From positions 124,001 to 188,000 of the forward strand of contig NZ_JAEPNI010000004.1 in the NCBI RefSeq assembly GCF_017643475.1: DNA of 64,000 nucleotides, given 5' to 3'. This stretch comes from Maricaulis sp. (GTDB lineage: Bacteria; Pseudomonadota; Alphaproteobacteria; Caulobacterales; Maricaulaceae). A program made the translations under genes and the position numbers. The notes under the pieces are model-generated. The model ran no database searches, had not been told where the DNA came from, and saw nothing but the letters and a program-made list of their open reading frames with translations. Shown piece by piece: positions 1 through 64,000 of the stretch; positions within the stretch are counted from its first letter, which is position 1; the number at the start of each line of letters is the position of its first letter.

Positions 1-2048
1 CCTTGCCGGCAGTGACTGTCGTCGTCATTACCGGGCGCGATGAGCATGGCGAATTGTTGGCCGAACCCGCGCGAGCAGACCGCGGCGCACCGATTATCCG
101 CCTCGCTCCCGGCGAAGGGGCTGGCGGCAAGGGTGAAACCGCCGTCGGTATTGGCGACAAGGCACTTGTGCGCCTCGCCGAACAGGAAGACGGCAGTTAT
201 GAAGCCCGCATGCTCAAGAAGCTGGGCCAGAGCGCCCACCGCATTCTCTGTGTGATGCGCAAGCCCGAGAAGGGTTATGCCCGTCTCCTGCCGGTGGACC
301 GTCGCTCCCGCCATGAACTCATTCCGGCCAAGGGCGAAGGCGAGAAAGCCGCTGATGGCGAGCTGGTGCTGTGCCGGATCGCCAAGGAGCGCCGCTTCGG
401 CCTGAAAACTGCCGAGATTGTCGAAGTGCTCGGCGATGCAGACAGCGCCGGCGCGGGCAGTGTGATCGCCCTGCATGCACACGGCGTCCCGCAAGGCTTC
501 TCCGAGGCTGAACTGCAGGAAGTCAAGGCGATCAAGCCCGCCAGTATGGGCAATCGTACCGATCTGCGTGATCTGGCTCTGATCACCATCGACCCCGACG
601 ATGCCAAGGATCATGACGACGCTGTCTGGGCAGCGCCGGACGAGGATCCCAGCAACAAGGACGGCTGGGTCGTGATGGTGGCCATCGCGGACGTCGCAGC
701 CTATGTGCAAAGCGGTGGTTCGCTGGATCGCGGCGCCTACAAGCGCGGAAATTCCGTCTACCTGCCTGACCGGGTCATTCCGATGCTGCCGGAACGCCTG
801 TCCAACGACCTCTGCTCCCTGCGCGAGCTGGAAGAACGCCCCTGCCTGGCCGTCCGCATGGTCTTTGACCGCAATGGCAGCAAGAAGTCCCACAAATTCA
901 TCCGGGGCTGGATGAAGTCGGCTGCCAAATTGGCCTATACAGATGCGCAGGACGCGATCGAAGGCGGTGGCTCGAACAAGGCCATGGCATTGCTGGACGT
1001 CGTCCTCAGACCCCTCTGGGGCGCCTATGAGGCGCTGCAAAAGGCCCGCGCCGCGCGCGAACCGCTGGAGATTGATGCGCCGGAACGACGTGTCCGTGTG
1101 TCCGAGAGCGGTGAAGTCCTCGGTGTCCAGGTCCGTGAGCGTTTCGATGCACACAAGCTGATCGAAGAGTTCATGATCCAGGCCAATGTCTGTGCGGCAG
1201 AAAGCCTGGAGAAGAAGCGCACCCCGCTGATCTATCGCGTTCACGAACAGCCCTCGCGCGAAAAAATCGATGGACTGGCGAGCTTCCTGCCGACGGTCGG
1301 CTTCAAATGGGTACGTGGCGAGAAACCGGCGACCGGCCGTTTCAACAAATTGCTGGCACAGGCCAAGGGGACCGAGCACTACGAAACGGTCAACGAGGTC
1401 GTCCTGCGCTCCCAGAGCCAGGCTGTCTACGAAACCGACAATGCTGGCCATTTCGGGCTCAACCTCGACCGCTATGCCCACTTCACCTCACCCATCCGTC
1501 GATATGCCGACCTGACGGTGCACCGTGCGCTGATCCGGGCGCTGGACCTGGGCAATGACGGTCAGAGCGACGAGGAACGTAGTCGCCTCGCCTCCATCGC
1601 GGACGAGATCACCCAATCCGAACGCCGCGCCATGGCCGCAGAGCGCGATGCTGTGGACCGTTTCATCGCGCTTTACCTGGCAGAACGGGTCGGTGGCGAG
1701 TTTGACGGTCGTATCACCGGTCTGACGCGCTTTGGTGCCTTTGTGCGCCTGGCCGAGACCGGCGCCGACGGTCTGGTCCCTGTATCCACCCTTGGTCATG
1801 AACGCTTCGAACATGACGAGGCCACCCATGTCCTGGTCGGCATGGAAAGCGGCGGACGTTATCGCCTGGGCATGAATGTGAAGGTGCGTATCGAAGAGGC
1901 CACGCCCATAACGGGCGGGCTCCTGCTGGAGATGCTCACCGATCCGGAACCGGGTCCTCGTCCGAACCGGCGCAATCGCGGCCGCGGCCGACCGGGTCAT
2001 GCCCCCAAGCGTGGTGGCCGTCCCTGGAAGAAGGGCAAGCGGCGATGA
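1..2048 (+). CDS. rnr: Ribonuclease R, 3' part (5' end outside window)
   Basis: 3'-to-5' exoribonuclease that degrades structured RNA and acts in rRNA/tmRNA quality control. The frame is open from base 3 and the first codon there is an internal Leu, so the N-terminal helix-turn-helix and the start of the cold-shock region are missing (family length is usually 750-800 residues; 681 are visible). The RNB catalytic domain begins near visible residue 185, with the metal-binding aspartates of the DPDDAKDHDD motif (D197, D203, D205, D206 in visible numbering) and the TSPIRRYADL motif near 490. An S1 RNA-binding domain follows at about 565-650, then a very basic Arg/Gly/Lys tail typical of RNase R. 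It overlaps the NUDIX gene by ATGA, so the two are probably co-transcribed. The family assignment is secure. Confidence 0.95.
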   Translation, partial: LPAVTVVVITGRDEHGELLAEPARADRGAPIIRLAPGEGAGGKGETAVGIGDKALVRLAEQEDGSYEARMLKKLGQSAHRILCVMRKPEKGYARLLPVDRRSRHELIPAKGEGEKAADGELVLCRIAKERRFGLKTAEIVEVLGDADSAGAGSVIALHAHGVPQGFSEAELQEVKAIKPASMGNRTDLRDLALITIDPDDAKDHDDAVWAAPDEDPSNKDGWVVMVAIADVAAYVQSGGSLDRGAYKRGNSVYLPDRVIPMLPERLSNDLCSLRELEERPCLAVRMVFDRNGSKKSHKFIRGWMKSAAKLAYTDAQDAIEGGGSNKAMALLDVVLRPLWGAYEALQKARAAREPLEIDAPERRVRVSESGEVLGVQVRERFDAHKLIEEFMIQANVCAAESLEKKRTPLIYRVHEQPSREKIDGLASFLPTVGFKWVRGEKPATGRFNKLLAQAKGTEHYETVNEVVLRSQSQAVYETDNAGHFGLNLDRYAHFTSPIRRYADLTVHRALIRALDLGNDGQSDEERSRLASIADEITQSERRAMAAERDAVDRFIALYLAERVGGEFDGRITGLTRFGAFVRLAETGADGLVPVSTLGHERFEHDEATHVLVGMESGGRYRLGMNVKVRIEEATPITGGLLLEMLTDPEPGPRPNRRNRGRGRPGHAPKRGGRPWKKGKRR

Positions 2049-2725
2049 GCGATGAGAGCCATGACAGGAAACTGCCGGCGATCCGCCCGCGTCTCGCAGC
2101 CTCGCTGATCCTGACCCGCGGCGACCGGGACAATCTTGAAGTCTTGATGGGCAGACGGTCGTCCAGACACGTCTTCATGCCCAATAAATACGTTTTTCCG
2201 GGCGGACGCGTGGACCGTGCCGACAATACAGCACCGCTTGCCGCTGACCTGGCCAGCGAACCGCTTCACGTAATGCAGAAACACCTCCCGGAACGCCGGG
2301 CGCGGGCTGCTGCCGTGGCTGCCGTCCGCGAAACCGCGGAAGAAACCGGATTGCTCATCGCCGCCCGGGGCGCGACACGCTCGCGCCATCCGCACTGGCA
2401 GCCCTTCCAGCGCGATGGCCTTTTGCCGGACCTCTCCGCCCTGCGCCTCATCACTCGCGCCATCACGCCTCCGGGACGCAAACGCCGCTTTGACACCTGG
2501 TTCTTCACCGCAGACGTATCTGCACTGGCCGATGAGCGCGCGCCGGTACCCAGCGAGGAACTCGAAGATGTTCACTGGGTAGCCTTCCCGGACGCCAAGA
2601 AACTTGACCTGCCCATCGTCACGCATTTCGTGCTGGAGGAGTTGCTGCGCGTCCAACCGCCCGAGCCCCAGCCCGTGCGTTGTTTCCGGGCACGTCACGG
2701 CAAGATGCTGGTGGAAGATATCTGA
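2045..2725 (+). CDS. NUDIX hydrolase
   Basis: A 226-residue NUDIX-superfamily protein that probably hydrolyses a nucleoside-diphosphate-linked substrate; the substrate cannot be read from sequence. The core of the NUDIX box, RETAEETG, lies at residues 95-102, and a conserved FPGGRVD segment at 51-57 forms the strand before it. The spacing between the two is longer than in compact MutT-type enzymes because of an insertion at about 60-88, which is common in the alphaproteobacterial proteins found beside rnr. The start codon overlaps the rnr stop (ATGA at 2045-2048), indicating translational coupling. No signal peptide, so cytoplasmic. Confidence 0.85.
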   Translation: MSDESHDRKLPAIRPRLAASLILTRGDRDNLEVLMGRRSSRHVFMPNKYVFPGGRVDRADNTAPLAADLASEPLHVMQKHLPERRARAAAVAAVRETAEETGLLIAARGATRSRHPHWQPFQRDGLLPDLSALRLITRAITPPGRKRRFDTWFFTADVSALADERAPVPSEELEDVHWVAFPDAKKLDLPIVTHFVLEELLRVQPPEPQPVRCFRARHGKMLVEDI

Positions 2726-2790
2726 CCCGCTCGCGCATGCAGGGTGAAAATTTCTAGGACAAGCGTGCTGCCCGGTCCTATAGCTGGGGC

Positions 2791-3975
2791 ATGTCCACAG
2801 CGCATTTCTTCACTGACAAGGCTTTCGCCAACAATCGTTCGTTGATCGCAGCCATTTGTTGTGCTGCGGTTTGTGGCATCGTTTTCGGCCTGTCCATGCC
2901 ACTGATTTCGCTGCGCCTGGAAGAAATGACCGGCTCCGGCCTGATGGTCGGGCTCAATGGCGCTGCTGCAGCACTGTCGACCCTTGTGATCGCGCCGCTG
3001 GTTCCCCGCCTGATGGCGCTGCTGGCGCCGCGTCGGCTTCTCGTGCTCTCACTGGTCGGCGCGGCGGGCCTGTTCACACTGCTGCCGGTTTTTCCGGTCG
3101 TGCTGATGTGGTTCCTGCTGCGTTTTCTGATCGGCTGTTTCATGACCGTGATCTTCGTGATTTCGGAAAGCTGGATCAATCAGATCGTCTCACCGGACAG
3201 GCGCGCCCTGATGCTTGGTGTCTATGGCACGGCACTTTCCGGCGGCTTCGGTATTGGCGGCCTGCTTTTCTCCGCACTGCACGGTGCCGGCGACACAGCC
3301 TTTTATCTGGGTGCCTTCATCTTCCTGGCCGGCACCCTTCCGATTCTTTTCCTGGAGGGCCCACAGGCCACAGCGCCGGATGCGGAATCCACTTCGCTGT
3401 CGAGCCTGATCAAGACCGCCATGATCGCGCCCAGCGCCATCCTTGCCGGTCTGGCCTTCGGTGCGACGGAGACCCTGCTCTATTCCATGTTGCCGGTGTA
3501 TGGCAAAAACATCGGGCTAGAGCACACGATGATCGGCCTGATGGTCCTTGCCGTGGCCCTGGGAGCCATCGTATTCCAGCTCCCGATCGGCTGGGTTGCG
3601 GATAGGACATCGCGTCGCCTGACCCTGCTCTGGATCGCTGTCATCGCAACATTTGCGTCTGTGCTGGCCGGGTTTGCCGGCAACAACACCCTGTTGCTTC
3701 TGCCCATCCTGTTTGTGCAGTCCGGCGTCGTCAGCGGGCTCTACACGGTCGGTCTCTCCCTCCTCGGTGAACGCTTCACCGGCGGAGCAATTGCCACCGC
3801 GAACGCGACCTTCATCTTTGCATATGGCGTAGGATCACTGGTCGGCCCGCCGACCGCAGGGCTGGCCATGGACGCGGTTGGCCCCTGGGGCCTGCTCGCT
3901 GTTCTCGCCGGGATTACGGGCGCCTATGTCATTGTTGTGTCGCTGCGTACAGTTTTTGGCGGTGCCAAGAGTTGA
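2791..3975 (+). CDS. MFS transporter (YcaD-like)
   Basis: A 394-residue integral membrane protein of the major facilitator superfamily with about 12 hydrophobic segments in two sets of six, so a full-length transporter. The loop between helices 2 and 3 is less charged than in drug-export MFS members, but the second half has the GWVADRTSRR cytoplasmic loop motif (about residues 267-276). Overall it resembles the YcaD/sugar-efflux-like branch; the substrate is unknown. The start has a GGGG stretch just upstream (2784-2788). It follows the NUDIX gene after 65 bp and could be in the rnr transcript or have its own promoter. Confidence 0.8.
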   Translation: MSTAHFFTDKAFANNRSLIAAICCAAVCGIVFGLSMPLISLRLEEMTGSGLMVGLNGAAAALSTLVIAPLVPRLMALLAPRRLLVLSLVGAAGLFTLLPVFPVVLMWFLLRFLIGCFMTVIFVISESWINQIVSPDRRALMLGVYGTALSGGFGIGGLLFSALHGAGDTAFYLGAFIFLAGTLPILFLEGPQATAPDAESTSLSSLIKTAMIAPSAILAGLAFGATETLLYSMLPVYGKNIGLEHTMIGLMVLAVALGAIVFQLPIGWVADRTSRRLTLLWIAVIATFASVLAGFAGNNTLLLLPILFVQSGVVSGLYTVGLSLLGERFTGGAIATANATFIFAYGVGSLVGPPTAGLAMDAVGPWGLLAVLAGITGAYVIVVSLRTVFGGAKS

Positions 3976-4059
3976 CACTCAGCCCCGCGTGAGTATGTTC
4001 GCGCGCTCTCGCGACGGCAATGGGGCCGTTTGTGCGCGATGAACCAGGACTTTTGAGCC

Positions 4060-4227
4060 ATGGCGAAGCCAACAACGATCAAGATCCGCCTGAACTCCAC
4101 GGCTGGAACCGGTTACTTCTACGTAACCAAGAAAAACGCGCGCACCATGACCGAGAAGCTCGTGCTGAAAAAGTACGATCCGGTTGCCCGCAAGCACGTT
4201 GAGTTCAAAGAAGGCAAAATCAAGTAA
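4060..4227 (+). CDS. rpmG: 50S ribosomal protein L33
   Basis: A complete 55-residue small gene. The product starts [11 protein letters not shown] and ends EGKIK, with the [18 protein letters not shown] segment characteristic of bacterial L33; it lacks the zinc-binding CxxC pairs, so it is the Zn-independent (C-minus) form usual in alphaproteobacteria. It binds 23S rRNA near the exit site of the large subunit. AGGA at 4047-4050 is a plausible ribosome binding site. In related genomes L33 often sits beside pleD/divK and rnr, which matches the order here. It is convergent with pleD, and a hairpin-forming sequence lies between them. Confidence 0.93.
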
Positions 4228-4255
4228 GCTGTTAAAGCTTAACTTGTTTTCGTAT

Positions 4256-4283
4256 CAGGCTGCAGCTCATGCTGCGGCCTGAA
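4256..4283. terminator. Imperfect hairpin between rpmG and pleD
   Basis: The sequence CAGGCTGCAGC-TCA-TGCTGCGGCCTG is an imperfect inverted repeat that covers the pleD stop codon and lies 28 bp after rpmG. It has no clear U-run on either side, so it may be a weak or factor-dependent terminator for the convergent pair, or just a coding palindrome. Confidence 0.35.
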
Positions 4284-5619
4284 CTCGATTCCGGCCATCG
4301 GTTTTCGCCTCATAGAGCGCGGCATCGGCCCGGCGCAACAGCGATTCCATCGGCTCTCCCGGCGATGCCTGGGCAAGGCCAATACTGACTGTGACCGGCA
4401 GTTCCAGCTCGTCCGACAGCTTGAACAATTCACTGCAGACACTGCGGCGAATGCGCTCGGCGGCATGCTCGGCCTCGGCCAGACCAGAGCCCGGCATCAG
4501 AATCACAAACTCCTCACCGCCATAACGCGAAGCTAGGTCCAGCGCCCGCAATTGTGCGGTAATGCGCTGGGCAAAGATTTTCAGCACCACATCTCCGGCC
4601 TCATGGCCATGCGTGTCGTTGATGCGCTTGAAATAGTCGATATCCAGCAAAAGCACGGAAACTGGTGCTCCACCGGCATTCGCGCTCTCGACCGCCTGGC
4701 GCAGACGCGATTCGATGAAACGACGATTGTGCAGTCCTGTCAGCGCGTCGGTGATCGCCATGTTCAGGCTCTCATCCAGGCGATTGCGAAGCTTGTCCGC
4801 ATAACGTTTGCGACGCAGCTGTGTCCGCACACGCGCAGCGAGCTCGCTGGCATCTACCGGCCGGTAGACAATGTCATTTGCACCCAGCTCCAAAGCCTTC
4901 ACGGCCATCTTGACGTCATCCGGGTTGACGATGGCGACGATCGGAATCTGACGTGTCGCCGTATCGGATCGAATGCGAGCACACACACGCAAACCGTCAA
5001 AGGTCGGACAGGTCAGGTCCAGCAACATCAGATCGATACCGCTCTGCATGCGCTTGACTGCCGAGGCGGGCTCCAGCTCGTAGTCTGCGTCAATTCCGTC
5101 CGGAAAAGCGCGGGCAAAACGTTTGCCGCTACGTTCCTCGCTGGTGACGACAAGCGCGGTTGCGGGCTGGGCATCCAGCTCGACCGGGTCAGCCACGATA
5201 CCGGCAAGCGCCCCGCCCTGGTCGCGATAGCGCAACTCGTCCAGCACGGCCTTCAGACGCAACAGACTGCGTACGCGTGCAAACAAGGTGACATCGTCGA
5301 TCGGCTTGGTCAGGAAATCATCAGCACCACATTCCAGACCCCGAATGCGATCCTCGCGCTGATCCAGCGCTGTGACCATGATGACCGGGATGTGGCGGGT
5401 TTGCAGATCGACCTTCAGGCGCTGGCAGGTCTCGTAACCATCAATGCCAGGCATCATGATGTCGAGCAGGATCAGGTCGGGTTGTTCCTGGCGAGCGAGA
5501 TCGATGGCATCAACACCGTTCTCGGCCGTGCACACGTCGAAATACTCGGCAAGGAGCTTCGCCTCCAGCATTCGGACGTTGGCAGGCTGGTCATCGACGA
5601 CAAGAATACGGGCACTCAT
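4267..5619 (-). CDS. pleD: PleD-type response regulator diguanylate cyclase (REC-REC-GGDEF)
   Basis: Makes cyclic di-GMP from two GTP when phosphorylated; in Caulobacter PleD drives the swarmer-to-stalked transition. The 450-residue protein has a first receiver domain (about 3-120) with phosphoacceptor D53 in LLDIMMPG and conserved K104, a second receiver-like domain (about 152-270) and a GGDEF domain (about 285-450). The active site is GGEEF (366-370), and the product-inhibition site RALD is at 357-360, five residues upstream as in PleD. The domain order and length match Caulobacter PleD, and divK lies immediately upstream on the same strand (10 bp gap), the same operon as in Caulobacter. 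Confidence 0.95.
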   Translation of the reverse strand: MSARILVVDDQPANVRMLEAKLLAEYFDVCTAENGVDAIDLARQEQPDLILLDIMMPGIDGYETCQRLKVDLQTRHIPVIMVTALDQREDRIRGLECGADDFLTKPIDDVTLFARVRSLLRLKAVLDELRYRDQGGALAGIVADPVELDAQPATALVVTSEERSGKRFARAFPDGIDADYELEPASAVKRMQSGIDLMLLDLTCPTFDGLRVCARIRSDTATRQIPIVAIVNPDDVKMAVKALELGANDIVYRPVDASELAARVRTQLRRKRYADKLRNRLDESLNMAITDALTGLHNRRFIESRLRQAVESANAGGAPVSVLLLDIDYFKRINDTHGHEAGDVVLKIFAQRITAQLRALDLASRYGGEEFVILMPGSGLAEAEHAAERIRRSVCSELFKLSDELELPVTVSIGLAQASPGEPMESLLRRADAALYEAKTDGRNRVQAAA

Positions 5620-5629
5620 CGTCTACCCC

Positions 5630-5995
5630 CTAGTCCAAGAATTGGCGAACCGTTTCAATGAAGGTGGAGACGGTGATGGGTTTGGACAGATAGGCTTCGC
5701 AGCCGCCTTTGCGAATGCGTTCCTCATCGCCCTTCATGGCAAAGGCCGTGACCGCGACGACCGGAATCGTCTGCAGGGAATCATCTTCCTTGAGCCATTT
5801 CGTCACTTCCAGGCCAGAGACCTCCGGAAGCTGAATGTCCATGAGAATGAGATCAGGTGTGTGTTCACGCGCCATTTCAAGCGCCTTGAAACCATCCTTG
5901 GTCTGCAAGGTCTCATACCCATGAGCCTCAAGCAGATCGTTGAAGAGCTTCATATTGAGCTCGTTATCTTCGACGATCAGGACCTTTTTCGGCAT
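5630..5995 (-). CDS. divK: Single-domain response regulator DivK
   Basis: A 121-residue stand-alone receiver domain. Family knowledge: DivK is phosphorylated by PleC/DivJ-type kinases and, through DivL and CckA, controls the cell-cycle regulator CtrA. Visible features are the acidic pair E9-D10, phosphoacceptor D53 in LMDIQLPE, T83 in VTAFAM, and K107 in the SKPI motif. There is no output domain. I chose the ATG at 5995 ([10 protein letters not shown]), which matches the usual DivK N terminus; an in-frame ATG four codons upstream is possible. It precedes pleD with a 10 bp gap and would be the first gene of the operon. Confidence 0.94.
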
Positions 5996-6084
5996 GACCT
6001 GCAGCATAGCGACGACACGCTTCCCGTAGATGCTGCGCCTTTGCGGCGCTTGTTGAACCCCTCGTGCACTAAAACCGATCTTCC

Positions 6085-6092
6085 TTAACCAA
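6085..6092. promoter_or_regulatory. CtrA-like half site upstream of divK
   Basis: TTAACCAA lies in the divergent divK/ROK-kinase intergenic region, about 90 bp upstream of the divK start. It is close to the TTAACCAT half-site bound by CtrA in Caulobacter, where divK is a CtrA target. A single short match is weak evidence. Confidence 0.35.
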
Positions 6093-6187
6093 CAATGAGT
6101 CAGGCGGCGCTTTTCTTGCCCCGGAGAACAAGATAAGAACAAAGCCAGCGATACAAGCTTATATCTAAAGGCATATAAGGCAAAATC

Positions 6188-7081
6188 ATGATCCGGCTCG
6201 GCATCGATCTCGGCGGTACGAAAATCGAGGCGCTCGCTATTGATGAAACGGGTGTCGAGCTGGTCCGGAAACGGGTCCCGACCCCGCGCGCCTATGAGGC
6301 CGGATTGCTTGCTATAACTGAGTTGGTCAGCGAACTGGAGCGAGAAATCGGCAAGTCCATGCACGTCGGCATCGGCCACCCCGGCTCGCTCAGCCCCGCC
6401 ACGGGCCTCATGCGCAACGCCAATTCGACCTGGCTCAATGAGACCCCTTTCAAGTCAGACCTTGAGGCACGATTGGGACGAGCGATTCGCCTGGCCAATG
6501 ATGCGGATTGTTTTGCCTTGTCCGAAGCCGTCGACGGCGCCGGGCGAGATTATCGAACGGTTTTTGGCGTCATCATTGGCACGGGTGTGGGCGGCGGGAT
6601 CGTGGTGGATCGCACGCTTCACACTGGTGCCCAACGTATTGCCGGAGAATGGGGTCACAACCCCCTGCCCTGGATGAGCCCGGACGAGTTTCCAGGGCCC
6701 CGATGCTGGTGCGGACGTGTTGGCTGTATTGAAACCTTTCTTTCCGGCCCCGGCTGGGCCTCGATACACAACAACGAATACGCGTCTCAACTCACGGCCG
6801 AACAGATCGCAACCGACCCTTCCGAGCAATGCGTCGACAGTCGTGCCGACTATGCCGCGCGTCTCGGCCGTGCGCTGGCGAGCGTCATCAACATCATAGA
6901 TGCCGACTGCGTTGTCCTGGGCGGAGGTGTGTCCAATACACCGGGCCTGGCACAAGCGGTCGAAACGCGGCTTGCCGAGTGGGTCTTCTCCGACATTTGC
7001 CGGACGCGTGTGGTGACCAATCAGCACGGCGACAGTTCCGGTGTCCGCGGAGCGGCCTGGCTGTGGGGACCTGATGAATGA
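6188..7081 (+). CDS. mak: ROK-family sugar kinase (probable fructokinase)
   Basis: ATP-dependent cytoplasmic sugar kinase of 297 residues. The phosphate-binding DLGGTKIEA motif is at 7-15, the catalytic aspartate is in LANDADCFA (D106), and the ROK zinc site is formed by GEWGHN (153-158) and the cysteines of CWCGRVGC (173-180). The segment [11 protein letters not shown] followed by the Cys cluster resembles the E. coli fructokinase Mak, so phosphorylation of fructose (or another hexose) to the 6-phosphate is the best guess; N-acetylglucosamine or glucose cannot be excluded. It is divergent from divK and overlaps dinB by ATGA. Confidence 0.85.
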
Positions 7082-8400
7082 GTGACGCCGGCGCTTATTG
7101 CCGGTCCTGCCTGGAACCGGTCGCGGTGGATCTTCGACAATGCCCCGCCTGCGGCTCCCGCCGCATTCTGCAGCACAACGAGCTGAATACACTGGCCATC
7201 GCCCATATCGATTGCGATGCGTTTTTCGCGGCGATCGAGAAGCGCGACAATCCGGAGCTGGAAGACAAGCCGGTCATTATCGGCGGCGGTCAGCGCGGCG
7301 TCGTCTCCACAGCCTGTTACGTCGCGCGCATGTATGGCGTTCACTCGGCCATGCCTATGTTCAAGGCCCTCGCCGCCTGTCCCGACGCCGTCGTGATCAA
7401 GCCGGATCATGGCAAATACACAAAGGAAGGATACAGGATCCGCGACATGATGCGCGAGATGACGCCGCTGGTTGAACCGCCGTCCATCGACGAGGCCTTC
7501 CTCGACCTGTCCGGTACAGAACGCCTGCACAACGCCCCGCCAGCGCATACCTTGTTGCGGCTGCAACGGAAGATCTGGGAAGAAGTCGGGATCACGGTGT
7601 CCGTTGGGCTGTCGCACAACAAGTTTCTCGCCAAGACAGCCTCGGACCTGGAAAAACCTGACGGGTTTGCGGTGATCGGCAAGGCTGAGACGATGGACTT
7701 CCTGGTCAAACGCCCGGTGCGCGCCATCTATGGCGTTGGCCCGGCCTTTGCCAAAAAGCTGGAGCGCGATGGTCTGCACACCCTCAACGATATCCGCCAG
7801 CGCGGCGACAAGGCGATGGCCCAGCGTTATGGCGATATGGGTTATCACCTCTCGCGTCTTTCGCGCGGAGAGGACACTCGGCGGGTCAATCCGGTCGGCG
7901 AGCGCAAGAGCGTCTCCTCCGAGACCACGTTCAATGCCGACATCAATGACCTCCGGGAGCTGGAGAAACGTCTCTACCGGCTGTGCGTGAAAGTCGCCGA
8001 CATCATGAAGTCCAAGGAGATTTCCGGCACGGTCATCACCCTCAAGCTCAAGAGCTCGACCTTCAAGACCAAGACTCGCCGGCGCACACTGACCGAACCG
8101 AGCCAGTTGGCCGATACCCTGTTCAAGGTGGGCCGGGAATTACTGGCCGGGGAGATAGACGGGACGCGCTATCGTCTGATTGGCATCGGCTATTCCGGCC
8201 TGATCGATGCCGTTGGCGATAGTGGAGACTTGCTAGACCCACAGGCCATCCGCCGGGCCACGGCAGAACGCGCCATGGACAAGGCCCGGGCAAAGTTTGG
8301 AACCGATGCTGTGGTCAAGGGACGGGCCTTGAGGTCGGCTAAAGATACCCGTCAAACCAGTCATACGGCAGGCTCCAGAACGCCTTCGCGGAGCGACTGA
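7078..8400 (+). CDS. dinB: DNA polymerase IV with N-terminal zinc ribbon
   Basis: Error-prone Y-family translesion polymerase, 440 residues. Before the polymerase core there is an extra 35-residue segment with two CxxC pairs (C8/C11 and C22/C25), which would form a small zinc ribbon; Pol IV of E. coli lacks it. The palm carries the metal-binding residues in HIDCDAFFAAIE (about 41-52) and PSIDEAFLD (about 138-146), the helix-hairpin-helix thumb has IYGVGPAFAKKL, and a little-finger domain follows (about 280-390). I do not see a clear terminal clamp-binding motif such as QLxLF. The start overlaps the kinase stop (ATGA). The last 62 nt overlap the convergent hydrolase gene. Confidence 0.93.
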   Translation: MSDAGAYCRSCLEPVAVDLRQCPACGSRRILQHNELNTLAIAHIDCDAFFAAIEKRDNPELEDKPVIIGGGQRGVVSTACYVARMYGVHSAMPMFKALAACPDAVVIKPDHGKYTKEGYRIRDMMREMTPLVEPPSIDEAFLDLSGTERLHNAPPAHTLLRLQRKIWEEVGITVSVGLSHNKFLAKTASDLEKPDGFAVIGKAETMDFLVKRPVRAIYGVGPAFAKKLERDGLHTLNDIRQRGDKAMAQRYGDMGYHLSRLSRGEDTRRVNPVGERKSVSSETTFNADINDLRELEKRLYRLCVKVADIMKSKEISGTVITLKLKSSTFKTKTRRRTLTEPSQLADTLFKVGRELLAGEIDGTRYRLIGIGYSGLIDAVGDSGDLLDPQAIRRATAERAMDKARAKFGTDAVVKGRALRSAKDTRQTSHTAGSRTPSRSD

Positions 8401-9148
8401 AAGCGCCATGATGGTCAATTCGTTTCGCACCCAGCTCTGCCGGGTCAAGGCGCAGCTGTTCGGTCGGCGCGGCAGTGTAGAAGCTCAATAGGTCATCTGC
8501 GGAGCGCCGGGAGCAAAGCTGGTCATCAGTGAAGGTCCAGTCGCGGATGGGTGCGGAAATCCTGTCGAACCCGTGTTCGCCCAACACGTCATAGAATTCC
8601 GTGAAATAACCGGGCCGCTGTGACCATTGACGCCATTGGGTGAAGACATCACGGGGCAAGGCCGTACCGGTCCACAATCCACCGGCCGGGATGTGATTGT
8701 GAAGGGCCAGCATCAGCGGACCATAGCCCCACCAGAAAAACAGCGCCTTGTGTCGATAGCCGGGCTCATGAGCCCCGTGATAGCCGGTCCCGGCGGTGAC
8801 GAAACCGTGCGCCTTCGCCTTGTGCGCATTGTCCGCAAAACCCAGCAGGTGAGCGCCGACCGAGTGGCCCAGCGTAAACAGCGGTTTGCCGGGTGCCAGC
8901 GCTTCGGCTGCATCCAGCGCCGCAGGAAAGTCCAAGCGCGCCCAATCCATGATGTCAGCATCAAAGCCGCGCATCTGCTCCGGGGCGGATCCAGCGATAC
9001 CGCGATAATCATAGATCAGGGCCGCATAGCCGCGCTCAGCGCCAAAACGGGCCATCCGCGCATAGAGTTCCTTGGGGAAACCGGTTCCCGACGAGATCAG
9101 CACCGTTGCCCGGGCGTTCTCCAGCAGAAAACACCGGGCGGGCAGCAT
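8339..9148 (-). CDS. Alpha/beta hydrolase (start uncertain)
   Basis: A 269-residue hydrolase-fold protein with the nucleophile elbow GHSVGAH (about residues 94-100) and a conserved YDYRGIAGS segment (about 49-57), typical of serine esterase/lipase-like proteins; a His near the C terminus (SYR/RIDHHGAF region) could complete the triad. The substrate is unknown. The frame stays open for 29 codons upstream of the ATG at 9148, and those codons read like the missing family N terminus (EHEFFLPARDGY), yet contain no ATG, GTG or TTG. So either the ATG at 9148 is used and the protein is shortened, or an unusual start codon or sequence error is involved. It is convergent with dinB, overlapping by 62 nt. 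Confidence 0.75.
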   Translation of the reverse strand: MLPARCFLLENARATVLISSGTGFPKELYARMARFGAERGYAALIYDYRGIAGSAPEQMRGFDADIMDWARLDFPAALDAAEALAPGKPLFTLGHSVGAHLLGFADNAHKAKAHGFVTAGTGYHGAHEPGYRHKALFFWWGYGPLMLALHNHIPAGGLWTGTALPRDVFTQWRQWSQRPGYFTEFYDVLGEHGFDRISAPIRDWTFTDDQLCSRRSADDLLSFYTAAPTEQLRLDPAELGAKRIDHHGAFSRSAKAFWSLPYDWFDGYL

Positions 9149-9302
9149 GTAGCCGTCTCGCGCTGGCAGGAAGAATTCGTGTTCGTGAATCGGGACTATG
9201 AGACCAGCATGCCCATTTACGTTCGCGTCAGGTCAAGCTTCACGATTGCATGGGCCGCATGCCTGACCTAAAGCGGGGGCAACAATGCCAATGGAGAGTC
9301 CC

Positions 9303-9764
9303 ATGTCAGCCATCGACACCCGCCTTGCCGACCTCGGTATCGCCCTGCCCGAACCGGTTGCCCCGGTCGCCAATTACGTTCCGTTCGTGCGCACCGGCAA
9401 CCAGGTCTTCATCTCTGGCCAGGTTTCGATTGGCGCTGAAGGTCTGGTGAAGGGCACGCTGGGCGGCGATATGGATATCGCTGCGGGTCAGGCCGCGGCG
9501 CGTCTGTGCGCCATCAACCTGATCTCCCAGCTCAAGGCCGCCTGTGAGGGTGACCTTTCCAGTGTGAAACGCGTGGTGAAACTGGGCGGGTTTGTTGCTG
9601 CGACCGCCGATTTCATCGACATCCCGCAAGTCATCAATGGCTGTTCCGACCTGATGGTCGAAGTGTTCGGCGATGCCGGCCGCCACGCGCGTTCAGCGGT
9701 GTCCTGTCCGGTCCTGCCGCTCGGCGCGGCTGTCGAAGTCGATGGCGTGTTCGAAGTGGAGTGA
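9303..9764 (+). CDS. RidA family protein (YjgF/YER057c/UK114)
   Basis: A 153-residue RidA-superfamily protein. Canonical RidA members deaminate reactive enamine/imine intermediates; this one belongs to the longer ATP-independent branch with N terminus MSAIDTRLADLGIALPEP and the conserved NQVFISGQV strand, whose precise role is not established. I chose the ATG at 9303 because GGAGAG lies 4 nt upstream and because family members begin at this Met; two in-frame ATGs at 9285 and 9291 are alternatives. The gene stands alone between the divergent hydrolase and a block of hairpins. Confidence 0.85.
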   Translation: MSAIDTRLADLGIALPEPVAPVANYVPFVRTGNQVFISGQVSIGAEGLVKGTLGGDMDIAAGQAAARLCAINLISQLKAACEGDLSSVKRVVKLGGFVAATADFIDIPQVINGCSDLMVEVFGDAGRHARSAVSCPVLPLGAAVEVDGVFEVE

Positions 9765-9776
9765 CACGACGCCATC

Positions 9777-9894
9777 CCTCTCCCTCTCGAGGGAGAGGTT
9801 CGAGCGAAGCGAGGGGAGACGGGTGCGCAGCGAAAGCTGCGCCAGGGAAAATCCGTGCCACTCATCGCCCCTTCGGGGCACTTTCCCCGAGGGG
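9777..9894. repeat. Cluster of four short GC-rich hairpins
   Basis: Four inverted repeats are packed in 118 bp of non-coding DNA between ridA-family gene and the next gene: CCTCTCCC/GGGAGAGG (9777-9798), GCGCAGC-GAAA-GCTGCGC (9825-9842, a 7 bp stem with a GNRA-type tetraloop), GCCCC-TTC-GGGGC (9867-9879) and CCCC-GA-GGGG (9885-9894). The pattern is like the CCCTCTCCC-rich intergenic palindromic elements dispersed in many alphaproteobacterial genomes, but a single copy in this window cannot show that it is repeated. None has a U-run, so these are not ordinary intrinsic terminators. Confidence 0.6.
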
Positions 9895-9931
9895 ACAGGG
9901 GAGAAGGATGAACGTGTCACCGCTCAATTCT

Positions 9932-10426
9932 TTAATTCCACCAGACAGCGGGCGCATCGAGGGTTTGCAGGCGATGGCAAACGCGCACGGCGCAAAATGG
10001 CTGGAAGAAGAGCTGGAGCATCGTTCCTGCGACCGCAAAAGGGTTCGCCAAACCCTTCTCCGCGCGTTCCAGCGCCATGGCGGCGAAACCGCTCAACAAG
10101 AGAACAGCGAGAAATACCAATCCCGCTGACAAGGCTTCAATCAAATAGGCCTGCTCGGGTTTAAAGACCTCTGACGAGACCAGAGCGAAGACCATCAGAG
10201 GCCAAGCTGCCAGGCCAATTTTCACGAAGCCCCCCGGCAGTGGCGACGACAGGTGTCCATTCGAGCGAACGAACACCTGCGCCATAAAGACCAATGCAAT
10301 AGCGACCCCAACAAGCCCGACCGCTACCGCACTTTCAACCTGCCCAGATGCTTCCAGTGCCACGCGAATGATCAATCCGACAGGCATGGCGGCACTTACA
10401 AGAATGGGGTGTTTGGTCAGGTCCAA
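9932..10426 (-). CDS. Hypothetical integral membrane protein
   Basis: I do not recognise this 164-residue protein. It has about four hydrophobic segments (roughly 10-27, 33-51, 68-85 and 93-118) followed by a short cytosolic-looking tail with two Cys. The predicted start is TTG at 10426 with AGGG about 8 nt upstream; an internal ATG (codon 14) is an alternative. It lies 9 bp downstream of the SDR gene on the same strand, so the two are probably one transcript. Part of an opposite-strand open frame overlaps it, but the regular hydrophobic pattern favours this strand. Confidence 0.55.
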   Translation of the reverse strand: MDLTKHPILVSAAMPVGLIIRVALEASGQVESAVAVGLVGVAIALVFMAQVFVRSNGHLSSPLPGGFVKIGLAAWPLMVFALVSSEVFKPEQAYLIEALSAGLVFLAVLLLSGFAAMALERAEKGLANPFAVAGTMLQLFFQPFCAVRVCHRLQTLDAPAVWWN

Positions 10427-10435
10427 CTATTTGCC

Positions 10436-11179
10436 CTAGCTATTCATCCCGCCATCAGCATTGATGACCGCCGCATTGACGTAGGAGCTATCGTCGGACG
10501 CCAGGAAGGTCGCGAGGGACGAGATCTCCTCGACCGTGCCGTAACGACCGATCGGGACCATCATCTTCTGGAAGTCCGCCTTGTCGCCATCGGCCGGGTT
10601 CATGTCGGTGTCGATCGGACCGGGCTGGATGACATTGGAACGGATCTGTTTGCGGCCCAGCTCGCGCGCGGCGCCGCGAGCCAGCAGCTGAACACCGGAC
10701 TTGGACGCGGAATAGACCGCAATGCCCGGCGCCATGACCGCTTCGGCTGCAACTGAACCAATGGTGATGATGGAGCCGCCATGCTCCATGACTTCATAAG
10801 CTGCGCGGAAGGCTTCGAACGGCGCGCGCAGATTGATCGCCATGGTGCGTTCCCACTCTTCGTCGGAGCATTTGGCGATCGTCGTCAGCGGGTAGACCCC
10901 GGCGTTGTTGACCAGGATATCCAGCTTGCCGAAGCTTTCCACCACGCCGCGGACCAGCTTGTCTGTTGCGCCCGCCTGTGCGGCATCACAGTGAATGGCC
11001 TCAGCCTTTCGACCCATGCCGCGGATCTCTTCGGCGACGGCTTCCGCCGCGGCCTTTGACCCGCCGTAACTCAGCGCGACATCAGCGCCCTCTGCTGCAT
11101 ACGCCTTGGCAATCGCTGCGCCGATACCGCGGCTACCGCCCGTGACCAATGCCGTCTTACCGGCCAACCGTGTGCTCAT
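10436..11179 (-). CDS. SDR family oxidoreductase (FabG/BdcA-like)
   Basis: Classical short-chain dehydrogenase/reductase of 247 residues. It has the nucleotide-binding motif TGGSRGIG near the N terminus, the structural NNAG motif, and the active-site Tyr/Lys in YSASK with the catalytic Ser upstream (IGSVAAE). The NPADGDKADF segment resembles E. coli BdcA, a c-di-GMP-binding SDR that affects biofilm dispersal, but a generic ketoreductase role is equally possible. I chose the ATG at 11179 because GGGGAG lies 7 nt upstream. It heads a two-gene unit with the membrane protein. Confidence 0.85.
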   Translation of the reverse strand: MSTRLAGKTALVTGGSRGIGAAIAKAYAAEGADVALSYGGSKAAAEAVAEEIRGMGRKAEAIHCDAAQAGATDKLVRGVVESFGKLDILVNNAGVYPLTTIAKCSDEEWERTMAINLRAPFEAFRAAYEVMEHGGSIITIGSVAAEAVMAPGIAVYSASKSGVQLLARGAARELGRKQIRSNVIQPGPIDTDMNPADGDKADFQKMMVPIGRYGTVEEISSLATFLASDDSSYVNAAVINADGGMNS

Positions 11180-11223
11180 GCTATCTCCCCTTAATGGTGT
11201 TCTTTTGCACTGGAGAAAGCTTA

Positions 11224-11245
11224 GGGCGATGTTCACCCTTCGCCC
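11224..11245. promoter_or_regulatory. Inverted repeat upstream of the SDR gene
   Basis: GGGCGA and TCGCCC arms separated by 10 nt lie 45 bp upstream of the SDR start and about 100 bp upstream of the divergent DsbA-like gene. It could be an operator or a leader hairpin; no regulator is assigned. Confidence 0.3.
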
Positions 11246-11346
11246 AGTAGTAACATCGACTTGACTGTGAATTTAGTGCTCGCCCCCTCGCCCCGGCCCT
11301 GAGCGTCGTCTACATGGTGTCCGGGTTAAGTTATGGGGTCTGATCG

Positions 11347-12090
11347 ATGACACGCGTTATTGCCTTGCTTGCTGCTGCCGCATTCCTGCTCGGCTGCCAG
11401 CAGGCGCCTGCCGATGCACAGCTGACCGAGCCCGAGCGGGATGAAGTCCGCGAACTGGTTCGCGAATACATCCTCTCCAATCCAGAGATCATCGAGGAAG
11501 CCCTGATCGAACTGCAACGTCGCGCCCGCGATCGCGAAATGCGCAGCTTCTATACGGCTATTGAAGCCAATCATGACGCCATCTACGGCGATCCCCGCGA
11601 TGCGCGGATCGGCCCGGATGATGCCGATATCATCATCGTCGAGTTTGTCGACTACAAATGCTCTTACTGCCGCATCGCCGCGGAATGGCTCGACAGCGCG
11701 ACGGAGCGTTATGGCGACCGTGTCCAGATTATTTTCAAGGAATACCCGGTGCTCGGCTCCGACTCGATCGAAGCGGCCCGGGCGGCTCTCGCCGCCCTGC
11801 GCCAGGGCGAAGACGTCTATCGCGCTTTCCACCACGAGATGATTACAGCCTCCGGCCCCCTTCCGTCGCGCCGGATAGACAGCCTCGCGCAGATGGCCGG
11901 CGTGGATGTCGCCCAGATGCGTGAAGACATGCAGGACCCGGCCCTGATGGCCCAGATCGGCGAGGTCCGCACGCTCGGTCAGGTCATGGGCGTTACCGGC
12001 ACGCCCTTCTTCATTGTGGATGGCCGCGTTATCCCGGGCGCCAATGAGCTGGGCCTGGAACAAGCGCTTCAGGCCGCCCTGGCGGGGTAG
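11347..12090 (+). CDS. DsbA family thioredoxin-fold lipoprotein
   Basis: A 247-residue periplasmic thiol-disulfide oxidoreductase-like protein. The N terminus is a lipoprotein signal (hydrophobic segment, lipobox LLGC with Cys at about residue 18). A charged helical region (about 30-80) leads into a DsbA-type thioredoxin fold with active-site CSYC (about residues 108-111) and the cis-proline loop TGTPFF. This arrangement is that of the Com1/27-kDa outer-membrane-protein group. It probably introduces or isomerises disulfides in envelope proteins. A strong hairpin terminator follows 20 bp after the stop. Confidence 0.85.
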   Translation: MTRVIALLAAAAFLLGCQQAPADAQLTEPERDEVRELVREYILSNPEIIEEALIELQRRARDREMRSFYTAIEANHDAIYGDPRDARIGPDDADIIIVEFVDYKCSYCRIAAEWLDSATERYGDRVQIIFKEYPVLGSDSIEAARAALAALRQGEDVYRAFHHEMITASGPLPSRRIDSLAQMAGVDVAQMREDMQDPALMAQIGEVRTLGQVMGVTGTPFFIVDGRVIPGANELGLEQALQAALAG

Positions 12091-12109
12091 GCGATTTTTG
12101 GGACCTACG

Positions 12110-12140
12110 AAAAGCCCGGATCAAAACCCGGGCTTTTCTT
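12110..12140. terminator. Bidirectional intrinsic terminator
   Basis: AAAAGCCCGG and CCGGGCTTTT form a 10 bp stem with a short A-rich loop, flanked by T-rich sequence on the plus side and A-rich on the other. It lies between the convergent DsbA-like gene and thiG and can serve both. Confidence 0.9.
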
Positions 12141-12144
12141 GATT

Positions 12145-12948
12145 CTAGATCAAACCACTCAGCGGGCTCGATGGATCGGCATAACGTTTTTTCGGCATAC
12201 GTCCAGCCAGATAGGCTTCACGGCCGCCGATAACGGCGTGTTTCATGGCCTGTGCCATGCGGATCGGGTCTCGTGCCTCGGCGATGGCGGTGTTCATAAG
12301 AACGCCGTCACAGCCCAGCTCCATCGCGACAGCCGCATCTGACGCGGTACCGACACCTGCATCGACAATCACCGGAACGCTGGTCTGCTCGATGATGAGG
12401 CGGATATTGACCGGGTTCTGAATGCCCAGACCGGAGCCGATCGGCGCGCCGAGCGGCATGATGGCGCAACAGCCGATCTCTTCCAGCTTCTTTGCGTAGA
12501 CCGGATCATCAGAGCAATAGACCATGACGTCGAACCCGTCCTTGATCAGGAGTTCGGCAGACCGCAGGGTCTCCGCCATGTCCGGATAGAGGTGTTTCGG
12601 GTCGGACAGGACCTCCAGCTTGACCAGGTTCCAGCCGCCCGCCTCACGCGCCAGGCGCAGGGTGCGCACTGCGTCTTCTCCAGTGAAACAGCCCGCCGTA
12701 TTGGGCAGATAAGTGTAGTCGTCCGGCGAAATGAAATCGACCAGGCGCGGCTCGTCCGGATTGGACAGGTTCACCCGGCGCACAGCGACGGTGATCATCT
12801 CGGCACCGGAAGCCTTCAGCGCCTCGGCGTTCTGGGCATAGGTCTCGTACTTGCCGGTGCCGATGATGAGGCGGGAATTGAACGTCCGCCCGGCCACGAC
12901 CAGCGGCTTGTCCTCGACGGTTTTGTCCAGGGTCATCGCGTCATCCAT
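12145..12948 (-). CDS. thiG: Thiazole synthase
   Basis: Forms the thiazole phosphate ring of thiamin from 1-deoxyxylulose 5-phosphate, dehydroglycine/iminoglycine and ThiS-thiocarboxylate sulfur. The 267-residue TIM-barrel protein has the family segments [10 protein letters not shown] near the N terminus, [12 protein letters not shown] and [10 protein letters not shown]. Directly after thiS on the same strand: the thiS TAA is followed at once by the thiG ATG, with GGAGG upstream inside the end of thiS. Only thiS-thiG are seen here; thiC, thiO or thiE are not in the window. Confidence 0.95.
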
Positions 12949-13164
12949 TTATCCACCTCCAACAAAGGCGACGATTTCCAGCCGGTCGCCTGATTCCAAT
13001 TGTGTATCCGCGTAGAGCGATTTGGGGACGATTTCGAGATTGCGTTCCACCGCCACCTTGCGGCCATTGATCTGCAATTCCTCAAGCAGGCCAGCGACCG
13101 ACAGGCCGGTATTCACCGATTTAGTCTCGCCATTCACCGTCAATTCGATCACGTCACCGCTCAC
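12949..13164 (-). CDS. thiS: Sulfur carrier protein ThiS
   Basis: A 71-residue ubiquitin-like sulfur carrier that ends in Gly-Gly-Gly (VAFVGGG), the C-terminal glycines that are adenylated and thiocarboxylated; the canonical end is Gly-Gly, and the extra Gly is part of it. It donates sulfur to ThiG. The predicted start is GTG at 13164. It immediately precedes thiG and is divergent from aroQ (59 bp). Confidence 0.92.
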   Translation of the reverse strand: MSGDVIELTVNGETKSVNTGLSVAGLLEELQINGRKVAVERNLEIVPKSLYADTQLESGDRLEIVAFVGGG

Positions 13165-13223
13165 TTCGCTTGTGTCCCCGTTCAGACACGTCGTAGAACT
13201 TCCCCACGCTGATTTGCAAGGCC

Positions 13224-13664
13224 ATGACGAAACCGATCTACATCATCAACGGGCCCAACCTCAATTTGCTGGGCACGCGCGAGCCGGAAATCTATGGCGC
13301 GCTGACACTGGACCAGATTCGCGAGGCCTGTGAGGCTCACGCCGGCAAATCTGGGATGCCCGTCGCCTTCTTTCAATCCAATCACGAGGGACAGCTGATC
13401 GACTGGCTGCATGACGCAAACGTCAACGGCAGTGCTGTGGTCATCAATCCCGGTGCATACACACATACATCAATCGCTTTGCATGACGCTGTTCGCGCTA
13501 TAGAACCTCCCGTCATCGAAGTTCACTTGTCCCAAACGGCAGCCCGTGAAGAGTTCAGACACCAATCCTTCATTGCCGCTGCTGCGAAGGGCAGCATTAC
13601 CGGTTTCGGTCTGGCCAGTTACTTGCTGGGGATCGATGCCGCTGTTCAAAGCCTGAACACCTGA
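13224..13664 (+). CDS. aroQ: 3-dehydroquinate dehydratase, type II
   Basis: Third step of the shikimate pathway: 3-dehydroquinate to 3-dehydroshikimate. The 146-residue sequence has the type II signature [17 protein letters not shown] near the N terminus (with the flexible-loop Arg and catalytic Tyr), [15 protein letters not shown] and the [14 protein letters not shown] segment with the catalytic His region. It precedes accB by 20 bp; the aroQ-accB-accC order is common in proteobacteria, so one operon is likely. Confidence 0.95.
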
Positions 13665-13684
13665 GACAATCAAAGGCCCATTCC

Positions 13685-14194
13685 ATGAGTTCTGATTCCC
13701 AAACCGGTGCACCGCTTGATACCCGCCTAGTTCGTGATCTCGCGAAGATCCTGCGTGACAAGGAACTGACTGAAATCGAAGTGGAGCACGGTGAGCTCAA
13801 GCTGCGCATCGCGCGTGAAATCACTGCTGCCCCGGTCGTCCAGACCGTCGCCGCCGCACCCGTCGCAGCTGCACCTGCCCCTGCCGCCGCTCCGGCTGCA
13901 GTGCCGGCCAGCCCGCCGGAAACCCCGGCTGCCCAGGACACGGCTGACATGTCCGCGCATCCGGGCGTCGTCACCTCACCGATGGTCGGCACGGCCTATC
14001 TCAAGCCGAACCCGGACAGCGAGAATTTCGTCAAGGTCGGCGATAATGTGAAACAGGGCGACACCATCCTGCTGGTGGAAGCCATGAAGACCTTCAACCC
14101 GATTACGGCGGAAAAGTCCGGCAAGATCGCGGAACTTCTCGTGGAAGACGGCCAGCCGGTCGAATACGGCGAACCGCTTTTCATTCTCGTCTAA
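13685..14194 (+). CDS. accB: Acetyl-CoA carboxylase biotin carboxyl carrier protein
   Basis: A 169-residue BCCP. An N-terminal helical segment is followed by a Pro/Ala-rich linker (about 46-83) and the C-terminal biotinyl domain (about 90-169) with the biotinylation site VEAMKTFN (Lys at about residue 136) and the SPMVGTAY start of the domain. It carries carboxybiotin between AccC and the carboxyltransferase in the first step of fatty acid synthesis. The gap to accC is 27 bp. Confidence 0.96.
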   Translation: MSSDSQTGAPLDTRLVRDLAKILRDKELTEIEVEHGELKLRIAREITAAPVVQTVAAAPVAAAPAPAAAPAAVPASPPETPAAQDTADMSAHPGVVTSPMVGTAYLKPNPDSENFVKVGDNVKQGDTILLVEAMKTFNPITAEKSGKIAELLVEDGQPVEYGEPLFILV

Positions 14195-14221
14195 TCGCTC
14201 ACCCCTTTTGCGAGCGCGCCC

Positions 14222-15562
14222 ATGTTTGACAAAATCCTGATCGCCAATCGCGGCGAAATTGCTCTTCGTGTCCACCGCGCCTGCCGCGAGATGGGCATCC
14301 GCACGGTGGCTATCCATTCCGAAGCCGATGCCGACGCGATGCATGTCCGCCTCGCTGACGAGAGCGTGTGTGTCGGCCCGCCGCCGGCCGGCAAGAGCTA
14401 TCTGAACGTTCCCGCCATTATAGCGGCGGCAGAAGTGACCGGCGCCCAGGCCATCCACCCGGGTTACGGCTTCCTGTCGGAGAACGCGCGTTTCGCCGAG
14501 ATCGTTGAAGCCCACGGCTTCACCTTCATCGGCCCGACGGCAGACCATATCCGCATCATGGGTGACAAGATCACCGCCAAGCAAACCGTCATGGACGCCG
14601 GCATCCCCGTCGTGCCCGGTTCTGAGGGCGGCGTCGCCACCTATGAAGAGGCGATCCCGATTGCCGAGAAGATCGGCTATCCGGTCCTCATCAAGGCGGC
14701 ATCGGGTGGTGGTGGCCGCGGCATGAAGGTCGCCGAGACCGCTGCGGACCTGAAAGAAGCCATGGATACCGCCTCGACCGAAGCCGCGGCGGCGTTTGGT
14801 GACGGCACGGTCTATATCGAGAAATATCTCGGTCGCCCGCGCCATATCGAGATCCAGATCCTGGCTGACACGCATGGCAATGTTGTGCACCTGGGCGAGC
14901 GCGATTGTTCGCTGCAGCGTCGCCACCAGAAAATCCTCGAGGAAGCTCCCTCACCGGCACTGAACGCGGAAGATCGCGCCAAGATCGGTGAAACCGTGTC
15001 CAAGGCCATCGGTGCCATCGGTTATCGCGGTGTGGGCACGATCGAATTCCTGTGGGAAGACGGCGAATTCTATTTCATCGAGATGAATACCCGCCTGCAG
15101 GTGGAACATCCGGTCACCGAAATGATCACCGGTATCGACCTGGTGCGCGAACAGATCCGCGTTGCTGACGGTGCGCCGCTGGAGATCACCCAGGAGGACA
15201 TCAAGTTCCGAGGCTGGGCGATCGAATGCCGGATCAATGCCGAGAACCCGAAAACCTTTGCGCCGTCTCCGGGCAAGGTCACGGATTTCCATGCACCAGG
15301 TGGTCTGGGCGTGCGCCTAGATAGTGCCCTCTATGCCGGCTACTCCATTCCGCCCTATTATGACAGCCTGATCGGCAAGCTGATCGTCCATGGCCGTACC
15401 CGCGAAGAAGCTCTGCTGCGCCTTCGCCGGTCGCTGGAGGAAATGGTTGTCGGCGGTGTTGAAACCACGACCCCGCTCTTCCTGGACCTGCTTGAAGAGG
15501 CCGAATTTGTGAATGGCGACTACCATATCCGCTGGCTGGAAGACTGGCTGGCTGACCGCTAG
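14222..15562 (+). CDS. accC: Acetyl-CoA carboxylase, biotin carboxylase subunit
   Basis: ATP-dependent carboxylation of the biotin on AccB. The 446-residue protein has the usual biotin carboxylase layout: N-terminal pre-ATP-grasp domain ([17 protein letters not shown]), central ATP-grasp with the glycine-rich loop [10 protein letters not shown] (about 160-169) and [12 protein letters not shown], the [16 protein letters not shown] catalytic segment, and the C-terminal domain with IECRINAE. Full length. Second gene of accBC. Confidence 0.97.
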
Positions 15563-15583
15563 GCAAACGCCGGAAAGGATGCG

Positions 15584-16234
15584 ATGCGGGTCTTCGGCAC
15601 AGCCGAACTGCTCGACTGTTATGCGCGCGGTGTCTTCCCAATGGCGGACTCGCGCGATGACCCGCGCATCTATTTGCTTGATCCCGATGAACGCGGCGTG
15701 CTGCCCCTCAACGGGCTGCACGTCTCCAAGCGTTTAAAGCGCAAGGTCAAACAGCAACCCTATCGCATCACTTTCGACACGGCGTTCCAGCGCGTCGTCG
15801 AAGCCTGCGCGACACCTGCGCCCGGGCGCGAGGAAACCTGGATCAATGACGGGATATTTGGCCTGTACTCAGAACTGAGACGGGATGGTTACGCCCATTC
15901 GGTCGAGGCCTGGCAGGATGATGAGCTGGTGGGCGGGCTTTATGGCGTTTCCCTCGGCCGCGCCTTTTTCGGCGAGAGCATGTTCAGCCGGGCAACTGAC
16001 GCTTCAAAGATCGCCCTGGTCTACCTTGTCGCGCGCCTGAGAGCGGGTGGCTACACCCTGCTGGACACACAATTCACGACTGAGCACCTGGAAACGCTGG
16101 GCGTGGTCACGATTACCCGCGAGCAGTATCACGAGCGACTGACCGAAGCGCTGGAAGGTGTGGGAGATTTCTACTCGATGCCCGCAGATACGTCGGCATC
16201 CGACGTTCTGCAATCAAGCACCCAGACATCATAA
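15584..16234 (+). CDS. aat: Leucyl/phenylalanyl-tRNA-protein transferase
   Basis: Transfers Leu or Phe from tRNA to N-terminal Arg/Lys of proteins, making N-end-rule substrates for ClpS/ClpAP. The 216-residue sequence has the family features GVFPMADSRDDP, an SRRxxR-like basic patch (SKRLKRKVK), WINDGIFGLYSELRRDGYAHSVEAW, GGLYGVSLGRAFFGESMFS and a C-terminal LLDTQFTTEHLETLG. AAAGGA just upstream supports the start. It is 21 bp after accC and its last 64 nt overlap the convergent DUF2155 gene. Confidence 0.94.
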   Translation: MRVFGTAELLDCYARGVFPMADSRDDPRIYLLDPDERGVLPLNGLHVSKRLKRKVKQQPYRITFDTAFQRVVEACATPAPGREETWINDGIFGLYSELRRDGYAHSVEAWQDDELVGGLYGVSLGRAFFGESMFSRATDASKIALVYLVARLRAGGYTLLDTQFTTEHLETLGVVTITREQYHERLTEALEGVGDFYSMPADTSASDVLQSSTQTS

Positions 16235-16677
16235 ACCGGGTGTTCCAGCGGGTTCTGTGCCGGGCGTGAGCCAAACATCCAGCCGGAGAAGATGGTCTCA
16301 CCTTCCGTATCCACTCCAAAACCGTCCGTGCGGCGATCCTGGATCTGGAGGAAAGCGTAGGTTTCCGGCGTTTCTTCCGGCGGGCGGCGGCGGCAATATT
16401 GCGCCGTCACAATGAGCGCGCCGAATTCATAGCTCTCACCGATAGCAATCTCGAAATCACGCGTGCGCGCCGTCACCTTGTCGAGACCACGCAAAACGAC
16501 AACGTCACCTGGCTCGCTGGACAGCTCGTAATCGCCCAGAAGGCGCGGGTCGATCTGTTCCGCTTCCGGATCAACCGCGTTGGGATCATCCGCCCGCAGC
16601 AGGTCTGCAGGATCTTGTGCCAACGAAACTGAAGATAACAGCGAGGCGGCGAGAATTCCGGTCGAAAAACGCATCAT
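16171..16677 (-). CDS. DUF2155 domain-containing secreted protein
   Basis: A 168-residue protein with a cleavable signal peptide (MMRFSTGILAASLLSSVSLAQ) and the alphaproteobacterial DUF2155 domain in the C-terminal half: VVLRGLDKVTARTRDF, YCRRRPPEETPETYAFLQI, GWMFGSRPAQNPLEHPVYDVWVLDC. Two cysteines (in YCRR and LDC) could form a disulfide. The function of DUF2155 is unknown; it is often next to aat, as here. The second Met is an alternative start. It overlaps the 3' end of aat by 64 nt. Confidence 0.88.
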   Translation of the reverse strand: MMRFSTGILAASLLSSVSLAQDPADLLRADDPNAVDPEAEQIDPRLLGDYELSSEPGDVVVLRGLDKVTARTRDFEIAIGESYEFGALIVTAQYCRRRPPEETPETYAFLQIQDRRTDGFGVDTEGETIFSGWMFGSRPAQNPLEHPVYDVWVLDCRTSDADVSAGIE

Positions 16678-16739
16678 GACACCAAGCTGTCCAGTGATTG
16701 TGGCGCTGTCGAGGCCTTACGCCTCACAGGCGATCCGGA

Positions 16740-17144
16740 TTATTCCGGCTTCCAGGCCTCGTAATCGCCAGAAGCAGTCTGGCGGTCTTCTGCGCGGGCA
16801 AGCGAGCCTGACGGGCGATAGGCGTGAACCGTTCCGGTCAGATTGGGATGGTGGTCTTTTTCCCAGTCCTGGCGCTTGAGCGGCGCTTCGGTCGGCGGAT
16901 GTTCAAACGTGTGATGCATCCAGCCATGCCAGTCGGACGGCACGCGAGAGGCGTCGGCGTAACCGTTATAGATGACCCAGCGGCGCTTGTTGCCATCGGG
17001 ACCGGTGACGCCCTTTTCCTCGTAATACTTGTTGCCGAACTCGTCCTTGCCCACCAGCTTGCCGCCGCGCGAGGAGATGGTCAGCAGCGTTCCGGGTGTG
17101 GCGTCTTTCCACCAGACGAAGATCTTGGAGATAAATCCGAGCAT
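16740..17144 (-). CDS. NADH:ubiquinone oxidoreductase NDUFA12-type accessory subunit
   Basis: A 134-residue homologue of the mitochondrial complex I accessory subunit B17.2/NDUFA12, present in alphaproteobacterial complex I. Recognisable segments are the early GNKYYEEK, RRWVIYNG, VPSDWHGWMHH and the C-terminal KDHHPNLTGT. In this family the protein binds the peripheral arm near its junction with the membrane arm. I chose the ATG at 17144 with GGAG about 7 nt upstream. It lies 62 bp downstream of no same-strand gene and is divergent from the NrdJ-like gene. Confidence 0.9.
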   Translation of the reverse strand: MLGFISKIFVWWKDATPGTLLTISSRGGKLVGKDEFGNKYYEEKGVTGPDGNKRRWVIYNGYADASRVPSDWHGWMHHTFEHPPTEAPLKRQDWEKDHHPNLTGTVHAYRPSGSLARAEDRQTASGDYEAWKPE

Positions 17145-17233
17145 TGGGTGGCTCCGAGTCGGTCGTAACAATCTGCCCGTATATGCCCTTCCCGCGCCTC
17201 CGGGTCCAGTCTTCTTAACCGCAGGCTTCAGAC

Positions 17234-17276
17234 GACTCACCGGGCTTGTTAGAGTCGAGCGATTCCCGACCGATTC
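17234..17276. promoter_or_regulatory. Cluster of four GANTC sites (candidate CcrM methylation sites)
   Basis: GACTC at 17234, GAGTC at 17252, GATTC at 17261 and GATTC at 17272 fall within 43 bp, 21-63 bp upstream of the NrdJ-like start. GANTC is the target of the cell-cycle methyltransferase CcrM in alphaproteobacteria, and such sites near promoters mediate GcrA/CcrM-dependent timing in Caulobacter. The last two sites also lie in a small palindrome (TCCCGA-CCGAT-TCGGGA). Regulation here is inferred only. Confidence 0.55.
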
Positions 17277-17296
17277 GGGAGCGTGAGGGTGGTCAC

Positions 17297-20257
17297 ATGA
17301 AGATGCTGGAAAGCTTTAAGGAATGGCTGAAGTCAGCCCCTGAAGCCGCAAAAATCGAAGCGCGTGAAATCGCACTGGATTTCGATCCGGACAGCGACGT
17401 CCCCTCACCGGTCCGCAGCATGCGCCTGCCCAAGGGTTGGAACGAGGCCGCGGCCCGCGCCCTTTCCGACCTGCTCGACACACCACGACCGACCCGCACC
17501 CGGACCAAACCGGGCCTGAAAGCCTATGCCGGCCTGGTCGCACAGATCCCGGCAGGCAAGGAACGCGAAGTCGAAAACAGTATCGAACCCGCGATCGACC
17601 GCCTGTCCGGCTCGCTGACCTGGGCAGTCGCCCGGGCCGGTCTGATCGAAGACACCGAAGACGCAAACCGGCTACGTGACACACTCGCCTTGAGCATGCT
17701 GGGTCGTTTCGTCGTGCCAGAAGCCGATCTCTGGCGTCATGGGGGCGCTGACTGGGCTTATGGGGACGCGATCCCGTCATCCACACCCGCACGCCGAACA
17801 GACCGCTTCTCTGCCAGCGCCGAGGACGCGCCGGAACGCCTGCGCCAGGTCGCTCAAAAGGAACTCCGCTCGAGCGTGCTCGATGTCGGCGCACGCGTGA
17901 TGAAGGATCGCCTCAGCGCAATCGGCGAAGCCTGCCGGCGCTGTTCCGGCGAGGCAGAGCGTTTCGATCCACGCCAGAACGCAGCACTCGCCCGTGCCAT
18001 GCGACAGGCCTTGCGCGACGGTGTCCCTGAAGAAGCCGTTGAACGGGCCCTGGCCCTCGCGCAACAGGGCGCCGACGACGATACGCTCGCAGGCCTGGCG
18101 CCAGAGATGGAAACGCCAGCTGCCTGTGTTCTCGAAGTCGCGCCGGGTCTTCTCGAAGCGCTCGAGGCCGACAGCGCCTGGAGCTTTGGGCCAAAGGGCG
18201 GAAGCGTGCGTGCCCGCGGCTTCCGCAACACGATCGCCCGCTCCATCTGGAGTTTTGGTGCACCACAGCTCAGCTTCCATGAAAGCCCGACCGAAACTGG
18301 CGCCGTCGTCTATCTGAACCTGCCAGCCTTCCTGGACGCGTCCGGACTGCGCACGGATTTGCTCTCAGACACCGTTTTTGCTTGGACAACCGCGCTTAGC
18401 GTCAGCGCACCCAAGGACGAACCGGTTGCGGGAACATTTTCACTGAGCGGCATGGCCGCCGTGCTCATGTCCTGCGGCATTGCCTACGACAGCGAAATTG
18501 GTCGCAAGACGGCCGCAGCCATTACCCGGCTGATTACTGGATACATGCGCCAGGCCTGTGCACAGACCGGTGCCATGGCCCCGGCGCTGGGCGCAGACAT
18601 CGAATTTGACGCTGGCGAGCTGCCACAAGCCCTGCAGACGCTGGCGGACGGACTGCGCGAGCTGCCGGCCCGGTTTGAAGCGAAAGGTGCCCTGTCACGC
18701 CCTGGCGTGCTGCTGTCGGCGCTGCCTGTGCCTGCAGACGTCGCACCGCTGATCGAAGCCGACGCACTGGGCGCAAGCCATGTCATCAATTCCATCACCA
18801 CGGATATGGGCGAAACTGGTGGCAGCACGCTGCGGGACAGTGCACGCAATGGCCTGAAAGCGCTGGGTCTCAATGCCAGCCAGATCGAGAAGGCCGAGGA
18901 CCACGCCGCCGGACACGGTACATTCAAGGGCGCTCCCGGGATTTCCTTTGAGGATCTGATGCTCAAGGGCGTGCCGATCGAGGCGCTTGAGCGCATGGAT
19001 GACAGTATTGGCGAAGGCGCGTCCATCCGCTTCGCCTTCAACCGCTGGACGCTGGGAGACCGGGTGTGCCGGGACATTCTGCGCCTGCCACACGATGTCG
19101 TCGCGGAACAGGGTCAGTCCCTGTGCGCAGCCGCTGGTTACTCCGACAGCGATGTTGCCATCGCGGATCGTTACGCCCACGGCTCCGGCCAGCTGGACGA
19201 CGCACCGTCACTCAGCCCGGAACAGCGACGTGTATTCGAACAACCGTCCAACCGCGCCCAGCTGGCGATGGCCGCTGCGCTGGAAAGCCAGATGTCCGGC
19301 GTCTGCGACACACGCCTGGCGCTCGACGCCGCAGCAACCATCGACGATGTCGCAGAACTCTTTGATCTTGCTATGAAAGTCGGGCTGCGCCAGGTCGCGA
19401 TGCGCCGCACGGGTTCCGGCCTGTTTGACATGTTGCCGGCGATCGATTTCGACAAGGGCGACTACACCGCCGAGCCCCAGAAAGAGCGCATCATCGAGCG
19501 CACCGTCGAGGTCGAACGTGTCGTCGAAAAACCCGCAGCGCGCCGCAAGCTGCCCGATCGTCGCAAGGGTTATATCCAGAAAGCTACCGTGGGCGGCCAC
19601 AAGGTCTATCTGCATACCGGCGAGTTTGATGACGGCGAGCTGGGCGAGATCTTCATCGACATGCACAAGGAAGGCGCCGCCTTCCGCTCGCTGATGAATA
19701 ATTTCGCCATCGCGATTTCCATCGGATTGCAATACGGCGTGCCGCTGGAAGAATATGTCGACGCCTTCGTCTTCACGCGCTTCGAGCCGGCCGGGCCCGT
19801 TGAGGGCAATGATTCCATTCAACAGGCGACGTCCATTCTGGACTACCTCTTCCGCGAACTCGGCGTGTCCTATCTCGGGCGGGACGATCTGGCGGAAATT
19901 TCACCGGACAAGGCCGATCCGGGTGGTCTGGGCCAGGGAGTGGAGCAGGAGAAACTCCTGCAGGAAGACGCGGCCCGCTTCATATCGCGCGGTTTCTCGC
20001 GAGGCCAGGTGCCCGACAATATCCTGATGTTCGCTGGTGCCGCGAAGAAAGCGGCCAACGCCAATGATGGCGACGAGATCGTCCAGGAAGAAATTGTCGA
20101 GATCGAGCACGCCTCTGCCAGCAGTACCGTAGCGACAACCAGCCCGGTCAGTGAAGTCAGCGCCTATCTGGGCGACCCCTGCCCGGAATGTGGTCATTTC
20201 ACCCTGGTCAGCGAAGGTAATGGCTCCCGCTGTGACGCGTGCAACTGGTCCGGCTGA
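17297..20257 (+). CDS. Degenerate class II ribonucleotide reductase (NrdJ)-like, TSCPD-domain protein
   Basis: A 986-residue protein. Residues 750-870 read like the C-terminal part of B12-dependent Nrd[57 protein letters not shown] and [12 protein letters not shown]. The end keeps the zinc ribbon CPECGHFTL...CDAC (962-982). Residues 585-715 look like the stretch before it in NrdJ but drifted: [13 protein letters not shown] for the VCG-MTLEGAPHL region, [13 protein letters not shown] for RMMAAAQPFISG. In NrdJ the segment NPCSE...CNLASLNL carries active-site residues; here the matching stretch (325-342) is [17 protein letters not shown] with no cysteine. The first 300 residues are not recognisable. 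So it probably does not reduce ribonucleotides; a regulatory or structural role is inference. ATG 17297 follows GAGG by 8 nt. Confidence 0.8.
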
Positions 20258-20310
20258 AAACCGGCGCAAGGCTTGCACTGACAGGGAAAGTCCAAGCGGA
20301 GCGGCCCACA

Positions 20311-20796
20311 ATGACACGGTTTATCGCAGCTATTTTCATGACCCTGTTCGGTCTTAGCCCGGCATTGGCGCAGAATGCCGGCGAGATCGCCCGTGTCCAG
20401 GCTGGGCAAAGCTGCGCGGGCTGTAATCTCTTCCAGGCCGACCTCGCCTATCGCGACCTGCCCGGCGTCAATCTCGCCGGTTCGCGTCTGCGCCAGGCCG
20501 ATCTCTCGCTGGCAACAATGAACCGGGCGGATTTCAATGGTGCCAACATGAGTGTCTCCAATCTGTTCGGCGCTCGGTTTACCAGAGCGAATTTCCGCAA
20601 TACCAATCTTCAGCACGCTGTGCTGGTCGGCGCCTATCTCGGCGGGGCGGACCTGCGCGGTGCTGACCTGACGGGTGCCAATCTTTCCGGTGCCGATCTG
20701 CAAACCGCAGGCGGCCTGACCCAAGCCCAGCTGAATACGGCCTGCGGTGACAGCAGCACACGACTGCCCGCCGGCTTGAACATCGCGAACTGCTAG
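20311..20796 (+). CDS. Secreted pentapeptide-repeat protein
   Basis: A 161-residue exported protein. The signal peptide (MTRFIAAIFMTLFGLSPALA) is followed by an N-terminal cap with SCAGCNLFQADL and about 15 tandem A(D/N)LxX pentapeptides (about 40-135), which fold as a right-handed quadrilateral beta-helix. A C-terminal cap GLTQAQLNTACGD...LPAGLNIANC follows. The function is unknown; the fold is used for protein binding. The larger paralogue directly downstream shares both caps. It starts 53 bp after the NrdJ-like gene and may be in the same transcript. The ATG at 20311 is chosen because it begins the signal peptide; an upstream in-frame ATG at 20239 lies inside the preceding gene. Confidence 0.85.
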   Translation: MTRFIAAIFMTLFGLSPALAQNAGEIARVQAGQSCAGCNLFQADLAYRDLPGVNLAGSRLRQADLSLATMNRADFNGANMSVSNLFGARFTRANFRNTNLQHAVLVGAYLGGADLRGADLTGANLSGADLQTAGGLTQAQLNTACGDSSTRLPAGLNIANC

Positions 20797-20866
20797 TTGT
20801 ATTCTAATACCCGATATTACTGGCTTTTAAGTCGATTTCGGGTGTCACCTGACCTATCCGGTTAGT

Positions 20867-22291
20867 ATGAAGTCATTGCATTTGTTCAGCGCCCTGCTTC
20901 TGGGCGGCAGCATTCTGGCCGCTTCGCCTGCTCTGGCAGGTGAAAACGATCAGCCACGCCGCGGCCTGGCGATCGGCGGTGAATGCGAGGACTGCGACTT
21001 CTCCGACAAGAACCTGTCCGGCGCGACCTTCATCGGCGCGGAGTTTTCGGGATCCAGTTTCCGCAATTCCGAGCTGGTCGGTTCCAACTTCATGGAATCG
21101 CGCTTCGCACAGACCGATTTCGCGCATGCAGACCTCGACGAGGCCCAGCTTCGCGGCGTGACTTTCCTCAATTCCGACCTGTCACATGTCGACCTGCGCA
21201 ATGCGCGAGTCGAACGCGTGAACTTCTCGGATACCGATCTGACCCGGACCAATTTTTCCGAGGGCGAGCTGGTTTTCGTGACATTTGTCGGCAGTGAGCT
21301 GATCAATACACGTTTCATAGATACCGAGCTGCAGCAGGTGAATTTCCTGCGCGCCAATCTCAATGGAACCGTCTTTCGCGACGCCCAGCTCCGCGATGCC
21401 AATTTCAGCCATGTAGTTGGTGAACGCATCGACTTTCGCGATGCTGACCTCACGGATGTGAGTTTCGAAGGTGCTGTTCTGCATGAGGTCGACTTCCGCG
21501 AGGCGGAACTGTCGGGCGTCGATTTTTCCTCGGCTGTGATTGTTGACCCGCAGGGTCTCACCAAGAGTGCTCTGGCCGGTGCCTGTGGTAACGAAGAAAC
21601 CCAGATTGGCCGCGGCGTCGCCCTGCCTCCGTGTCACTCGGAGGCCCGCAGCAATGTCGGCTATTCCTACGACTTCCGTGTGCTGTCCCGCGAAGGACGT
21701 GATGAAACCGAGGCGCTGCTGCAGGAGCTTGAGGCGGTCGGCGGGATCCGTGTGGAACTGCTGCACCAACTGGGCACTATTGCCGAGGACCGGGCCCAGC
21801 AGGTCGAACGTCAGCAAGTACAACGCGCCCTTCGTGCCGCCATGCGTGACCTGGCCCATCGCGAACGCGAGATTGATCGCGCCATCCGCGAAGCCGAACG
21901 CAATGGCGGTGATGTCAGCCGCGAACTACGCGATGAACAGCGCGAACTTTCGCGCGCCCAGCGCGAGACAGTGCGGGCGTTTGACGAAATGGAACGCGAC
22001 ATCGCCGACGCGCAGCGTGACCGCATCGAGGTCCGTCGCGAGGCTCTGGAACATCAGCGTGCCTTCGCGCTGGAAATGAGCAACCAGATCATGCGCCAGG
22101 GCAGGATCGTGATCCCTGACGGCCATGATGGTGACTATGTCTTCGTAATGCCCGGGCCATTTCCACCGACCGCGCTGGAAATCATCGAAGATATCCCGGA
22201 ACTGGAAGGTGGCCGCGACCAGGAGTTCGAATTTGAATTCGAAACCCCGGAACAGCCTGATGCGCCAGAAGTCGAGCTCGACGAAAACTAG
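20867..22291 (+). CDS. Secreted pentapeptide-repeat protein with coiled-coil tail
   Basis: A 474-residue exported protein. After a signal peptide (about 1-25, ending SPALAG) there is the cap GGECEDCDFSDKNL, then about 35 pentapeptide units (about 40-225) with frequent Phe at the central position (V.F.D..L), and the C-terminal cap GLTKSALAGACGN...LPPC. Residues about 270-405 are long, very charged helices rich in Arg, Glu and Gln (RALRAAMRDLAHREREID and similar), predicted coiled coil. The last 50 residues are Pro-rich and acidic. It is paralogous to the preceding gene over the repeat part, and the coiled coil is an addition. A terminator follows. Confidence 0.85.
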   Translation: MKSLHLFSALLLGGSILAASPALAGENDQPRRGLAIGGECEDCDFSDKNLSGATFIGAEFSGSSFRNSELVGSNFMESRFAQTDFAHADLDEAQLRGVTFLNSDLSHVDLRNARVERVNFSDTDLTRTNFSEGELVFVTFVGSELINTRFIDTELQQVNFLRANLNGTVFRDAQLRDANFSHVVGERIDFRDADLTDVSFEGAVLHEVDFREAELSGVDFSSAVIVDPQGLTKSALAGACGNEETQIGRGVALPPCHSEARSNVGYSYDFRVLSREGRDETEALLQELEAVGGIRVELLHQLGTIAEDRAQQVERQQVQRALRAAMRDLAHREREIDRAIREAERNGGDVSRELRDEQRELSRAQRETVRAFDEMERDIADAQRDRIEVRREALEHQRAFALEMSNQIMRQGRIVIPDGHDGDYVFVMPGPFPPTALEIIEDIPELEGGRDQEFEFEFETPEQPDAPEVELDEN

Positions 22292-22326
22292 AAAAAAGGG
22301 CCACTCATCGAGCGGCCCTTCTCTTT
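22292..22326 (+). terminator. Intrinsic terminator after pentapeptide genes
   Basis: AAGGGCC (22296-22302) and GGCCCTT (22314-22320) form a 7 bp stem with an 11 nt loop, followed by TCTCTTTG. It is placed 5 bp after the stop of the coiled-coil pentapeptide gene. Confidence 0.85.
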
Positions 22327-22383
22327 GTATCGATACGAAGTAGGGAAAGCTGCCCCCTCTTCATATCCGTTTGCAGTTTCCAA

Positions 22384-22710
22384 TCAGGAAACTTCACAAG
22401 ACTTGGCGTCATAGATGTCCATCAGGTGCTCGTGACGCTCTTGAGCAAGGTCCATCGCCCGGTCAGCTTCCATGTAGTTTCCAACAGCTGCAGGCCAGAA
22501 GAATACAACAGCAGCCACGTTAGCCGTATTGACGCCCTGATTGTTCTCGGCTTCTTCCTGGATATCGTCCAGAGCATGCATTTCTTCCTCAAGCTGCGCA
22601 CAGCTCATGCTCTGGTCGCCCGGCTGGCGTACGTCGACTTTCGGAGTGGACGTACAGGCCGTAGCGAACAACGCTGCCACAGAGACAGCGAGGATAGCTT
22701 TGATTTTCAT
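22384..22710 (-). CDS. Small hypothetical lipoprotein
   Basis: A 108-residue putative lipoprotein: hydrophobic N terminus with lipobox FATAC (Cys at about residue 19), followed by SMSCAQLEEEMHALDD, a short hydrophobic stretch (NVAAVVFFWPAAVG) and a helical, charged C terminus ending in a Cys-containing tail (KSCEVS). A pattern of C.....L..E...L..I with a later hydrophobic VVFFWPA segment recurs in many small alphaproteobacterial lipoproteins of unknown function. ATG 22710 is preceded by GGGGGA. Convergent with the pentapeptide genes. Confidence 0.75.
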   Translation of the reverse strand: MKIKAILAVSVAALFATACTSTPKVDVRQPGDQSMSCAQLEEEMHALDDIQEEAENNQGVNTANVAAVVFFWPAAVGNYMEADRAMDLAQERHEHLMDIYDAKSCEVS

Positions 22711-23054
22711 TGGGTCCCCCATGATGCAAAAAAACAATTCCTGATTGACCTATATGAAGCCTCTTTGCAACGGATTTTTCTATCCTTTTTTGAGAGACTT
22801 GCTTGGCGAAATTAACGCCACGCACGCCCCGAGGCGTGGCGTGGAAGGCGGATCGATACCGCTTATGATTGCCCACAAAGCAATGGAGACTGTTGACCAT
22901 ACTAACGACATCACCAAACAAGACCTGATCGTCACGTTCCGCCTCTGACGACACGCGGTGATTGTCGCGCCAACCAGTCCCGCCATCTCGAATCTTCGAT
23001 AAGCCAGGCAAGACGGATATCCAGCTCGTCTTCTCCTCTTGCCAGGACCGGGAA
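22711..23054. other. Intergenic region with one hairpin, no gene recognised
   Basis: A 344 bp gap between the small lipoprotein (start at 22710) and the aspS terminator. It holds CACGCC-CCGA-GGCGTG (22823-22838), a 6 bp stem with a tetraloop, embedded in the repeated ACGCC/GGCGT units. Short open frames on both strands have no recognisable features and no good ribosome binding sites. Nothing else can be supported. Confidence 0.4.
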
Positions 23055-23085
23055 TAAAAAACGGGGCCACCAAGGGCCCCGCTCT
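23055..23085 (-). terminator. Intrinsic terminator of aspS
   Basis: On the minus strand CGGGGCC-CTTGGT-GGCCCCG is followed directly by a run of six T, 43 bp after the aspS stop. A textbook terminator. Confidence 0.92.
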
Positions 23086-23127
23086 ATCAGTAAATGCCGC
23101 TGTGACGACACTTGGCGTCGAGGGGCC

Positions 23128-24939
23128 CTATTTTTTCTCTTCCGGAACAACCGTGCGAATGTGCAGCTCGCGCAGGTGTTTGTTCTCGGCCGTGCCCGGC
23201 GCGTTCATCATCAGGTCGCGGGCCTGCTGGTCCTTCGGGAACATCACGACTTCGCGCAGGTTTTCCTGTTCGCAGAGCAGCATGACGATCCGGTCGACAC
23301 CCGGCGCGACGCCAGCGTGCGGCGGAGCACCGAAGCGGAAGGCGTTGAGCATGCCGCCAAACTCTTCCTCAACGACATCCGCGCTGTAGCCGGCATACTC
23401 GAAGGCTTTCAGCATCACGTCCGGGCGGTGGTTACGCACAGCACCGGAAGAGAGCTCGACGCCGTTACAGACGATGTCGTACTGCCAGGCTTTCATGGCC
23501 AGCAGGGTCTCGTCGGACGGGTTGTCCAGAGCGAGGAATTCCTCGGCCGTCATCTGCGGCATGGAGAACGGGTTGTGCGAGAACTCGACCTTCTTGTTCT
23601 CTTCATCCCACTCATACATCGGGAAATCGACGATCCAACAGAAGCGGAACGTATCTTTCTCGCACAGATCCAGCTCGGTGCCGACGACGTCGCGCGCCTT
23701 GCCGGCAAAGGAAGCGAACTCGCTCGGATCACCGGCCGCGAAGAAGACGGCATCGCCGGCTTCCAGGCCGAGATCGGCGCGCAGGGCTTCGGTGCGCTCC
23801 GGTCCGATATTCTTGGCGATCGGTCCGGCGGCTTCCAGGCCACCATCGGCTTCACGCCAGAAGATATAGCCCATGCCCGGCTGGCCCTCTTTCTGGGCCC
23901 AGGAATTCATGCGGTCACAGAAGGCGCGCGAACCACCGGTCTTGGCCGGGATCGCCCAGACCTGGACCTTGGGATTGCGTTCCAGCATGCCGGCAAAGAC
24001 CTTGAAGCCGGAGCCACGGAAAGTCTCGGATGCATCCGACATCTTGATCGGGTTGCGCAGGTCCGGCTTGTCGGAACCATACCACTGCATCGCATCCTTG
24101 TAGGCGATATGCGGGAATTTTGCATCCGGCACGGAACGACCTTCGGAAAACTCCTCGAACAGGCCCTTCATGACCGGTTCGATGACGTTGAATACGTCTT
24201 CCTGAGTGGCGAAGCTCATTTCCATGTCGAGCTGATAGAACTCGCCCGGCGCGCGATCCGCGCGCGCATCCTCATCACGGAAACACGGTGCGATCTGGAA
24301 ATAGCGGTCAAAGCCGGAGACCATGATCAGCTGTTTGAACTGCTGCGGGGCCTGCGGCAGGGCGTAGAACTTGCCCGGGTGCAGACGTGCCGGCACCAGG
24401 AAGTCACGCGCGCCTTCCGGAGACGAGGCGGTCAGGATCGGCGTCTGGTATTCGGTGAAGCCCTCATCGACCATGCGACGACGAATGCTGTCGATGATCT
24501 GGGACCGTTTGACGATCCGCTGGTGCAGGCTCTCACGACGCAGGTCGACATAGCGGTGCTTGAGGCGAACTTCCTCGGACCATTCCGGCTCGCCGAAGAC
24601 CGGCAGCGGCAGCTCGTCGGCTTCGGACTGGATGGCGAGGTCCTTCACACGCAGCTCGACACCACCGGTCGGCAGGTTCTCGTTCACGGTCTCTGCGGAA
24701 CGGGCGATCACCTCACCGGTAATCGTGACGACACTCTCGACACGCAGGCGCTCCAGCGTGGTGAAGTGCTCGCTTTCCGGCTCCAGCACACACTGGGTCA
24801 GACCGTAATGGTCACGCAGGTCGATAAACAGCAGACCGCCATGGTCGCGTTTACGGTGGATCCAGCCGGAAATACGGGCCTCCTGGCCAACATGTTCCGG
24901 GCGCAGTTCAGCGCAGGTGTGAGAGCGATAAGCGTGCAT
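23128..24939 (-). CDS. aspS: Aspartyl-tRNA synthetase
   Basis: Class II synthetase of 603 residues that charges tRNA(Asp). The order is the bacterial type: N-terminal OB-fold anticodon-binding domain (about 15-105, [21 protein letters not shown]), catalytic core with motif 1 (near [12 protein letters not shown]), motif 2 ([22 protein letters not shown]), the bacterial GAD insertion (about 290-420), and motif 3 at [12 protein letters not shown] near the C terminus. ATG 24939 ([12 protein letters not shown]) is chosen over the ATG 14 codons upstream, since bacterial AspRS begins with this M-x-YRTHxC pattern. Monocistronic with its own terminator. Confidence 0.96.
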
Positions 24940-25072
24940 TGTGCGTCGTCCGTCAGAACAGAAATCGTGTTGCCGCGACATGCCGGTTTGCGGCGCACAA
25001 TGTCAAGGATAACGGGCGATGGGCTGCAGTTGATTGTCGCGGGAAAGCCCCTCCCGGGTCCGTTGCACGTAC

Positions 25073-25606
25073 CTAGTTGCGCGGTTCAAACACCATCCGC
25101 ATGAAGGGAGCCCAACTTTCGCCGCCATCCACGGCGCTTTCAGCAAGGATTGCAAAACCGGTTTCCGTGTCTTCGAAGGTCAGTCGGCCAAACACATATC
25201 CGCCCTCCGAAGTGGGGAAGCCGGTGCCGGAATTGAGATTGGTCACCTGGATGGGCGCGCCGGCTTCACCTTCACCGTCATAAAGGTCGGTATAGCCATT
25301 GAGGTCATCCAGAACGACAACCCGATAGCGCTGATTGAACCGGTCATAACCAAGGCTCATGCGCATCTGGAAAACGGCGCCAGGAAACGGAACGGCCACA
25401 TCGAGCTCATGAAATGCCCCACCCAGCGTTGTCTGGCCGCTGGCATGGGAAGCAGCCGGCTCGCCCCACTCACCGTTTTCGTCGGTAAAACGTGTTTCAA
25501 CGCTCCAAACACCCTGGCTCATCGCAAAGCCGGAAACATCCTGGGCGAAAGCCGATACCACAGGTGCCATCGACAGAAACAGCGCGGAAACAAGAACTCG
25601 AAACAT
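25073..25606 (-). CDS. Secreted DUF1579-like protein
   Basis: A 177-residue protein with a signal peptide (MFRVLVSALFLSMAPVVSAFAQ). The mature part has a beta-rich pattern with GVWSVETRF, TTLGGAFHELDV, LGYDRFNQRYRVVVLDD and YDGEGE, which resembles DUF1579/lipocalin-like proteins (GxWx..., LGGR..., GYD...Y). Function unknown. ATG 25606 is chosen because AGGAG lies 9 nt upstream and the signal peptide begins there. Single gene, divergent from the sRNA/TetR region. Confidence 0.7.
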   Translation of the reverse strand: MFRVLVSALFLSMAPVVSAFAQDVSGFAMSQGVWSVETRFTDENGEWGEPAASHASGQTTLGGAFHELDVAVPFPGAVFQMRMSLGYDRFNQRYRVVVLDDLNGYTDLYDGEGEAGAPIQVTNLNSGTGFPTSEGGYVFGRLTFEDTETGFAILAESAVDGGESWAPFMRMVFEPRN

Positions 25607-25757
25607 GATCAAACTCTCCTGGATGTACGCCCTGTCTAACAGGGCGCTCCGGCCAGGCCAGCGCCGAGTGACGAACGACAGCCTGGAAGGTCCCATTTGA
25701 ATCGGCGCAACAGCGAGCGACCGTCCGGGTCTATCAAGCGCAATCGTGCGGTCGGGA

Positions 25758-25786
25758 TTGCAATAACTCGCCCCACGCGCTAATGT
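25758..25786 (+). promoter_or_regulatory. Candidate promoter of an intergenic transcript
   Basis: TTGCAA (25758-25763), 17 nt spacer, TAATGT (25781-25786), preceded by GCGC as in the GCTAxAxC-type -10 of Caulobacter housekeeping promoters. It would start transcription near 25793. Supported only by sequence and by its placement before a structured, terminated region. Confidence 0.4.
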
Positions 25787-25792
25787 TTCATT

Positions 25793-25965
25793 AAGAAATC
25801 ATTTTACGGGAGATAGTTTCGCTTTTCAGGCGTATGAAACACCGAACAGAAGCGCATTAGCCGAAACACCGGCTTCCTTCTGTTCGAGACTTTTCCCGGA
25901 TCAAGTTTACGAAATTCCCCTTCAGTAAAAACAACTTGGGCGCCCTGGTGGCGCCCTTTTCTTTG
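25793..25965 (+). ncRNA. Candidate small RNA, unknown class
   Basis: A non-coding interval of about 170 nt between the DUF1579-like gene and tetR. It contains a long nested hairpin: GAACAGAAG (25844-25852) pairs with CTTCTGTTC (25877-25885), and inside it AGCCG (25859-25863) pairs with CGGCT (25870-25874). It ends with a strong intrinsic terminator at 25938-25965. No upstream plus-strand gene needs that terminator, since the preceding gene is on the minus strand, so a separate transcript is the simplest explanation. I do not recognise it as 6S RNA, tmRNA, SRP RNA or RNase P RNA. Confidence 0.5.
25938..25965 (+). terminator. Intrinsic terminator of the candidate sRNA
   Basis: GGGCGCC-CTGGT-GGCGCCC followed by TTTTCTTT: a 7 bp GC stem with a U-rich tail on the plus strand. 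It also shields tetR from upstream transcription. Confidence 0.88.
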
Positions 25966-25989
25966 ACGCAGACGATAAAAAATCGAGTA

Positions 25990-26011
25990 TGTAAGTAACT
26001 ATTCACTTGCG
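25990..26011. promoter_or_regulatory. Operator-like palindrome 1 (TetR)
   Basis: TGTAAGTAAC-TA-TTCACTTGCG, an imperfect palindrome whose right arm is identical (TTCACTTGCG) to that of the second site 49 bp downstream. Six of ten arm positions pair. A probable weaker binding site of the adjacent TetR regulator. Confidence 0.5.
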
Positions 26012-26038
26012 CCACACGAACACCTCCGCTAAACATCA

Positions 26039-26060
26039 CGTAAATGAACATTCACTTGCG
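26039..26060. promoter_or_regulatory. Operator-like palindrome 2 (TetR)
   Basis: CGTAAATGAA-CA-TTCACTTGCG; eight of ten arm positions pair. It ends 13 nt before the tetR start codon and overlaps the leader and ribosome binding site, so binding there would repress tetR itself and probably the genes after it. Confidence 0.6.
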
Positions 26061-26073
26061 TGAGGGACACACC

Positions 26074-26697
26074 ATGGAAGGCATGCTTCGCAAAGATATT
26101 TTTGACGGCACGGACGCCAATCTCGGCGTCACCGCCCGTTATGGCAGCACCAAGGCCCGTATCGAGCGCGCGGCCCTGCAACTCTTTGCCCGTCACGGTA
26201 TTGACGGCGTTTCAATCAAGCAGATCGCCGAGGCCTGCGTGATATCCGACGGCGCGATGTATCGCCATTTCAAGTCCAAGGACGAGCTGGCTCGCCTGAT
26301 GTTCGAAGCCATCCATGCCAAGCTCCAGGACCTAGTGACACAAAACCTCAAGGCAGACGCCTCGATGGAGGATATCGCTCGAACCCTCGTCACCGCCTAT
26401 TGCAAGCTGGCCGACGAGGACCCGGCGCAATTCACCTATCACCTGGCCCATCGCAACCACTTCATCTCGGCCACGGGTGATGGTGGGGCCGACCCGTCAG
26501 ACTTCATGGCCGCCTGTGTGCAACAGGCCATGGATCGCGGCGAGATCGCCCAGGGCGATGCAGAGCTGCGCTCGGGCATGGCGCTGGGCGTCGTCATGCA
26601 ACCCGCGGAATACAGCCTATATGGCCGTATCAACCCACCGCTGACCGATCACATCGAAGAATTCACGCGCGGCATCATGGCCGTGCTGCGGTCCTGA
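26074..26697 (+). CDS. TetR family transcriptional regulator
   Basis: A 207-residue TetR/AcrR-type repressor. The N-terminal helix-turn-helix is typical (RIERAALQLFARHGIDGVS, then IAEACVISDGAMYRHF, then KSKDELARLMFE). The ligand-binding C-terminal domain has the usual low-conservation helices. ATG 26074 is chosen because GAGGG lies 8 nt upstream; an in-frame ATG ten codons earlier lies inside the operator. The downstream genes plsC-plsC-lplT start 26 bp after it, so the regulator probably controls this lipid operon and senses a fatty-acid or membrane-related ligand (inference). Confidence 0.88.
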   Translation: MEGMLRKDIFDGTDANLGVTARYGSTKARIERAALQLFARHGIDGVSIKQIAEACVISDGAMYRHFKSKDELARLMFEAIHAKLQDLVTQNLKADASMEDIARTLVTAYCKLADEDPAQFTYHLAHRNHFISATGDGGADPSDFMAACVQQAMDRGEIAQGDAELRSGMALGVVMQPAEYSLYGRINPPLTDHIEEFTRGIMAVLRS

Positions 26698-26723
26698 ATT
26701 TCGGACCCAGAGGAGACGATCCA

Positions 26724-27482
26724 ATGCGCTCTTTCATTTTCAATATTCTCTACTGGTCGATCTCCGCGATCTACGCGGTGGTCTGCGCCATCCTGGCCCT
26801 CATTCCGGGTCGTTTCGCCCTGATGCATGGGCTGCGCTCCTATTGCCGCCTGACCGTGTTGTTGATGCGCGTCGTCTGCGGCATCAAGATCGAGGTTCGC
26901 GGTACGCCGCCGAAAAACCAGCCCGTCGTCATCGCTGCCAAACACCAGTCCTGGGGTGATGGCATCGTGATGATGGCCAAGTGCGGAGATGTGAACTTCG
27001 TGTGTGGCGATCACATGCTGAAATTCCCGCTGATCGGCTGGGTGCTGAAACGCTGTGGCGCGATTGTCGTCAACAACAAGGGTGGCGCAGCTGCCGCAGC
27101 CAGTTTGATAGCCGGCATTGAACGCTCCCAGGGCGAAGGCGCCCCGCGCCCAGTCCTGATCTATCCGGAAGGCCATCTGACAGAAGTCGGCACGGGCATG
27201 CAGTACCGCTCCGGAGCCTGGCGACTGTCCGACCAGCTGGACCGTCCGGTTGTCCCGGTCGCTACCAATCTCGGCCAGTGCTGGCCGCAGCAGAAGTGGA
27301 ACAAGTTCTCCGGCACGGCCGTGATCGAGTTCATGGAACCCATGCAACCCGCTGCCGACCGCAACAGCTTCCTGTCACAGCTGGAATGTAATGTGGAACG
27401 TCACTCGCGCGCGCTGGAAGCCGAATTTGCCCATGAGCACCAAGCACTGCAATCTGTTCAGCACACGGAGTGCCGGGTCTAG
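26724..27482 (+). CDS. PlsC-type lysophospholipid/1-acylglycerol-3-phosphate acyltransferase (copy 1)
   Basis: A 252-residue membrane acyltransferase. An N-terminal membrane segment (MRSFIFNILYWSISAIYAVV) is followed by the glycerolipid acyltransferase motifs: motif I KHQSWGDG, the catalytic H-x4-D; motif II at the FPLIGW/KRCGAIVV region; and motif III IYPEGHLTEVG. It transfers an acyl chain to a lysophospholipid or 1-acylglycerol phosphate. The tail after about residue 225 is longer than in copy 2. SD AGGAGA lies before it. Paralogous to the next gene, with the same order of motifs and the same MRSxIFN start, so a tandem duplication. Confidence 0.88.
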   Translation: MRSFIFNILYWSISAIYAVVCAILALIPGRFALMHGLRSYCRLTVLLMRVVCGIKIEVRGTPPKNQPVVIAAKHQSWGDGIVMMAKCGDVNFVCGDHMLKFPLIGWVLKRCGAIVVNNKGGAAAAASLIAGIERSQGEGAPRPVLIYPEGHLTEVGTGMQYRSGAWRLSDQLDRPVVPVATNLGQCWPQQKWNKFSGTAVIEFMEPMQPAADRNSFLSQLECNVERHSRALEAEFAHEHQALQSVQHTECRV

Positions 27483-27537
27483 GCGCGCGAAAAGACGCGC
27501 CCGTCCGGTCACGATGGCGAAGCGGGGAGGCTCAGCC

Positions 27538-28263
27538 ATGCGATCCATGATTTTCAATGCCCTCTTCTGGGGCATAGCGGCGATCTTTGCCCTGCTGTGT
27601 TATGCGCTGTCCTGGTTACCCTGGCGCGCTCCCCTGGTGGGCTGCATGATCGGATTTTGCAAAAGCGTCCGTTTCTGCCTGGAACACGTGGCCGGGATAC
27701 CCATCGAGGTCCGTGGGACGCCGCCGACACAGCAACCGGTCATTATCGCCGCGAAACACCAGTCCTATGCGGACGGCCCTTTGATGATGGCGATCACCGG
27801 CGACATCAATTTTGTTATCGGCAACGGCATCAAGAAATTCCCGCTGATCAACCGCATCGTACGCGAGGCTGGCGCGACCATGGTCAACACCCAGGGCAAT
27901 ACGACTGCTCCGGGAGCCCTGGAAGCCGCAATCGCCCGCAGTCACGGAGAGAACCGTCCGATCCTGATCTATCCTGAAGGCGGCCTGGCCGCGATCGGCG
28001 AGACCAAGCGCTATCGCAAGGGCGTACACAAGATCTACGAGACACTCGACCGAACCGTCATTCCCGCTGCCACCAATGTTGGCCTGCGCTGGAACCAGGA
28101 AGACTGGCACAAGACAAAGGGCCCGGCCGTTATCGAATTCCTTGATCCCATTCCCGCGGGCTTGCCCCGGGACGAATTTATGCAGCGCCTGCAGGCAAGC
28201 GTTGAAAACGCGACCCGCGCGCTGGAAACGGAAGGCAAGGCCTTCCAGGAGGCATCACAATGA
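27538..28263 (+). CDS. PlsC-type acyltransferase (copy 2)
   Basis: A 241-residue paralogue of the preceding protein: MRSMIFNALFWG membrane segment, HQSYAD catalytic motif (H-x4-D), the FPLINRI/REAGATMV pocket region and IYPEGGLAAIGE motif III. Start ATG 27538 is chosen because GGGGAGG is 7 nt upstream and it aligns with the start of copy 1; an earlier in-frame ATG (27514) is possible. The stop overlaps the transporter start by ATGA. The duplicated pair may differ in acyl or lysolipid preference. Confidence 0.88.
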   Translation: MRSMIFNALFWGIAAIFALLCYALSWLPWRAPLVGCMIGFCKSVRFCLEHVAGIPIEVRGTPPTQQPVIIAAKHQSYADGPLMMAITGDINFVIGNGIKKFPLINRIVREAGATMVNTQGNTTAPGALEAAIARSHGENRPILIYPEGGLAAIGETKRYRKGVHKIYETLDRTVIPAATNVGLRWNQEDWHKTKGPAVIEFLDPIPAGLPRDEFMQRLQASVENATRALETEGKAFQEASQ

Positions 28264-29555
28264 GCCTGAAAACCGCTTTTGGACTGATCGGCACAAAACG
28301 CTTCACGCCGATCCTAGCCGCGAGTGCCCTGGGCACGTTCAACGACAACCTCTTCAAGAACGCGCTGGTCGTGCTGGCCACCTATCACGGCCTGACTGTT
28401 GCCGGCCTGCCGTCCGACATGGTCGTGCCGATTGCGGCGACCATGTTCACGGCAGCACTGTTTTTCTTCTCGGCGACCGCCGGCCAGATCGCGGATCGTT
28501 ATGACCGGGCCATGATCATGCGCCGGACCAAGTTCGCCGAGATCATCCTGATGGTCATTGCCGCAATTGGTTTCCTGCTCAATTCAGGACCGGTCCTGAT
28601 GCTGACCCTGTTCTTGATGGGAACCCAGTCCGCCTTTTATTCGCCGTCGCGTATTGCTTCCATGCCGCACTATCTCAAGCCAGATGAGCTGGTTTCAGGC
28701 AATGCCATCTTCGGCGCGGTTTTCTTCCTGCTCTTGCTCGTCGGACAGGCCAGCGGCCAACTTCTGCCAGCGATGGAGAACGGTCGCGTTCTGATCGCAG
28801 GCATACTGGTTGTTTTCGCCGTCCTGGGCTGGCTGAGCATTCTGCCGACCCCTCCCTCTCCGGCCGGCAATCCCAAGCTCAAAATCCGCTGGAACTTCGT
28901 GGTCGAGACCGTGCGTTCCATCTGGGTCGCGTCCAGGCACCCGACGGTTTTCCGACCGCTGCTGGGCATGGCCTGGTTCTACCTCGCGACCGGCGGGCTG
29001 ATCACGCTCATTCCCACCCTGGTGCGCGACACGCTGGGTGAAGGCGCTGACCTGGTTGCCCTGCTCTCGGTCCTGTTTGTCATCGGTGCAGCCACTGGTT
29101 CGCTGGCCTGTGGAGCATTCTCGCGCGGCAAGGACGCCATCATCTTCACCATTGCTGGCGGGTTCGGCATGACCATCTTCCTCCTGGATGTGGCCTGGCA
29201 ACTGGCCCATTGGGAAACGGCGCTGGAGCCGGTTGGCGCCATGGTCTTCATGGACAATCCGGACAATTGGCGCCTCCTGGCCGGTTTCTTTCTCACGGCG
29301 CTTGCCGCCGGCATGTATATCGTGCCCCTGCAGGCCATGGCCCAGCATCGCGCACCGGTCGACAAGCGCGCCCGCCTGCTCGCGACCGGCAATATTCTCA
29401 ATGCCGGCGGGGCCTCGGTTGGCCAGATGGGATTGCTCGCCCTGAGCATCTACGCCCTGCCCAAATGGTGGGCGATCGTCTTCGTGGCCTTAGGCACCTG
29501 TGTCATTGCTGCCGCATCCCTGAGGTATTTACCCAAGTCTAACAGCCAAAGCTGA
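28260..29555 (+). CDS. LplT-like MFS lysophospholipid transporter
   Basis: A 431-residue MFS protein with about 12 membrane segments. The N terminus RFTPILAASALGTFNDNLFKNALVVL and GQIADRYDR look like the transporter half of acyl-ACP-phospholipid acyltransferase (Aas/LplT-type) proteins, which flip lysophospholipids across the inner membrane for re-acylation. Here the transporter is separate and sits directly behind two acyltransferase genes, with an ATGA overlap, so a lysophospholipid substrate is a strong contextual inference, not shown by sequence alone. Confidence 0.78.
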   Translation: MSLKTAFGLIGTKRFTPILAASALGTFNDNLFKNALVVLATYHGLTVAGLPSDMVVPIAATMFTAALFFFSATAGQIADRYDRAMIMRRTKFAEIILMVIAAIGFLLNSGPVLMLTLFLMGTQSAFYSPSRIASMPHYLKPDELVSGNAIFGAVFFLLLLVGQASGQLLPAMENGRVLIAGILVVFAVLGWLSILPTPPSPAGNPKLKIRWNFVVETVRSIWVASRHPTVFRPLLGMAWFYLATGGLITLIPTLVRDTLGEGADLVALLSVLFVIGAATGSLACGAFSRGKDAIIFTIAGGFGMTIFLLDVAWQLAHWETALEPVGAMVFMDNPDNWRLLAGFFLTALAAGMYIVPLQAMAQHRAPVDKRARLLATGNILNAGGASVGQMGLLALSIYALPKWWAIVFVALGTCVIAAASLRYLPKSNSQS

Positions 29556-29592
29556 TGGAAAAATGGGGCGGGTCGCGCTAACAACCCGCTCC

Positions 29593-30750
29593 ATGAAAAT
29601 GATTACGACGACGGCAGAGCTGGCGAAGGCCTGTGACGCGCTCCTGCAATGCGACTTTATCGCGGTCGATACCGAGTTCATGCGTGAAACCGTGTACTGG
29701 CCTGCCCTGTGCCTGATCCAGGCAGCTGGCGGCGAGACAGAGGTGATCATCGACCCGCTGGCCGATGGCATTGACCTGGAACCCTTCTGGGAAGTGATGG
29801 CGGACGATCGCGTGATGAAAGTCTTCCACGCCGCCCGCCAGGACCTGGAGATCTTCTTCCATCTCGGCGAACACCTGATCCCGACCCCGATGTTCGATAC
29901 GCAGGTTGGCGCGATGGCCCTGGGCCTCGGCGACAGCATTGCCTATGACGGTCTGGTGCGCTCTTTCCTAAAGCGCTCCATCGACAAGGGCCCGCGCTTC
30001 ACCGACTGGTCCCGCCGCCCGCTGAGCCAGAAACAGCTCGACTACGCCATCGCCGACGTGACGCATCTGCGCGATCTCTACCCGATCATGCGCGAGCGCC
30101 TGGAAGCGAAAAAGCGCGAGGCCTGGCTGGCCGAAGAAATGGCGATCCTGACCCGGGCCGAGACCTATCGACTGGAACCGGGAGACGCCTGGAAACGCCT
30201 GAAACTGCGCAAGACGCACCCCAAATGGGTCGCTGGCCTGCGTGCCGCCGCCTCCTGGCGTGAACGCGAAGCCCAGACCCGCGACATGCCGCGTCAGCGC
30301 GTGATGAAGGACGATGCCCTCTACGAGATCGCCGGTGTCGCCCCGGTCAAGCCGGACGATCTGGCAGGTCTGCGCGGAGTGCCCAAGGGTTTTGAGCGCT
30401 CCAAGCCCGCCGAACGCCTCTACGAGGTCATGAAGACGGCCATGGCCGATCCGGAAGCTTATGCGCCCAAGGTCGAAAAACCGGCCCCGCCGCCCAGCGG
30501 CATCGGTCCGACGGTCGAGCTTCTCAAGGTCTACCTGAAACTGGTCGCAGAAGAGGCTGGCGTGGCCTCGCGGCTGATCGCAACAGTTCCGGATCTGGAA
30601 AAGATCGCCGCCGACGACAAAGCCGACATTCCGGCCATGCACGGCTGGCGCCGCGACGTTTTCGGAGAACCGGCACTGCGTCTCAAGAAAGGCGAGATCT
30701 CGCTGGCTCTGGAAGACGGTAAAGTTGTTGCGAAAGACCTGAAGGGTTAA
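29593..30750 (+). CDS. rnd: Ribonuclease D
   Basis: 3'-5' exoribonuclease that trims tRNA 3' ends. The 385-residue protein has the DEDD-type catalytic residues: VDTEFMRE (D26, E28), FHAARQDLEI, and the YAIADVTHL motif with Tyr and Asp; C-terminal HRDC-type helical domains follow (about 205-380). ATG 29593 (MKMITTTAEL) matches family N termini; the ribosome binding site is weak, and an upstream in-frame ATG at 29563 is possible. It is 37 bp after the MFS gene. The stop shares TTAA with the convergent ppx gene. Confidence 0.92.
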   Translation: MKMITTTAELAKACDALLQCDFIAVDTEFMRETVYWPALCLIQAAGGETEVIIDPLADGIDLEPFWEVMADDRVMKVFHAARQDLEIFFHLGEHLIPTPMFDTQVGAMALGLGDSIAYDGLVRSFLKRSIDKGPRFTDWSRRPLSQKQLDYAIADVTHLRDLYPIMRERLEAKKREAWLAEEMAILTRAETYRLEPGDAWKRLKLRKTHPKWVAGLRAAASWREREAQTRDMPRQRVMKDDALYEIAGVAPVKPDDLAGLRGVPKGFERSKPAERLYEVMKTAMADPEAYAPKVEKPAPPPSGIGPTVELLKVYLKLVAEEAGVASRLIATVPDLEKIAADDKADIPAMHGWRRDVFGEPALRLKKGEISLALEDGKVVAKDLKG

Positions 30751-32273
30751 TCGACATACCGCACTTCGGTATCAACACCGATCAGCCCCCCGATTGCCTT
30801 GAGCTGTGTAACCGAGCGCTCGACATAGAGATCGTGCACGCTTTCCTGCACGGTAACGCAGAGCTTGCCACTCTCGAAACCGATGTGGAAACGTTTGAGC
30901 AGGTTGACCGAACGACCGGACAGTTTCGACCCCAGTCGCAGACACAGCCCCAGACATTCCGCCATGCGGCGCTGGTCGGCATCCATCAACCGGGCAACCG
31001 GATGTTTGTCCAAGGCACGCCCGCTCCCGCCATGACGGAAGTGCAGGGCCGTTCCGAGAAAAGCCCGTTCTGGGTGTGAGAGCCCGGCGAACGGCGCATA
31101 AAGCACCGTGTCACGAGCAAGGTCCGCGCGATGGTCCGGATGCATTCGCGCGCCGAAATCAGCCAGCCGACAGGCCGCCTCCCGCAGGATCTGGTCACGC
31201 CGGGGCGCAAAGACAGGGTCGAGCTCCCCGAGCATTGGGCGCAACCAATTGGCCAGCGCCATGCCAAAACCCGGCGTCGGCGCTATCGGACGCGCAAGCG
31301 CCTCGGCTCCGGCGATCAGTGGGTCCTGATCACGCACGCCCCCAGGCATGGTTTCCAGCAACACGCCTTCACGCAGCCCATAGGCCGAGAAACTGACCCG
31401 GGCAAAATTCCCCTTCTTGACGATGCGGCGCAGCAATAACGCGGCATACGGTAGTGTCACAGCGCGACGACGGGAGATACCCGGCGTGCCCTCCAGCGAC
31501 GACGGGCTGGCCTGGATCGCCAGCTGGGTGATGGTCTCCACCTCGGCGGCTGTCATGTCGAATTGATGTACGACCTTGAGTGGGTGGTTTTCGTGCGCAA
31601 AAGCGATGTGCGCCAGCGTCCGCCAGGCACCGCCGACGGCGTAGAAAGTCTGCCCCGGACGCGTATCCAGCCCGAATTCGTCGAGACGGTCGTCGATCTT
31701 GCGGCGGGCATCATCATAATCCCAATCGCCATTCCCCAACACTTCCTGGGGGCCCAGGGCCAGTGTCGTTCCCTGTCCGGCCACACCATTGTTGATCGAA
31801 GTCAGCTCAAGGCTGGACCCACCCAGATCGCCGGTCATCCCATGCGCGTCAGGGATACCGGCCAGCAGGCCCAGCGCCGAGATCTCGCCTTCCTCGCGAC
31901 CGGATAGAATACGCACATCAAACCCGGAACGATTGGCAACCTCGTGGACAAAATCAGCGCCATCTTCCGCATTGCGCACAGCGGCGGTCGCCACAGCGTG
32001 AACTTCCGAAACACCCTTGGCATCGAGAATGCGCTGGAAACGCTTGAGCGCCCGCAGCGCGATTTCGCGCCCTTCCGGGTTCAGCTTGCCCGTGGCGCGA
32101 ACACCCTGCCCCAAACCGGCCATGACCTTTTCATTGTAGACTGGCCATATCGCCCGCCCCTGCAGCCGGAAATGTACCAGGCGCACAGTGTTCGACCCGA
32201 TATCGATGACGGCGATATCACGCTCAACAGCGAGTTCCTGGGAAACCGCAGAAGGATCAGGGGTTTGTTTCAA
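30747..32273 (-). CDS. ppx: Exopolyphosphatase (Ppx/GppA family)
   Basis: A 508-residue ASKHA-fold phosphatase that removes terminal phosphate from inorganic polyphosphate (or hydrolyses pppGpp). The signature VIDIGSNTVRLV is at about 22-33, with the phosphate-binding DLGGSSLEL near 150. The C-terminal HD-like domain (about 320-500) is typical of longer Ppx. It lies 5 bp downstream of ppk on the same strand, so synthesis and breakdown of polyphosphate are in one operon. The stop codon shares TTAA (30747-30750) with rnd. Confidence 0.93.
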   Translation of the reverse strand: MKQTPDPSAVSQELAVERDIAVIDIGSNTVRLVHFRLQGRAIWPVYNEKVMAGLGQGVRATGKLNPEGREIALRALKRFQRILDAKGVSEVHAVATAAVRNAEDGADFVHEVANRSGFDVRILSGREEGEISALGLLAGIPDAHGMTGDLGGSSLELTSINNGVAGQGTTLALGPQEVLGNGDWDYDDARRKIDDRLDEFGLDTRPGQTFYAVGGAWRTLAHIAFAHENHPLKVVHQFDMTAAEVETITQLAIQASPSSLEGTPGISRRRAVTLPYAALLLRRIVKKGNFARVSFSAYGLREGVLLETMPGGVRDQDPLIAGAEALARPIAPTPGFGMALANWLRPMLGELDPVFAPRRDQILREAACRLADFGARMHPDHRADLARDTVLYAPFAGLSHPERAFLGTALHFRHGGSGRALDKHPVARLMDADQRRMAECLGLCLRLGSKLSGRSVNLLKRFHIGFESGKLCVTVQESVHDLYVERSVTQLKAIGGLIGVDTEVRYVD

Positions 32274-32278
32274 TAGTC

Positions 32279-34450
32279 CTAGCCATGACCTGTCAGCACC
32301 GGAGGCTGGTCATCCTTGAGTGCTTCGCCCCGTCCGGAAAGACTTGGATTGGTCATGAAATACGCGTGGGCACTGAACGGCTCCTCGATCGCGCTGATAT
32401 CAACCCGCCGGTAATCGCCGGCCCCGTCCATGTACCAGCTGCTGACCTCGTCATTGAGATTGGCCACCATGATCTGATCAAGGATCTGACGATGCACGGT
32501 CGGGTTTTGCACTGGACACAGATGTTCGACGCGACGATCCAGATTGCGTGGCATCCAGTCAGCAGACGAGATGAAGACCTTGGCCCTGGGGGATGGCATC
32601 GCCTCACCATTGGCAAAACACACAAGCCGGGTGTGTTCAAGAAACCGCCCGACAATGCTCTTCACGCGAATATTCTCCGACAGGCCCGGAATGCCCGGGC
32701 GCAGACAACAAATACCGCGCACGACCAGCTCAACCTTTACGCCGGCCTGGCTGGCACGATAAAGCGCATCAATGATCTCGGGATGGACCAGCGCATTCAG
32801 CTTGGCCCAAACCGCTGCCGGTTTTCCGGCGTTTGCATTCGCGATTTCGTTGTCGATCATCTCGATGAGATTTTCCTTGAGATTGATCGGCGAGACAGAA
32901 AGACGTTCCAGATTTTCAGGACGCGCATACCCGGTGACATAGTTGAACACCCGCCCGGCATCACGGCCATAGGCCGGATCCGCGGTGAAGACCGAGAGGT
33001 CGGTGTACACCTTGGCTGTGATCGGATGGTAATTGCCGGTTCCGAAGTGGGAATAGGTGCGAAGGTCATTGCCTTCTCGGCGCACGACCAGCGAGATTTT
33101 CGCGTGTGTCTTGTACTCGATGAATCCATAGACCACCTGGACGCCAGCGCGCTCCAGATCGCGCGCCCATTTCAGGTTGGCCTCCTCGTCAAACCGCGCC
33201 TTCAGCTCGACAAGTGCGGTGACGTTCTTGCCAGACTCAGCGGCTTCAACCAGAGCAGCGACAATCGGTGAATTCTTCGACGTCCTGTAAAGCGTCTGCT
33301 TGATCGCGACGACATCGGGGTCCGCCGCAGCCTGGCGCAGGAATTCCACCACCACATTGAAACTCTCATACGGGTGATGGACAACAATATCCTTTTCCTT
33401 GATGGCGGCGAAACAATCACCGCCATGATCCATGACGCGCTCGGGGTATCGCGGCTCGTAGGCCGGGAAAAGCTGGTCCGGATTATCGGTTGGGATCAGC
33501 TCATTGGCCTGTGAAAGTCCCAGAATTCCGGAGATCGGCACAACATCCTGATCTTCTGCGTTTAGATGGGCCAGGATGAAGTCACGCAGATAGTCCGGCA
33601 TCGCCGCATCCATCTTCAGACGAACGATGACACCGCGCCGGCGCTGTTTGAGGACTTTCTCGAATTCGAGAACCAGGTCCTCGCTTTCTTCCTCGACCTC
33701 GATATCGCTGTCGCGAATGACGCGGAAAGCTCCCTGTGCCAGCACGTCATGGCCCGGAAACAGCGTGTCCAGATACATCGCCATCACGGTTTCCAGCGGG
33801 ATGAAACGGCGCTCTGGGCGGCCACGGTCATTCACGGAACGGGAGGGAAGCTCCACAAAACGCCGGACCCCACTGGGCATCGGGATCAGCGCATACATCT
33901 CCTTGGAGGTCTTCTTGTTGCGCAAATGCAGGGCCAGGGCGAAGCCGAGATTGGGGATGAAGGGAAACGGGTGTGCCGGGTCAATTGCCATCGGCGTGAT
34001 GACCGGCAGCGTGTGCGAGAGGAAATCCCCGCGCAGCCAGGCCTCATCCGTCCTGGAGAGTTCATCGGCGGACTGGACCAAGACGCCGTGCTCACGCATT
34101 TCTTCGCGCAGATCGTTCCACAGTGCCTGCTGCTTGCCCATAAGCTCGCTGGCCAAGACATGGATCTGTTCGATCTGTTCAGCAGGGGTCAGTCCGTCAA
34201 TGCTCGGACGGGTCACACCATTTCGCACCAGTGCCCGCAGACCGGCCACCCGCACCATATAGAATTCGTCCAGATTACTGGCGGAGATCGACAGAAAACG
34301 CAGTCGTTCGAACACCGGAAGCGCCGGGTTCTCGGCCTCTTCGATGACACGCATGTTGAAGCGCAACCAGGAAAGCTCGCGGTTCAAAAAACGTGAGGGC
34401 GAGGTCTTCAGCGCCTCGATTTCGGTATTCTCAACTGCCGGGGAGGTCAT
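32279..34450 (-). CDS. ppk: Polyphosphate kinase 1
   Basis: Membrane-associated enzyme that makes inorganic polyphosphate from ATP, 723 residues. Visible features are the N-terminal [13 protein letters not shown], the two phospholipase D-like C-terminal domains with the catalytic His in [24 protein letters not shown] and the CLRPG loop. ATG 34450 is chosen: GGAG lies 7 nt upstream, whereas an in-frame GTG two codons earlier has no such site. The start lies inside the end of hda (20 nt overlap). Operon DUF2066-hda-ppk-ppx. Confidence 0.95.
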
Positions 34451-35126
34451 CCTCACACTCCGTTTGAGACCAGGTTTCCAGGATTTCGCGGGCGATGGCT
34501 CGCGTTATGGGGGTTTGCTTGACCAACGCGCGTTTGTCCATGCGCTCAACGATCGCACGCGCGGCGGTTACCGAACGCTCCATACGCGGCAAAAGATACT
34601 CGATCACCCCTTCCTTGACCGGAGCTCGCCGGTCCTGGAGGTGTTTCTGCATCAGCGCGGTCAGCATCTCGTCATCCGGTTCCGCGAGCGCCACTTGAGG
34701 CGTCGCCCGCAAACGGGAGATCAGGTCAGGCAAGTGCGCCGTCCATTGCGTCGGCGGCGTTCGCGCCGTCAGCAGCAAGGCACTGATATCGCCCTCCGAC
34801 GCCCGATTGATCGCGTGGAATAGCGCTTGTTCCGGCAAGGTGGCATCCATTGCCTCAACGACAAGCGGCACACCACCCGGCAGGCTCTCCAGCGTCGAGG
34901 CCAGGCTATCACCCGTGCAGATATGCGCGTCCATCTGCCAGGCCCAGACATGGCTTAGATGGGATTTGCCTGATCCTTCCGGCCCGATCAGCGCCATGCG
35001 CCGGTCCGGCCAGTCACGCCAACGGTTCAGGGCCGCGCGAGCGTCCTGGTTGGCGGGGCTTGCAATATAGCTTTCAGGGCTGAAATCGACCTCGACGGGC
35101 AGATCCAGCGCCAGTTGCTCTGTCAT
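34431..35126 (-). CDS. hda: DnaA regulatory inactivator Hda (HdaA)
   Basis: A 231-residue AAA+ protein related to the DnaA ATPase domain, which with the DNA polymerase clamp promotes ATP hydrolysis by DnaA to prevent over-initiation. The N terminus TEQLALDL carries the clamp-binding motif (QLALDL). A P-loop [10 protein letters not shown] is at about 48-57, and the C-terminal lid contains the conserved SRL sensor region. It overlaps ppk by 20 nt and follows the DUF2066 gene by 21 bp. Confidence 0.9.
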
Positions 35127-35147
35127 TCTTTGATCCGTCAGGAACGC

Positions 35148-36239
35148 CTAGAACGCCGTCCGGATGATCCAGCCCAGCTCCGGCTGTTCCTCCAATACCG
35201 CACCACGTTCGGCAAGCTCGGAAATCAGCTGCTCGCGCGCACCACGGAAATTGACCGTCATCAGCGCACCATCACGAGACATGGCATCCAGACGCGCATC
35301 TTCAACCAGCGAGGCACCCGTCAGGGCGTCCTGCAGGCTGCGCCACTCACCGATCGCACCATAAAGCACTGTGACACGAAACTCCTCGGTCTCCAGATCA
35401 CGCACGATGGATTGCTGTTTCCATTCGGTCTCACGCTCAAATACAAAACGGCTCGCGGCATCGCTCCAGCCACCAAACACGCTCTCCGGCCCCCAGGTCG
35501 AGACCTCGAAGACGCCATCCGAGCCGATATTGACCAGATAACCACCGAACATGCGCATTTCGTCACGCTCTTCCGCGCGCAACACAGCGATGCGATTAAC
35601 GTTGTAGGCCGAAGCCAGCGCGGCCAGGGCCGGTTCGTTCAGGGTCAGGGCGTCGCGGGCACTCAACAGCGCCTCGCCCTCATCGGGCACAAACATCGGG
35701 GTCAGGGAGTTGGAGAAATTCTGCCCTTCCCACGCCGCGCGCCAGACATTGTCTTCCCATAGCTGGAACTGACCGCGCTCGTTGTAGATCGGCAGCACCA
35801 TGGTCGGGCGTGACTGGGCCTCGACATACGGCACGCCATAGCTGGAGAAAATGCGCTCGACGACCCGCGGATCGAAACTGATCGTGAGTTCCGCCAGGTA
35901 ACGCGTCGCGCTGCGCTGCTCATTCTGGATCTCGATACCGGATATCATTTCGGCGACAACGGACAGATCCAGGGCGTTTTCCTGAACCATCTCGCCGAAC
36001 TCGTTCATGCGCGGCGTGAAATCAAAAGCCGTTTCGAAACGGTCCTCTTCCAGGGTCAGGCGCTCGATCAGACGATGCGCGGCCAGTTCCTGGCCCTGGC
36101 GCATGGCCTCGGTCTGGGCGGTCAGGGCATTGTCGGCGCTGGCATCGATCGAAACGCCTGTCACCGTGTACGGGTCATCGGCCTGGGCGACAGAAAAGAC
36201 TGTGATAGTCAGGCAGATGGCAGAAACAATTGAACGCAC
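35148..36239 (-). CDS. DUF2066 domain-containing secreted protein
   Basis: A 363-residue exported protein. The signal peptide (about 1-20, ending VAQA) is followed by the DUF2066 region (about 25-260: YTVTGVSIDASADNALTAQTEAM, RLIERLTLEED, PRVVERIFSSYGVPYVE), and a C-terminal region of mixed alpha/beta pattern. The function of DUF2066 is unknown, but the family is usually next to hda and purM, as here. The GTG at 36239 is the start: GGGGAG lies 6 nt upstream. Divergent from purM (129 bp). Confidence 0.88.
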   Translation of the reverse strand: MRSIVSAICLTITVFSVAQADDPYTVTGVSIDASADNALTAQTEAMRQGQELAAHRLIERLTLEEDRFETAFDFTPRMNEFGEMVQENALDLSVVAEMISGIEIQNEQRSATRYLAELTISFDPRVVERIFSSYGVPYVEAQSRPTMVLPIYNERGQFQLWEDNVWRAAWEGQNFSNSLTPMFVPDEGEALLSARDALTLNEPALAALASAYNVNRIAVLRAEERDEMRMFGGYLVNIGSDGVFEVSTWGPESVFGGWSDAASRFVFERETEWKQQSIVRDLETEEFRVTVLYGAIGEWRSLQDALTGASLVEDARLDAMSRDGALMTVNFRGAREQLISELAERGAVLEEQPELGWIIRTAF

Positions 36240-36368
36240 GTCGAGCTCCCCTGAGCGTTGCTTGCGTCCACTATACCGCGACACTGTCACGCGTGAAGCC
36301 CATGACTTGCTTTGAAAGCCGCTTTGCACTGTACTCCGCGCAAATTTTACAGGGCCCAGGGAATCAGC

Positions 36369-37409
36369 ATGTCCAGCAACGCGCCTTCCGGCAAAACCAA
36401 CGGACTGACCTACGCAGACAGCGGTGTCGATATCGACGCCGGCGACGCGCTGGTGGATCGCATCAAGCCGCTGGCGGCCTCAACGCGGCGCCCGGGCGCA
36501 GCAGCAGACCTGGGCGGGTTTGGTGGCGCCTTCGATCTCAAGGCTGCGGGCTATGACGACCCGATCCTGATCTCCGGCACGGACGGTGTCGGTACAAAGC
36601 TTAAACTGGCCATCGCAACGGGCAAGCTGGACACGGTCGGCATCGACCTGGTGGCCATGTGTGTCAATGACATCCTGGCCCAGGGCGCCGAGCCGCTTTT
36701 CTTCCTGGACTATCTGGCGACTTCAAAACTGGATCCCGCCCGCGGCGCGGACATTGTTTCCGGTATCGCTGCCGGCTGCCGTGAAAGCGGCTGCGCGCTC
36801 ATTGGTGGCGAGACGGCGGAAATGCCGGGCATGTATGACGGAGACGATTTCGATCTCGCCGGGTTTGTAGTCGGCGCCGCTGAACGTGGTCGCCTCCTGC
36901 CCGACCATGACCGCATGCAGGCGGGCGATGTGCTGATCGGCCTCGCCTCCTCCGGTGTGCACTCGAACGGCTATTCCCTGGTCCGCAAGGTTGTCGAAGT
37001 ATCCGGTCTGGACTGGAGTGATGAAGCGCCATTCGCGCCGGGCCAGACGCTGGGCGAGGCCCTGCTCGCGCCGACGCGCCTCTATGTGAAATCCTGCCTG
37101 CCCCTGATCAAGTCCGGACTGGTCCATGGCCTCGCGCACATCACTGGTGGTGGCCTGATCGAGAATCCGCCGCGCATGACGCCGGATACGCTGGTGCCGG
37201 TCATCGACTATGCCAGTTTCGAGCTTCCGCCAGTCTTCAAGTGGATCGAGGAAACCGGTGGCATCGCGCGTGAGGAAATGCATCGCACCTTCAATTGCGG
37301 TATCGGCATGCTGATCAGCGTCGCTGAAAAGGACGCGGATGCGGCAATCGCGCAGCTTGCAGAAGCCGGCGAGACCGGCTTGATTGTCGGCACCCTCCAG
37401 TCGGCCTGA
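36369..37409 (+). CDS. purM: Phosphoribosylformylglycinamidine cyclo-ligase
   Basis: AIR synthetase, fifth step of de novo purine synthesis. The 346-residue protein has the family motif [10 protein letters not shown] (about 78-87), the [23 protein letters not shown] segment (the substrate and metal-binding region), [11 protein letters not shown] and [15 protein letters not shown] 36369 has AGGGA about 7 nt upstream. It precedes purN; the two are the classical purMN unit. Confidence 0.96.
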
Positions 37410-37431
37410 CAGAGCCCGAAAAGAGATCAAG

Positions 37432-38082
37432 ATGGCGAAGACCAAGATCGCCGTGCTCATTTCCGGGCGCGGCTCGAACATGCAGGCAATTGTCGATGCG
37501 GCCCAGGCCGAGGACTATCCGGCCGAGATCGCGCTGGTCGTCTCCAACAATCCCGACGCGGCCGGTCTGGCATGGGCCGCGGAACGCGGTATCGAGACCG
37601 AAGTGCTCAATCACCGCGACTACGAGACCCGCGAGGAATTCGAAAAGGCGCTGGACACGCTGATCCGACTCTACGGCGCCCGCATCGTCTGCCTGGCCGG
37701 TTTCATGCGCATCCTGACGCCCTTCTTCACCGAGAAATGGCGCGACCTGCTGATCAATGTCCACCCGTCCCTTCTGCCCTCCTTCAAGGGTCTGCACACG
37801 CATGAGCGTGCGCTGGAAGCCGGTGTCCGAATCCATGGCTGTACCGTGCACTATGTGCGTCCAGAAATGGATGACGGCCCGATCATCGGTCAGGCCGCTG
37901 TACCTGTCCTGCATGGCGACACACCGGACACGCTGGCCGCTCGCGTGCTGGAAGCGGAACACCAGCTCTATCCGCAGTGCATCGCCCTGGCCTGTTCCGG
38001 CAAGGCCCGCGTCGCGGGTGAACGCGTCCGCTTGCAGGTCCGCGAATTCGGCGCCGACCTGCTGATGAACCCGCACGACTAG
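37432..38082 (+). CDS. purN: Phosphoribosylglycinamide formyltransferase
   Basis: GAR transformylase using 10-formyl-THF, third step of purine synthesis, 216 residues. Motifs: VLISGRGSNMQAI at the N terminus, the HPSLLPSFKGLHTHERAL segment with the catalytic Asn/His region, and CTVHYVRPEMDDGPII. ATG 37432 has AAGAGA 8 nt upstream. 22 bp after purM. Confidence 0.95.
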   Translation: MAKTKIAVLISGRGSNMQAIVDAAQAEDYPAEIALVVSNNPDAAGLAWAAERGIETEVLNHRDYETREEFEKALDTLIRLYGARIVCLAGFMRILTPFFTEKWRDLLINVHPSLLPSFKGLHTHERALEAGVRIHGCTVHYVRPEMDDGPIIGQAAVPVLHGDTPDTLAARVLEAEHQLYPQCIALACSGKARVAGERVRLQVREFGADLLMNPHD

Positions 38083-38086
38083 AACC

Positions 38087-38506
38087 ATGCGTATCACCGA
38101 TACATTGGTGATCGACGAAGCGGAAATCGAGGAGCGTTACATGCGCGCCTCCGGTGCCGGCGGTCAGCATGTGAACAAGACGGAGAGCGCCATCCAGCTG
38201 CGCTTCAACGCCCTGGAAAACCGCAATCTGACGCCGGATCAGAAAACCCGGCTGAAAAAGCTGGCCGGTTCACGGATGACCCTGGGCGGTGAAATCCTGA
38301 TCCGGGCCGAAAAATCACGCTCGCGCGAGCGTAACCGGGCCGAGGCGCGCGAACGTCTGCGCAGCCTGATCGAGCGTTGTCTGACAGCGCCCAAGCCGCG
38401 CAAGAAATCCCGGCCCAGCCTGGCCTCGGTTCGCCGCCACCAACAGAGCAAGATGCACCGGTCGGGCCTCAAGGCCTCCCGCCGCAGACCCTCGTCCGAG
38501 GACTAG
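38087..38506 (+). CDS. arfB: Alternative ribosome-rescue factor / peptidyl-tRNA hydrolase
   Basis: A 139-residue release-factor-like protein. The GGQ motif is at 25-27 in GAGGQHVNKTESAIQLRF, and there is a long basic C-terminal tail (about 90-139, with RRHQQSKMHRSGLKASRR) that in ArfB/YaeJ enters the empty mRNA channel of stalled ribosomes. It releases nascent chains from non-stop ribosomes. It lies 4 bp after purN and may be co-transcribed. The stop shares CTAG with the convergent DUF4197 gene. Confidence 0.93.
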   Translation: MRITDTLVIDEAEIEERYMRASGAGGQHVNKTESAIQLRFNALENRNLTPDQKTRLKKLAGSRMTLGGEILIRAEKSRSRERNRAEARERLRSLIERCLTAPKPRKKSRPSLASVRRHQQSKMHRSGLKASRRRPSSED

Positions 38507-39204
38507 CCGAACACCCGCCTCAGGATGGATGAGGCCTGGCCCAGCGGGTCCCGGCGAATGGCCCGTTCTTCCTGGCCAACATAGTAGAAAACACCGTCCA
38601 GCGCCTTGTCGACAGCATGATCGGAAAGCCTGTCTGCCAGATCCCGGGACGACGTGCCGCCGATCCCGAAACGGCCCAGCAGGGAATTGCCCCGATCGAC
38701 ATAGGGCTCGAGCCGGTCCAGCGAGCGGTAGACCCCAGCCTGGCGCATCGCGCCTTGCATGTGCGGTTCAAGCGCCCGCTCCAGCCTCGGGCCGGATGAG
38801 CGGCGCAGATATTCCGTCGCTGCCGTATCCGAACCACGCACAATGCCGACCGCATCGCTGACGCTCATGTCACGAATGGCGGAAATGAAGATATCGCGGG
38901 CCGCCGGCATGGCCGCCTCTGCTGCCCGATTCAGACCGAGCTCAAGATCATCAATGGCTCCGGACATGCCCACGCTGCGCAAGGTCGACTGTATGGAGGC
39001 CACCTGCCGCGGAAGCGGAATACGGACCTGAGAATCGCCCCAGAAACCGTCTCGACGTCCCAGCCGGGTCGTCGCCAGGCGTGCGGCCTGGTCGAGGGCT
39101 GTGCGCAGGCCATTGGCAGCCTGGGCGCGGCTCAAGCTCTGAGCAGATGCGGGAAAACTCGCCAGTGCGGCAAGCCCCGATGCAATAAAAACACGACGAT
39201 CCAT
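38503..39204 (-). CDS. DUF4197 domain-containing secreted protein
   Basis: A 233-residue exported protein. A Tat- or Sec-like signal peptide (MDRRVFIASGLAALASFPASA) is followed by a helical DUF4197 domain: ALDQAARLATTRLGRRDGFWGD, VRIPLP, AAEAAMPAARDIFISAIRDMSVSDA, GVYRSLDRL, AVDKALDGVFYYVGQEERAIRRDP. Function unknown. The C-terminal DGVF...GQEERAIRRDP element is the most conserved part of the family. The stop is shared with arfB; the adenine deaminase gene lies 15 bp upstream on the same strand. Confidence 0.88.
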   Translation of the reverse strand: MDRRVFIASGLAALASFPASAQSLSRAQAANGLRTALDQAARLATTRLGRRDGFWGDSQVRIPLPRQVASIQSTLRSVGMSGAIDDLELGLNRAAEAAMPAARDIFISAIRDMSVSDAVGIVRGSDTAATEYLRRSSGPRLERALEPHMQGAMRQAGVYRSLDRLEPYVDRGNSLLGRFGIGGTSSRDLADRLSDHAVDKALDGVFYYVGQEERAIRRDPLGQASSILRRVFG

Positions 39205-39219
39205 AACGCCCCCCGAAAA

Positions 39220-40239
39220 CTAGGCCAGTTCCGACGCAATCACCGCGTCGATGTCAGCGAGGTGTCTAGCAATCTCTGCCTGAGGCAAAAATGAACCGAT
39301 GAAACTATTGCGCGCCAGGGTGATGATCTCGGCAGCCGTCAGGCCGACAGCCTCGGCTGTACGGACATAGTTCTCGTTCACATAACCACCGAAATACGCC
39401 GGATCATCAGAATTGCAGGTGGCGACAAGGCCCAGCTCCAGCATGCGTTTCATCGGGTGATCTTCCAACCGCTCAACCCCGCACAAGCGCAAATTGGATA
39501 GCGGGCACACCGTCAACGCCATCTTGCTATCCACCAAACGTTTAACCAGCGCCTCATCCTCAAGCGCCCGGTTGCCGTGGTCCACCCGGTCAATGTGCAG
39601 CAGGTCCAGCGCCTCGTAGACATATTGCGGCGGGCCTTCCTCGCCGGCATGGGCAACTCGCTTGAGCCCAAGTTCGCCTGCGCGGGCAAACACTCGCTCG
39701 AACTTCGACGGCGGATGACCCATTTCCGAGGAATCGAGCCCCACCCCGTCAATACGTTCGATATGCGGCATCGCCTGTTCCAAGGTTTCAAACGCCGCTT
39801 CTTCGGAGAGATGGCGCAGGAAACACATGATCAGCTGGGAGCTCATTCCCCATCGGGTCTCGGCCTGTACCAGCGCTCGTGTCAGACCAACAATAACGGT
39901 GGCAAACGGGATCTCACGCTCGGTATGGCCCTGCGGGTCAAAGAAAATCTCGACATGGCGGACATTGTCCGCGTGCGCCCGCTCCAGATACGCCCAGGCC
40001 AGGTCAAAGAAATCCTGTTCCGTCTGCAGGACATTCATGCCGACATAATAGATGTCGAGGAAATCCTGGAGATTGGAGAAGTCATAGGCCGCGCGGATCT
40101 CTTCCACCGTCTTGAACGGCAGTTCAATCCCGTTGCGCTGCGCCAGCGCCATCATCAATTCAGGCTCCAGCGAACCTTCGATATGCAGGTGAAGCTCGGC
40201 CTTGGGCAGGCGGGCGATCAGATCATGCAAAGCGGACAT
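39220..40239 (-). CDS. add: Adenine/adenosine deaminase
   Basis: A 339-residue amidohydrolase-fold purine deaminase. Metal ligands are H17 and H19 (ELHLHIEGS), with HAGEEGPP (197-204) carrying the metal His and catalytic Glu and SDDPAYF (277-283) the metal/catalytic Asp pair. The FSNLQDFLDIYYVGMNVL and HTEREIPFATVIVGL segments are typical of the adenine-deaminase branch of this family, so the substrate may be adenine rather than adenosine; the symbol add is used in a broad sense. Cytoplasmic purine salvage. 15 bp upstream of the DUF4197 gene. Confidence 0.85.
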   Translation of the reverse strand: MSALHDLIARLPKAELHLHIEGSLEPELMMALAQRNGIELPFKTVEEIRAAYDFSNLQDFLDIYYVGMNVLQTEQDFFDLAWAYLERAHADNVRHVEIFFDPQGHTEREIPFATVIVGLTRALVQAETRWGMSSQLIMCFLRHLSEEAAFETLEQAMPHIERIDGVGLDSSEMGHPPSKFERVFARAGELGLKRVAHAGEEGPPQYVYEALDLLHIDRVDHGNRALEDEALVKRLVDSKMALTVCPLSNLRLCGVERLEDHPMKRMLELGLVATCNSDDPAYFGGYVNENYVRTAEAVGLTAAEIITLARNSFIGSFLPQAEIARHLADIDAVIASELA

Positions 40240-40306
40240 GGCGACCTCTCATCGGCGTGGGGAATGCCGAGAAAATGCGCTGCCCTGCCGCGGCTTGCAA
40301 GCGTCA

Positions 40307-41527
40307 TCAATGTGGATTCAGACATTCCGCGAGCGCCTGGGGATCAGAAATCGGAGCACAGGCCTCCCGCACCCCCGCTTCATCTCCCCTTTCAGAGAGC
40401 ACAGCCGCCAGGCCGGTCAGCGCACGGACGTTCAGCGGGTCCCATTGCAGCACGCGCCGATACCAGCGCTCAGCTGTCACACCGTCCGATCGCGCGTGAT
40501 ACCTGTCAGCGACCGACAGACCCGTTACAGAATACCAGGGCCGAACCAGCACGGCCTGACTTTCATAAACCCGGCTCATGGCCTCGAAGGCCAGCTCCAT
40601 GTGCGCCAGGGCCAGGTCGGGCTCGCCCTGATGATTGTGGAGGTCGGAGAGATTGATGAAGACCTCCCACGCATCCGGGTCCAGCGTGGCGGCACGGTCA
40701 TAGCTGCGCATCGCCAGCTCGATCTCTCCCTGTGCCGACAAGACCAGTCCCAACGCTCGGTGCGCGAGCGCATAATCCGCGTCTTGCACAACGGCTATTT
40801 CCGCATGCTGGCGCGCCCGGGCAAGCGCCTCGATGGCATTGGGCGTTTGAGTGCGACCATTGGCCAGCGCGGTTCGCACCCGCGATTGCAGCCCGACTTC
40901 TTCCCACTCCCCCGGCGACCAGCGGATCACCTCCTGGGTGATTGTATTGGCGAGGCCTGACAGGGCCCGGGCAGAGCCGGGCTCAGCCTCAACCGCCTGG
41001 CGATAGAGCCTCATGGCCGCATCGTTATCGGCCTCGGTGTATTGATAATAGAACTCATCCGCCCGCGTGATCAGGGGGTCAACCTCGGCTTCCGGCGTGC
41101 TGTCCATGAAAGCTGCGAAAACAAAAGCCACCATCACAACGCCGGCCAGCAAAGCAATGCCAGTAAGGCGCCAGTCAGGGTGGTCCGAAACGCTTCCGGT
41201 CCGTCGGAGCGGCGCAGGCTCGACCAGCAGCCGATATCCTTTCTTGGCCACAGTCGCGACAAAGGCGGGATTTCGGGCTTCGTCGCCCAGCGCCTGGCGC
41301 AACTTCCACACCGCCCGCGCGAGTGCATCGTCATTCACAGTCACGCCCGGCCAGAGTTCCTCAAAGATGGAGTCACGGCTCACCGCGTCGCCCGGCGTTC
41401 GCGCCAGCAGGCATAGCAGCGCCATGACCTTGGGCTCGACCTCCACGGTCACTCCGCTTCGAACCAGGTGTCCGTTTGCTGGCTCGACACGCACTTCGCC
41501 CAGCCTGAACCCCTTTTCCAACATCAT
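40307..41527 (-). CDS. Membrane winged-helix transcriptional regulator with TPR repeats
   Basis: A 406-residue ToxR/CadC-like regulator. The N-terminal OmpR-type winged helix (about 5-100) has the pattern LVRSGVTVEVEPKVMALLCLL, FEELWPGVTVNDDALARAVWKLRQALGD and KKGYRLL. One transmembrane helix follows at 121-141, then a periplasmic domain with about seven TPR-like helices (about 150-400: ALSGLANTI, AEIAVVQDADYALAHRALGL, SQGEIELAMRSYDRA). The ATG at 41527 is followed by a second Met. It is divergent from the S41 peptidase gene (135 bp), a likely target. No phosphoacceptor domain, so it probably senses directly. Confidence 0.88.
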   Translation of the reverse strand: MMLEKGFRLGEVRVEPANGHLVRSGVTVEVEPKVMALLCLLARTPGDAVSRDSIFEELWPGVTVNDDALARAVWKLRQALGDEARNPAFVATVAKKGYRLLVEPAPLRRTGSVSDHPDWRLTGIALLAGVVMVAFVFAAFMDSTPEAEVDPLITRADEFYYQYTEADNDAAMRLYRQAVEAEPGSARALSGLANTITQEVIRWSPGEWEEVGLQSRVRTALANGRTQTPNAIEALARARQHAEIAVVQDADYALAHRALGLVLSAQGEIELAMRSYDRAATLDPDAWEVFINLSDLHNHQGEPDLALAHMELAFEAMSRVYESQAVLVRPWYSVTGLSVADRYHARSDGVTAERWYRRVLQWDPLNVRALTGLAAVLSERGDEAGVREACAPISDPQALAECLNPH

Positions 41528-41662
41528 GTTTTTCAATCTGTTTTCCCTGGTCAGAAAAAGGTCAGAACAACGGGAAGCCCGAGTCATTGCATTATCGTGC
41601 CGGCACGCGGATTTGCAAAGCGGACGGCCGCAATCCTGCCGGCTGAAAACAGGAAAATGACC

Positions 41663-43099
41663 ATGTATCGATCACTGCTAACGGCACTGACCTGCGCCAT
41701 ATCCCTGGCTTCAGAACTGCCGGCCCAACCCGCGCCGCTGATCCAGCCCGAGCAGCTTCAGGAAGATTTCCAGACCCTCCACACCACGCTGGAAGCGGCT
41801 CATTTCGATCTCTACGCCGCCACACCGCCCAGCGTGTTTTCGCAGAGACGTGCGGAAATCATGGCGCAGCTGAATGAACCGATGAGCCAGCTCGACGCGG
41901 CCATTGTCTTTCAGACCTACACCGCCCTCGCCCGGCATGCCCATGCCCGGGTCGAGTTTCCGCTGCAACGCTGGTTCGATCATGTCGAAGCCGACGGTCT
42001 CGTGCTGCCCGTGGATATCCGAATACGCGATGGGCGGGTCTGGCTGGCAGATCATCAGACCGGTGACGAAGCTCTGCAGGCAGGCGCGGAAATCCTCTCC
42101 CTCAACGGCGAGCCCAATGCGGTCTGGCTTGCCCGCTACACACGGCATATCTCTGCAGACACGCCCCACCTGGCCTACACCCTTCTCGAAACCTATCTGC
42201 CCCTGATCTTCTGGATCGAAAATCCCGCACTCAACATGGTATCGCTGCAACTCGCCCAAGCAGATGGTGTTGTGACAACTGCAGACATTGCGCTGCGGCC
42301 ACTGGCGGCCTTCGAAGGTTCAAGCTCTTCCAACTCCCCTCTCACCCTGCCCGAACATGACGTTCGCATGCTGGACGGCGAAATCGCCTATCTCCGCCCG
42401 GGCGCTTTTACCAATACAACCGAGGGCGAAAGCCAGTGGGATCCGACATCCTACATCGCTCGTGTCGATGCGGCCTTTGAGCGTTTTCTAGACGCAGGCG
42501 CACAGGCGCTGATTCTGGACCTCAGGAATAATCCAGGCGGTTCTGCCAGTTTTTCCGACCCGTTGATCGCCTGGTTCGCTGACCGCCCCTGGCGGTTCGC
42601 ATCACAGTTCACCGTTCGGGTCAGCGCGGCGACCACAGCTTCAAACGCCGCTCGCCTGGCGGATGGTAGAGGAGAAACGAGCCGTCAACTTGCCGAGCTC
42701 TTTGCAAGTGCTGCCAATGGAGCGCGGGTCAGCATGGACCTCGACCTGCAGCACCCACGGCCGGGAACACGTTTCGAAAGACCGGTCTATATCCTGATCA
42801 ATCGCTATTCCTATTCCAACGCGACCACCGTCGCTGCACTCGCGCAGGACTACGGTTTCGCGGTGATCGCCGGAGAAACCACCGCAGACATGGCGACAAC
42901 ATACGCGGCCATGGAGCATTTCTCGCTGCCCCACTCCGGTCTGGCAGTTGGTTATCCAAAGGCCCACATAATTCGACCGAACGGCCATTCAGCGCCACAC
43001 CCGGTGACGCCCGACATCGAAATCGAATTTCCGGTATTCCCGGGCTCGGAGGATGAGGTGCTCGAAAGACTGAGGCTCCACATCATTGCGGAACTCTAG
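41663..43099 (+). CDS. S41 family peptidase, exported
   Basis: A 478-residue exported serine protease of the C-terminal-processing/tail-specific (S41) family. A signal peptide (MYRSLLTALTCAISLASELPAQ) is followed by a region without a clear PDZ domain, and the catalytic domain has ALILDLRNNPGGS (about 287-299) and INRYSYSNATTVAAL with the Ser/nucleophile candidate, then the lysine-type region at GYPKAHIIRPNG. ATG 41663 is chosen because AGGAAA lies 6 nt upstream; an ATG two codons earlier is possible. Its stop shares CTAG with the convergent LysE gene. Confidence 0.85.
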   Translation: MYRSLLTALTCAISLASELPAQPAPLIQPEQLQEDFQTLHTTLEAAHFDLYAATPPSVFSQRRAEIMAQLNEPMSQLDAAIVFQTYTALARHAHARVEFPLQRWFDHVEADGLVLPVDIRIRDGRVWLADHQTGDEALQAGAEILSLNGEPNAVWLARYTRHISADTPHLAYTLLETYLPLIFWIENPALNMVSLQLAQADGVVTTADIALRPLAAFEGSSSSNSPLTLPEHDVRMLDGEIAYLRPGAFTNTTEGESQWDPTSYIARVDAAFERFLDAGAQALILDLRNNPGGSASFSDPLIAWFADRPWRFASQFTVRVSAATTASNAARLADGRGETSRQLAELFASAANGARVSMDLDLQHPRPGTRFERPVYILINRYSYSNATTVAALAQDYGFAVIAGETTADMATTYAAMEHFSLPHSGLAVGYPKAHIIRPNGHSAPHPVTPDIEIEFPVFPGSEDEVLERLRLHIIAEL

Positions 43100-43710
43100 C
43101 CGCTCACCACAACCCAGATCGTGAAGAGTAAAAGAAGGGCGATCACCGCGTTGATCCAGCGCGCATGGGCGGGATCACCCAGAAATTTGTGCAGGGTCCC
43201 GCCAGCCGCCATCCACAGGAGGCCGCACGGTGCACCGAAGATGAAAAAGGTCGGCACCATGATCAAGGCGCGATCGGCGGCTGCATCGGCCAGGGCGATG
43301 AAGGCCCCTGAGGCCGAGATTGTCATCAGTAGCGCCTTGGGATTGACCAGCTGGAACAACGCCCCTTCGTGAATGCGGAACGGCCTGGACGTGTCGTTTC
43401 GCGTTTCGTCGATCGGTTTGGGATTAATGGCGGCACGGATAAAGATCGAACTCATCCAGATCAGCCAGAGCGCCCCCACTGCTTTCACGACCCAGAGGAA
43501 TTGCGGAAAGCGTTCAACTAGCCCACCCAGCCCGAACACCGATGCGAGCAGAAGAAGGCTGAACCCGATATTCACCCCGATCCAGTGCGGCAGTGTTGCC
43601 CGGAAGCCGAACAGCATGCTGGAGGACATGACCATGAGATTGTTCGGGCCCGGCGTGATCGACATTGAAATCACGAACACAACAAGACTGAAATACAGGG
43701 CCAGATCCAT
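43096..43710 (-). CDS. LysE family exporter
   Basis: A 204-residue inner-membrane amino acid/metabolite exporter of the LysE/RhtB family. Six membrane segments are visible, with the family signature near the N terminus (SITPGPNNLMVMSSSMLFG) and a second conserved stretch VNPKALLMTISASG. The substrate is not readable. The ATG at 43710 has GGAG 6 nt upstream; a GTG one codon earlier is less likely. Convergent with the S41 gene, sharing CTAG. Confidence 0.88.
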   Translation of the reverse strand: MDLALYFSLVVFVISMSITPGPNNLMVMSSSMLFGFRATLPHWIGVNIGFSLLLLASVFGLGGLVERFPQFLWVVKAVGALWLIWMSSIFIRAAINPKPIDETRNDTSRPFRIHEGALFQLVNPKALLMTISASGAFIALADAAADRALIMVPTFFIFGAPCGLLWMAAGGTLHKFLGDPAHARWINAVIALLLLFTIWVVVSG

Positions 43711-43779
43711 CACTCACTCCTCAACACTGGAAGCGCAATGTGGGGAGCATGATCGTCTCACGCAATTCACGAATAGCGC

Positions 43780-43815
43780 AAAAAAGAAACGGCCCGCAAC
43801 AATTTGCGAGCCGCT
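43780..43815 (-). terminator. Intrinsic terminator of ndk
   Basis: On the minus strand GCGGCTCGCAA and TTGCGGGCCGT form an imperfect 10 bp stem followed by TTCTTTTTT, 39 bp after the ndk stop. Confidence 0.85.
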
Positions 43816-43853
43816 TGCTTTCATGAATTTCGATATTCGGAGCTCAGATTGGC

Positions 43854-44276
43854 TTAGCCAACAATCTCGGCGTCCGTGAAGAAGAACTTGATCTCTTCAG
43901 CAGCGGTTTCCGGAGCGTCGGAACCGTGTACGGAGTTTTCGCCGATGGACAGGGCAAATTCCTTGCGGATCGTGCCGTCAGCAGCTTCGGCCGGGTTGGT
44001 GGCGCCCATGACTTCGCGGTTTTTCGCGATGGCGTCTTCACCTTCCAGAACCTGTACAACAACCGGCTCGGAGATCATGAAATCAACCAGCTCGCCAAAG
44101 AACGGACGTTCTTTGTGCACGGCGTAGAAGCCTTCAGCCTGTTCGCGCGTCATGTGGATGCGCTTGGATGCAACGATGCGCAGACCGGCGTCCTCGAACT
44201 TGGCAATGATTTTACCGGTCAGGTTACGCTTGGTTGCGTCCGGCTTGATGATAGAGAAAGTGCGTTGGGTCGCCAT
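43854..44276 (-). CDS. ndk: Nucleoside diphosphate kinase
   Basis: Transfers phosphate between nucleoside triphosphates and diphosphates through phospho-His. The 140-residue sequence has the catalytic ENSVHGSD motif (H117), the [11 protein letters not shown] nucleotide-binding start and the kpn-loop region. Full length for the family. ATG 44276 is chosen over the earlier in-frame ATG 14 codons upstream, because NDK begins with this [13 protein letters not shown]. Confidence 0.97.
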
Positions 44277-44280
44277 GACG

Positions 44281-44315
44281 GGTTTCCTTGAACTCGAGTG
44301 TGTCATCACCTCGAG
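44281..44315 (-). other. Leader inverted repeat upstream of ndk
   Basis: CTCGAG occurs twice with 11 nt between (about 44293-44315), forming a 6 bp hairpin in the ndk leader just before the start. Possibly a leader structure or a coincidence; it has no terminator tail. Confidence 0.3.
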
Positions 44316-44404
44316 CACAGCCGAGGCATCAGGATTCGCGCGGCTTATAGCGGGGGATGTGGGGAAAGGGAAGCGGTGTGACAGTACACCGCCTCAAAGC
44401 TGAC

Positions 44405-45190
44405 CTACTCCACATCGGCCCACGCCCAGATCTCGTCCGGCGTGTGCTCTGACAGCGCCACGATATCCAGGCCGGAATTCTCCATCGCGCGCTGCACCAG
44501 GAAACGTCCGGTGCGATAGCCCACGCCCATCCGGCCATCGGGATGCTGGAACATCCAGGTGCCGTAATCCGCATCCACGGGCAGCGCGCGGATCTCTCGC
44601 GCCCAATCCAGCGATGTTGGTTCATCTGGCTGCATATTGCCTGGCTTGGAGGCACCGGTGATCGATTCCGCGAATATGACCGCCAGGCCCTCATTGATCG
44701 TCGCGATCTGGATTCCGGGGCCGTAGTGATTGCCCTCAATCGTCCAACCACGGCGCAGATGGTGCAGCTCGTGGGCAAAAGTCCCGGCGAGCCCATCACG
44801 CGCAGCCGCCTCCAGGCTTTCCGGATGCAGGCTGGAAATCATGATCACGATCCGCCCGGGCGCCGCAGCCATGCCAGTCACATGTCCCACCATGGTCAGA
44901 TCACGCGCCAGCGTGCGCACCGACACGCTGACCTCGTTGGCGAGATCCGGGTAGATGGATTTCACCTGCTCATAGGTATCAGAGAGGATCGCCTCGATCG
45001 CCGCCTTCTCACTCGCAGAGAAAGTCTGCTCCTCGCTGCCCTGGTAACTCACATTGAGATTGCGGATCTCATCCGCTTGAAAAGACGCCGCATTGGCTTC
45101 CGTCAGTTCGACTGCAGCCGTCATCGACAAGACCGCCAGTCCAAGGCTCGCACCAATTTTTACAATCATTCTTCTTGGTCCAGTTTTCAT
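44405..45190 (-). CDS. Exported predicted zinc protease (DUF2268-like)
   Basis: A 261-residue exported protein with a signal peptide (about 1-34) and a probable metalloprotease motif HELHH at 140-144 in AGTFAHELHHLRRGW, with a downstream NEGLAVIFAE that could supply the third ligand. The pattern suggests the DUF2268 predicted Zn-dependent protease family. A fully proven HExxH is present, since HELHH fits. The start is uncertain: ATG 45190 is chosen, with 45169 and 45202 as alternatives; none has a convincing ribosome binding site. It is the downstream neighbour of the Sel1-type genes, separated by about 170 bp. Confidence 0.68.
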   Translation of the reverse strand: MKTGPRRMIVKIGASLGLAVLSMTAAVELTEANAASFQADEIRNLNVSYQGSEEQTFSASEKAAIEAILSDTYEQVKSIYPDLANEVSVSVRTLARDLTMVGHVTGMAAAPGRIVIMISSLHPESLEAAARDGLAGTFAHELHHLRRGWTIEGNHYGPGIQIATINEGLAVIFAESITGASKPGNMQPDEPTSLDWAREIRALPVDADYGTWMFQHPDGRMGVGYRTGRFLVQRAMENSGLDIVALSEHTPDEIWAWADVE

Positions 45191-45358
45191 GCTCCCCAGC
45201 ATTTGAACCGGATAGCCCAAGGCCGATTTGTCTACAAGCGTCACATGTTCGCTATGAGTGGGACAGCCGGGCGGTCAATCCCCTCTCTTGCCGTTTACGC
45301 TCTGGCCCAAAAGGGCATCTACGGTCGCCCTCTTCCCGGGAGGTCGACTTGGCGCCGC

Positions 45359-46426
45359 TTACTCCTGGGCCAGACAGCTATGAAGCTGATCTCGTGAGGC
45401 AGTGGTCGTTATACGTAGTCCGCCAATGGACCGTGGGTTTTCGCTCCAATGATCGTTGACGACTGACTGCCAGTGCGAAGCTTGATCGCAATCCGGCTGG
45501 ATATGCAAAAACCCATTGTCATAAACCTCAACGAGAGTAGCCGCGCACCCGACAAACATCTCGGCGCAATGCACTAAGTGATCCAGGCCAACAGAGACCA
45601 GCTCTTGCCGCTCGGCATCCGTCAGGGAATTGGAATCCTGTGCTTCGTACAAATAGTTCTCAGCAGAATACCGCCAGGCATATCTCCACGCTTCAAGCGA
45701 TCCAGAGTTCATCGCCCGGTCATAGAATGATCTAGCTTGCTGGAAATTCAGTTCGAACTCCTCGCCATCGATCTGGGCGCGACGGTCACGCAACATTCCA
45801 AGGAAAATCAGGGCCAATGGATTTTCACCGCTGGCAGACAATTCGACCCACGTGATTATGTTTTCAGGCTCAAGCGCGGACATACGCCAGGCTGCCCAAT
45901 GGTTCCCCGACATAGCCTGCTCGCGGTACCAGGAGATCATTTCCGGTGTCGCAGCAGTTGTGGATCGAGCCGCTTCTTCCACTCCATCAAGTTCGAAGAA
46001 GAATGATTCCAGCAATGTTGCTTCTTGAAGTTGGGCATGATGCAGCCACCAGAGAGCCTGCTCGACATCCTGGCGAACAACACCCCCATCACGAAACGCC
46101 GTGACCAGTGTCATTTGCGCCAAAAAACAGCCATTTCGTGCAGCCCGCGACATCCAGTACAGCCCCTCGAGCCCGTCTTCTTCCGTAGCTCGATTGCGAA
46201 GGTGGTTTGATCCTAGCGCATATTGGGCGGTCACATCATTCTCTAAGGCCTGCTCAAGAATCCGCTCTCGTTGGTCAACGCCAAAATCGACCTCGACTGC
46301 CACCACGATACCCCTGTCACATTCGACATTGATTTCTTCGGCTAGGGCGTTCGGCGAACAGACCGAGACCAGGCCCAGACACAGGCTGGTGGCAATCAAA
46401 TCGCGGCATTTCCAAGACGCCGTCAT
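45359..46426 (-). CDS. Exported Sel1-like repeat protein (copy 2)
   Basis: A 355-residue protein with a signal peptide (MTASWKCRDLIATSLCLGLVSVCSPNALAE) and about six to seven Sel1/TPR-like alpha-helical units: AQYALGSNHLRN, EGLYWMSRAARNGCFLAQMTL, EQALWWLHHAQLQEATL, WYREQAMSGNHWAAWRMSAL, PLALIFLGML, ARSFYDRAMNSGSLEAWRYA. Sel1 repeats are protein-interaction scaffolds. It is paralogous to the upstream gene over the TPEMxxWYRxxAxSGNxWAxWRM segment. The start overlaps the other gene's stop by 4 nt (ATGA). Confidence 0.82.
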   Translation of the reverse strand: MTASWKCRDLIATSLCLGLVSVCSPNALAEEINVECDRGIVVAVEVDFGVDQRERILEQALENDVTAQYALGSNHLRNRATEEDGLEGLYWMSRAARNGCFLAQMTLVTAFRDGGVVRQDVEQALWWLHHAQLQEATLLESFFFELDGVEEAARSTTAATPEMISWYREQAMSGNHWAAWRMSALEPENIITWVELSASGENPLALIFLGMLRDRRAQIDGEEFELNFQQARSFYDRAMNSGSLEAWRYAWRYSAENYLYEAQDSNSLTDAERQELVSVGLDHLVHCAEMFVGCAATLVEVYDNGFLHIQPDCDQASHWQSVVNDHWSENPRSIGGLRITTTASRDQLHSCLAQE

Positions 46427-47451
46427 TGATCAGATTCCTCATCGAGGTCCGCCCGCACCGGCTCACCAGCCGGAATCAGCAGTGGCCTTCCTTCTGCGGC
46501 ACGAGCTTGCAGTTCGGCTGCCAGCGCTTCGTCAACCTCCGCCCCTCCATACCCCGTGCGGTGGAAATGGGCGAGCCAATCCAAACAATTATAGTCGTCA
46601 TGTTCTGCACAATTTCGATACCAACGCACCGCCTCATGGGCGTCAGCCGATCGGCTATCTCCTTCCTCTTCGGCACGTAAGTAATGAATTTCGGCCAAAC
46701 GGTTCATCGCAAAGCCGTCACCGCTCTCCGCGGCAAGGGTGTAATATGAAATTGCTGCTTGATGGTCTTCGACCACCTCTCCCGTGGTACCCATATAAGA
46801 GTACCCGCTGAGCACGTGCCCCAATGTCAAATAGGCTAGTTGAACCCCACCGTCGGCCGCACTGTGTAACCACGTCAACGCTTCATCCGTCGTTTGTGCC
46901 AAGTTAGCCATGCGCCAACTCGCCCAGGCGTTCCCACTATCAGCGTGATGCCGATACCAAGCCTGCATCTCGGGAGTTATCGGAGACATGTCCAATTGGA
47001 ACCGTGGCTGGCGTTCGACAGCCGCCAGCGCTGCCGCGGCATCCTCAGATCCGTTGACTTCAGCATTGTGCAACCACCAAATCATTCGATTGCGATCAGC
47101 TGGCAAAGGACCGCTCTCATAGCTCAAAGCAAGCAATAGCTGCGCGTCGGCACAGCCTTGCTCGGAGGCCTGTAACAACCAATAGGCTCCGCCAATGGGG
47201 TCATAAGGGTAATCTTCGGAATAAAGGCTCAGGAATGCGAGCTGCGCCTGCGCAACCCGGTCACCATTGAGAGCATGCCGCTCCAGTGACAGCAGAAGCT
47301 CCGGACCTTGAAGGTCTGTGTGCCCCGACGATAACGAGCGCATACAATTGTTTGGATTTGTATCCTGTTCATCTATCGCCTGTTCGAATCCACCAGTCCA
47401 AAACGCCAATCCGGCCAGGACGCATCGGAAGACCAATTGTAATTTCGACAT
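46423..47451 (-). CDS. Exported Sel1-like repeat protein (copy 1)
   Basis: A 342-residue exported paralogue of the next gene: signal peptide (MSKLQLVFRCVLAGLAFWTGG) and about seven Sel1-like units (RVAQAQLAFLSLYSEDYPYDPIGGAYWLLQASEQGCADAQLLLALSYESG and so on), including the shared MSPITPEMQAWYRHHADSGNAWASWRM block. It is the first gene of a two-gene operon. Composition and repeat number differ, which suggests separate partners. Confidence 0.82.
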   Translation of the reverse strand: MSKLQLVFRCVLAGLAFWTGGFEQAIDEQDTNPNNCMRSLSSGHTDLQGPELLLSLERHALNGDRVAQAQLAFLSLYSEDYPYDPIGGAYWLLQASEQGCADAQLLLALSYESGPLPADRNRMIWWLHNAEVNGSEDAAAALAAVERQPRFQLDMSPITPEMQAWYRHHADSGNAWASWRMANLAQTTDEALTWLHSAADGGVQLAYLTLGHVLSGYSYMGTTGEVVEDHQAAISYYTLAAESGDGFAMNRLAEIHYLRAEEEGDSRSADAHEAVRWYRNCAEHDDYNCLDWLAHFHRTGYGGAEVDEALAAELQARAAEGRPLLIPAGEPVRADLDEESDQ

Positions 47452-47562
47452 ATTTCCCCCGTCTCACCTATTTGGTAGGTCAGGCATTTTCCTAAGTCTA
47501 GGCTGAGACAAGGCGCATCGTCCTCTTGCACCACCTAGCTAGACCCGCTACGCGCCCTTTCC

Positions 47563-49449
47563 ATGTTGCACGTCAATGATCTCACCTACCGGATTGAAGG
47601 CCGGGTCCTGTTCGACAAGGCGACCTTTGCGCTTCGCGGCAAGGCCAAGATGGGTCTTGTCGGGCGCAATGGCACCGGCAAGTCGACCCTGTTCCGCCTG
47701 ATCCGCGGCGAAGCCTCGCCGGAAAGCGGCGATACCAGTATCAAGAAGGGCGCACGTGTGGGCTGGGTCGCCCAGGAAGTCCCCTCTGGCGATGAAACGC
47801 TGATGGATGTCGTCCTGGCCGCTGATCTCGAGCGTGCATCTCTGCTGGAAGAAGCGGAGACGGCAACCGAGCCGAACCGGATTGCCGAGATCCAGACCCG
47901 TCTGGCCGATATCGAGGCCCACTCTGCCGAAGCCCGTGCAGGCTCTATCCTGTCCGGTCTGGGTTTTTCCGGCGAGGCTCAGCGTCGACCGTGCAAGGAA
48001 TTCTCGGGCGGATGGCGCATGCGAGTGGCCCTGGCAGCGACCCTGTTTGCGCGACCGGACCTGCTGCTGCTCGACGAGCCGACCAACTATCTCGACCTGG
48101 AAGGCGTGATGTGGCTTCAGGCCTATCTGCGCACTTTCCCCGGGGCGGTGTTGCTGATCTCCCACGACCGCGACCTGCTCAATGGTGCCGTCAACAAGAT
48201 CGCCCACCTCAAGGACGCCAAGATCAGCGTCTATGAAGGCGGCTATGATGATTTCGAAAAGGCCCTGCGCGAGAAACAGCGCCTGCAGATGAAATTGCTG
48301 GAAAAGCAGGAAGCCCAGCGCCGTCATCTCCAGTCCTTCGTGGACCGGTTCAAGGCCAAGGCGTCAAAGGCGAAACAGGCGCAGTCGCGGGTGAAGATGC
48401 TCGAGCGCATGAAACCCGTCGCCACAATCGTAGACGACCCGGTCGCGCCCTTCGAGTTTCCCAATCCCCAGCGCCGCATGGCCCCGCCTATCATCCGCAT
48501 GCTGGACCTCAAAGCGGGGTATGAGCCGGGCAAACACATCCTGCGCGATGTGAACCTGAATATCGATCCGGATGATCGCATCGGCATTCTCGGTCGCAAT
48601 GGCGCCGGCAAGTCGACCATGGCGAAACTGCTCTGTGACAAGCTGGATCCGCAGGACGGTTTCCTGCGCAAGCACAAGAAGTTGCAGATCGCTTACTTCG
48701 CCCAGCACCAGATCGACATGCTGTCGCCGGAAGTCTCGGCCTATCAGCACGTCGTCGAGCGCATGGAGGACGCAACCGAGGCACAGCGCCGTGCCCGCCT
48801 GGCCACGTTCGGCCTGCCCGGCGATCGCCAGGAAACACCGGCGAAATCACTGTCCGGTGGCGAGAAAGCCCGTCTACTATTCAATCTGATCACCTTCGAC
48901 GGACCACACCTCCTGATCCTCGACGAGCCGACCAACCACCTGGACATGGACAGTCGCGCCGAGCTGATCAATGCGATCAACAATTACGAGGGCGCTGTCG
49001 TTCTCATCTCCCACGACCGCTATCTGATCGAGGCCTGCGTTGACCGGCTCTGGCTGGTCGGGGACGGAACTGTCACGCCCTATGGCGAGGATATCGAGAC
49101 CTACCGTCAGTCTCTGCTGGGGCGTGGCGCTAAAGAAAGCTCCGGCAAGAAAAGCGTCGCAACGGATGAAAAATCTGTCGCGCGCCGATCCGCGGCCGAG
49201 CAACGTAAACTGCTTAAACCCCTGCGTGATGAAGTGGCGCGGTGGGAGAAGGAAAGTGATCGCCTGCGCGGCGTGCTTGATGTGATCGACAAGGGGCTCG
49301 CAACGCCCGGCCTTTACGAAAAGGATCCGCAAACCGCGACCGACCTCCAGATCAAACGCGCAAAGGCCGTCGAACTGATCGATGCGGCCGAAACAAAATG
49401 GCTGGAAGCGGAAGAGAAACTCGAGGAAGCCCAGAAAAACAACTTGTGA
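47563..49449 (+). CDS. ABC-F family ATPase
   Basis: A 628-residue cytosolic protein with two ABC domains and no membrane segments. Walker A motifs are GRNGTGKST (about 36-44) and GRNGAGKST (about 343-351), signatures FSGGWRMRVALA and LSGGEKARLLF, and Walker B LLLLDEPTNYL and LLILDEPTNHL. The interdomain linker (about 230-300) has the basic helices KAKQAQSRVKMLERMKPV that reach into the ribosomal E site. A C-terminal coiled-coil like Uup (about 545-628) follows. Members regulate translation, give ribosome protection, or (Uup) act in recombination; the branch cannot be fixed from sequence. Confidence 0.9.
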   Translation: MLHVNDLTYRIEGRVLFDKATFALRGKAKMGLVGRNGTGKSTLFRLIRGEASPESGDTSIKKGARVGWVAQEVPSGDETLMDVVLAADLERASLLEEAETATEPNRIAEIQTRLADIEAHSAEARAGSILSGLGFSGEAQRRPCKEFSGGWRMRVALAATLFARPDLLLLDEPTNYLDLEGVMWLQAYLRTFPGAVLLISHDRDLLNGAVNKIAHLKDAKISVYEGGYDDFEKALREKQRLQMKLLEKQEAQRRHLQSFVDRFKAKASKAKQAQSRVKMLERMKPVATIVDDPVAPFEFPNPQRRMAPPIIRMLDLKAGYEPGKHILRDVNLNIDPDDRIGILGRNGAGKSTMAKLLCDKLDPQDGFLRKHKKLQIAYFAQHQIDMLSPEVSAYQHVVERMEDATEAQRRARLATFGLPGDRQETPAKSLSGGEKARLLFNLITFDGPHLLILDEPTNHLDMDSRAELINAINNYEGAVVLISHDRYLIEACVDRLWLVGDGTVTPYGEDIETYRQSLLGRGAKESSGKKSVATDEKSVARRSAAEQRKLLKPLRDEVARWEKESDRLRGVLDVIDKGLATPGLYEKDPQTATDLQIKRAKAVELIDAAETKWLEAEEKLEEAQKNNL

Positions 49450-49521
49450 TCGAATTTACCTTGCACCTCCCCCTTGGGGCGAAATACCGTTCCGGCGGCA
49501 CCAAAGGGAGAGGAGAACGAG

Positions 49522-51294
49522 ATGGATCCGATACGCATCTTGTGTGTGCATGGTCTCGGCGACCACAGGGACAATGGCTGGCACGAGGAATGGCGCACGG
49601 CCATCGAGGCCGCCTACCCGACCGGGAGTGAGCGTCCGCTCGAAATCATTTTCGAGACCTATGACCCGATTTTCGAAGAGATCGATATCAGCGGCTGGGA
49701 CATTGCAAAAGCCGTCTGGAAACTCGCCTCGAGCGCGATCCGGCCGCGTCGCGCGCGCGGTAAAATAGGTGATCTGAAGGACAAGGCGCGCTGGACGGCG
49801 GGCTATGTTGTCGCCTGGGTCGAGGACAGGGAATTCCAGCAAAGTAGCCGCGACTGGCTGCATGACCGCCTTCGTGAACACAAACCTGAAGTCGTCATTG
49901 CCCACAGCCTGGGCTCGCTTGTCAGCTACAACGCCTTCTCCCACCCCAGCGCCCGCGAGGGTGATATCGCCGAGCTGTTGTCCCGGATCAACTACGTCAC
50001 CATCGGTTCCCAGATCGGCAATCCTTTTGTGGTCGGCAATCTGACCAATGGTCGGGTTACTCCACTGGCGGTGAAGACGTGGCGGCATTTCTACAATCGC
50101 CATGATGACGTCTTCACGGCACAGATCAGGCTGCCCGAGGCAGACAATTTCCTGCAGCTGGAAACCCCCTTCGATGATGACGGGATCGGTGATCACTCCG
50201 GTTCGGGTTATCTCGGACATAGCGTTGCCGTCGAACAGTTCTGGAACCCGCTCGCAGCAGGCCTGCTCGGTGACGGCGTCTACCGCGCGACGCGCAGCTT
50301 CGGTTCCGCTCGCAGGAGTACGAAGACCAAGTCAAGGGCCAGCAAACGCGCCGTACTTGTCGGCATCAATGAGTATCCGGACGAGGCCAGTCGCCTGGAA
50401 GGCTGTGTCAATGATGTCTTCCTGATGAGTTCCGTGCTCCAGGAATGCGGTTTCGATGCGGCGGATATCCATGTCTGCCTGGACAGCCGCGCCACCACGG
50501 ACGGAATACTGGAACGCCTGGAATGGCTCGTGGATGATTCACAGCCGGGAGATGAGCGGATCTTCTATTTCAGCGGACATGGGGCCCAGATCCCCGAATA
50601 CGGGCCAAGCACCGAACCGGACCATCATCTGGAATGCCTGGTGCCCTGGGATTTCGCCTGGTCGGCAGAAACCGCGGTGACCGACAAACAGATCCAGCAA
50701 TTCTACAGCCAGCTGCCCTATGAGGTTCAGCTGGGCCTGATCTTTGACTGCTGTCATGCCGGCAGCATGCACCGTGATGGCAGCCGCAAAGCGAAGGGTA
50801 TTTCGCCGCCGGATGATATCCGTCACCGAGAGATCCGCTGGGACAGCAAGCGTGAAATGTGGGTTCCGCGCGCCTTCAAGCCCCTCAACACCGATTGGTC
50901 CGAAGACAGCGATGTCAGCAGACAATATTTCGGTCTCGATGGGGCCGTTGCACGGCTCGGTCGCAGTGGCATGCTGCGCCAGACCAGTGCCCGCGACTAT
51001 GAAGCCAGCAAGGACACGTCAGCCTATTTGCCGGGCCCCTATCTGCCGCTGATCATCGAGGCCTGTGCGGAAAACCAATACGCCTATGAATACCGCCACG
51101 GTGTCACCAGCTACGGGGCCTTCACTTATTCTCTGGCGACCCTGTTGCGCCGATATCGGGGCAAGGCACCCCCAAACTTCCATGAGCTTGTCGCTCAGGT
51201 GCGCAAACACCTGGCCGAACTGGATTACGACCAGACGCCGCAAATCCTGGGCCCAAGCCAGGCACTATCCAGGACCATCCCCTGGACCTCCTGA
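49522..51294 (+). CDS. Serine hydrolase-metacaspase (C14) fusion protein
   Basis: A 590-residue cytosolic protein without a signal peptide. Residues 1-255 look like an alpha/beta hydrolase: HGLGDHRDNGW (10-20), nucleophile elbow AHSLGS (S129), Asp candidates near 195-224 and GHSVAVEQF (H233) as catalytic His. A basic linker (256-276) follows, then a caspase/metacaspase domain: VLVGINEYPDEASRLEGCVND, SGHGAQ with H353, ECLVPWDF, and the nucleophile motif DCCHAGS with C411. The usual p10-like end is TSYGAFTYSLATLL (529-542). ATG 49522 has AGGAGA 7 nt upstream. It follows the ABC-F gene by 72 bp. Metacaspases cleave after Arg/Lys and in bacteria often act in cell-death or stress responses; the hydrolase could be a second effector. 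Substrates unknown. Confidence 0.85.
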   Translation: MDPIRILCVHGLGDHRDNGWHEEWRTAIEAAYPTGSERPLEIIFETYDPIFEEIDISGWDIAKAVWKLASSAIRPRRARGKIGDLKDKARWTAGYVVAWVEDREFQQSSRDWLHDRLREHKPEVVIAHSLGSLVSYNAFSHPSAREGDIAELLSRINYVTIGSQIGNPFVVGNLTNGRVTPLAVKTWRHFYNRHDDVFTAQIRLPEADNFLQLETPFDDDGIGDHSGSGYLGHSVAVEQFWNPLAAGLLGDGVYRATRSFGSARRSTKTKSRASKRAVLVGINEYPDEASRLEGCVNDVFLMSSVLQECGFDAADIHVCLDSRATTDGILERLEWLVDDSQPGDERIFYFSGHGAQIPEYGPSTEPDHHLECLVPWDFAWSAETAVTDKQIQQFYSQLPYEVQLGLIFDCCHAGSMHRDGSRKAKGISPPDDIRHREIRWDSKREMWVPRAFKPLNTDWSEDSDVSRQYFGLDGAVARLGRSGMLRQTSARDYEASKDTSAYLPGPYLPLIIEACAENQYAYEYRHGVTSYGAFTYSLATLLRRYRGKAPPNFHELVAQVRKHLAELDYDQTPQILGPSQALSRTIPWTS

Positions 51295-51339
51295 TCTTGG
51301 CGCTGGACGCAAGTCGAAGCGCCCCCCAAGCCCGAGATA

Positions 51340-51372
51340 AGAAAACGACCCCGCTTACCCAAAGCGGGGCCG
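51340..51372 (-). terminator. Terminator-like hairpin between convergent genes
   Basis: On the minus strand CCCCGCTT-TGGGT-AAGCGGGG is followed by TCGTTTTCTT. It mainly serves the minus-strand secreted protein gene and lies 45 bp after the metacaspase stop on the plus strand. Confidence 0.75.
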
Positions 51373-51396
51373 CAAATCACTTCAGCCGAAACCCGG

Positions 51397-52128
51397 CTAG
51401 TTTCCCGGCTCCGTGTAGGTCGCCAGTATTGCAAGCACAATAGTTGTGTGCTCACGCACCGCTCCGGGCTCCCGTACTACCCAAACGTCATAACTCATCA
51501 TGCCCGGATCAAGAGCGCCCACTTCGAGTTCGCCTTGATAAACTGACATGTCAGGCATCATTGATGACATCAGCCCTCCGCTTCCTTCTCTATTCTGAAA
51601 GCGTAGAACAGTGTCTCCACTCCGATACTCTCCAGCTCGATCACCTCGCCCCATGAGACCGCCACCGAGAACCATCTCGAACACCGCGTCAGTTTCTTGA
51701 CCGTCCTGCTCGAAACTGCATCCGTACACCAGTTCGTCCCGATCCAATCTCGCGATCCACTCCAGCCCGAGTGATACTTCGCGCGCGGAACAGGTAATTG
51801 TCAGCGGATTGTCTTCATACGCACCATTGTTGACAGTGAGGGTCACCCTTGAGCTCTGGCCACGTCTGAGACCGAGGATATTAGATGACGTTGTCCGTCG
51901 CGACAGACGTCCAGACAGATCTCCCAGTGACCAGCTGCGGAAACGCTGGCGAAACTCGATTTCCTCACCCCGCTCCGAAATCGGGCGTGTATCTAGTTCA
52001 GCGGCAACAGGCGTCGACGACATCTCCACAACAGCAGCGGCCGGATCCACTTCCTGCTCTTCACTCGACTCAGTTCCGTCCTGAACAAACAGGCTGGCAG
52101 CAGCCAGCCCAGCAACTAATTGAAACAT
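51397..52128 (-). CDS. Hypothetical secreted protein
   Basis: I do not recognise this 243-residue protein. The N terminus (MFQLVAGLAAASLFVQ) is a short hydrophobic segment that can be a signal peptide, followed by an acidic stretch (about 20-55) and a beta-rich region (about 95-235) with LTITCSAREVSLGLEWIARLDRDELVYGC, two cysteines that may form a disulfide. A glycine-rich piece (GGGLMGRGDR) and SSMMPDMS are in the middle. It lies 22 bp downstream of the I78-like gene on the same strand, so co-transcription is likely. Confidence 0.6.
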   Translation of the reverse strand: MFQLVAGLAAASLFVQDGTESSEEQEVDPAAAVVEMSSTPVAAELDTRPISERGEEIEFRQRFRSWSLGDLSGRLSRRTTSSNILGLRRGQSSRVTLTVNNGAYEDNPLTITCSAREVSLGLEWIARLDRDELVYGCSFEQDGQETDAVFEMVLGGGLMGRGDRAGEYRSGDTVLRFQNREGSGGLMSSMMPDMSVYQGELEVGALDPGMMSYDVWVVREPGAVREHTTIVLAILATYTEPGN

Positions 52129-52150
52129 AATATTCCCCCAGAAAAATAAC

Positions 52151-52504
52151 TTACCCGCAGGTGATGCTCTCTATGCGGTCATTGCGGTCGATACGGATGG
52201 TCAGGCGGTCGGCCCGGTATTCCATGGTCGTCATCGTATCAGGTCCAAGCACACGGAAATTCGTTGGCAGGACGTCACGAGAGACCGAGGTTCGCTGGCG
52301 ACCGATATATTGCTGCAGGTCTTCCATGCCGCAATTACCGGTGATCGGCCGATGTACATCAGATGAGCCAAGCTCCTCGACCGGCATCATGGGCGGTAGA
52401 GCGTCCGCCGCCTGACCTGCAGATGGAGACTGCCCGGCCGGCTCACCGGAAGTGGCAAAACATCCCGACAGAAACAAAACCGATCCCAGGACCAAGACCC
52501 GCAT
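52151..52504 (-). CDS. Lipoprotein of the peptidase inhibitor I78 type
   Basis: A 117-residue lipoprotein: lipobox LSGC (Cys at about residue 15), a Pro/Ala-rich linker, and the I78-type fold in the C-terminal half: CGMEDLQQYIGR, VLPTNFRVLGPDT, TMEYRADRLTIRID, ending ESITCG, with the conserved Cys pair. The family inhibits serine peptidases of subtilisin/elastase type. Here it is placed beside a secreted unknown gene, 22 bp upstream of it. Confidence 0.85.
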   Translation of the reverse strand: MRVLVLGSVLFLSGCFATSGEPAGQSPSAGQAADALPPMMPVEELGSSDVHRPITGNCGMEDLQQYIGRQRTSVSRDVLPTNFRVLGPDTMTTMEYRADRLTIRIDRNDRIESITCG

Positions 52505-52580
52505 ATCACACTCACCCGCACTGACTACGCGGTCACCCTAGCGTCCATACAGCGAAGCTCAAGCGACAAATTGGACAGGG

Positions 52581-53048
52581 CTACACCTTCTTCTCCCAGC
52601 GACCGGCATCGGACTGGCGCCAGTAGGAGACATTCGCGCCAACACCGCTGGCTGTCTTCCAGAGCCCGCGCGCTGCAACGACGGCGCTCTCATCATTGCC
52701 ATCGAACATCACGATAGTGCGTTCAAAGGCCTTGAAATCACCCGGTTCGGCCCGGTCCAAAAGGAAGAGGCACCGCGCGCCGTTCGGATTGTCATCGCCC
52801 AGGGTCAACAGGACGGGCTGGCGTTCGGCATGGGCCTCGCTGGCCAGTCCGTGCGGCGTGAAGCTTTCCTCGCGCCAGGTCCACAACAGCGCATCGAGCG
52901 CTTTCAACCGGGTCTCATCGCTCGACTTAATCAGGGCGCGCCAGCCCCGACCGATGGTTTTCTCGACCAGTTCAGGCAGCACTTCCTCCACGCTCGATCG
53001 CTCGAGGTGGTAGAACCAGAGTTCGCCTGCCTGATCGGAATTTGACAT
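52581..53048 (-). CDS. holC: DNA polymerase III chi subunit
   Basis: A 155-residue clamp-loader accessory subunit: WFYHLERSSVEEVLPELVEKTIGRGWRALI at the N terminus, WTWREESFTPHG, ARCLFLLDRAEPGDF and ERTIVMFDGNDESAV, all typical of HolC, which contacts SSB and psi. ATG 53048 is chosen from the family start. A strong hairpin with a U5 tail ends 2 nt before this ATG, so no ribosome binding site fits; it may be leaderless or regulated by this hairpin. Located 40 bp after pepA. Confidence 0.88.
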   Translation of the reverse strand: MSNSDQAGELWFYHLERSSVEEVLPELVEKTIGRGWRALIKSSDETRLKALDALLWTWREESFTPHGLASEAHAERQPVLLTLGDDNPNGARCLFLLDRAEPGDFKAFERTIVMFDGNDESAVVAARGLWKTASGVGANVSYWRQSDAGRWEKKV

Positions 53049-53050
53049 GA

Positions 53051-53075
53051 GAAAAAGGGCGGCCGTGGCCGCCCT
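53051..53075 (-). terminator. Intrinsic terminator of pepA, abutting holC start
   Basis: On the minus strand GGGCGGCC-AC-GGCCGCCC (8 bp perfect stem, 2 nt loop) is followed by TTTTT and then C-T-C before the holC ATG. It lies 14 bp after the pepA stop. Confidence 0.85.
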
Positions 53076-53088
53076 CTCCTGTTCGGCG

Positions 53089-54567
53089 TCAGCCTTCGTA
53101 ATTGTCGCGCACGAAACGGTCGAGGATACGTACACCCCAGCCCGTACCCCAGCTCGGCTGGCGCGGATCGTCCTTCATACCGCCCATGGCCGTACCGGCG
53201 ATATCGATGTGACACCACGGACGCTCATTGACGAAGCATTTCAGGAATTCAGCAGCCGAGATGGAGCCGGCCAGGCGGCCTTCGCCGACATTCTTGATAT
53301 CGGCATTCTTGGTCTCGATATGCTTTTCATAATCGGCACCCAGCGGCATGCGCCACACCGGCTCGTCCGACGCGTTACCCGCCGCAAACAGCTGCTCGGC
53401 AATGGTGTCGTCATTGGAGAAGATACCTGCACGGCTATTGCCCAGGGCAATCAGCATGGCACCCGTCAGCGTCGCCAGGTCGATGATCAGCTTCGGCTCG
53501 AAACGCCCCTGGGCATACCAGAGCACGTCACCCAGGACGAGACGGCCCTCGGCATCAGTGTTGAGGATCTCCACCGTTTGGCCAGACATGGAACGAACAA
53601 CGTCACCCGGCCGCTGGGCATTGCCGTCCGGCATGTTCTCGACCAGGCCGACGATACCGATGGCATTCACATTCGCCTTGCGGCCTGCGAGAGCACGCAT
53701 CAGGCCGACAACGGCAGCAGAGCCGCCCATATCGCCCTTCATCTCGTCCATGCCAGCACCCGGTTTCAGCGAGATGCCACCACTGTCAAAGGTCAGCCCC
53801 TTGCCAACGAAAAGCAGCGGTGCTTCGCCTTCCGCACCACCATTCCACTTCATGATGGCGATATGGCTTTCATGCTCGGAGCCCTGGCCCACACCCAGAA
53901 GCATGTCCATGCCCAGCTCGGCCATGGCCGCCTCGTCGAGGATCTCGATCTCGAGACCGTGTTCGGACATGCCCTCGATCTTCTTGGCATAGGTTTCCGG
54001 GTTGAGAACGTTTGGCGGCAGGTTGGTCACTTCACGCGCCATGTCGACACCGGCGGCAACGGCGCCCCAACTGTCCCAGGCGGTATTTGCCGCGGCGACA
54101 TTATCAGCGGTGATGGTCATACCGGATAGGGAGGGTTTCTTGTCGTCGGCGAGCTTGGTGCGATACTCGTCGAAACGATAGGCCGCCATGCGGGCTCCCA
54201 GACCTGCACGGCCGGCGCCTTCAGCATCCGCCACACCGTCAAGACGCATGGTGATGGAGGTCTCGCCAGACAGCAGTATCTTGGACGTCACAGCCGCAGC
54301 GGATTTCTCGATGACGCTGGCCTTCAGCTCAGCCTGTTTGCCCAGTCCGAACAGGACCACGCGGTCAGCATTCGTACCGGCCGGCGCCAGCACTTCCAGG
54401 GTCTGGCCCGGCTTGCCGGTGAAGCGGCTGGCGGCAACAGCGCGCGACAGCGCACCACCGGAAGCATCATCAATCGCCTTGGCAGCGGCGGAAAAAGTCG
54501 AGTCGGCAAAGACCGGTACGGCCTGGGAACCTGAAACGGAATCAGCCGAAGCGAATTCGATTTTCAT
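53089..54567 (-). CDS. pepA: Leucyl aminopeptidase (M17)
   Basis: A 492-residue cytosolic zinc aminopeptidase. The M17 signature NTDAEGRLVLGD is near residue 337-348, the metal-binding region VGKGLTFDSGGISLKPGAGMDEMKGDMGG precedes it, and the N-terminal domain (about 1-170) is typical. It hydrolyses N-terminal Leu and others and belongs with hexameric PepA. Divergent from lptF (123 bp). Confidence 0.95.
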   Translation of the reverse strand: MKIEFASADSVSGSQAVPVFADSTFSAAAKAIDDASGGALSRAVAASRFTGKPGQTLEVLAPAGTNADRVVLFGLGKQAELKASVIEKSAAAVTSKILLSGETSITMRLDGVADAEGAGRAGLGARMAAYRFDEYRTKLADDKKPSLSGMTITADNVAAANTAWDSWGAVAAGVDMAREVTNLPPNVLNPETYAKKIEGMSEHGLEIEILDEAAMAELGMDMLLGVGQGSEHESHIAIMKWNGGAEGEAPLLFVGKGLTFDSGGISLKPGAGMDEMKGDMGGSAAVVGLMRALAGRKANVNAIGIVGLVENMPDGNAQRPGDVVRSMSGQTVEILNTDAEGRLVLGDVLWYAQGRFEPKLIIDLATLTGAMLIALGNSRAGIFSNDDTIAEQLFAAGNASDEPVWRMPLGADYEKHIETKNADIKNVGEGRLAGSISAAEFLKCFVNERPWCHIDIAGTAMGGMKDDPRQPSWGTGWGVRILDRFVRDNYEG

Positions 54568-54690
54568 GGCAAAACCTCGCTAGAACAGTGGAACCGCCCG
54601 TATGTGATTGGGGCGAAAAAGATGGGTCGCGAAAGTGGTATCCGATCCGGAAGCGAGATAGAAGGCTGAACGCGCAGCTTTAGATCCGTC

Positions 54691-55809
54691 ATGATTCTTG
54701 TTCAGCGATATTTCTTCCGACAACTCCTCTGGCCCTTCCTGACTTCGGTTGGTGCCTTTGCGGGACTGTCCCTGCTGACACAGAGTCTGTCGAATACGGA
54801 TCTGGTCTCAGGTTATTCCGAAACGGCCTTCACCTTCTTCAAGGTCACGCTGCTGGCCCTGCCGCACCTGACAGCCCTCTTGCTGCCGATTGCACTGTTC
54901 GTGGCCACCCTGACCGGTCTCAGCCGCCTGTCCTCCGACAGTGAGCTTGTCGTCACCTCGGCCTCCGGCATGACACGCTGGGGCATGCTCTCACCGCTTA
55001 TGCGCCTAGGCATATATGTCGTCATCGCCAACCTGGCGATTAATCTCTTTATCCAACCCGTCTCCTACCGGGAGATGCGGCGTAGCCTCTATGACCTGCG
55101 GTCCGACGTGGCCTCCAGCCTGGTGACACCGGGCGCCTTCTCACGCATCGGCGAAGGCGTGACGATCTATGCGCGCGAACGCACGCGTGATGGCCGCCTG
55201 CTGGACATCATGATCCACGATACACGCGGCCAGGAAGGGGCTGTCACATACACCGCCCGCGAGGGCGTGATCGCGCGTGGTGGCAATCGTACCGCCCTGG
55301 TCCTCATCAATGGCAATGCGCAATGGCTCGATGAAAACCAGGAAATGAACTACACGACCTTCGACCGGACCGAACCGGACCTGGAGGAGTTCTCGGGAAT
55401 CGCAGACGCCATTTTCTTCAAGGAAAGCGACCGCTTTCTGCATGAATTGTTGTGGCCGGACGGATCCATTCTCGCACGCCCCGGCGGCGAGGAAAGTGCA
55501 AGGGCGGAAGCGCACTACCGTCTCTCCGCGCCGCTGTTCAATCTGGCTTTCGTTCTTATCGCCGCTGCGGCCTACCTGGCAGGCGATTATTCCCGCCTGG
55601 GTTACGGGCGACGAATAGCAATAGCCGTGGGCGCAGGGCTGACCCTTCGCCTCGTTGGTTTCAGCGTTCAATCTGGTGCTACGGACGACCCGGCCCTCAA
55701 CATCGCCCAGTACATTGTTCCATTGATTGGAATTATCGGGGCGCTGGCCGTTATCTACTGGCCGGGCCGGGCCCGGCCGGATGCGCCGCCCGCCGCGGAG
55801 GCCCGCTAG
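54691..55809 (+). CDS. lptF: LPS export ABC transporter permease LptF
   Basis: A 372-residue inner-membrane component of the LptB2FG extractor of lipopolysaccharide. Six membrane segments in two groups of three flank a periplasmic beta-jellyroll domain (about 130-265); the YjgP/YjgQ family pattern is clear: RYFFRQLLWPFLTSVGAF at the N terminus and YRLSAPLFNLAFVLIAAAAYL before helix 4. The stop codon is directly followed by the lptG start, so the pair is translationally coupled. Confidence 0.93.
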   Translation: MILVQRYFFRQLLWPFLTSVGAFAGLSLLTQSLSNTDLVSGYSETAFTFFKVTLLALPHLTALLLPIALFVATLTGLSRLSSDSELVVTSASGMTRWGMLSPLMRLGIYVVIANLAINLFIQPVSYREMRRSLYDLRSDVASSLVTPGAFSRIGEGVTIYARERTRDGRLLDIMIHDTRGQEGAVTYTAREGVIARGGNRTALVLINGNAQWLDENQEMNYTTFDRTEPDLEEFSGIADAIFFKESDRFLHELLWPDGSILARPGGEESARAEAHYRLSAPLFNLAFVLIAAAAYLAGDYSRLGYGRRIAIAVGAGLTLRLVGFSVQSGATDDPALNIAQYIVPLIGIIGALAVIYWPGRARPDAPPAAEAR

Positions 55810-56910
55810 ATGACCGTCGCTAGCCACCTCAACCGCTACATGCTGAACCAGACACTGGCCGGCCTGGGTATGGCTGCCGGCGTGATCGGCGCGGTAATCA
55901 TCCTCATCGATTTTGTGGAACAGTCGCGTACGATCGGCACGCGGGTCGACATCGGAGCACCGGAACTGGTCGGCCTCACGATGCTGAAAGTTCCCGCCCT
56001 ACTTGAAACCACTCTGCCTTTCATATTCCTGTTTGGCGTCTTGACCGCACTCTTCCGCCTGAACCGGCGAAGCGAACTGGTTGTCATGCGCGGCTCAGGC
56101 ATGTCGGCCTGGCGCATTCTGACCGCCCCCATGATCCTGGCGCTTGTCGTCGGCCTGTTCGGCACAACTGTGCTCAACCCGCTCGGTGCGGCCGGCAATG
56201 CCGCCTTCGAAGCGCGCCGCGATGCGCTGATGAATGTCCGCCGGGACCCCAATGCGGCCACTCCGGTCTGGCTGCGAGAGGCGAATGTCAACGGCTTCAC
56301 CGTTATCGCGGCTACGTCTCTGGCGGAGGGCGACCGCGTACTGCAAGCACCGGCCTTTCTCTACTACGCCGTCAACGAGGATGGAGTTCCCGCGCTCGAC
56401 CGCCGCATCGATGCTGACGCTGCGACGCTACAGGAAGGCTTCTGGGAAGTTGAAAACGCCGTCGAGCGTACGCCCAACACACCTTCGGTCGAGCTGGGCC
56501 TGATCACCCTGCCCACAGGCATCAACCGGCAGGCTCTCTTCGAGCGATCCCGATCACCTGAAGGGGTCTCTTTCTGGGACCTGCCGACGCTCATCGCCTC
56601 GGCCAACGAAGCCGGCTTGGCGACTGAGCGCTATGAACTGCGCCTGCACAGCCTGCTCGCCCTGCCGCTGACCCTGCTCGCGGCGACACTGATCGCCGCC
56701 GCTGCAACCATGCGCCTGCAACGTCTGGGCGGAGCAGCAGGTTTTGCGCTGGCTGGCGGTTTGACGGGCTTCGTGATGTTTTTTCTGCAGGAATTGCTCG
56801 GCTCTATCGGCGCAGCGGGGGCACTGCCGCCGCTAACGGCGGCCTGGGCTGCACCTGCCATCACCGCATTGCTTGCCCTGACCTATATTGCCTCGACCGA
56901 AGACGGTTGA
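55810..56910 (+). CDS. lptG: LPS export ABC transporter permease LptG
   Basis: A 366-residue partner of LptF with the same two-times-three helix layout and periplasmic jellyroll. N terminus HLNRYMLNQTLAGLGMAAGVIGAVIILIDFVEQ; later RRSELVVMRGSGMSAWRI as in YjgQ. Starts at the base after the lptF stop. With the cytosolic LptB ATPase (not in the window) it extracts LPS from the inner membrane. Confidence 0.93.
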   Translation: MTVASHLNRYMLNQTLAGLGMAAGVIGAVIILIDFVEQSRTIGTRVDIGAPELVGLTMLKVPALLETTLPFIFLFGVLTALFRLNRRSELVVMRGSGMSAWRILTAPMILALVVGLFGTTVLNPLGAAGNAAFEARRDALMNVRRDPNAATPVWLREANVNGFTVIAATSLAEGDRVLQAPAFLYYAVNEDGVPALDRRIDADAATLQEGFWEVENAVERTPNTPSVELGLITLPTGINRQALFERSRSPEGVSFWDLPTLIASANEAGLATERYELRLHSLLALPLTLLAATLIAAAATMRLQRLGGAAGFALAGGLTGFVMFFLQELLGSIGAAGALPPLTAAWAAPAITALLALTYIASTEDG

Positions 56911-56991
56911 CGGCGTGGACGAAATGCCCGCTATCGGCTAGTCATGATGGCTCGGTCGGGTGGGGCCGATTCAATTGAGGGAGTGACGCGC

Positions 56992-59178
56992 ATGGCGTCG
57001 CATTATCGCCGCATCGCTGCGGCCTTGCTTGCTTCAACATTACTCGCGTGTTCAGCTCCCGCGTTCGCCCTGCAGGAAACGCAGGACGACCAACCGGTCT
57101 ATCTCGAAGCTGACACGCTGGATGATTTCGGGTCCGGAGAGGGCTATATCGCGCGCGGCAATGTACGGGTCCAGCAAGGCGACCGTCTGCTGATCGCCGA
57201 CGAGCTGGAATACCGCCCCGAGGAAAACCGCGTCATTGCTCGCGGCAATGTCGAGATCCACGGCCAGGGCGAATACCCGCAATACGCTGACGAGTTCGAA
57301 CTCGACAGCGAGATGTCCACCGGTATCGCAGTCGGTTTCGCGACCATGATGGAAAACAATGGTCGCATGGCTGCCGCGACGGCGGCTCGCTCCGAGGACG
57401 GTTCCATTCGTCTCGACCGAGCCTATTACACCGCCTGCCCACTCTGCGAAGACGGTGAACAGGAGCCGACCTGGCGCATTCGCGCGCGCGAAGTGGTCCA
57501 AGACACCGAAGATCAGATGATCTACTACAAGGATGCCCAGCTGGAGTTCCTTGGCGTACCGGTCCTCTACGCCCCGACATTCGCACATCCCGATCCGTCG
57601 TCAGAACGCCGTTCCGGTTTCCTGTTCCCAGGCCTGGGCGTTTCATCACGGCTCGGCTTCAACTACCAGCAACCCTATCTCTGGGCTATTTCGCCTCACC
57701 AGGACCTGGTTGTTGCTCCGCGCTATATGAGCAATGTGAATCCGCTGGTTTTTGGCGAGTACCGCAAACGATTCTGGTCCGGCTCCATGGCCTTCGAGGG
57801 GAGCTATACACACGAAGCCGAGGTCGACAGCGACGGCAATCGTTTCGGTGAGGAAGATGATCGCTGGCATATCTATGGCGGTGGACGTTTTCGCATCACC
57901 GAGGACTGGCGCTGGGGCTTCACGGTTCAGCGCGCCTCGGACGACCTGCACCTGCGTCGCTATGACTTCTCCGAGATCGACCAGGATCGTGGCGCCCCAT
58001 TTGATCCGGATACGCGCCGCCTGCTGAGCCAGCTGTATGTAGAACACCGGTCACGCAATGCTTTTGGTACCGTGATTTCGGCCTCATACCAGTCGCTGCG
58101 CTCGCAGCGCGACGATGAATCCCTTCCGGATCTGCTGCCGGTGCTTGAATATCGTCAGGTCTTCACTGCCCCGGAAGGATGGGGGCGCGTGAATCTGGGG
58201 ATCAATGGCGCCGTTCTCGACCGCGAGGTTGGCACCGACTATCAGCGCCTCTCGTCGAGCATTGACTGGCGCACGCGCTGGACCAGCCCGCAGGGCATCG
58301 TCGCAGAACCCTTCGCCCTTGGCCGAATTGATGCCTTCGAATACAGCAATGTCCCGGACGGAAATGGTGGCACTTATGGTGACGGTTTTGACCGTCAGGT
58401 CGGTCTTGCCGGTGTAGAAGTTTCCTGGCCGCTCGTACGCTCAGTCGAGGGTGGCGACATAATCGTTGAACCGATCATCGCCGGCGTGATCGCCACGGAC
58501 GATCCGGTTTCCGCGCGGGTCCTCAATGAAGACAGCCTTTCCATCGACCTCGATGAGACCCTTCTCTTCCAACCGTCCCGCGCTCCGGGGTTCGATCTTT
58601 GGGAAGAGGGGCAGCGGGTCACAGCAGGTGTACGCGCGACGGCCTATTTCGGTGAAGATAGAATGCTTCGAGCTTTCCTCGGGCGCAGCGAGCGCCTTGA
58701 TGGTGATGCCGTGTTTAGCGGTGCCAGCGGATTGGCGACCGAAAGCTCCGACTATGTCTTTTCCGGTGAAGTCGACTGGGGCGATTTCCAGGCCGCTTTC
58801 CAGACACGTCTGGACTCACGTGATATGGATATCGATCGACTGAGCGTTACGACGAGATATTCCAATGGACGGTTCAGTGGCGACCTTCGATACACTGACA
58901 TCAGCGACGATGATTCCACACGCTCCGCCCAGCGTGAGATCATCGCCGGCGCCTCCTACCAACTCACCGAGCGCTGGCAGCTTGTCAGCGATGTGACGCA
59001 TGATCTGGACCTCGAAACATCCCGCAGGCTCCAGGCTGGCTTCCGTTATCGTGATGACTGCACACAGATGGAAATCGTCTATGAGCGCCAGGATCTGGGA
59101 ATTGACCGGCTTGGCCCGTCCGAGTCGATCCAGTTTAGGATCTCGCTGTTCACATTGGGAAGCGTCGCGCCTGACTAG
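56992..59178 (+). CDS. lptD: LPS assembly outer-membrane protein LptD
   Basis: Outer-membrane beta-barrel that inserts LPS, 728 residues. Signal peptide about 1-28 (ending SAPAFA; the LLACS in it looks lipobox-like but cleavage at AFA is more likely). The OstA/LptA-like N-terminal domain (about 45-150: YLEADTLDDFGSGEGYIARGNVRV) is followed by the LptD barrel domain with VLYAPTFAHPDPSSERRSGFLFPGLG and barrel strands to the end. Cysteine content is low (YYTACPLCEDG at about 145-155 and RDDCTQ near the end), so the disulfide pattern differs from E. coli. ATG 56992 has GAGGGAG 8 nt upstream. Confidence 0.93.
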   Translation: MASHYRRIAAALLASTLLACSAPAFALQETQDDQPVYLEADTLDDFGSGEGYIARGNVRVQQGDRLLIADELEYRPEENRVIARGNVEIHGQGEYPQYADEFELDSEMSTGIAVGFATMMENNGRMAAATAARSEDGSIRLDRAYYTACPLCEDGEQEPTWRIRAREVVQDTEDQMIYYKDAQLEFLGVPVLYAPTFAHPDPSSERRSGFLFPGLGVSSRLGFNYQQPYLWAISPHQDLVVAPRYMSNVNPLVFGEYRKRFWSGSMAFEGSYTHEAEVDSDGNRFGEEDDRWHIYGGGRFRITEDWRWGFTVQRASDDLHLRRYDFSEIDQDRGAPFDPDTRRLLSQLYVEHRSRNAFGTVISASYQSLRSQRDDESLPDLLPVLEYRQVFTAPEGWGRVNLGINGAVLDREVGTDYQRLSSSIDWRTRWTSPQGIVAEPFALGRIDAFEYSNVPDGNGGTYGDGFDRQVGLAGVEVSWPLVRSVEGGDIIVEPIIAGVIATDDPVSARVLNEDSLSIDLDETLLFQPSRAPGFDLWEEGQRVTAGVRATAYFGEDRMLRAFLGRSERLDGDAVFSGASGLATESSDYVFSGEVDWGDFQAAFQTRLDSRDMDIDRLSVTTRYSNGRFSGDLRYTDISDDDSTRSAQREIIAGASYQLTERWQLVSDVTHDLDLETSRRLQAGFRYRDDCTQMEIVYERQDLGIDRLGPSESIQFRISLFTLGSVAPD

Positions 59179-59244
59179 CAACAGTGTCTCGTCATTGCGT
59201 TGTAAGCGATCTTGAGTAATCTTCCGGCGGAACGGAAAGAACCG

Positions 59245-60507
59245 ATGTCACGCACCAGAAATTTCGTACTTGCTTCTTTTGCCGCCCTGACGAGCCTTTT
59301 TGGCGTCAGCGCGAGCGCTCAGATTACCGAGGGCGTTGCTGCTCTGGTCAATGACGAACCGATCACGACGGTCGATGTTCGCAATCGGATGCGCCTGATA
59401 ATCGCTTCCACAGGGCTGGCACAGCTTGACCAGGAAGCCATGCTGCGCGTGCAGGACCAGGCCATCCGCGGCCTGATCGATGAACACCTGCAGCTGCAGG
59501 CTGCTCGCGAGTACGAGATCCAGGTATCGGAAGAAGAGATCATGCAGTCCCTGCTCGATCTCGCTCAGCGTAACAACTCGACCATCGAAGCTGTTGTCGC
59601 GGAGCTTGAGCAGTCCGGCGTCGACGTCCAGACGCTGCGCCACCAGATCGAGTCCGAGATTGCCTGGCAGATTTTGGTCAATGGCCGTTACGGCTCGCGC
59701 GTGCGAATTTCCGATCAGCAAATTGAGCTGGCGCTCGAGCGCCTGGCAGCCAGTGCGTCCCAGCCTCAGTTCCGCATTTTCGAGATGTTCTTCGAGATCC
59801 GCACGGCAGCATCCGAACAGGAAACAACCCAGCGCATCATCGGCGTAATGAACCAGCTGCAGCAGGGCGCGGCCTTCCCGCAGCTCGCGCAACAATTCTC
59901 TGACGCGCCGTCCGCCGCCACCGGCGGTGATATTGGCTGGATCGCAGCCTCACAACTGCAGCCGGAAGTCGCGCAGGTCATCCCGCAGCTGCTGCCGGTC
60001 TTCCAGCAAAATGGAGGCGCACTGTCCAATCCTGTCCGCGTGCCGGGCGGTTATATGATCATCGCTCTTGTCGGTGCCCGGGACGGCACCACCACGTTGC
60101 AATACGACCTCGTCCAGCTGACTGTGCCCACAAGCGCAGTAACCGACACGACGCGTGGCGATCTGGAACGCGCGATGAACCGCAATCCCGTCTGTGACAC
60201 GCTGGATGCAGTCGCTGCCGAGATCGATGGTGCCATCGTGACTCCGCTGGGCTCCATTGGCGCAGATGCGCTACTGCCTCAGATCCGCGACTCGCTTGCC
60301 CCGCTTGACCAGGGTGAGAATACGGGCGTTATCGAAAGCGCTGCAGGCGTACAGAGCATTGTGGTCTGCGACCGCGCAATTGGCGGACCGGGCGTACCAA
60401 CACGTGACGACCTTGAAGGTCAGCTGCGGGGCCAACAGCTTTCCCTGCTCTCTCGTCGCTGGCTGCGCGACCTGCGCCGCGAAAGCACGATCGAGATTCG
60501 CTACTAA
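59245..60507 (+). CDS. surA: SurA-like periplasmic peptidyl-prolyl isomerase/chaperone
   Basis: A 420-residue periplasmic chaperone for outer-membrane proteins such as LptD. Signal peptide about 1-24 (ending SASA), a SurA N-terminal domain (ITEGVAALVNDEPITTVDVRNRMRLI, about 25-165) and a parvulin-type domain (about 170-280) with FPQLAQQFSDAPSAATGGDIGWI. A single recognisable rotamase domain is followed by a second, less conserved C-terminal domain (about 285-420). ATG 59245 has GGAAAGAAC upstream. It is between lptD and pdxA as usual for alphaproteobacteria, and overlaps pdxA by TAATG. Confidence 0.9.
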   Translation: MSRTRNFVLASFAALTSLFGVSASAQITEGVAALVNDEPITTVDVRNRMRLIIASTGLAQLDQEAMLRVQDQAIRGLIDEHLQLQAAREYEIQVSEEEIMQSLLDLAQRNNSTIEAVVAELEQSGVDVQTLRHQIESEIAWQILVNGRYGSRVRISDQQIELALERLAASASQPQFRIFEMFFEIRTAASEQETTQRIIGVMNQLQQGAAFPQLAQQFSDAPSAATGGDIGWIAASQLQPEVAQVIPQLLPVFQQNGGALSNPVRVPGGYMIIALVGARDGTTTLQYDLVQLTVPTSAVTDTTRGDLERAMNRNPVCDTLDAVAAEIDGAIVTPLGSIGADALLPQIRDSLAPLDQGENTGVIESAAGVQSIVVCDRAIGGPGVPTRDDLEGQLRGQQLSLLSRRWLRDLRRESTIEIRY

Positions 60508-61502
60508 TGCCGCTTCCCTCTCCCATCGGCGTTACGATGGGTGATCCTGCAGGCATCGGCCCTGAAATCATCAGCAAGGCCTGGCACGAGCTGCGCGAGC
60601 GCTCTGACATCCCGTTCGTGGTGATCGGTGACCCGTCCTGTTTCAGCCAGGCTGTCCCGATCGAGAGCGCGGCTGATGCTGCGCAACATTTCCAAACGGA
60701 GCTCCCGGTTTTCACGCAGTCGTGCCCGCTCTCGAGGCCGGTCCGGCTTGGCGTTCCGTGTAGTGAAAATGCTGCAGCGGTCCGCAGCGCGATCGAGGAT
60801 GCTGTCTCCCTCGCGAGAACGGGCGAAATCAACGCCGTTGTCACAGCCCCTATCGCGAAGTCGGTCATGTACCAGGCGGGGTTCGACTTTCCCGGCCACA
60901 CCGAGTTTCTCGCAGACCTGACGAAGGACGCTCCGCTCGACGGTCCCAGGGGGCCACTGATGATGCTCTCGGGTGGCGGTTTGCGTGTGGTGCTCACCAC
61001 GATCCATATCGCCCTTGAAGACGCAGTTCGCGCGGTCAATCCCGAGCGCATCAAACATGTCGCCCGGCTCGCCTACGCGGCCCTCAGGCGTGATTTCGGG
61101 ATCGCCAGGCCGCGACTGGCCCTGGCCGGTCTCAATCCGCACGCCGGTGAAGATGGCGCGTTGGGGCGTGAAGAAATCGAGATCATAAACCCGGCAGCTG
61201 CCGAGTTACGCGATGAAGGTATCAATATCACGGATGCCATGGCCCCGGACACGATGTTTCATGCCGAGGCCCGGGCGCAGTATGACGCGGCCATTTGCCA
61301 TTATCACGACCAGGGACTGATACCGGTAAAAACGCTGGATTTTCATGGCGGGGTCAACACCACTCTGGGCCTGCCGATCGTGCGAACCTCGCCTGATCAC
61401 GGCACTGCGTTCGGCATTGCCGGCAAGGGCCAGGCGCGTGCCGACAGCCTTATCGCGGCGTTGAAACTGGCAGCCAGCATTGCGGAGAACCGGACGCGAT
61501 GA
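60507..61502 (+). CDS. pdxA: 4-hydroxythreonine-4-phosphate dehydrogenase
   Basis: Oxidises 4-hydroxy-L-threonine phosphate in pyridoxal 5'-phosphate synthesis. 331 residues with the family motifs GVTMGDPAGIGPEI at the N terminus, TAPIAKS, HTEFLADL, GLNPHAGEDG, CHYHDQGLIPVK and GTAFGIAGKG, including metal-binding His. The start overlaps the surA stop (TAATG) and the stop overlaps rsmA by ATGA, so translation is coupled. Confidence 0.96.
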   Translation: MPLPSPIGVTMGDPAGIGPEIISKAWHELRERSDIPFVVIGDPSCFSQAVPIESAADAAQHFQTELPVFTQSCPLSRPVRLGVPCSENAAAVRSAIEDAVSLARTGEINAVVTAPIAKSVMYQAGFDFPGHTEFLADLTKDAPLDGPRGPLMMLSGGGLRVVLTTIHIALEDAVRAVNPERIKHVARLAYAALRRDFGIARPRLALAGLNPHAGEDGALGREEIEIINPAAAELRDEGINITDAMAPDTMFHAEARAQYDAAICHYHDQGLIPVKTLDFHGGVNTTLGLPIVRTSPDHGTAFGIAGKGQARADSLIAALKLAASIAENRTR

Positions 61503-62353
61503 TTGATGAGCTTCCACCGCTACGCGATGTGATTGCCGCGCATGGGCTGGGCGCCAACAAGTCCTTTGGCCAGCATTTCCTGCTGGATCTCAACCTTACG
61601 CGCAAGATCGCCAGCCTAGCCGGAGATATCTCCCAACAGAGCGCGATCGAGATCGGGCCAGGACCGGGCGGGCTTACCCGTGGCATCCTCGCCCATGGCA
61701 CGGGTTCCTTGCTGGTGGTGGAGAAGGACAGCCGGTTTCTCGGCGCGCTGGGCGAGATCGGTGATGCCTACCCGGGTAAACTCGAAATCGTCGAGGCCGA
61801 TGCGCTCAAGGTCGACGAACCGGACGTCTTGCCGGAGGGGCCTTGCACCATCTTGTCCAACCTCCCCTACAATGTCGGTACACTTTTGCTGATCAAATGG
61901 CTGGAAGCCTCGCCGATCTGGTGGCGCCGGGCGGTGCTGATGTTCCAGCGCGAGGTCGCCGACCGCGTTGTCGCGCAACCTGGCAGCAAGGCTTATGGCC
62001 GCCTCGCCATCTTTTCCCAGTCCGTCTGCGAGACACGTCTGGCGCTGAAAATCCCGGCCCGGGCCTTCACACCTCCGCCCAAGGTGGAGAGCGCTGTCGT
62101 GGTTCTCGATCCGCTTCCCGAAGATCAGCGTTTCGATGATCTCAAAGCGCTTGGGGAAGTCACCGCGTCGGCGTTTGGGCAGCGTCGCAAGACACTGCGC
62201 CGGAGTCTCGCGGCAGCGGCCGGCAAGACCCGCGCTTCCGCAGAAGAATTGCTGCAGACAGCCGACATCGATCCGGGCCTGCGCGCGGAGACGATTGATA
62301 TTGCGGGTTTCCAGAGGCTTGCACGGGCCTGGCGGGCCGCTACTGCTCCATAA
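61499..62353 (+). CDS. rsmA: 16S rRNA A1518/A1519 dimethyltransferase
   Basis: KsgA/RsmA dimethylates two adenines in helix 45 of 16S rRNA and monitors 30S maturation. 284 residues with SAM motif I EIGPGPGGLTRGIL, motif IV NLPYNVGT and FVQREVADRV-like FQREVADRV; the C-terminal helical domain ends at about 284. The start overlaps pdxA by ATGA. Last 14 nt overlap the convergent gmk. Confidence 0.96.
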   Translation: MIDELPPLRDVIAAHGLGANKSFGQHFLLDLNLTRKIASLAGDISQQSAIEIGPGPGGLTRGILAHGTGSLLVVEKDSRFLGALGEIGDAYPGKLEIVEADALKVDEPDVLPEGPCTILSNLPYNVGTLLLIKWLEASPIWWRRAVLMFQREVADRVVAQPGSKAYGRLAIFSQSVCETRLALKIPARAFTPPPKVESAVVVLDPLPEDQRFDDLKALGEVTASAFGQRRKTLRRSLAAAAGKTRASAEELLQTADIDPGLRAETIDIAGFQRLARAWRAATAP

Positions 62354-62996
62354 GAGCGTCGACAAATTCACCCAGCCAGGGGTGGCGGTTGCGCTTCAGG
62401 CGTTCCGCGTGCAGGGCCTGATTGAGCTTTTCGAGTGCGCGCGCGAAGTCATCATTGACGATGACATAGTCATACTCGTTCCAGTGCGAGATCTCGTCCT
62501 TGGCGCGGTTCATGCGATCGCGAATAACCTCGTCGGAATCCTGGCCGCGCTTGCGAAGACGATCTTCGAGCAAGGCCAGCGATGGCGGCAGGATAAAGAT
62601 ACGCACGGTGTCCGCAGGCGCCTGGTCCGCAATGATCTGTGCGCCCTGCCAGTCGATATCGAAAATGACGTCACGACCTTCGTCGATGGCTTCCATGACC
62701 GGGGTTTTCGGCGTGCCGTAATAGCGACCAAAAACTTCTGCCCATTCAAAAAAGTACCCCGCATCAATGCGCTTCTTGAATTCCTCGACGGAGATGAAGT
62801 CATAGTCCTGGCCATTGATCTCGCCCGGGCGCGGCTTTCGCGTCGTACAGGAGATGGAGAGGACAACATCAGGATTCTGGCTAAGCAGGCGTTTGGAGAG
62901 CGTCGTCTTGCCGGCGCCGGACGGGCTCGACAGCGCGATCAACACGCCGCGACGACGGCCTCTGAAAATGGTACCGGAAAAGCCGTCACTCGACAT
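62340..62996 (-). CDS. gmk: Guanylate kinase
   Basis: Phosphorylates GMP to GDP. 218 residues: P-loop SPSGAGKTTL (about 24-33), GMP-binding region ISCTTRKPRPGE and the DIDWQGAQII segment; the lid region RLRKRGQD follows. The start overlaps the yicC stop by 11 nt; the stop overlaps rsmA by 14 nt on the opposite strand. Confidence 0.96.
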   Translation of the reverse strand: MSSDGFSGTIFRGRRRGVLIALSSPSGAGKTTLSKRLLSQNPDVVLSISCTTRKPRPGEINGQDYDFISVEEFKKRIDAGYFFEWAEVFGRYYGTPKTPVMEAIDEGRDVIFDIDWQGAQIIADQAPADTVRIFILPPSLALLEDRLRKRGQDSDEVIRDRMNRAKDEISHWNEYDYVIVNDDFARALEKLNQALHAERLKRNRHPWLGEFVDALMEQ

Positions 62997-63867
62997 TCTG
63001 GATCTGCTCCCTGAACTGATCGATCACGTTCTTCAAATCCAGACCAATCTGCGTCAGCGACGAGTCAGAGGATTTCGAACACAAGGTGTTCGCCTCACGA
63101 TTAAACTCTTGTGACAAAAAGTCGAGTTTGCGCCCCACCGGGGAGCCCTGCTTGAGCAGTTCCCGAGCCGAGGCAACATGCGCGCGCAAACGGTCGAGTT
63201 CCTCGCGCACATCCATCTTGACAGTGAGCACTGCGATCTCGGCAGCGAGGCGGTTTTCCTCCAGCTCGGCATCGACCAGTTCCGCGATCTTGGCGGACAG
63301 GCGATCACGGATGGCATCGATGCGTGTGGCGGCATTGGCCTCTGCCGCATCCGTCAGGACTTCCACCTTGTCGATATGTCCTGCAAGCACGGGGGCCAGG
63401 GCCGCCCCCTCTTCCTCACGTGCAGACTTCAAGCCTTCCAGCGCCTCGCCGAGACCTTCCAGTAGCGCCTTCTCCAGCGCAGCCCGCGCTTCGGGATCCG
63501 GATCCGCTGACGTCTCGAGAAGGCCGTCAATTGCCAGCAAACCATCCAGACGCGGGCGCTCGACCTGGTTGGACAGAATCAGGTCCTCCGCCTGTGCCAG
63601 TAGTGCATCAAGCGCTGAACGGTTGATCACTGGTGCCGACTGGCTGGCATCTCGCTTGAGATTGAGCGAGGCCTGAAGATTGCCGCGAGTGAACCGTTTG
63701 CGGGCCTGTTCGCGGATCTTGAGATCCAGGCCGTCATGACCAGAAGGCACGCGAGAGCGCACTTCCAGCCCCTTGCCATTGACACTGCGCACTTCCCAGA
63801 TCCAGCGGACATTTTCGTGCTGGCCTTCGGCGCGCGCAAAGCCGGTCATGCCGGAGAGCTGGCTCAT
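62986..63867 (-). CDS. yicC: YicC family endoribonuclease
   Basis: A 293-residue YicC/YloC protein, a family shown to be Mg-dependent endoribonucleases in E. coli. N terminus SGMTGFARAEGQ, then WEVRSVNGKGLEVRSRVP, and the C-terminal DUF1732 region with GRKLDFLSQEFNREANTLCSKS at about 250-271. Upstream gene of gmk on the same strand with an 11 nt overlap. It starts 2 nt after the mltG stop. Confidence 0.93.
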   Translation of the reverse strand: MSQLSGMTGFARAEGQHENVRWIWEVRSVNGKGLEVRSRVPSGHDGLDLKIREQARKRFTRGNLQASLNLKRDASQSAPVINRSALDALLAQAEDLILSNQVERPRLDGLLAIDGLLETSADPDPEARAALEKALLEGLGEALEGLKSAREEEGAALAPVLAGHIDKVEVLTDAAEANAATRIDAIRDRLSAKIAELVDAELEENRLAAEIAVLTVKMDVREELDRLRAHVASARELLKQGSPVGRKLDFLSQEFNREANTLCSKSSDSSLTQIGLDLKNVIDQFREQIQNVE

Positions 63868-63869
63868 GT

Positions 63870-64000
63870 CTAGTTTCCTGCCTGGCGGCGCTGCCGCTCG
63901 ATCTGGCGCCAGCGGCGCACATTCTGCTGGTGTTCCGCATACGTATCGGCAAACACATGACCACCGGTACCATCCGCAACAAAGAAGAGCGCGCTCGTCT
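63870..64000 (-). CDS. mltG: Endolytic transglycosylase MltG, C-terminal fragment (5' end outside window)
   Basis: Only about 43 C-terminal residues are inside: ALFFVADGTGGHVFADTYAEHQQNV...RWRQIERQRR, the typical C-terminal end of MltG (YceG), a membrane-anchored lytic transglycosylase that limits glycan strand length. The stop (63870-63872) is 2 nt before the yicC start codon on this strand, and AGGA for yicC lies inside the end of mltG; order mltG-yicC-gmk is common in alphaproteobacteria. Confidence 0.85.
   Translation of the reverse strand, partial: TSALFFVADGTGGHVFADTYAEHQQNVRRWRQIERQRRQAGN

Follow-up and report, generated by a model that had tools for sequence, protein, structure and literature searches.

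A probable ribonucleotide-reductase pseudoenzyme descended from class II NrdJ in Maricaulis and its relatives

Relatives of the large subunit of ribonucleotide reductase (RNR) that lack catalysis have been described in viruses. The betaherpesvirus vIRA proteins are catalytically inactive R1 homologues, derived from class I RNR, which act in host cell-death signalling, and these inactive viral R1 proteins are a precedent for RNR pseudoenzymes. According to excerpts of two papers on class II enzymes, the tails of these enzymes consist of an IscU-like domain and a zinc finger, the role of the IscU-like domain being given there as unreported (PMC9669993), and the C-terminal domain of Stackebrandtia NrdJ is needed for dATP/dGTP-induced oligomerisation and also for electron transfer, for which all six C-terminal cysteines are required and Cys-933/Cys-945 are the proposed redox pair (PMC5704485). 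The same excerpts present the split NrdJa/NrdJb form as a known arrangement (PMC5704485, PMC9669993) and NrdJb as identical to the six-cysteine CRD (PMC5704485). NrdR is described, in an excerpt of a further paper, as binding two 16-bp boxes with a usual spacing of 15-16 bp (PMC12051234).

The window analysed here is a stretch of 64,000 nucleotides from Maricaulis sp., and the gene of interest lies at 17297..20257 on the + strand. As the initial annotation had described, it runs from an ATG at 17297 (the preferred start, with an alternative TTG start possible at 17246) to a stop at 20255-20257 and encodes 986 aa. Its product, called pseudo-NrdJ here, is almost certainly a ribonucleotide-reductase pseudoenzyme, judging from a sequence that combines homology and a homologous fold, loss of the catalytic residues and purifying selection. 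It shares with alphaproteobacterial NrdJ (NF005736; 7b9p/7b9q) the locus, the order of segments, an insert, the TSCPD domain and the zinc ribbon, but a portion of the barrel, all of the catalytic residues and the redox cysteine pair of that enzyme are gone. It resembles NrdJb of the split class II RNR of Pseudomonas in having a TSCPD domain, described elsewhere as IscU-like, and a zinc finger with no catalytic site on the chain; however, NrdJb works with NrdJa, whereas pseudo-NrdJ keeps a residual NrdJ body, has no redox cysteines and comes from a genome in which no NrdJa was found. Like vIRA it would be a relative of an RNR large subunit with a role other than catalysis, although vIRA is class I derived and viral. 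The NrdR repressor also has a zinc ribbon, and has dNTP-linked oligomerisation in RNR control, but it carries an ATP-cone and binds DNA, while pseudo-NrdJ gave no Pfam match to the ATP-cone. No report of a bacterial NrdJ pseudoenzyme was found among the matches listed in the literature searched.

All parts of pseudo-NrdJ are on the + strand. Residues 1-180 (17297..17836) are, by alignment and Pfam, what remains of the N-terminal helical domain of class II enzymes, and Ribonuc_red_2_N can still be seen in this region in 7 of 28 aligned members. Residues 181-265 (17837..18091) form a helical insert common to alphaproteobacterial NrdJ, strongly conserved and weakly YebC_N-like. Just upstream of this insert is a deletion of about 100 residues net relative to true NrdJ, in the first half of the barrel; the deleted part in true NrdJ holds HACFIQ, SGSGTNFSNLR and the loops after them. 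The remaining barrel part, residues 266-715 (18092..19441), is without the NPCSE loop and the redox cysteines. A linker follows at residues 716-751 (19442..19549; pLDDT <50 in the model described below), then a TSCPD domain much like that of true NrdJ at residues 752-868 (19550..19900), a variable tail at residues 869-955 (19901..20161; pLDDT mostly <50), and a zinc ribbon at residues 956-986 (20162..20254) with C962, C965, C979 and C982 and without the redox cysteine pair of NrdJ.

Profile searches and structure comparison place the whole protein in the NrdJ family. Pseudo-NrdJ is homologous along its whole length to the ~1220-residue alphaproteobacterial B12-dependent NrdJ, and its best NCBIfam match is NF005736 (B12-dependent RNR, 1222 positions), with 477 bits and an E-value of 8.6e-143 over four stretches; the curated cut-off is 1737 bits, and the true NrdJ of related genomes score 1883-1975 (n=3). 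Residues 580-870, where the initial annotation expected a match to NrdJ, do have a significant one, the best stretch to NF005736 being 515-983. Pfam finds TSCPD (PF12637) at residues 761-855 (E 1.6e-11), as it does in 28/28 aligned members, but the barrel family PF02867 scores 13.4 bits, below its cut-off of 23.9, so the protein does not count as having a complete catalytic barrel. Among solved structures, R. sphaeroides NrdJ (7b9q/7b9p) alone was matched at E<=1, over four stretches that keep the same order. An AlphaFold2 model was built from the Maricaulis protein and 27 relatives (mean pLDDT 76), and its top Foldseek hits were again R. sphaeroides NrdJ (7b9p, E 1.8e-27), with a loose superposition (TM ~0.5, rmsd 10.6 A). 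The tail domain alone gave no Foldseek hit at E<=0.001; IscU entries were among those listed at E 0.24 or worse. As judged from these matches, pseudo-NrdJ is a descendant of the whole of NrdJ, not an NrdJ tail fused to something else.

The loss of catalysis was examined in 82 short homologues from four family codes, the Maricaulis protein among them, aligned against 12 full-length NrdJ. Left out of this set were L032 (the same gene as L065), the partial L033 and L073, L166, and L174, whose frame is extended upstream and which has a four-cysteine ribbon at its end; L146 duplicates L044, so the 82 aligned rows represent 81 genomes. The five catalytic positions (two redox cysteines, the asparagine, the radical cysteine and the glutamate) were matched in 0/82 short homologues, while full-length NrdJ has the catalytic cysteines and the glutamate in 12/12 and the asparagine in 11/12. 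The C-terminal redox cysteine pair is missing in 82/82 short homologues and kept in 12/12 full-length NrdJ; the four zinc cysteines are all kept in 82/82 short homologues and likewise in 12/12 full-length NrdJ. In the alignment of the Maricaulis protein with true NrdJ, the first redox cysteine and NPCSE fall in gaps and the second redox cysteine is replaced: CNLASLNL aligns with VYLNLPAF, and YLNLPAF is what remains of the second redox segment at its end. This agrees with the initial annotation, which had seen a dead-looking core with no cysteine in the NPCSE/CNLASLNL stretch, since no catalytic Cys, Asn or Glu stands at an aligned position. The same annotation had called the C-terminal domain intact, which holds for the fold and the four-cysteine zinc site but fails for the two redox cysteines, the true NrdJ of relatives ending in six cysteines (CPDC..NGTC.KCD.C..TGCS) versus four here (CPEC...CDAC). 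Because these redox cysteines are gone, the tail domain should not do electron transfer as it does in NrdJ. By these alignments neither catalysis nor its reduction chain is left and the zinc site is kept, and because 82/82 short homologues share the same losses, this is not one decayed gene.

The distribution of the two forms was judged by frame length, with part of the sequences inspected, in the Maricaulis genome and 100 relatives. An NrdJ-type match was found in 94 of these 101 genomes. Sixty carry the short form, one has a short contig-end fragment, 32 have full-length or fragmentary true forms, and eight have neither, namely the seven without a match and G019, with a match of just 2.5e-5. 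PF02867 is present in 101/101 genomes and PF00268 (NrdB) in 100/101; by our reading of the rows, all 60 short-form genomes have an NrdA-sized match and an NrdB match. Going by the names in record titles, the short form is also found in Oceanicaulis, Woodsholea, Glycocaulis, Marinicauda and Alkalicaulis, and in the family taken as Caulobacteraceae a member's pseudo-NrdJ is matched in 109 of 119 genomes. Class-wide, residues 501-986 were matched in 243 of 385 sampled genomes, and among the matches listed outside the order most frames are ~1180-1364 aa and a few are shorter; pseudo-NrdJ is likely restricted to Caulobacterales. A contig filed as a Myxococcales MAG (L144) carries a fragment resembling alphaproteobacterial NrdJ and is perhaps misbinned.

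Dead and true copies share a genomic setting. Among 27 loci compared, 19/19 dead and 5/8 true copies lie within all or part of a syntenic block that we take to be accB-accC-aat-...-nrdJ (or dead nrdJ)-pentapeptide-aspS, its gene names assigned by recognition and its pentapeptide genes by matching. Because dead and true copies sit in the same block, catalysis was most simply lost in place. A tree of the C-terminal domain, made without the zinc ribbon and without the long-branched L037, fails to reject a single dead clade (p-AU 0.39), and an aspS tree, on which dead and true NrdJ interleave, rejects it (p 9e-42) and gives 5 changes; f1 and f4, two families of the database, are also divided on the aspS tree, and this gene may therefore not track the species. 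In the window, the gene is followed by two pentapeptide-repeat genes on the + strand, at 20239..20796 (the frame as listed, from a GTG start, with an exported-looking start further in, near 20299) and at 20867..22291. Upstream is a divergent neighbour at 16740..17240 on the - strand, which we take to be NDUFA12-like and which belongs to the same block. Between the divergent genes, at ~17100-17296, are blocks conserved across Maricaulis species: GGCTCCGAGTCGGT, TATATGCC, GGTCCAGT and CGATTCGG. A B12 riboswitch before the gene was considered and rejected, as an Rfam search of 15000-23000 gave one chance-level match (E 0.73).

The upstream regions were scanned for NrdR boxes at the usual 15-16 bp spacing, over 300 bases, with an NrdR consensus and dinucleotide shuffles (p<0.05). 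L028 (<150 bases upstream), L032, L033 and L146 were left out, and L157, L166 and L174 were also outside the set. Predicted tandem NrdR-like boxes were found at 29 of the 32 Caulobacteraceae-like dead loci tested (the misses being L041, L155 and L156), at 3/7 f4 loci and at 3/12 true NrdJ loci; none were found upstream of the 31 f1 copies (Maricaulis and kin) or the nine f2 copies. Since these loci are related, they do not count as independent events. When mononucleotide shuffles and spacings of 30-33 were used, boxes were seen at 30/33 Caulobacteraceae-like dead loci (L146 included), and the controls run in that version gave 20/20 for regions upstream of nrdA and 1/17 for aspS upstream segments (12 loci). 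The nrdA of the Maricaulis genus does carry NrdR-like boxes, NrdR is encoded in 7/7 genomes tested, and in most of 25 loci shown the spacer sequence varies while the boxes stay. In the Caulobacteraceae-like genomes the dead gene thus appears, from predicted operators, to belong to the RNR regulon and to be controlled by NrdR together with nrdA. Because the boxes are absent before the f1 and f2 copies, such co-regulation is confined to some lineages and may have been left over from the nrdJ promoter.

These operators bear on the idea that pseudo-NrdJ has nothing to do with dNTPs and serves in structure or sensing, for example at the envelope in concert with the exported-looking pentapeptide-repeat protein encoded next to it. 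One or two such genes adjoin 18/19 dead copies, and in some cases the pair is kept in an otherwise different neighbourhood, as was observed for nrdJ at L084 and L085. The same pair occurs with true NrdJ, however, at 7/8 of the true copies compared, the pentapeptide proteins look exported by eye and pseudo-NrdJ does not, and NrdR-type operators are predicted in the Caulobacteraceae-like genomes, so we regard a role of this kind as unlikely.

Selection was measured as dN/dS (Nei-Gojobori) in seven Maricaulis pairs, L009 being in two of them. The ratio for the whole gene, computed from dN and dS, is 0.07-0.12, a rough figure because dS is 0.8-1.3, as it is for the parts: 0.12-0.22 for residues 1-180, 0.005-0.054 for the helical insert 181-265 (six pairs, synonymous sites being saturated in the seventh), 0-0.024 for the TSCPD domain and 0.018-0.099 for the zinc ribbon. 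The lowest value among domains belongs to TSCPD or the insert in every pair, and the 36-residue linker is comparable to them in some. Estimated in this way, purifying selection is strong and acts in each region measured. The constraint on the YebC/TACO1-like helical insert (17837-18091) comes close to that on the TSCPD domain.

The insert could point to an RNA- or ribosome-linked factor, in which the YebC-like insert and the zinc ribbon bind RNA and TSCPD oligomerises. Similarity to YebC/TACO1_N (PF20772) is seen at E<=0.01 in 25/28 aligned members, and few regions are more constrained than the insert, which has the lowest dN/dS of the domains in 3/7 pairs. But in pseudo-NrdJ this similarity covers ~34 residues and reaches 20.8 bits, under the Pfam cut-off of 36, the insert was inherited from true NrdJ, and the f2 dead proteins align poorly there, which makes an RNA-linked factor decidedly improbable.

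A gene that is simply decaying, an nrdJ relic on its way out once the class I RNR took over, would explain the strongly diverged and partly deleted core, the eight of 101 genomes with neither form, the one inspected frame (L166) that ends without a ribbon, and the single stop inside the match in several Caulobacteraceae-like rows (such as G117, G105, G116 and G121); these stops may reflect local decay or an alignment running past the stop. It is contradicted by dN/dS far below 1 in the measured regions and near 0.01 for TSCPD, by the four zinc cysteines kept in 82/82, and by a full open frame with no internal stop in 18 of 19 Maricaulis-genus genomes, the 19th being cut by a contig end, and is very improbable.

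A second RNR, for which the initial annotation had proposed searching the genome, is present as nrdA and nrdB. In the Maricaulis genome PF02867 matches a single class I NrdA, in two pieces, and nothing else, and the one TSCPD gene is pseudo-NrdJ itself, which makes the proposed binding of an NrdJ partner unlikely here. Elsewhere, a different kind of class II gene, with a complete barrel, is found in 15/101 genomes; as we read the rows, 12 of these are among the 60 short-form genomes. Fourteen of these other class II genes were inspected (L094-L107, 582-902 aa), and 11 have a six-cysteine end, with L097, L099 and L100 lacking one; that of G062 has a TSCPD match in the same frame, and the 902-aa frame of G019 (L104) has NPCSE and a six-cysteine ribbon, apparently without TSCPD between them (by eye, last 130 residues). 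A part as donor of the C-terminal domain in trans to another class II NrdJ, as NrdJb is for NrdJa, could be imagined in those 12 short-form genomes but is scarcely credible, given that both redox cysteines are gone in 82/82, that 11 of the 14 further genes have their own six-cysteine end and that the Maricaulis genome has no other class II gene. For the Maricaulis genome itself a split NrdJ was rejected on this last ground, and a role as electron donor is already refuted.

The initial annotation had proposed selection for a new, non-catalytic role, and a dead form seen family-wide (82/82) under purifying selection in each measured region upholds it: pseudo-NrdJ very probably has a selected role other than catalysis. 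With the electron-transfer cysteines gone, an assembly- or nucleotide-linked role is what can remain. Our overall reading, that the pseudoenzyme is a non-catalytic, self-associating module of dNTP metabolism that works through its TSCPD/zinc tail on a putative partner, is evenly poised, and the statement that it acts in dNTP/RNR control is tentative, at slightly below even. By sequence, an nrdJ at this locus has lost part of the barrel, the catalytic residues and the C-terminal redox pair in cells encoding class I NrdAB, while the helical insert, the TSCPD domain and the four-cysteine ribbon are retained under strong purifying selection. As such a module, the protein would assemble through TSCPD and the zinc ribbon, would bind a partner, most plausibly the class I RNR or its nucleotide supply, and may adjust the output of that partner with nucleotide level. 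The deleted barrel segments are presumably the specificity-site segments, which counts against this reading, and the eight of 101 genomes with neither form indicate that pseudo-NrdJ is dispensable.

A more specific version, in which pseudo-NrdJ is a trans-acting overall-activity regulator that senses the dNTP pool and switches NrdAB on or off, is quite unlikely. It would do so with the NrdJ tail domain, whose oligomerisation answers to dATP and dGTP in the Stackebrandtia enzyme. In the Maricaulis genome (L311) neither NrdA of class I (647 aa) nor NrdB (344 aa) shows an ATP-cone in Pfam at E<=0.01, while the NrdR of this genome has one. With no overall-activity site recognised in its class I RNR, there is scope for control in trans, and since dead and true NrdJ interleave on the aspS tree, though one dead clade is not rejected on the tail-domain tree, a trans regulator could have evolved repeatedly, with C. 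crescentus as one instance, its annotated NrdJ then being the regulator. The lack of such operators in Maricaulis and the eight of 101 genomes with neither form speak against it.

If the module reading is right, bacteria would offer an example of an RNR that was retained although its catalysis had been lost. Pseudo-NrdJ would then isolate the little-understood TSCPD domain of class II RNR from catalytic turnover, and the role of that domain would be directly testable in a genetically tractable model organism. In C. crescentus, CCNA_01966 is given as NrdJ in an excerpt of one paper (PMC6538847) and called a vitamin B12-dependent ribonucleotide reductase in an excerpt of another (PMC5869019). 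The C. vibrioides control genome has a TSCPD match but no protein that reaches the cut-off for full NrdJ (a match below this cut-off to the NrdJ model is seen for E. coli too, presumably via NrdA), and in four genomes of the genus code taken as Caulobacter the short gene is present and the other PF02867 matches are two NrdA pieces. From these related genomes, the C. crescentus 'NrdJ' CCNA_01966 is probably the dead form. A gene annotated as a B12-dependent RNR, at least in C. crescentus, would then not be one in that species or across a large part of Caulobacterales, and any account of dNTP synthesis or B12 use that includes a CCNA_01966-type gene would have to be corrected.

NrdJ tail domains also occur on contigs from a virus collection (L252-L290, n=39), partly as separate short proteins. 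By eye, 37/39 of these show extra redox-type cysteines, L279 and L287 being without the end of the domain.
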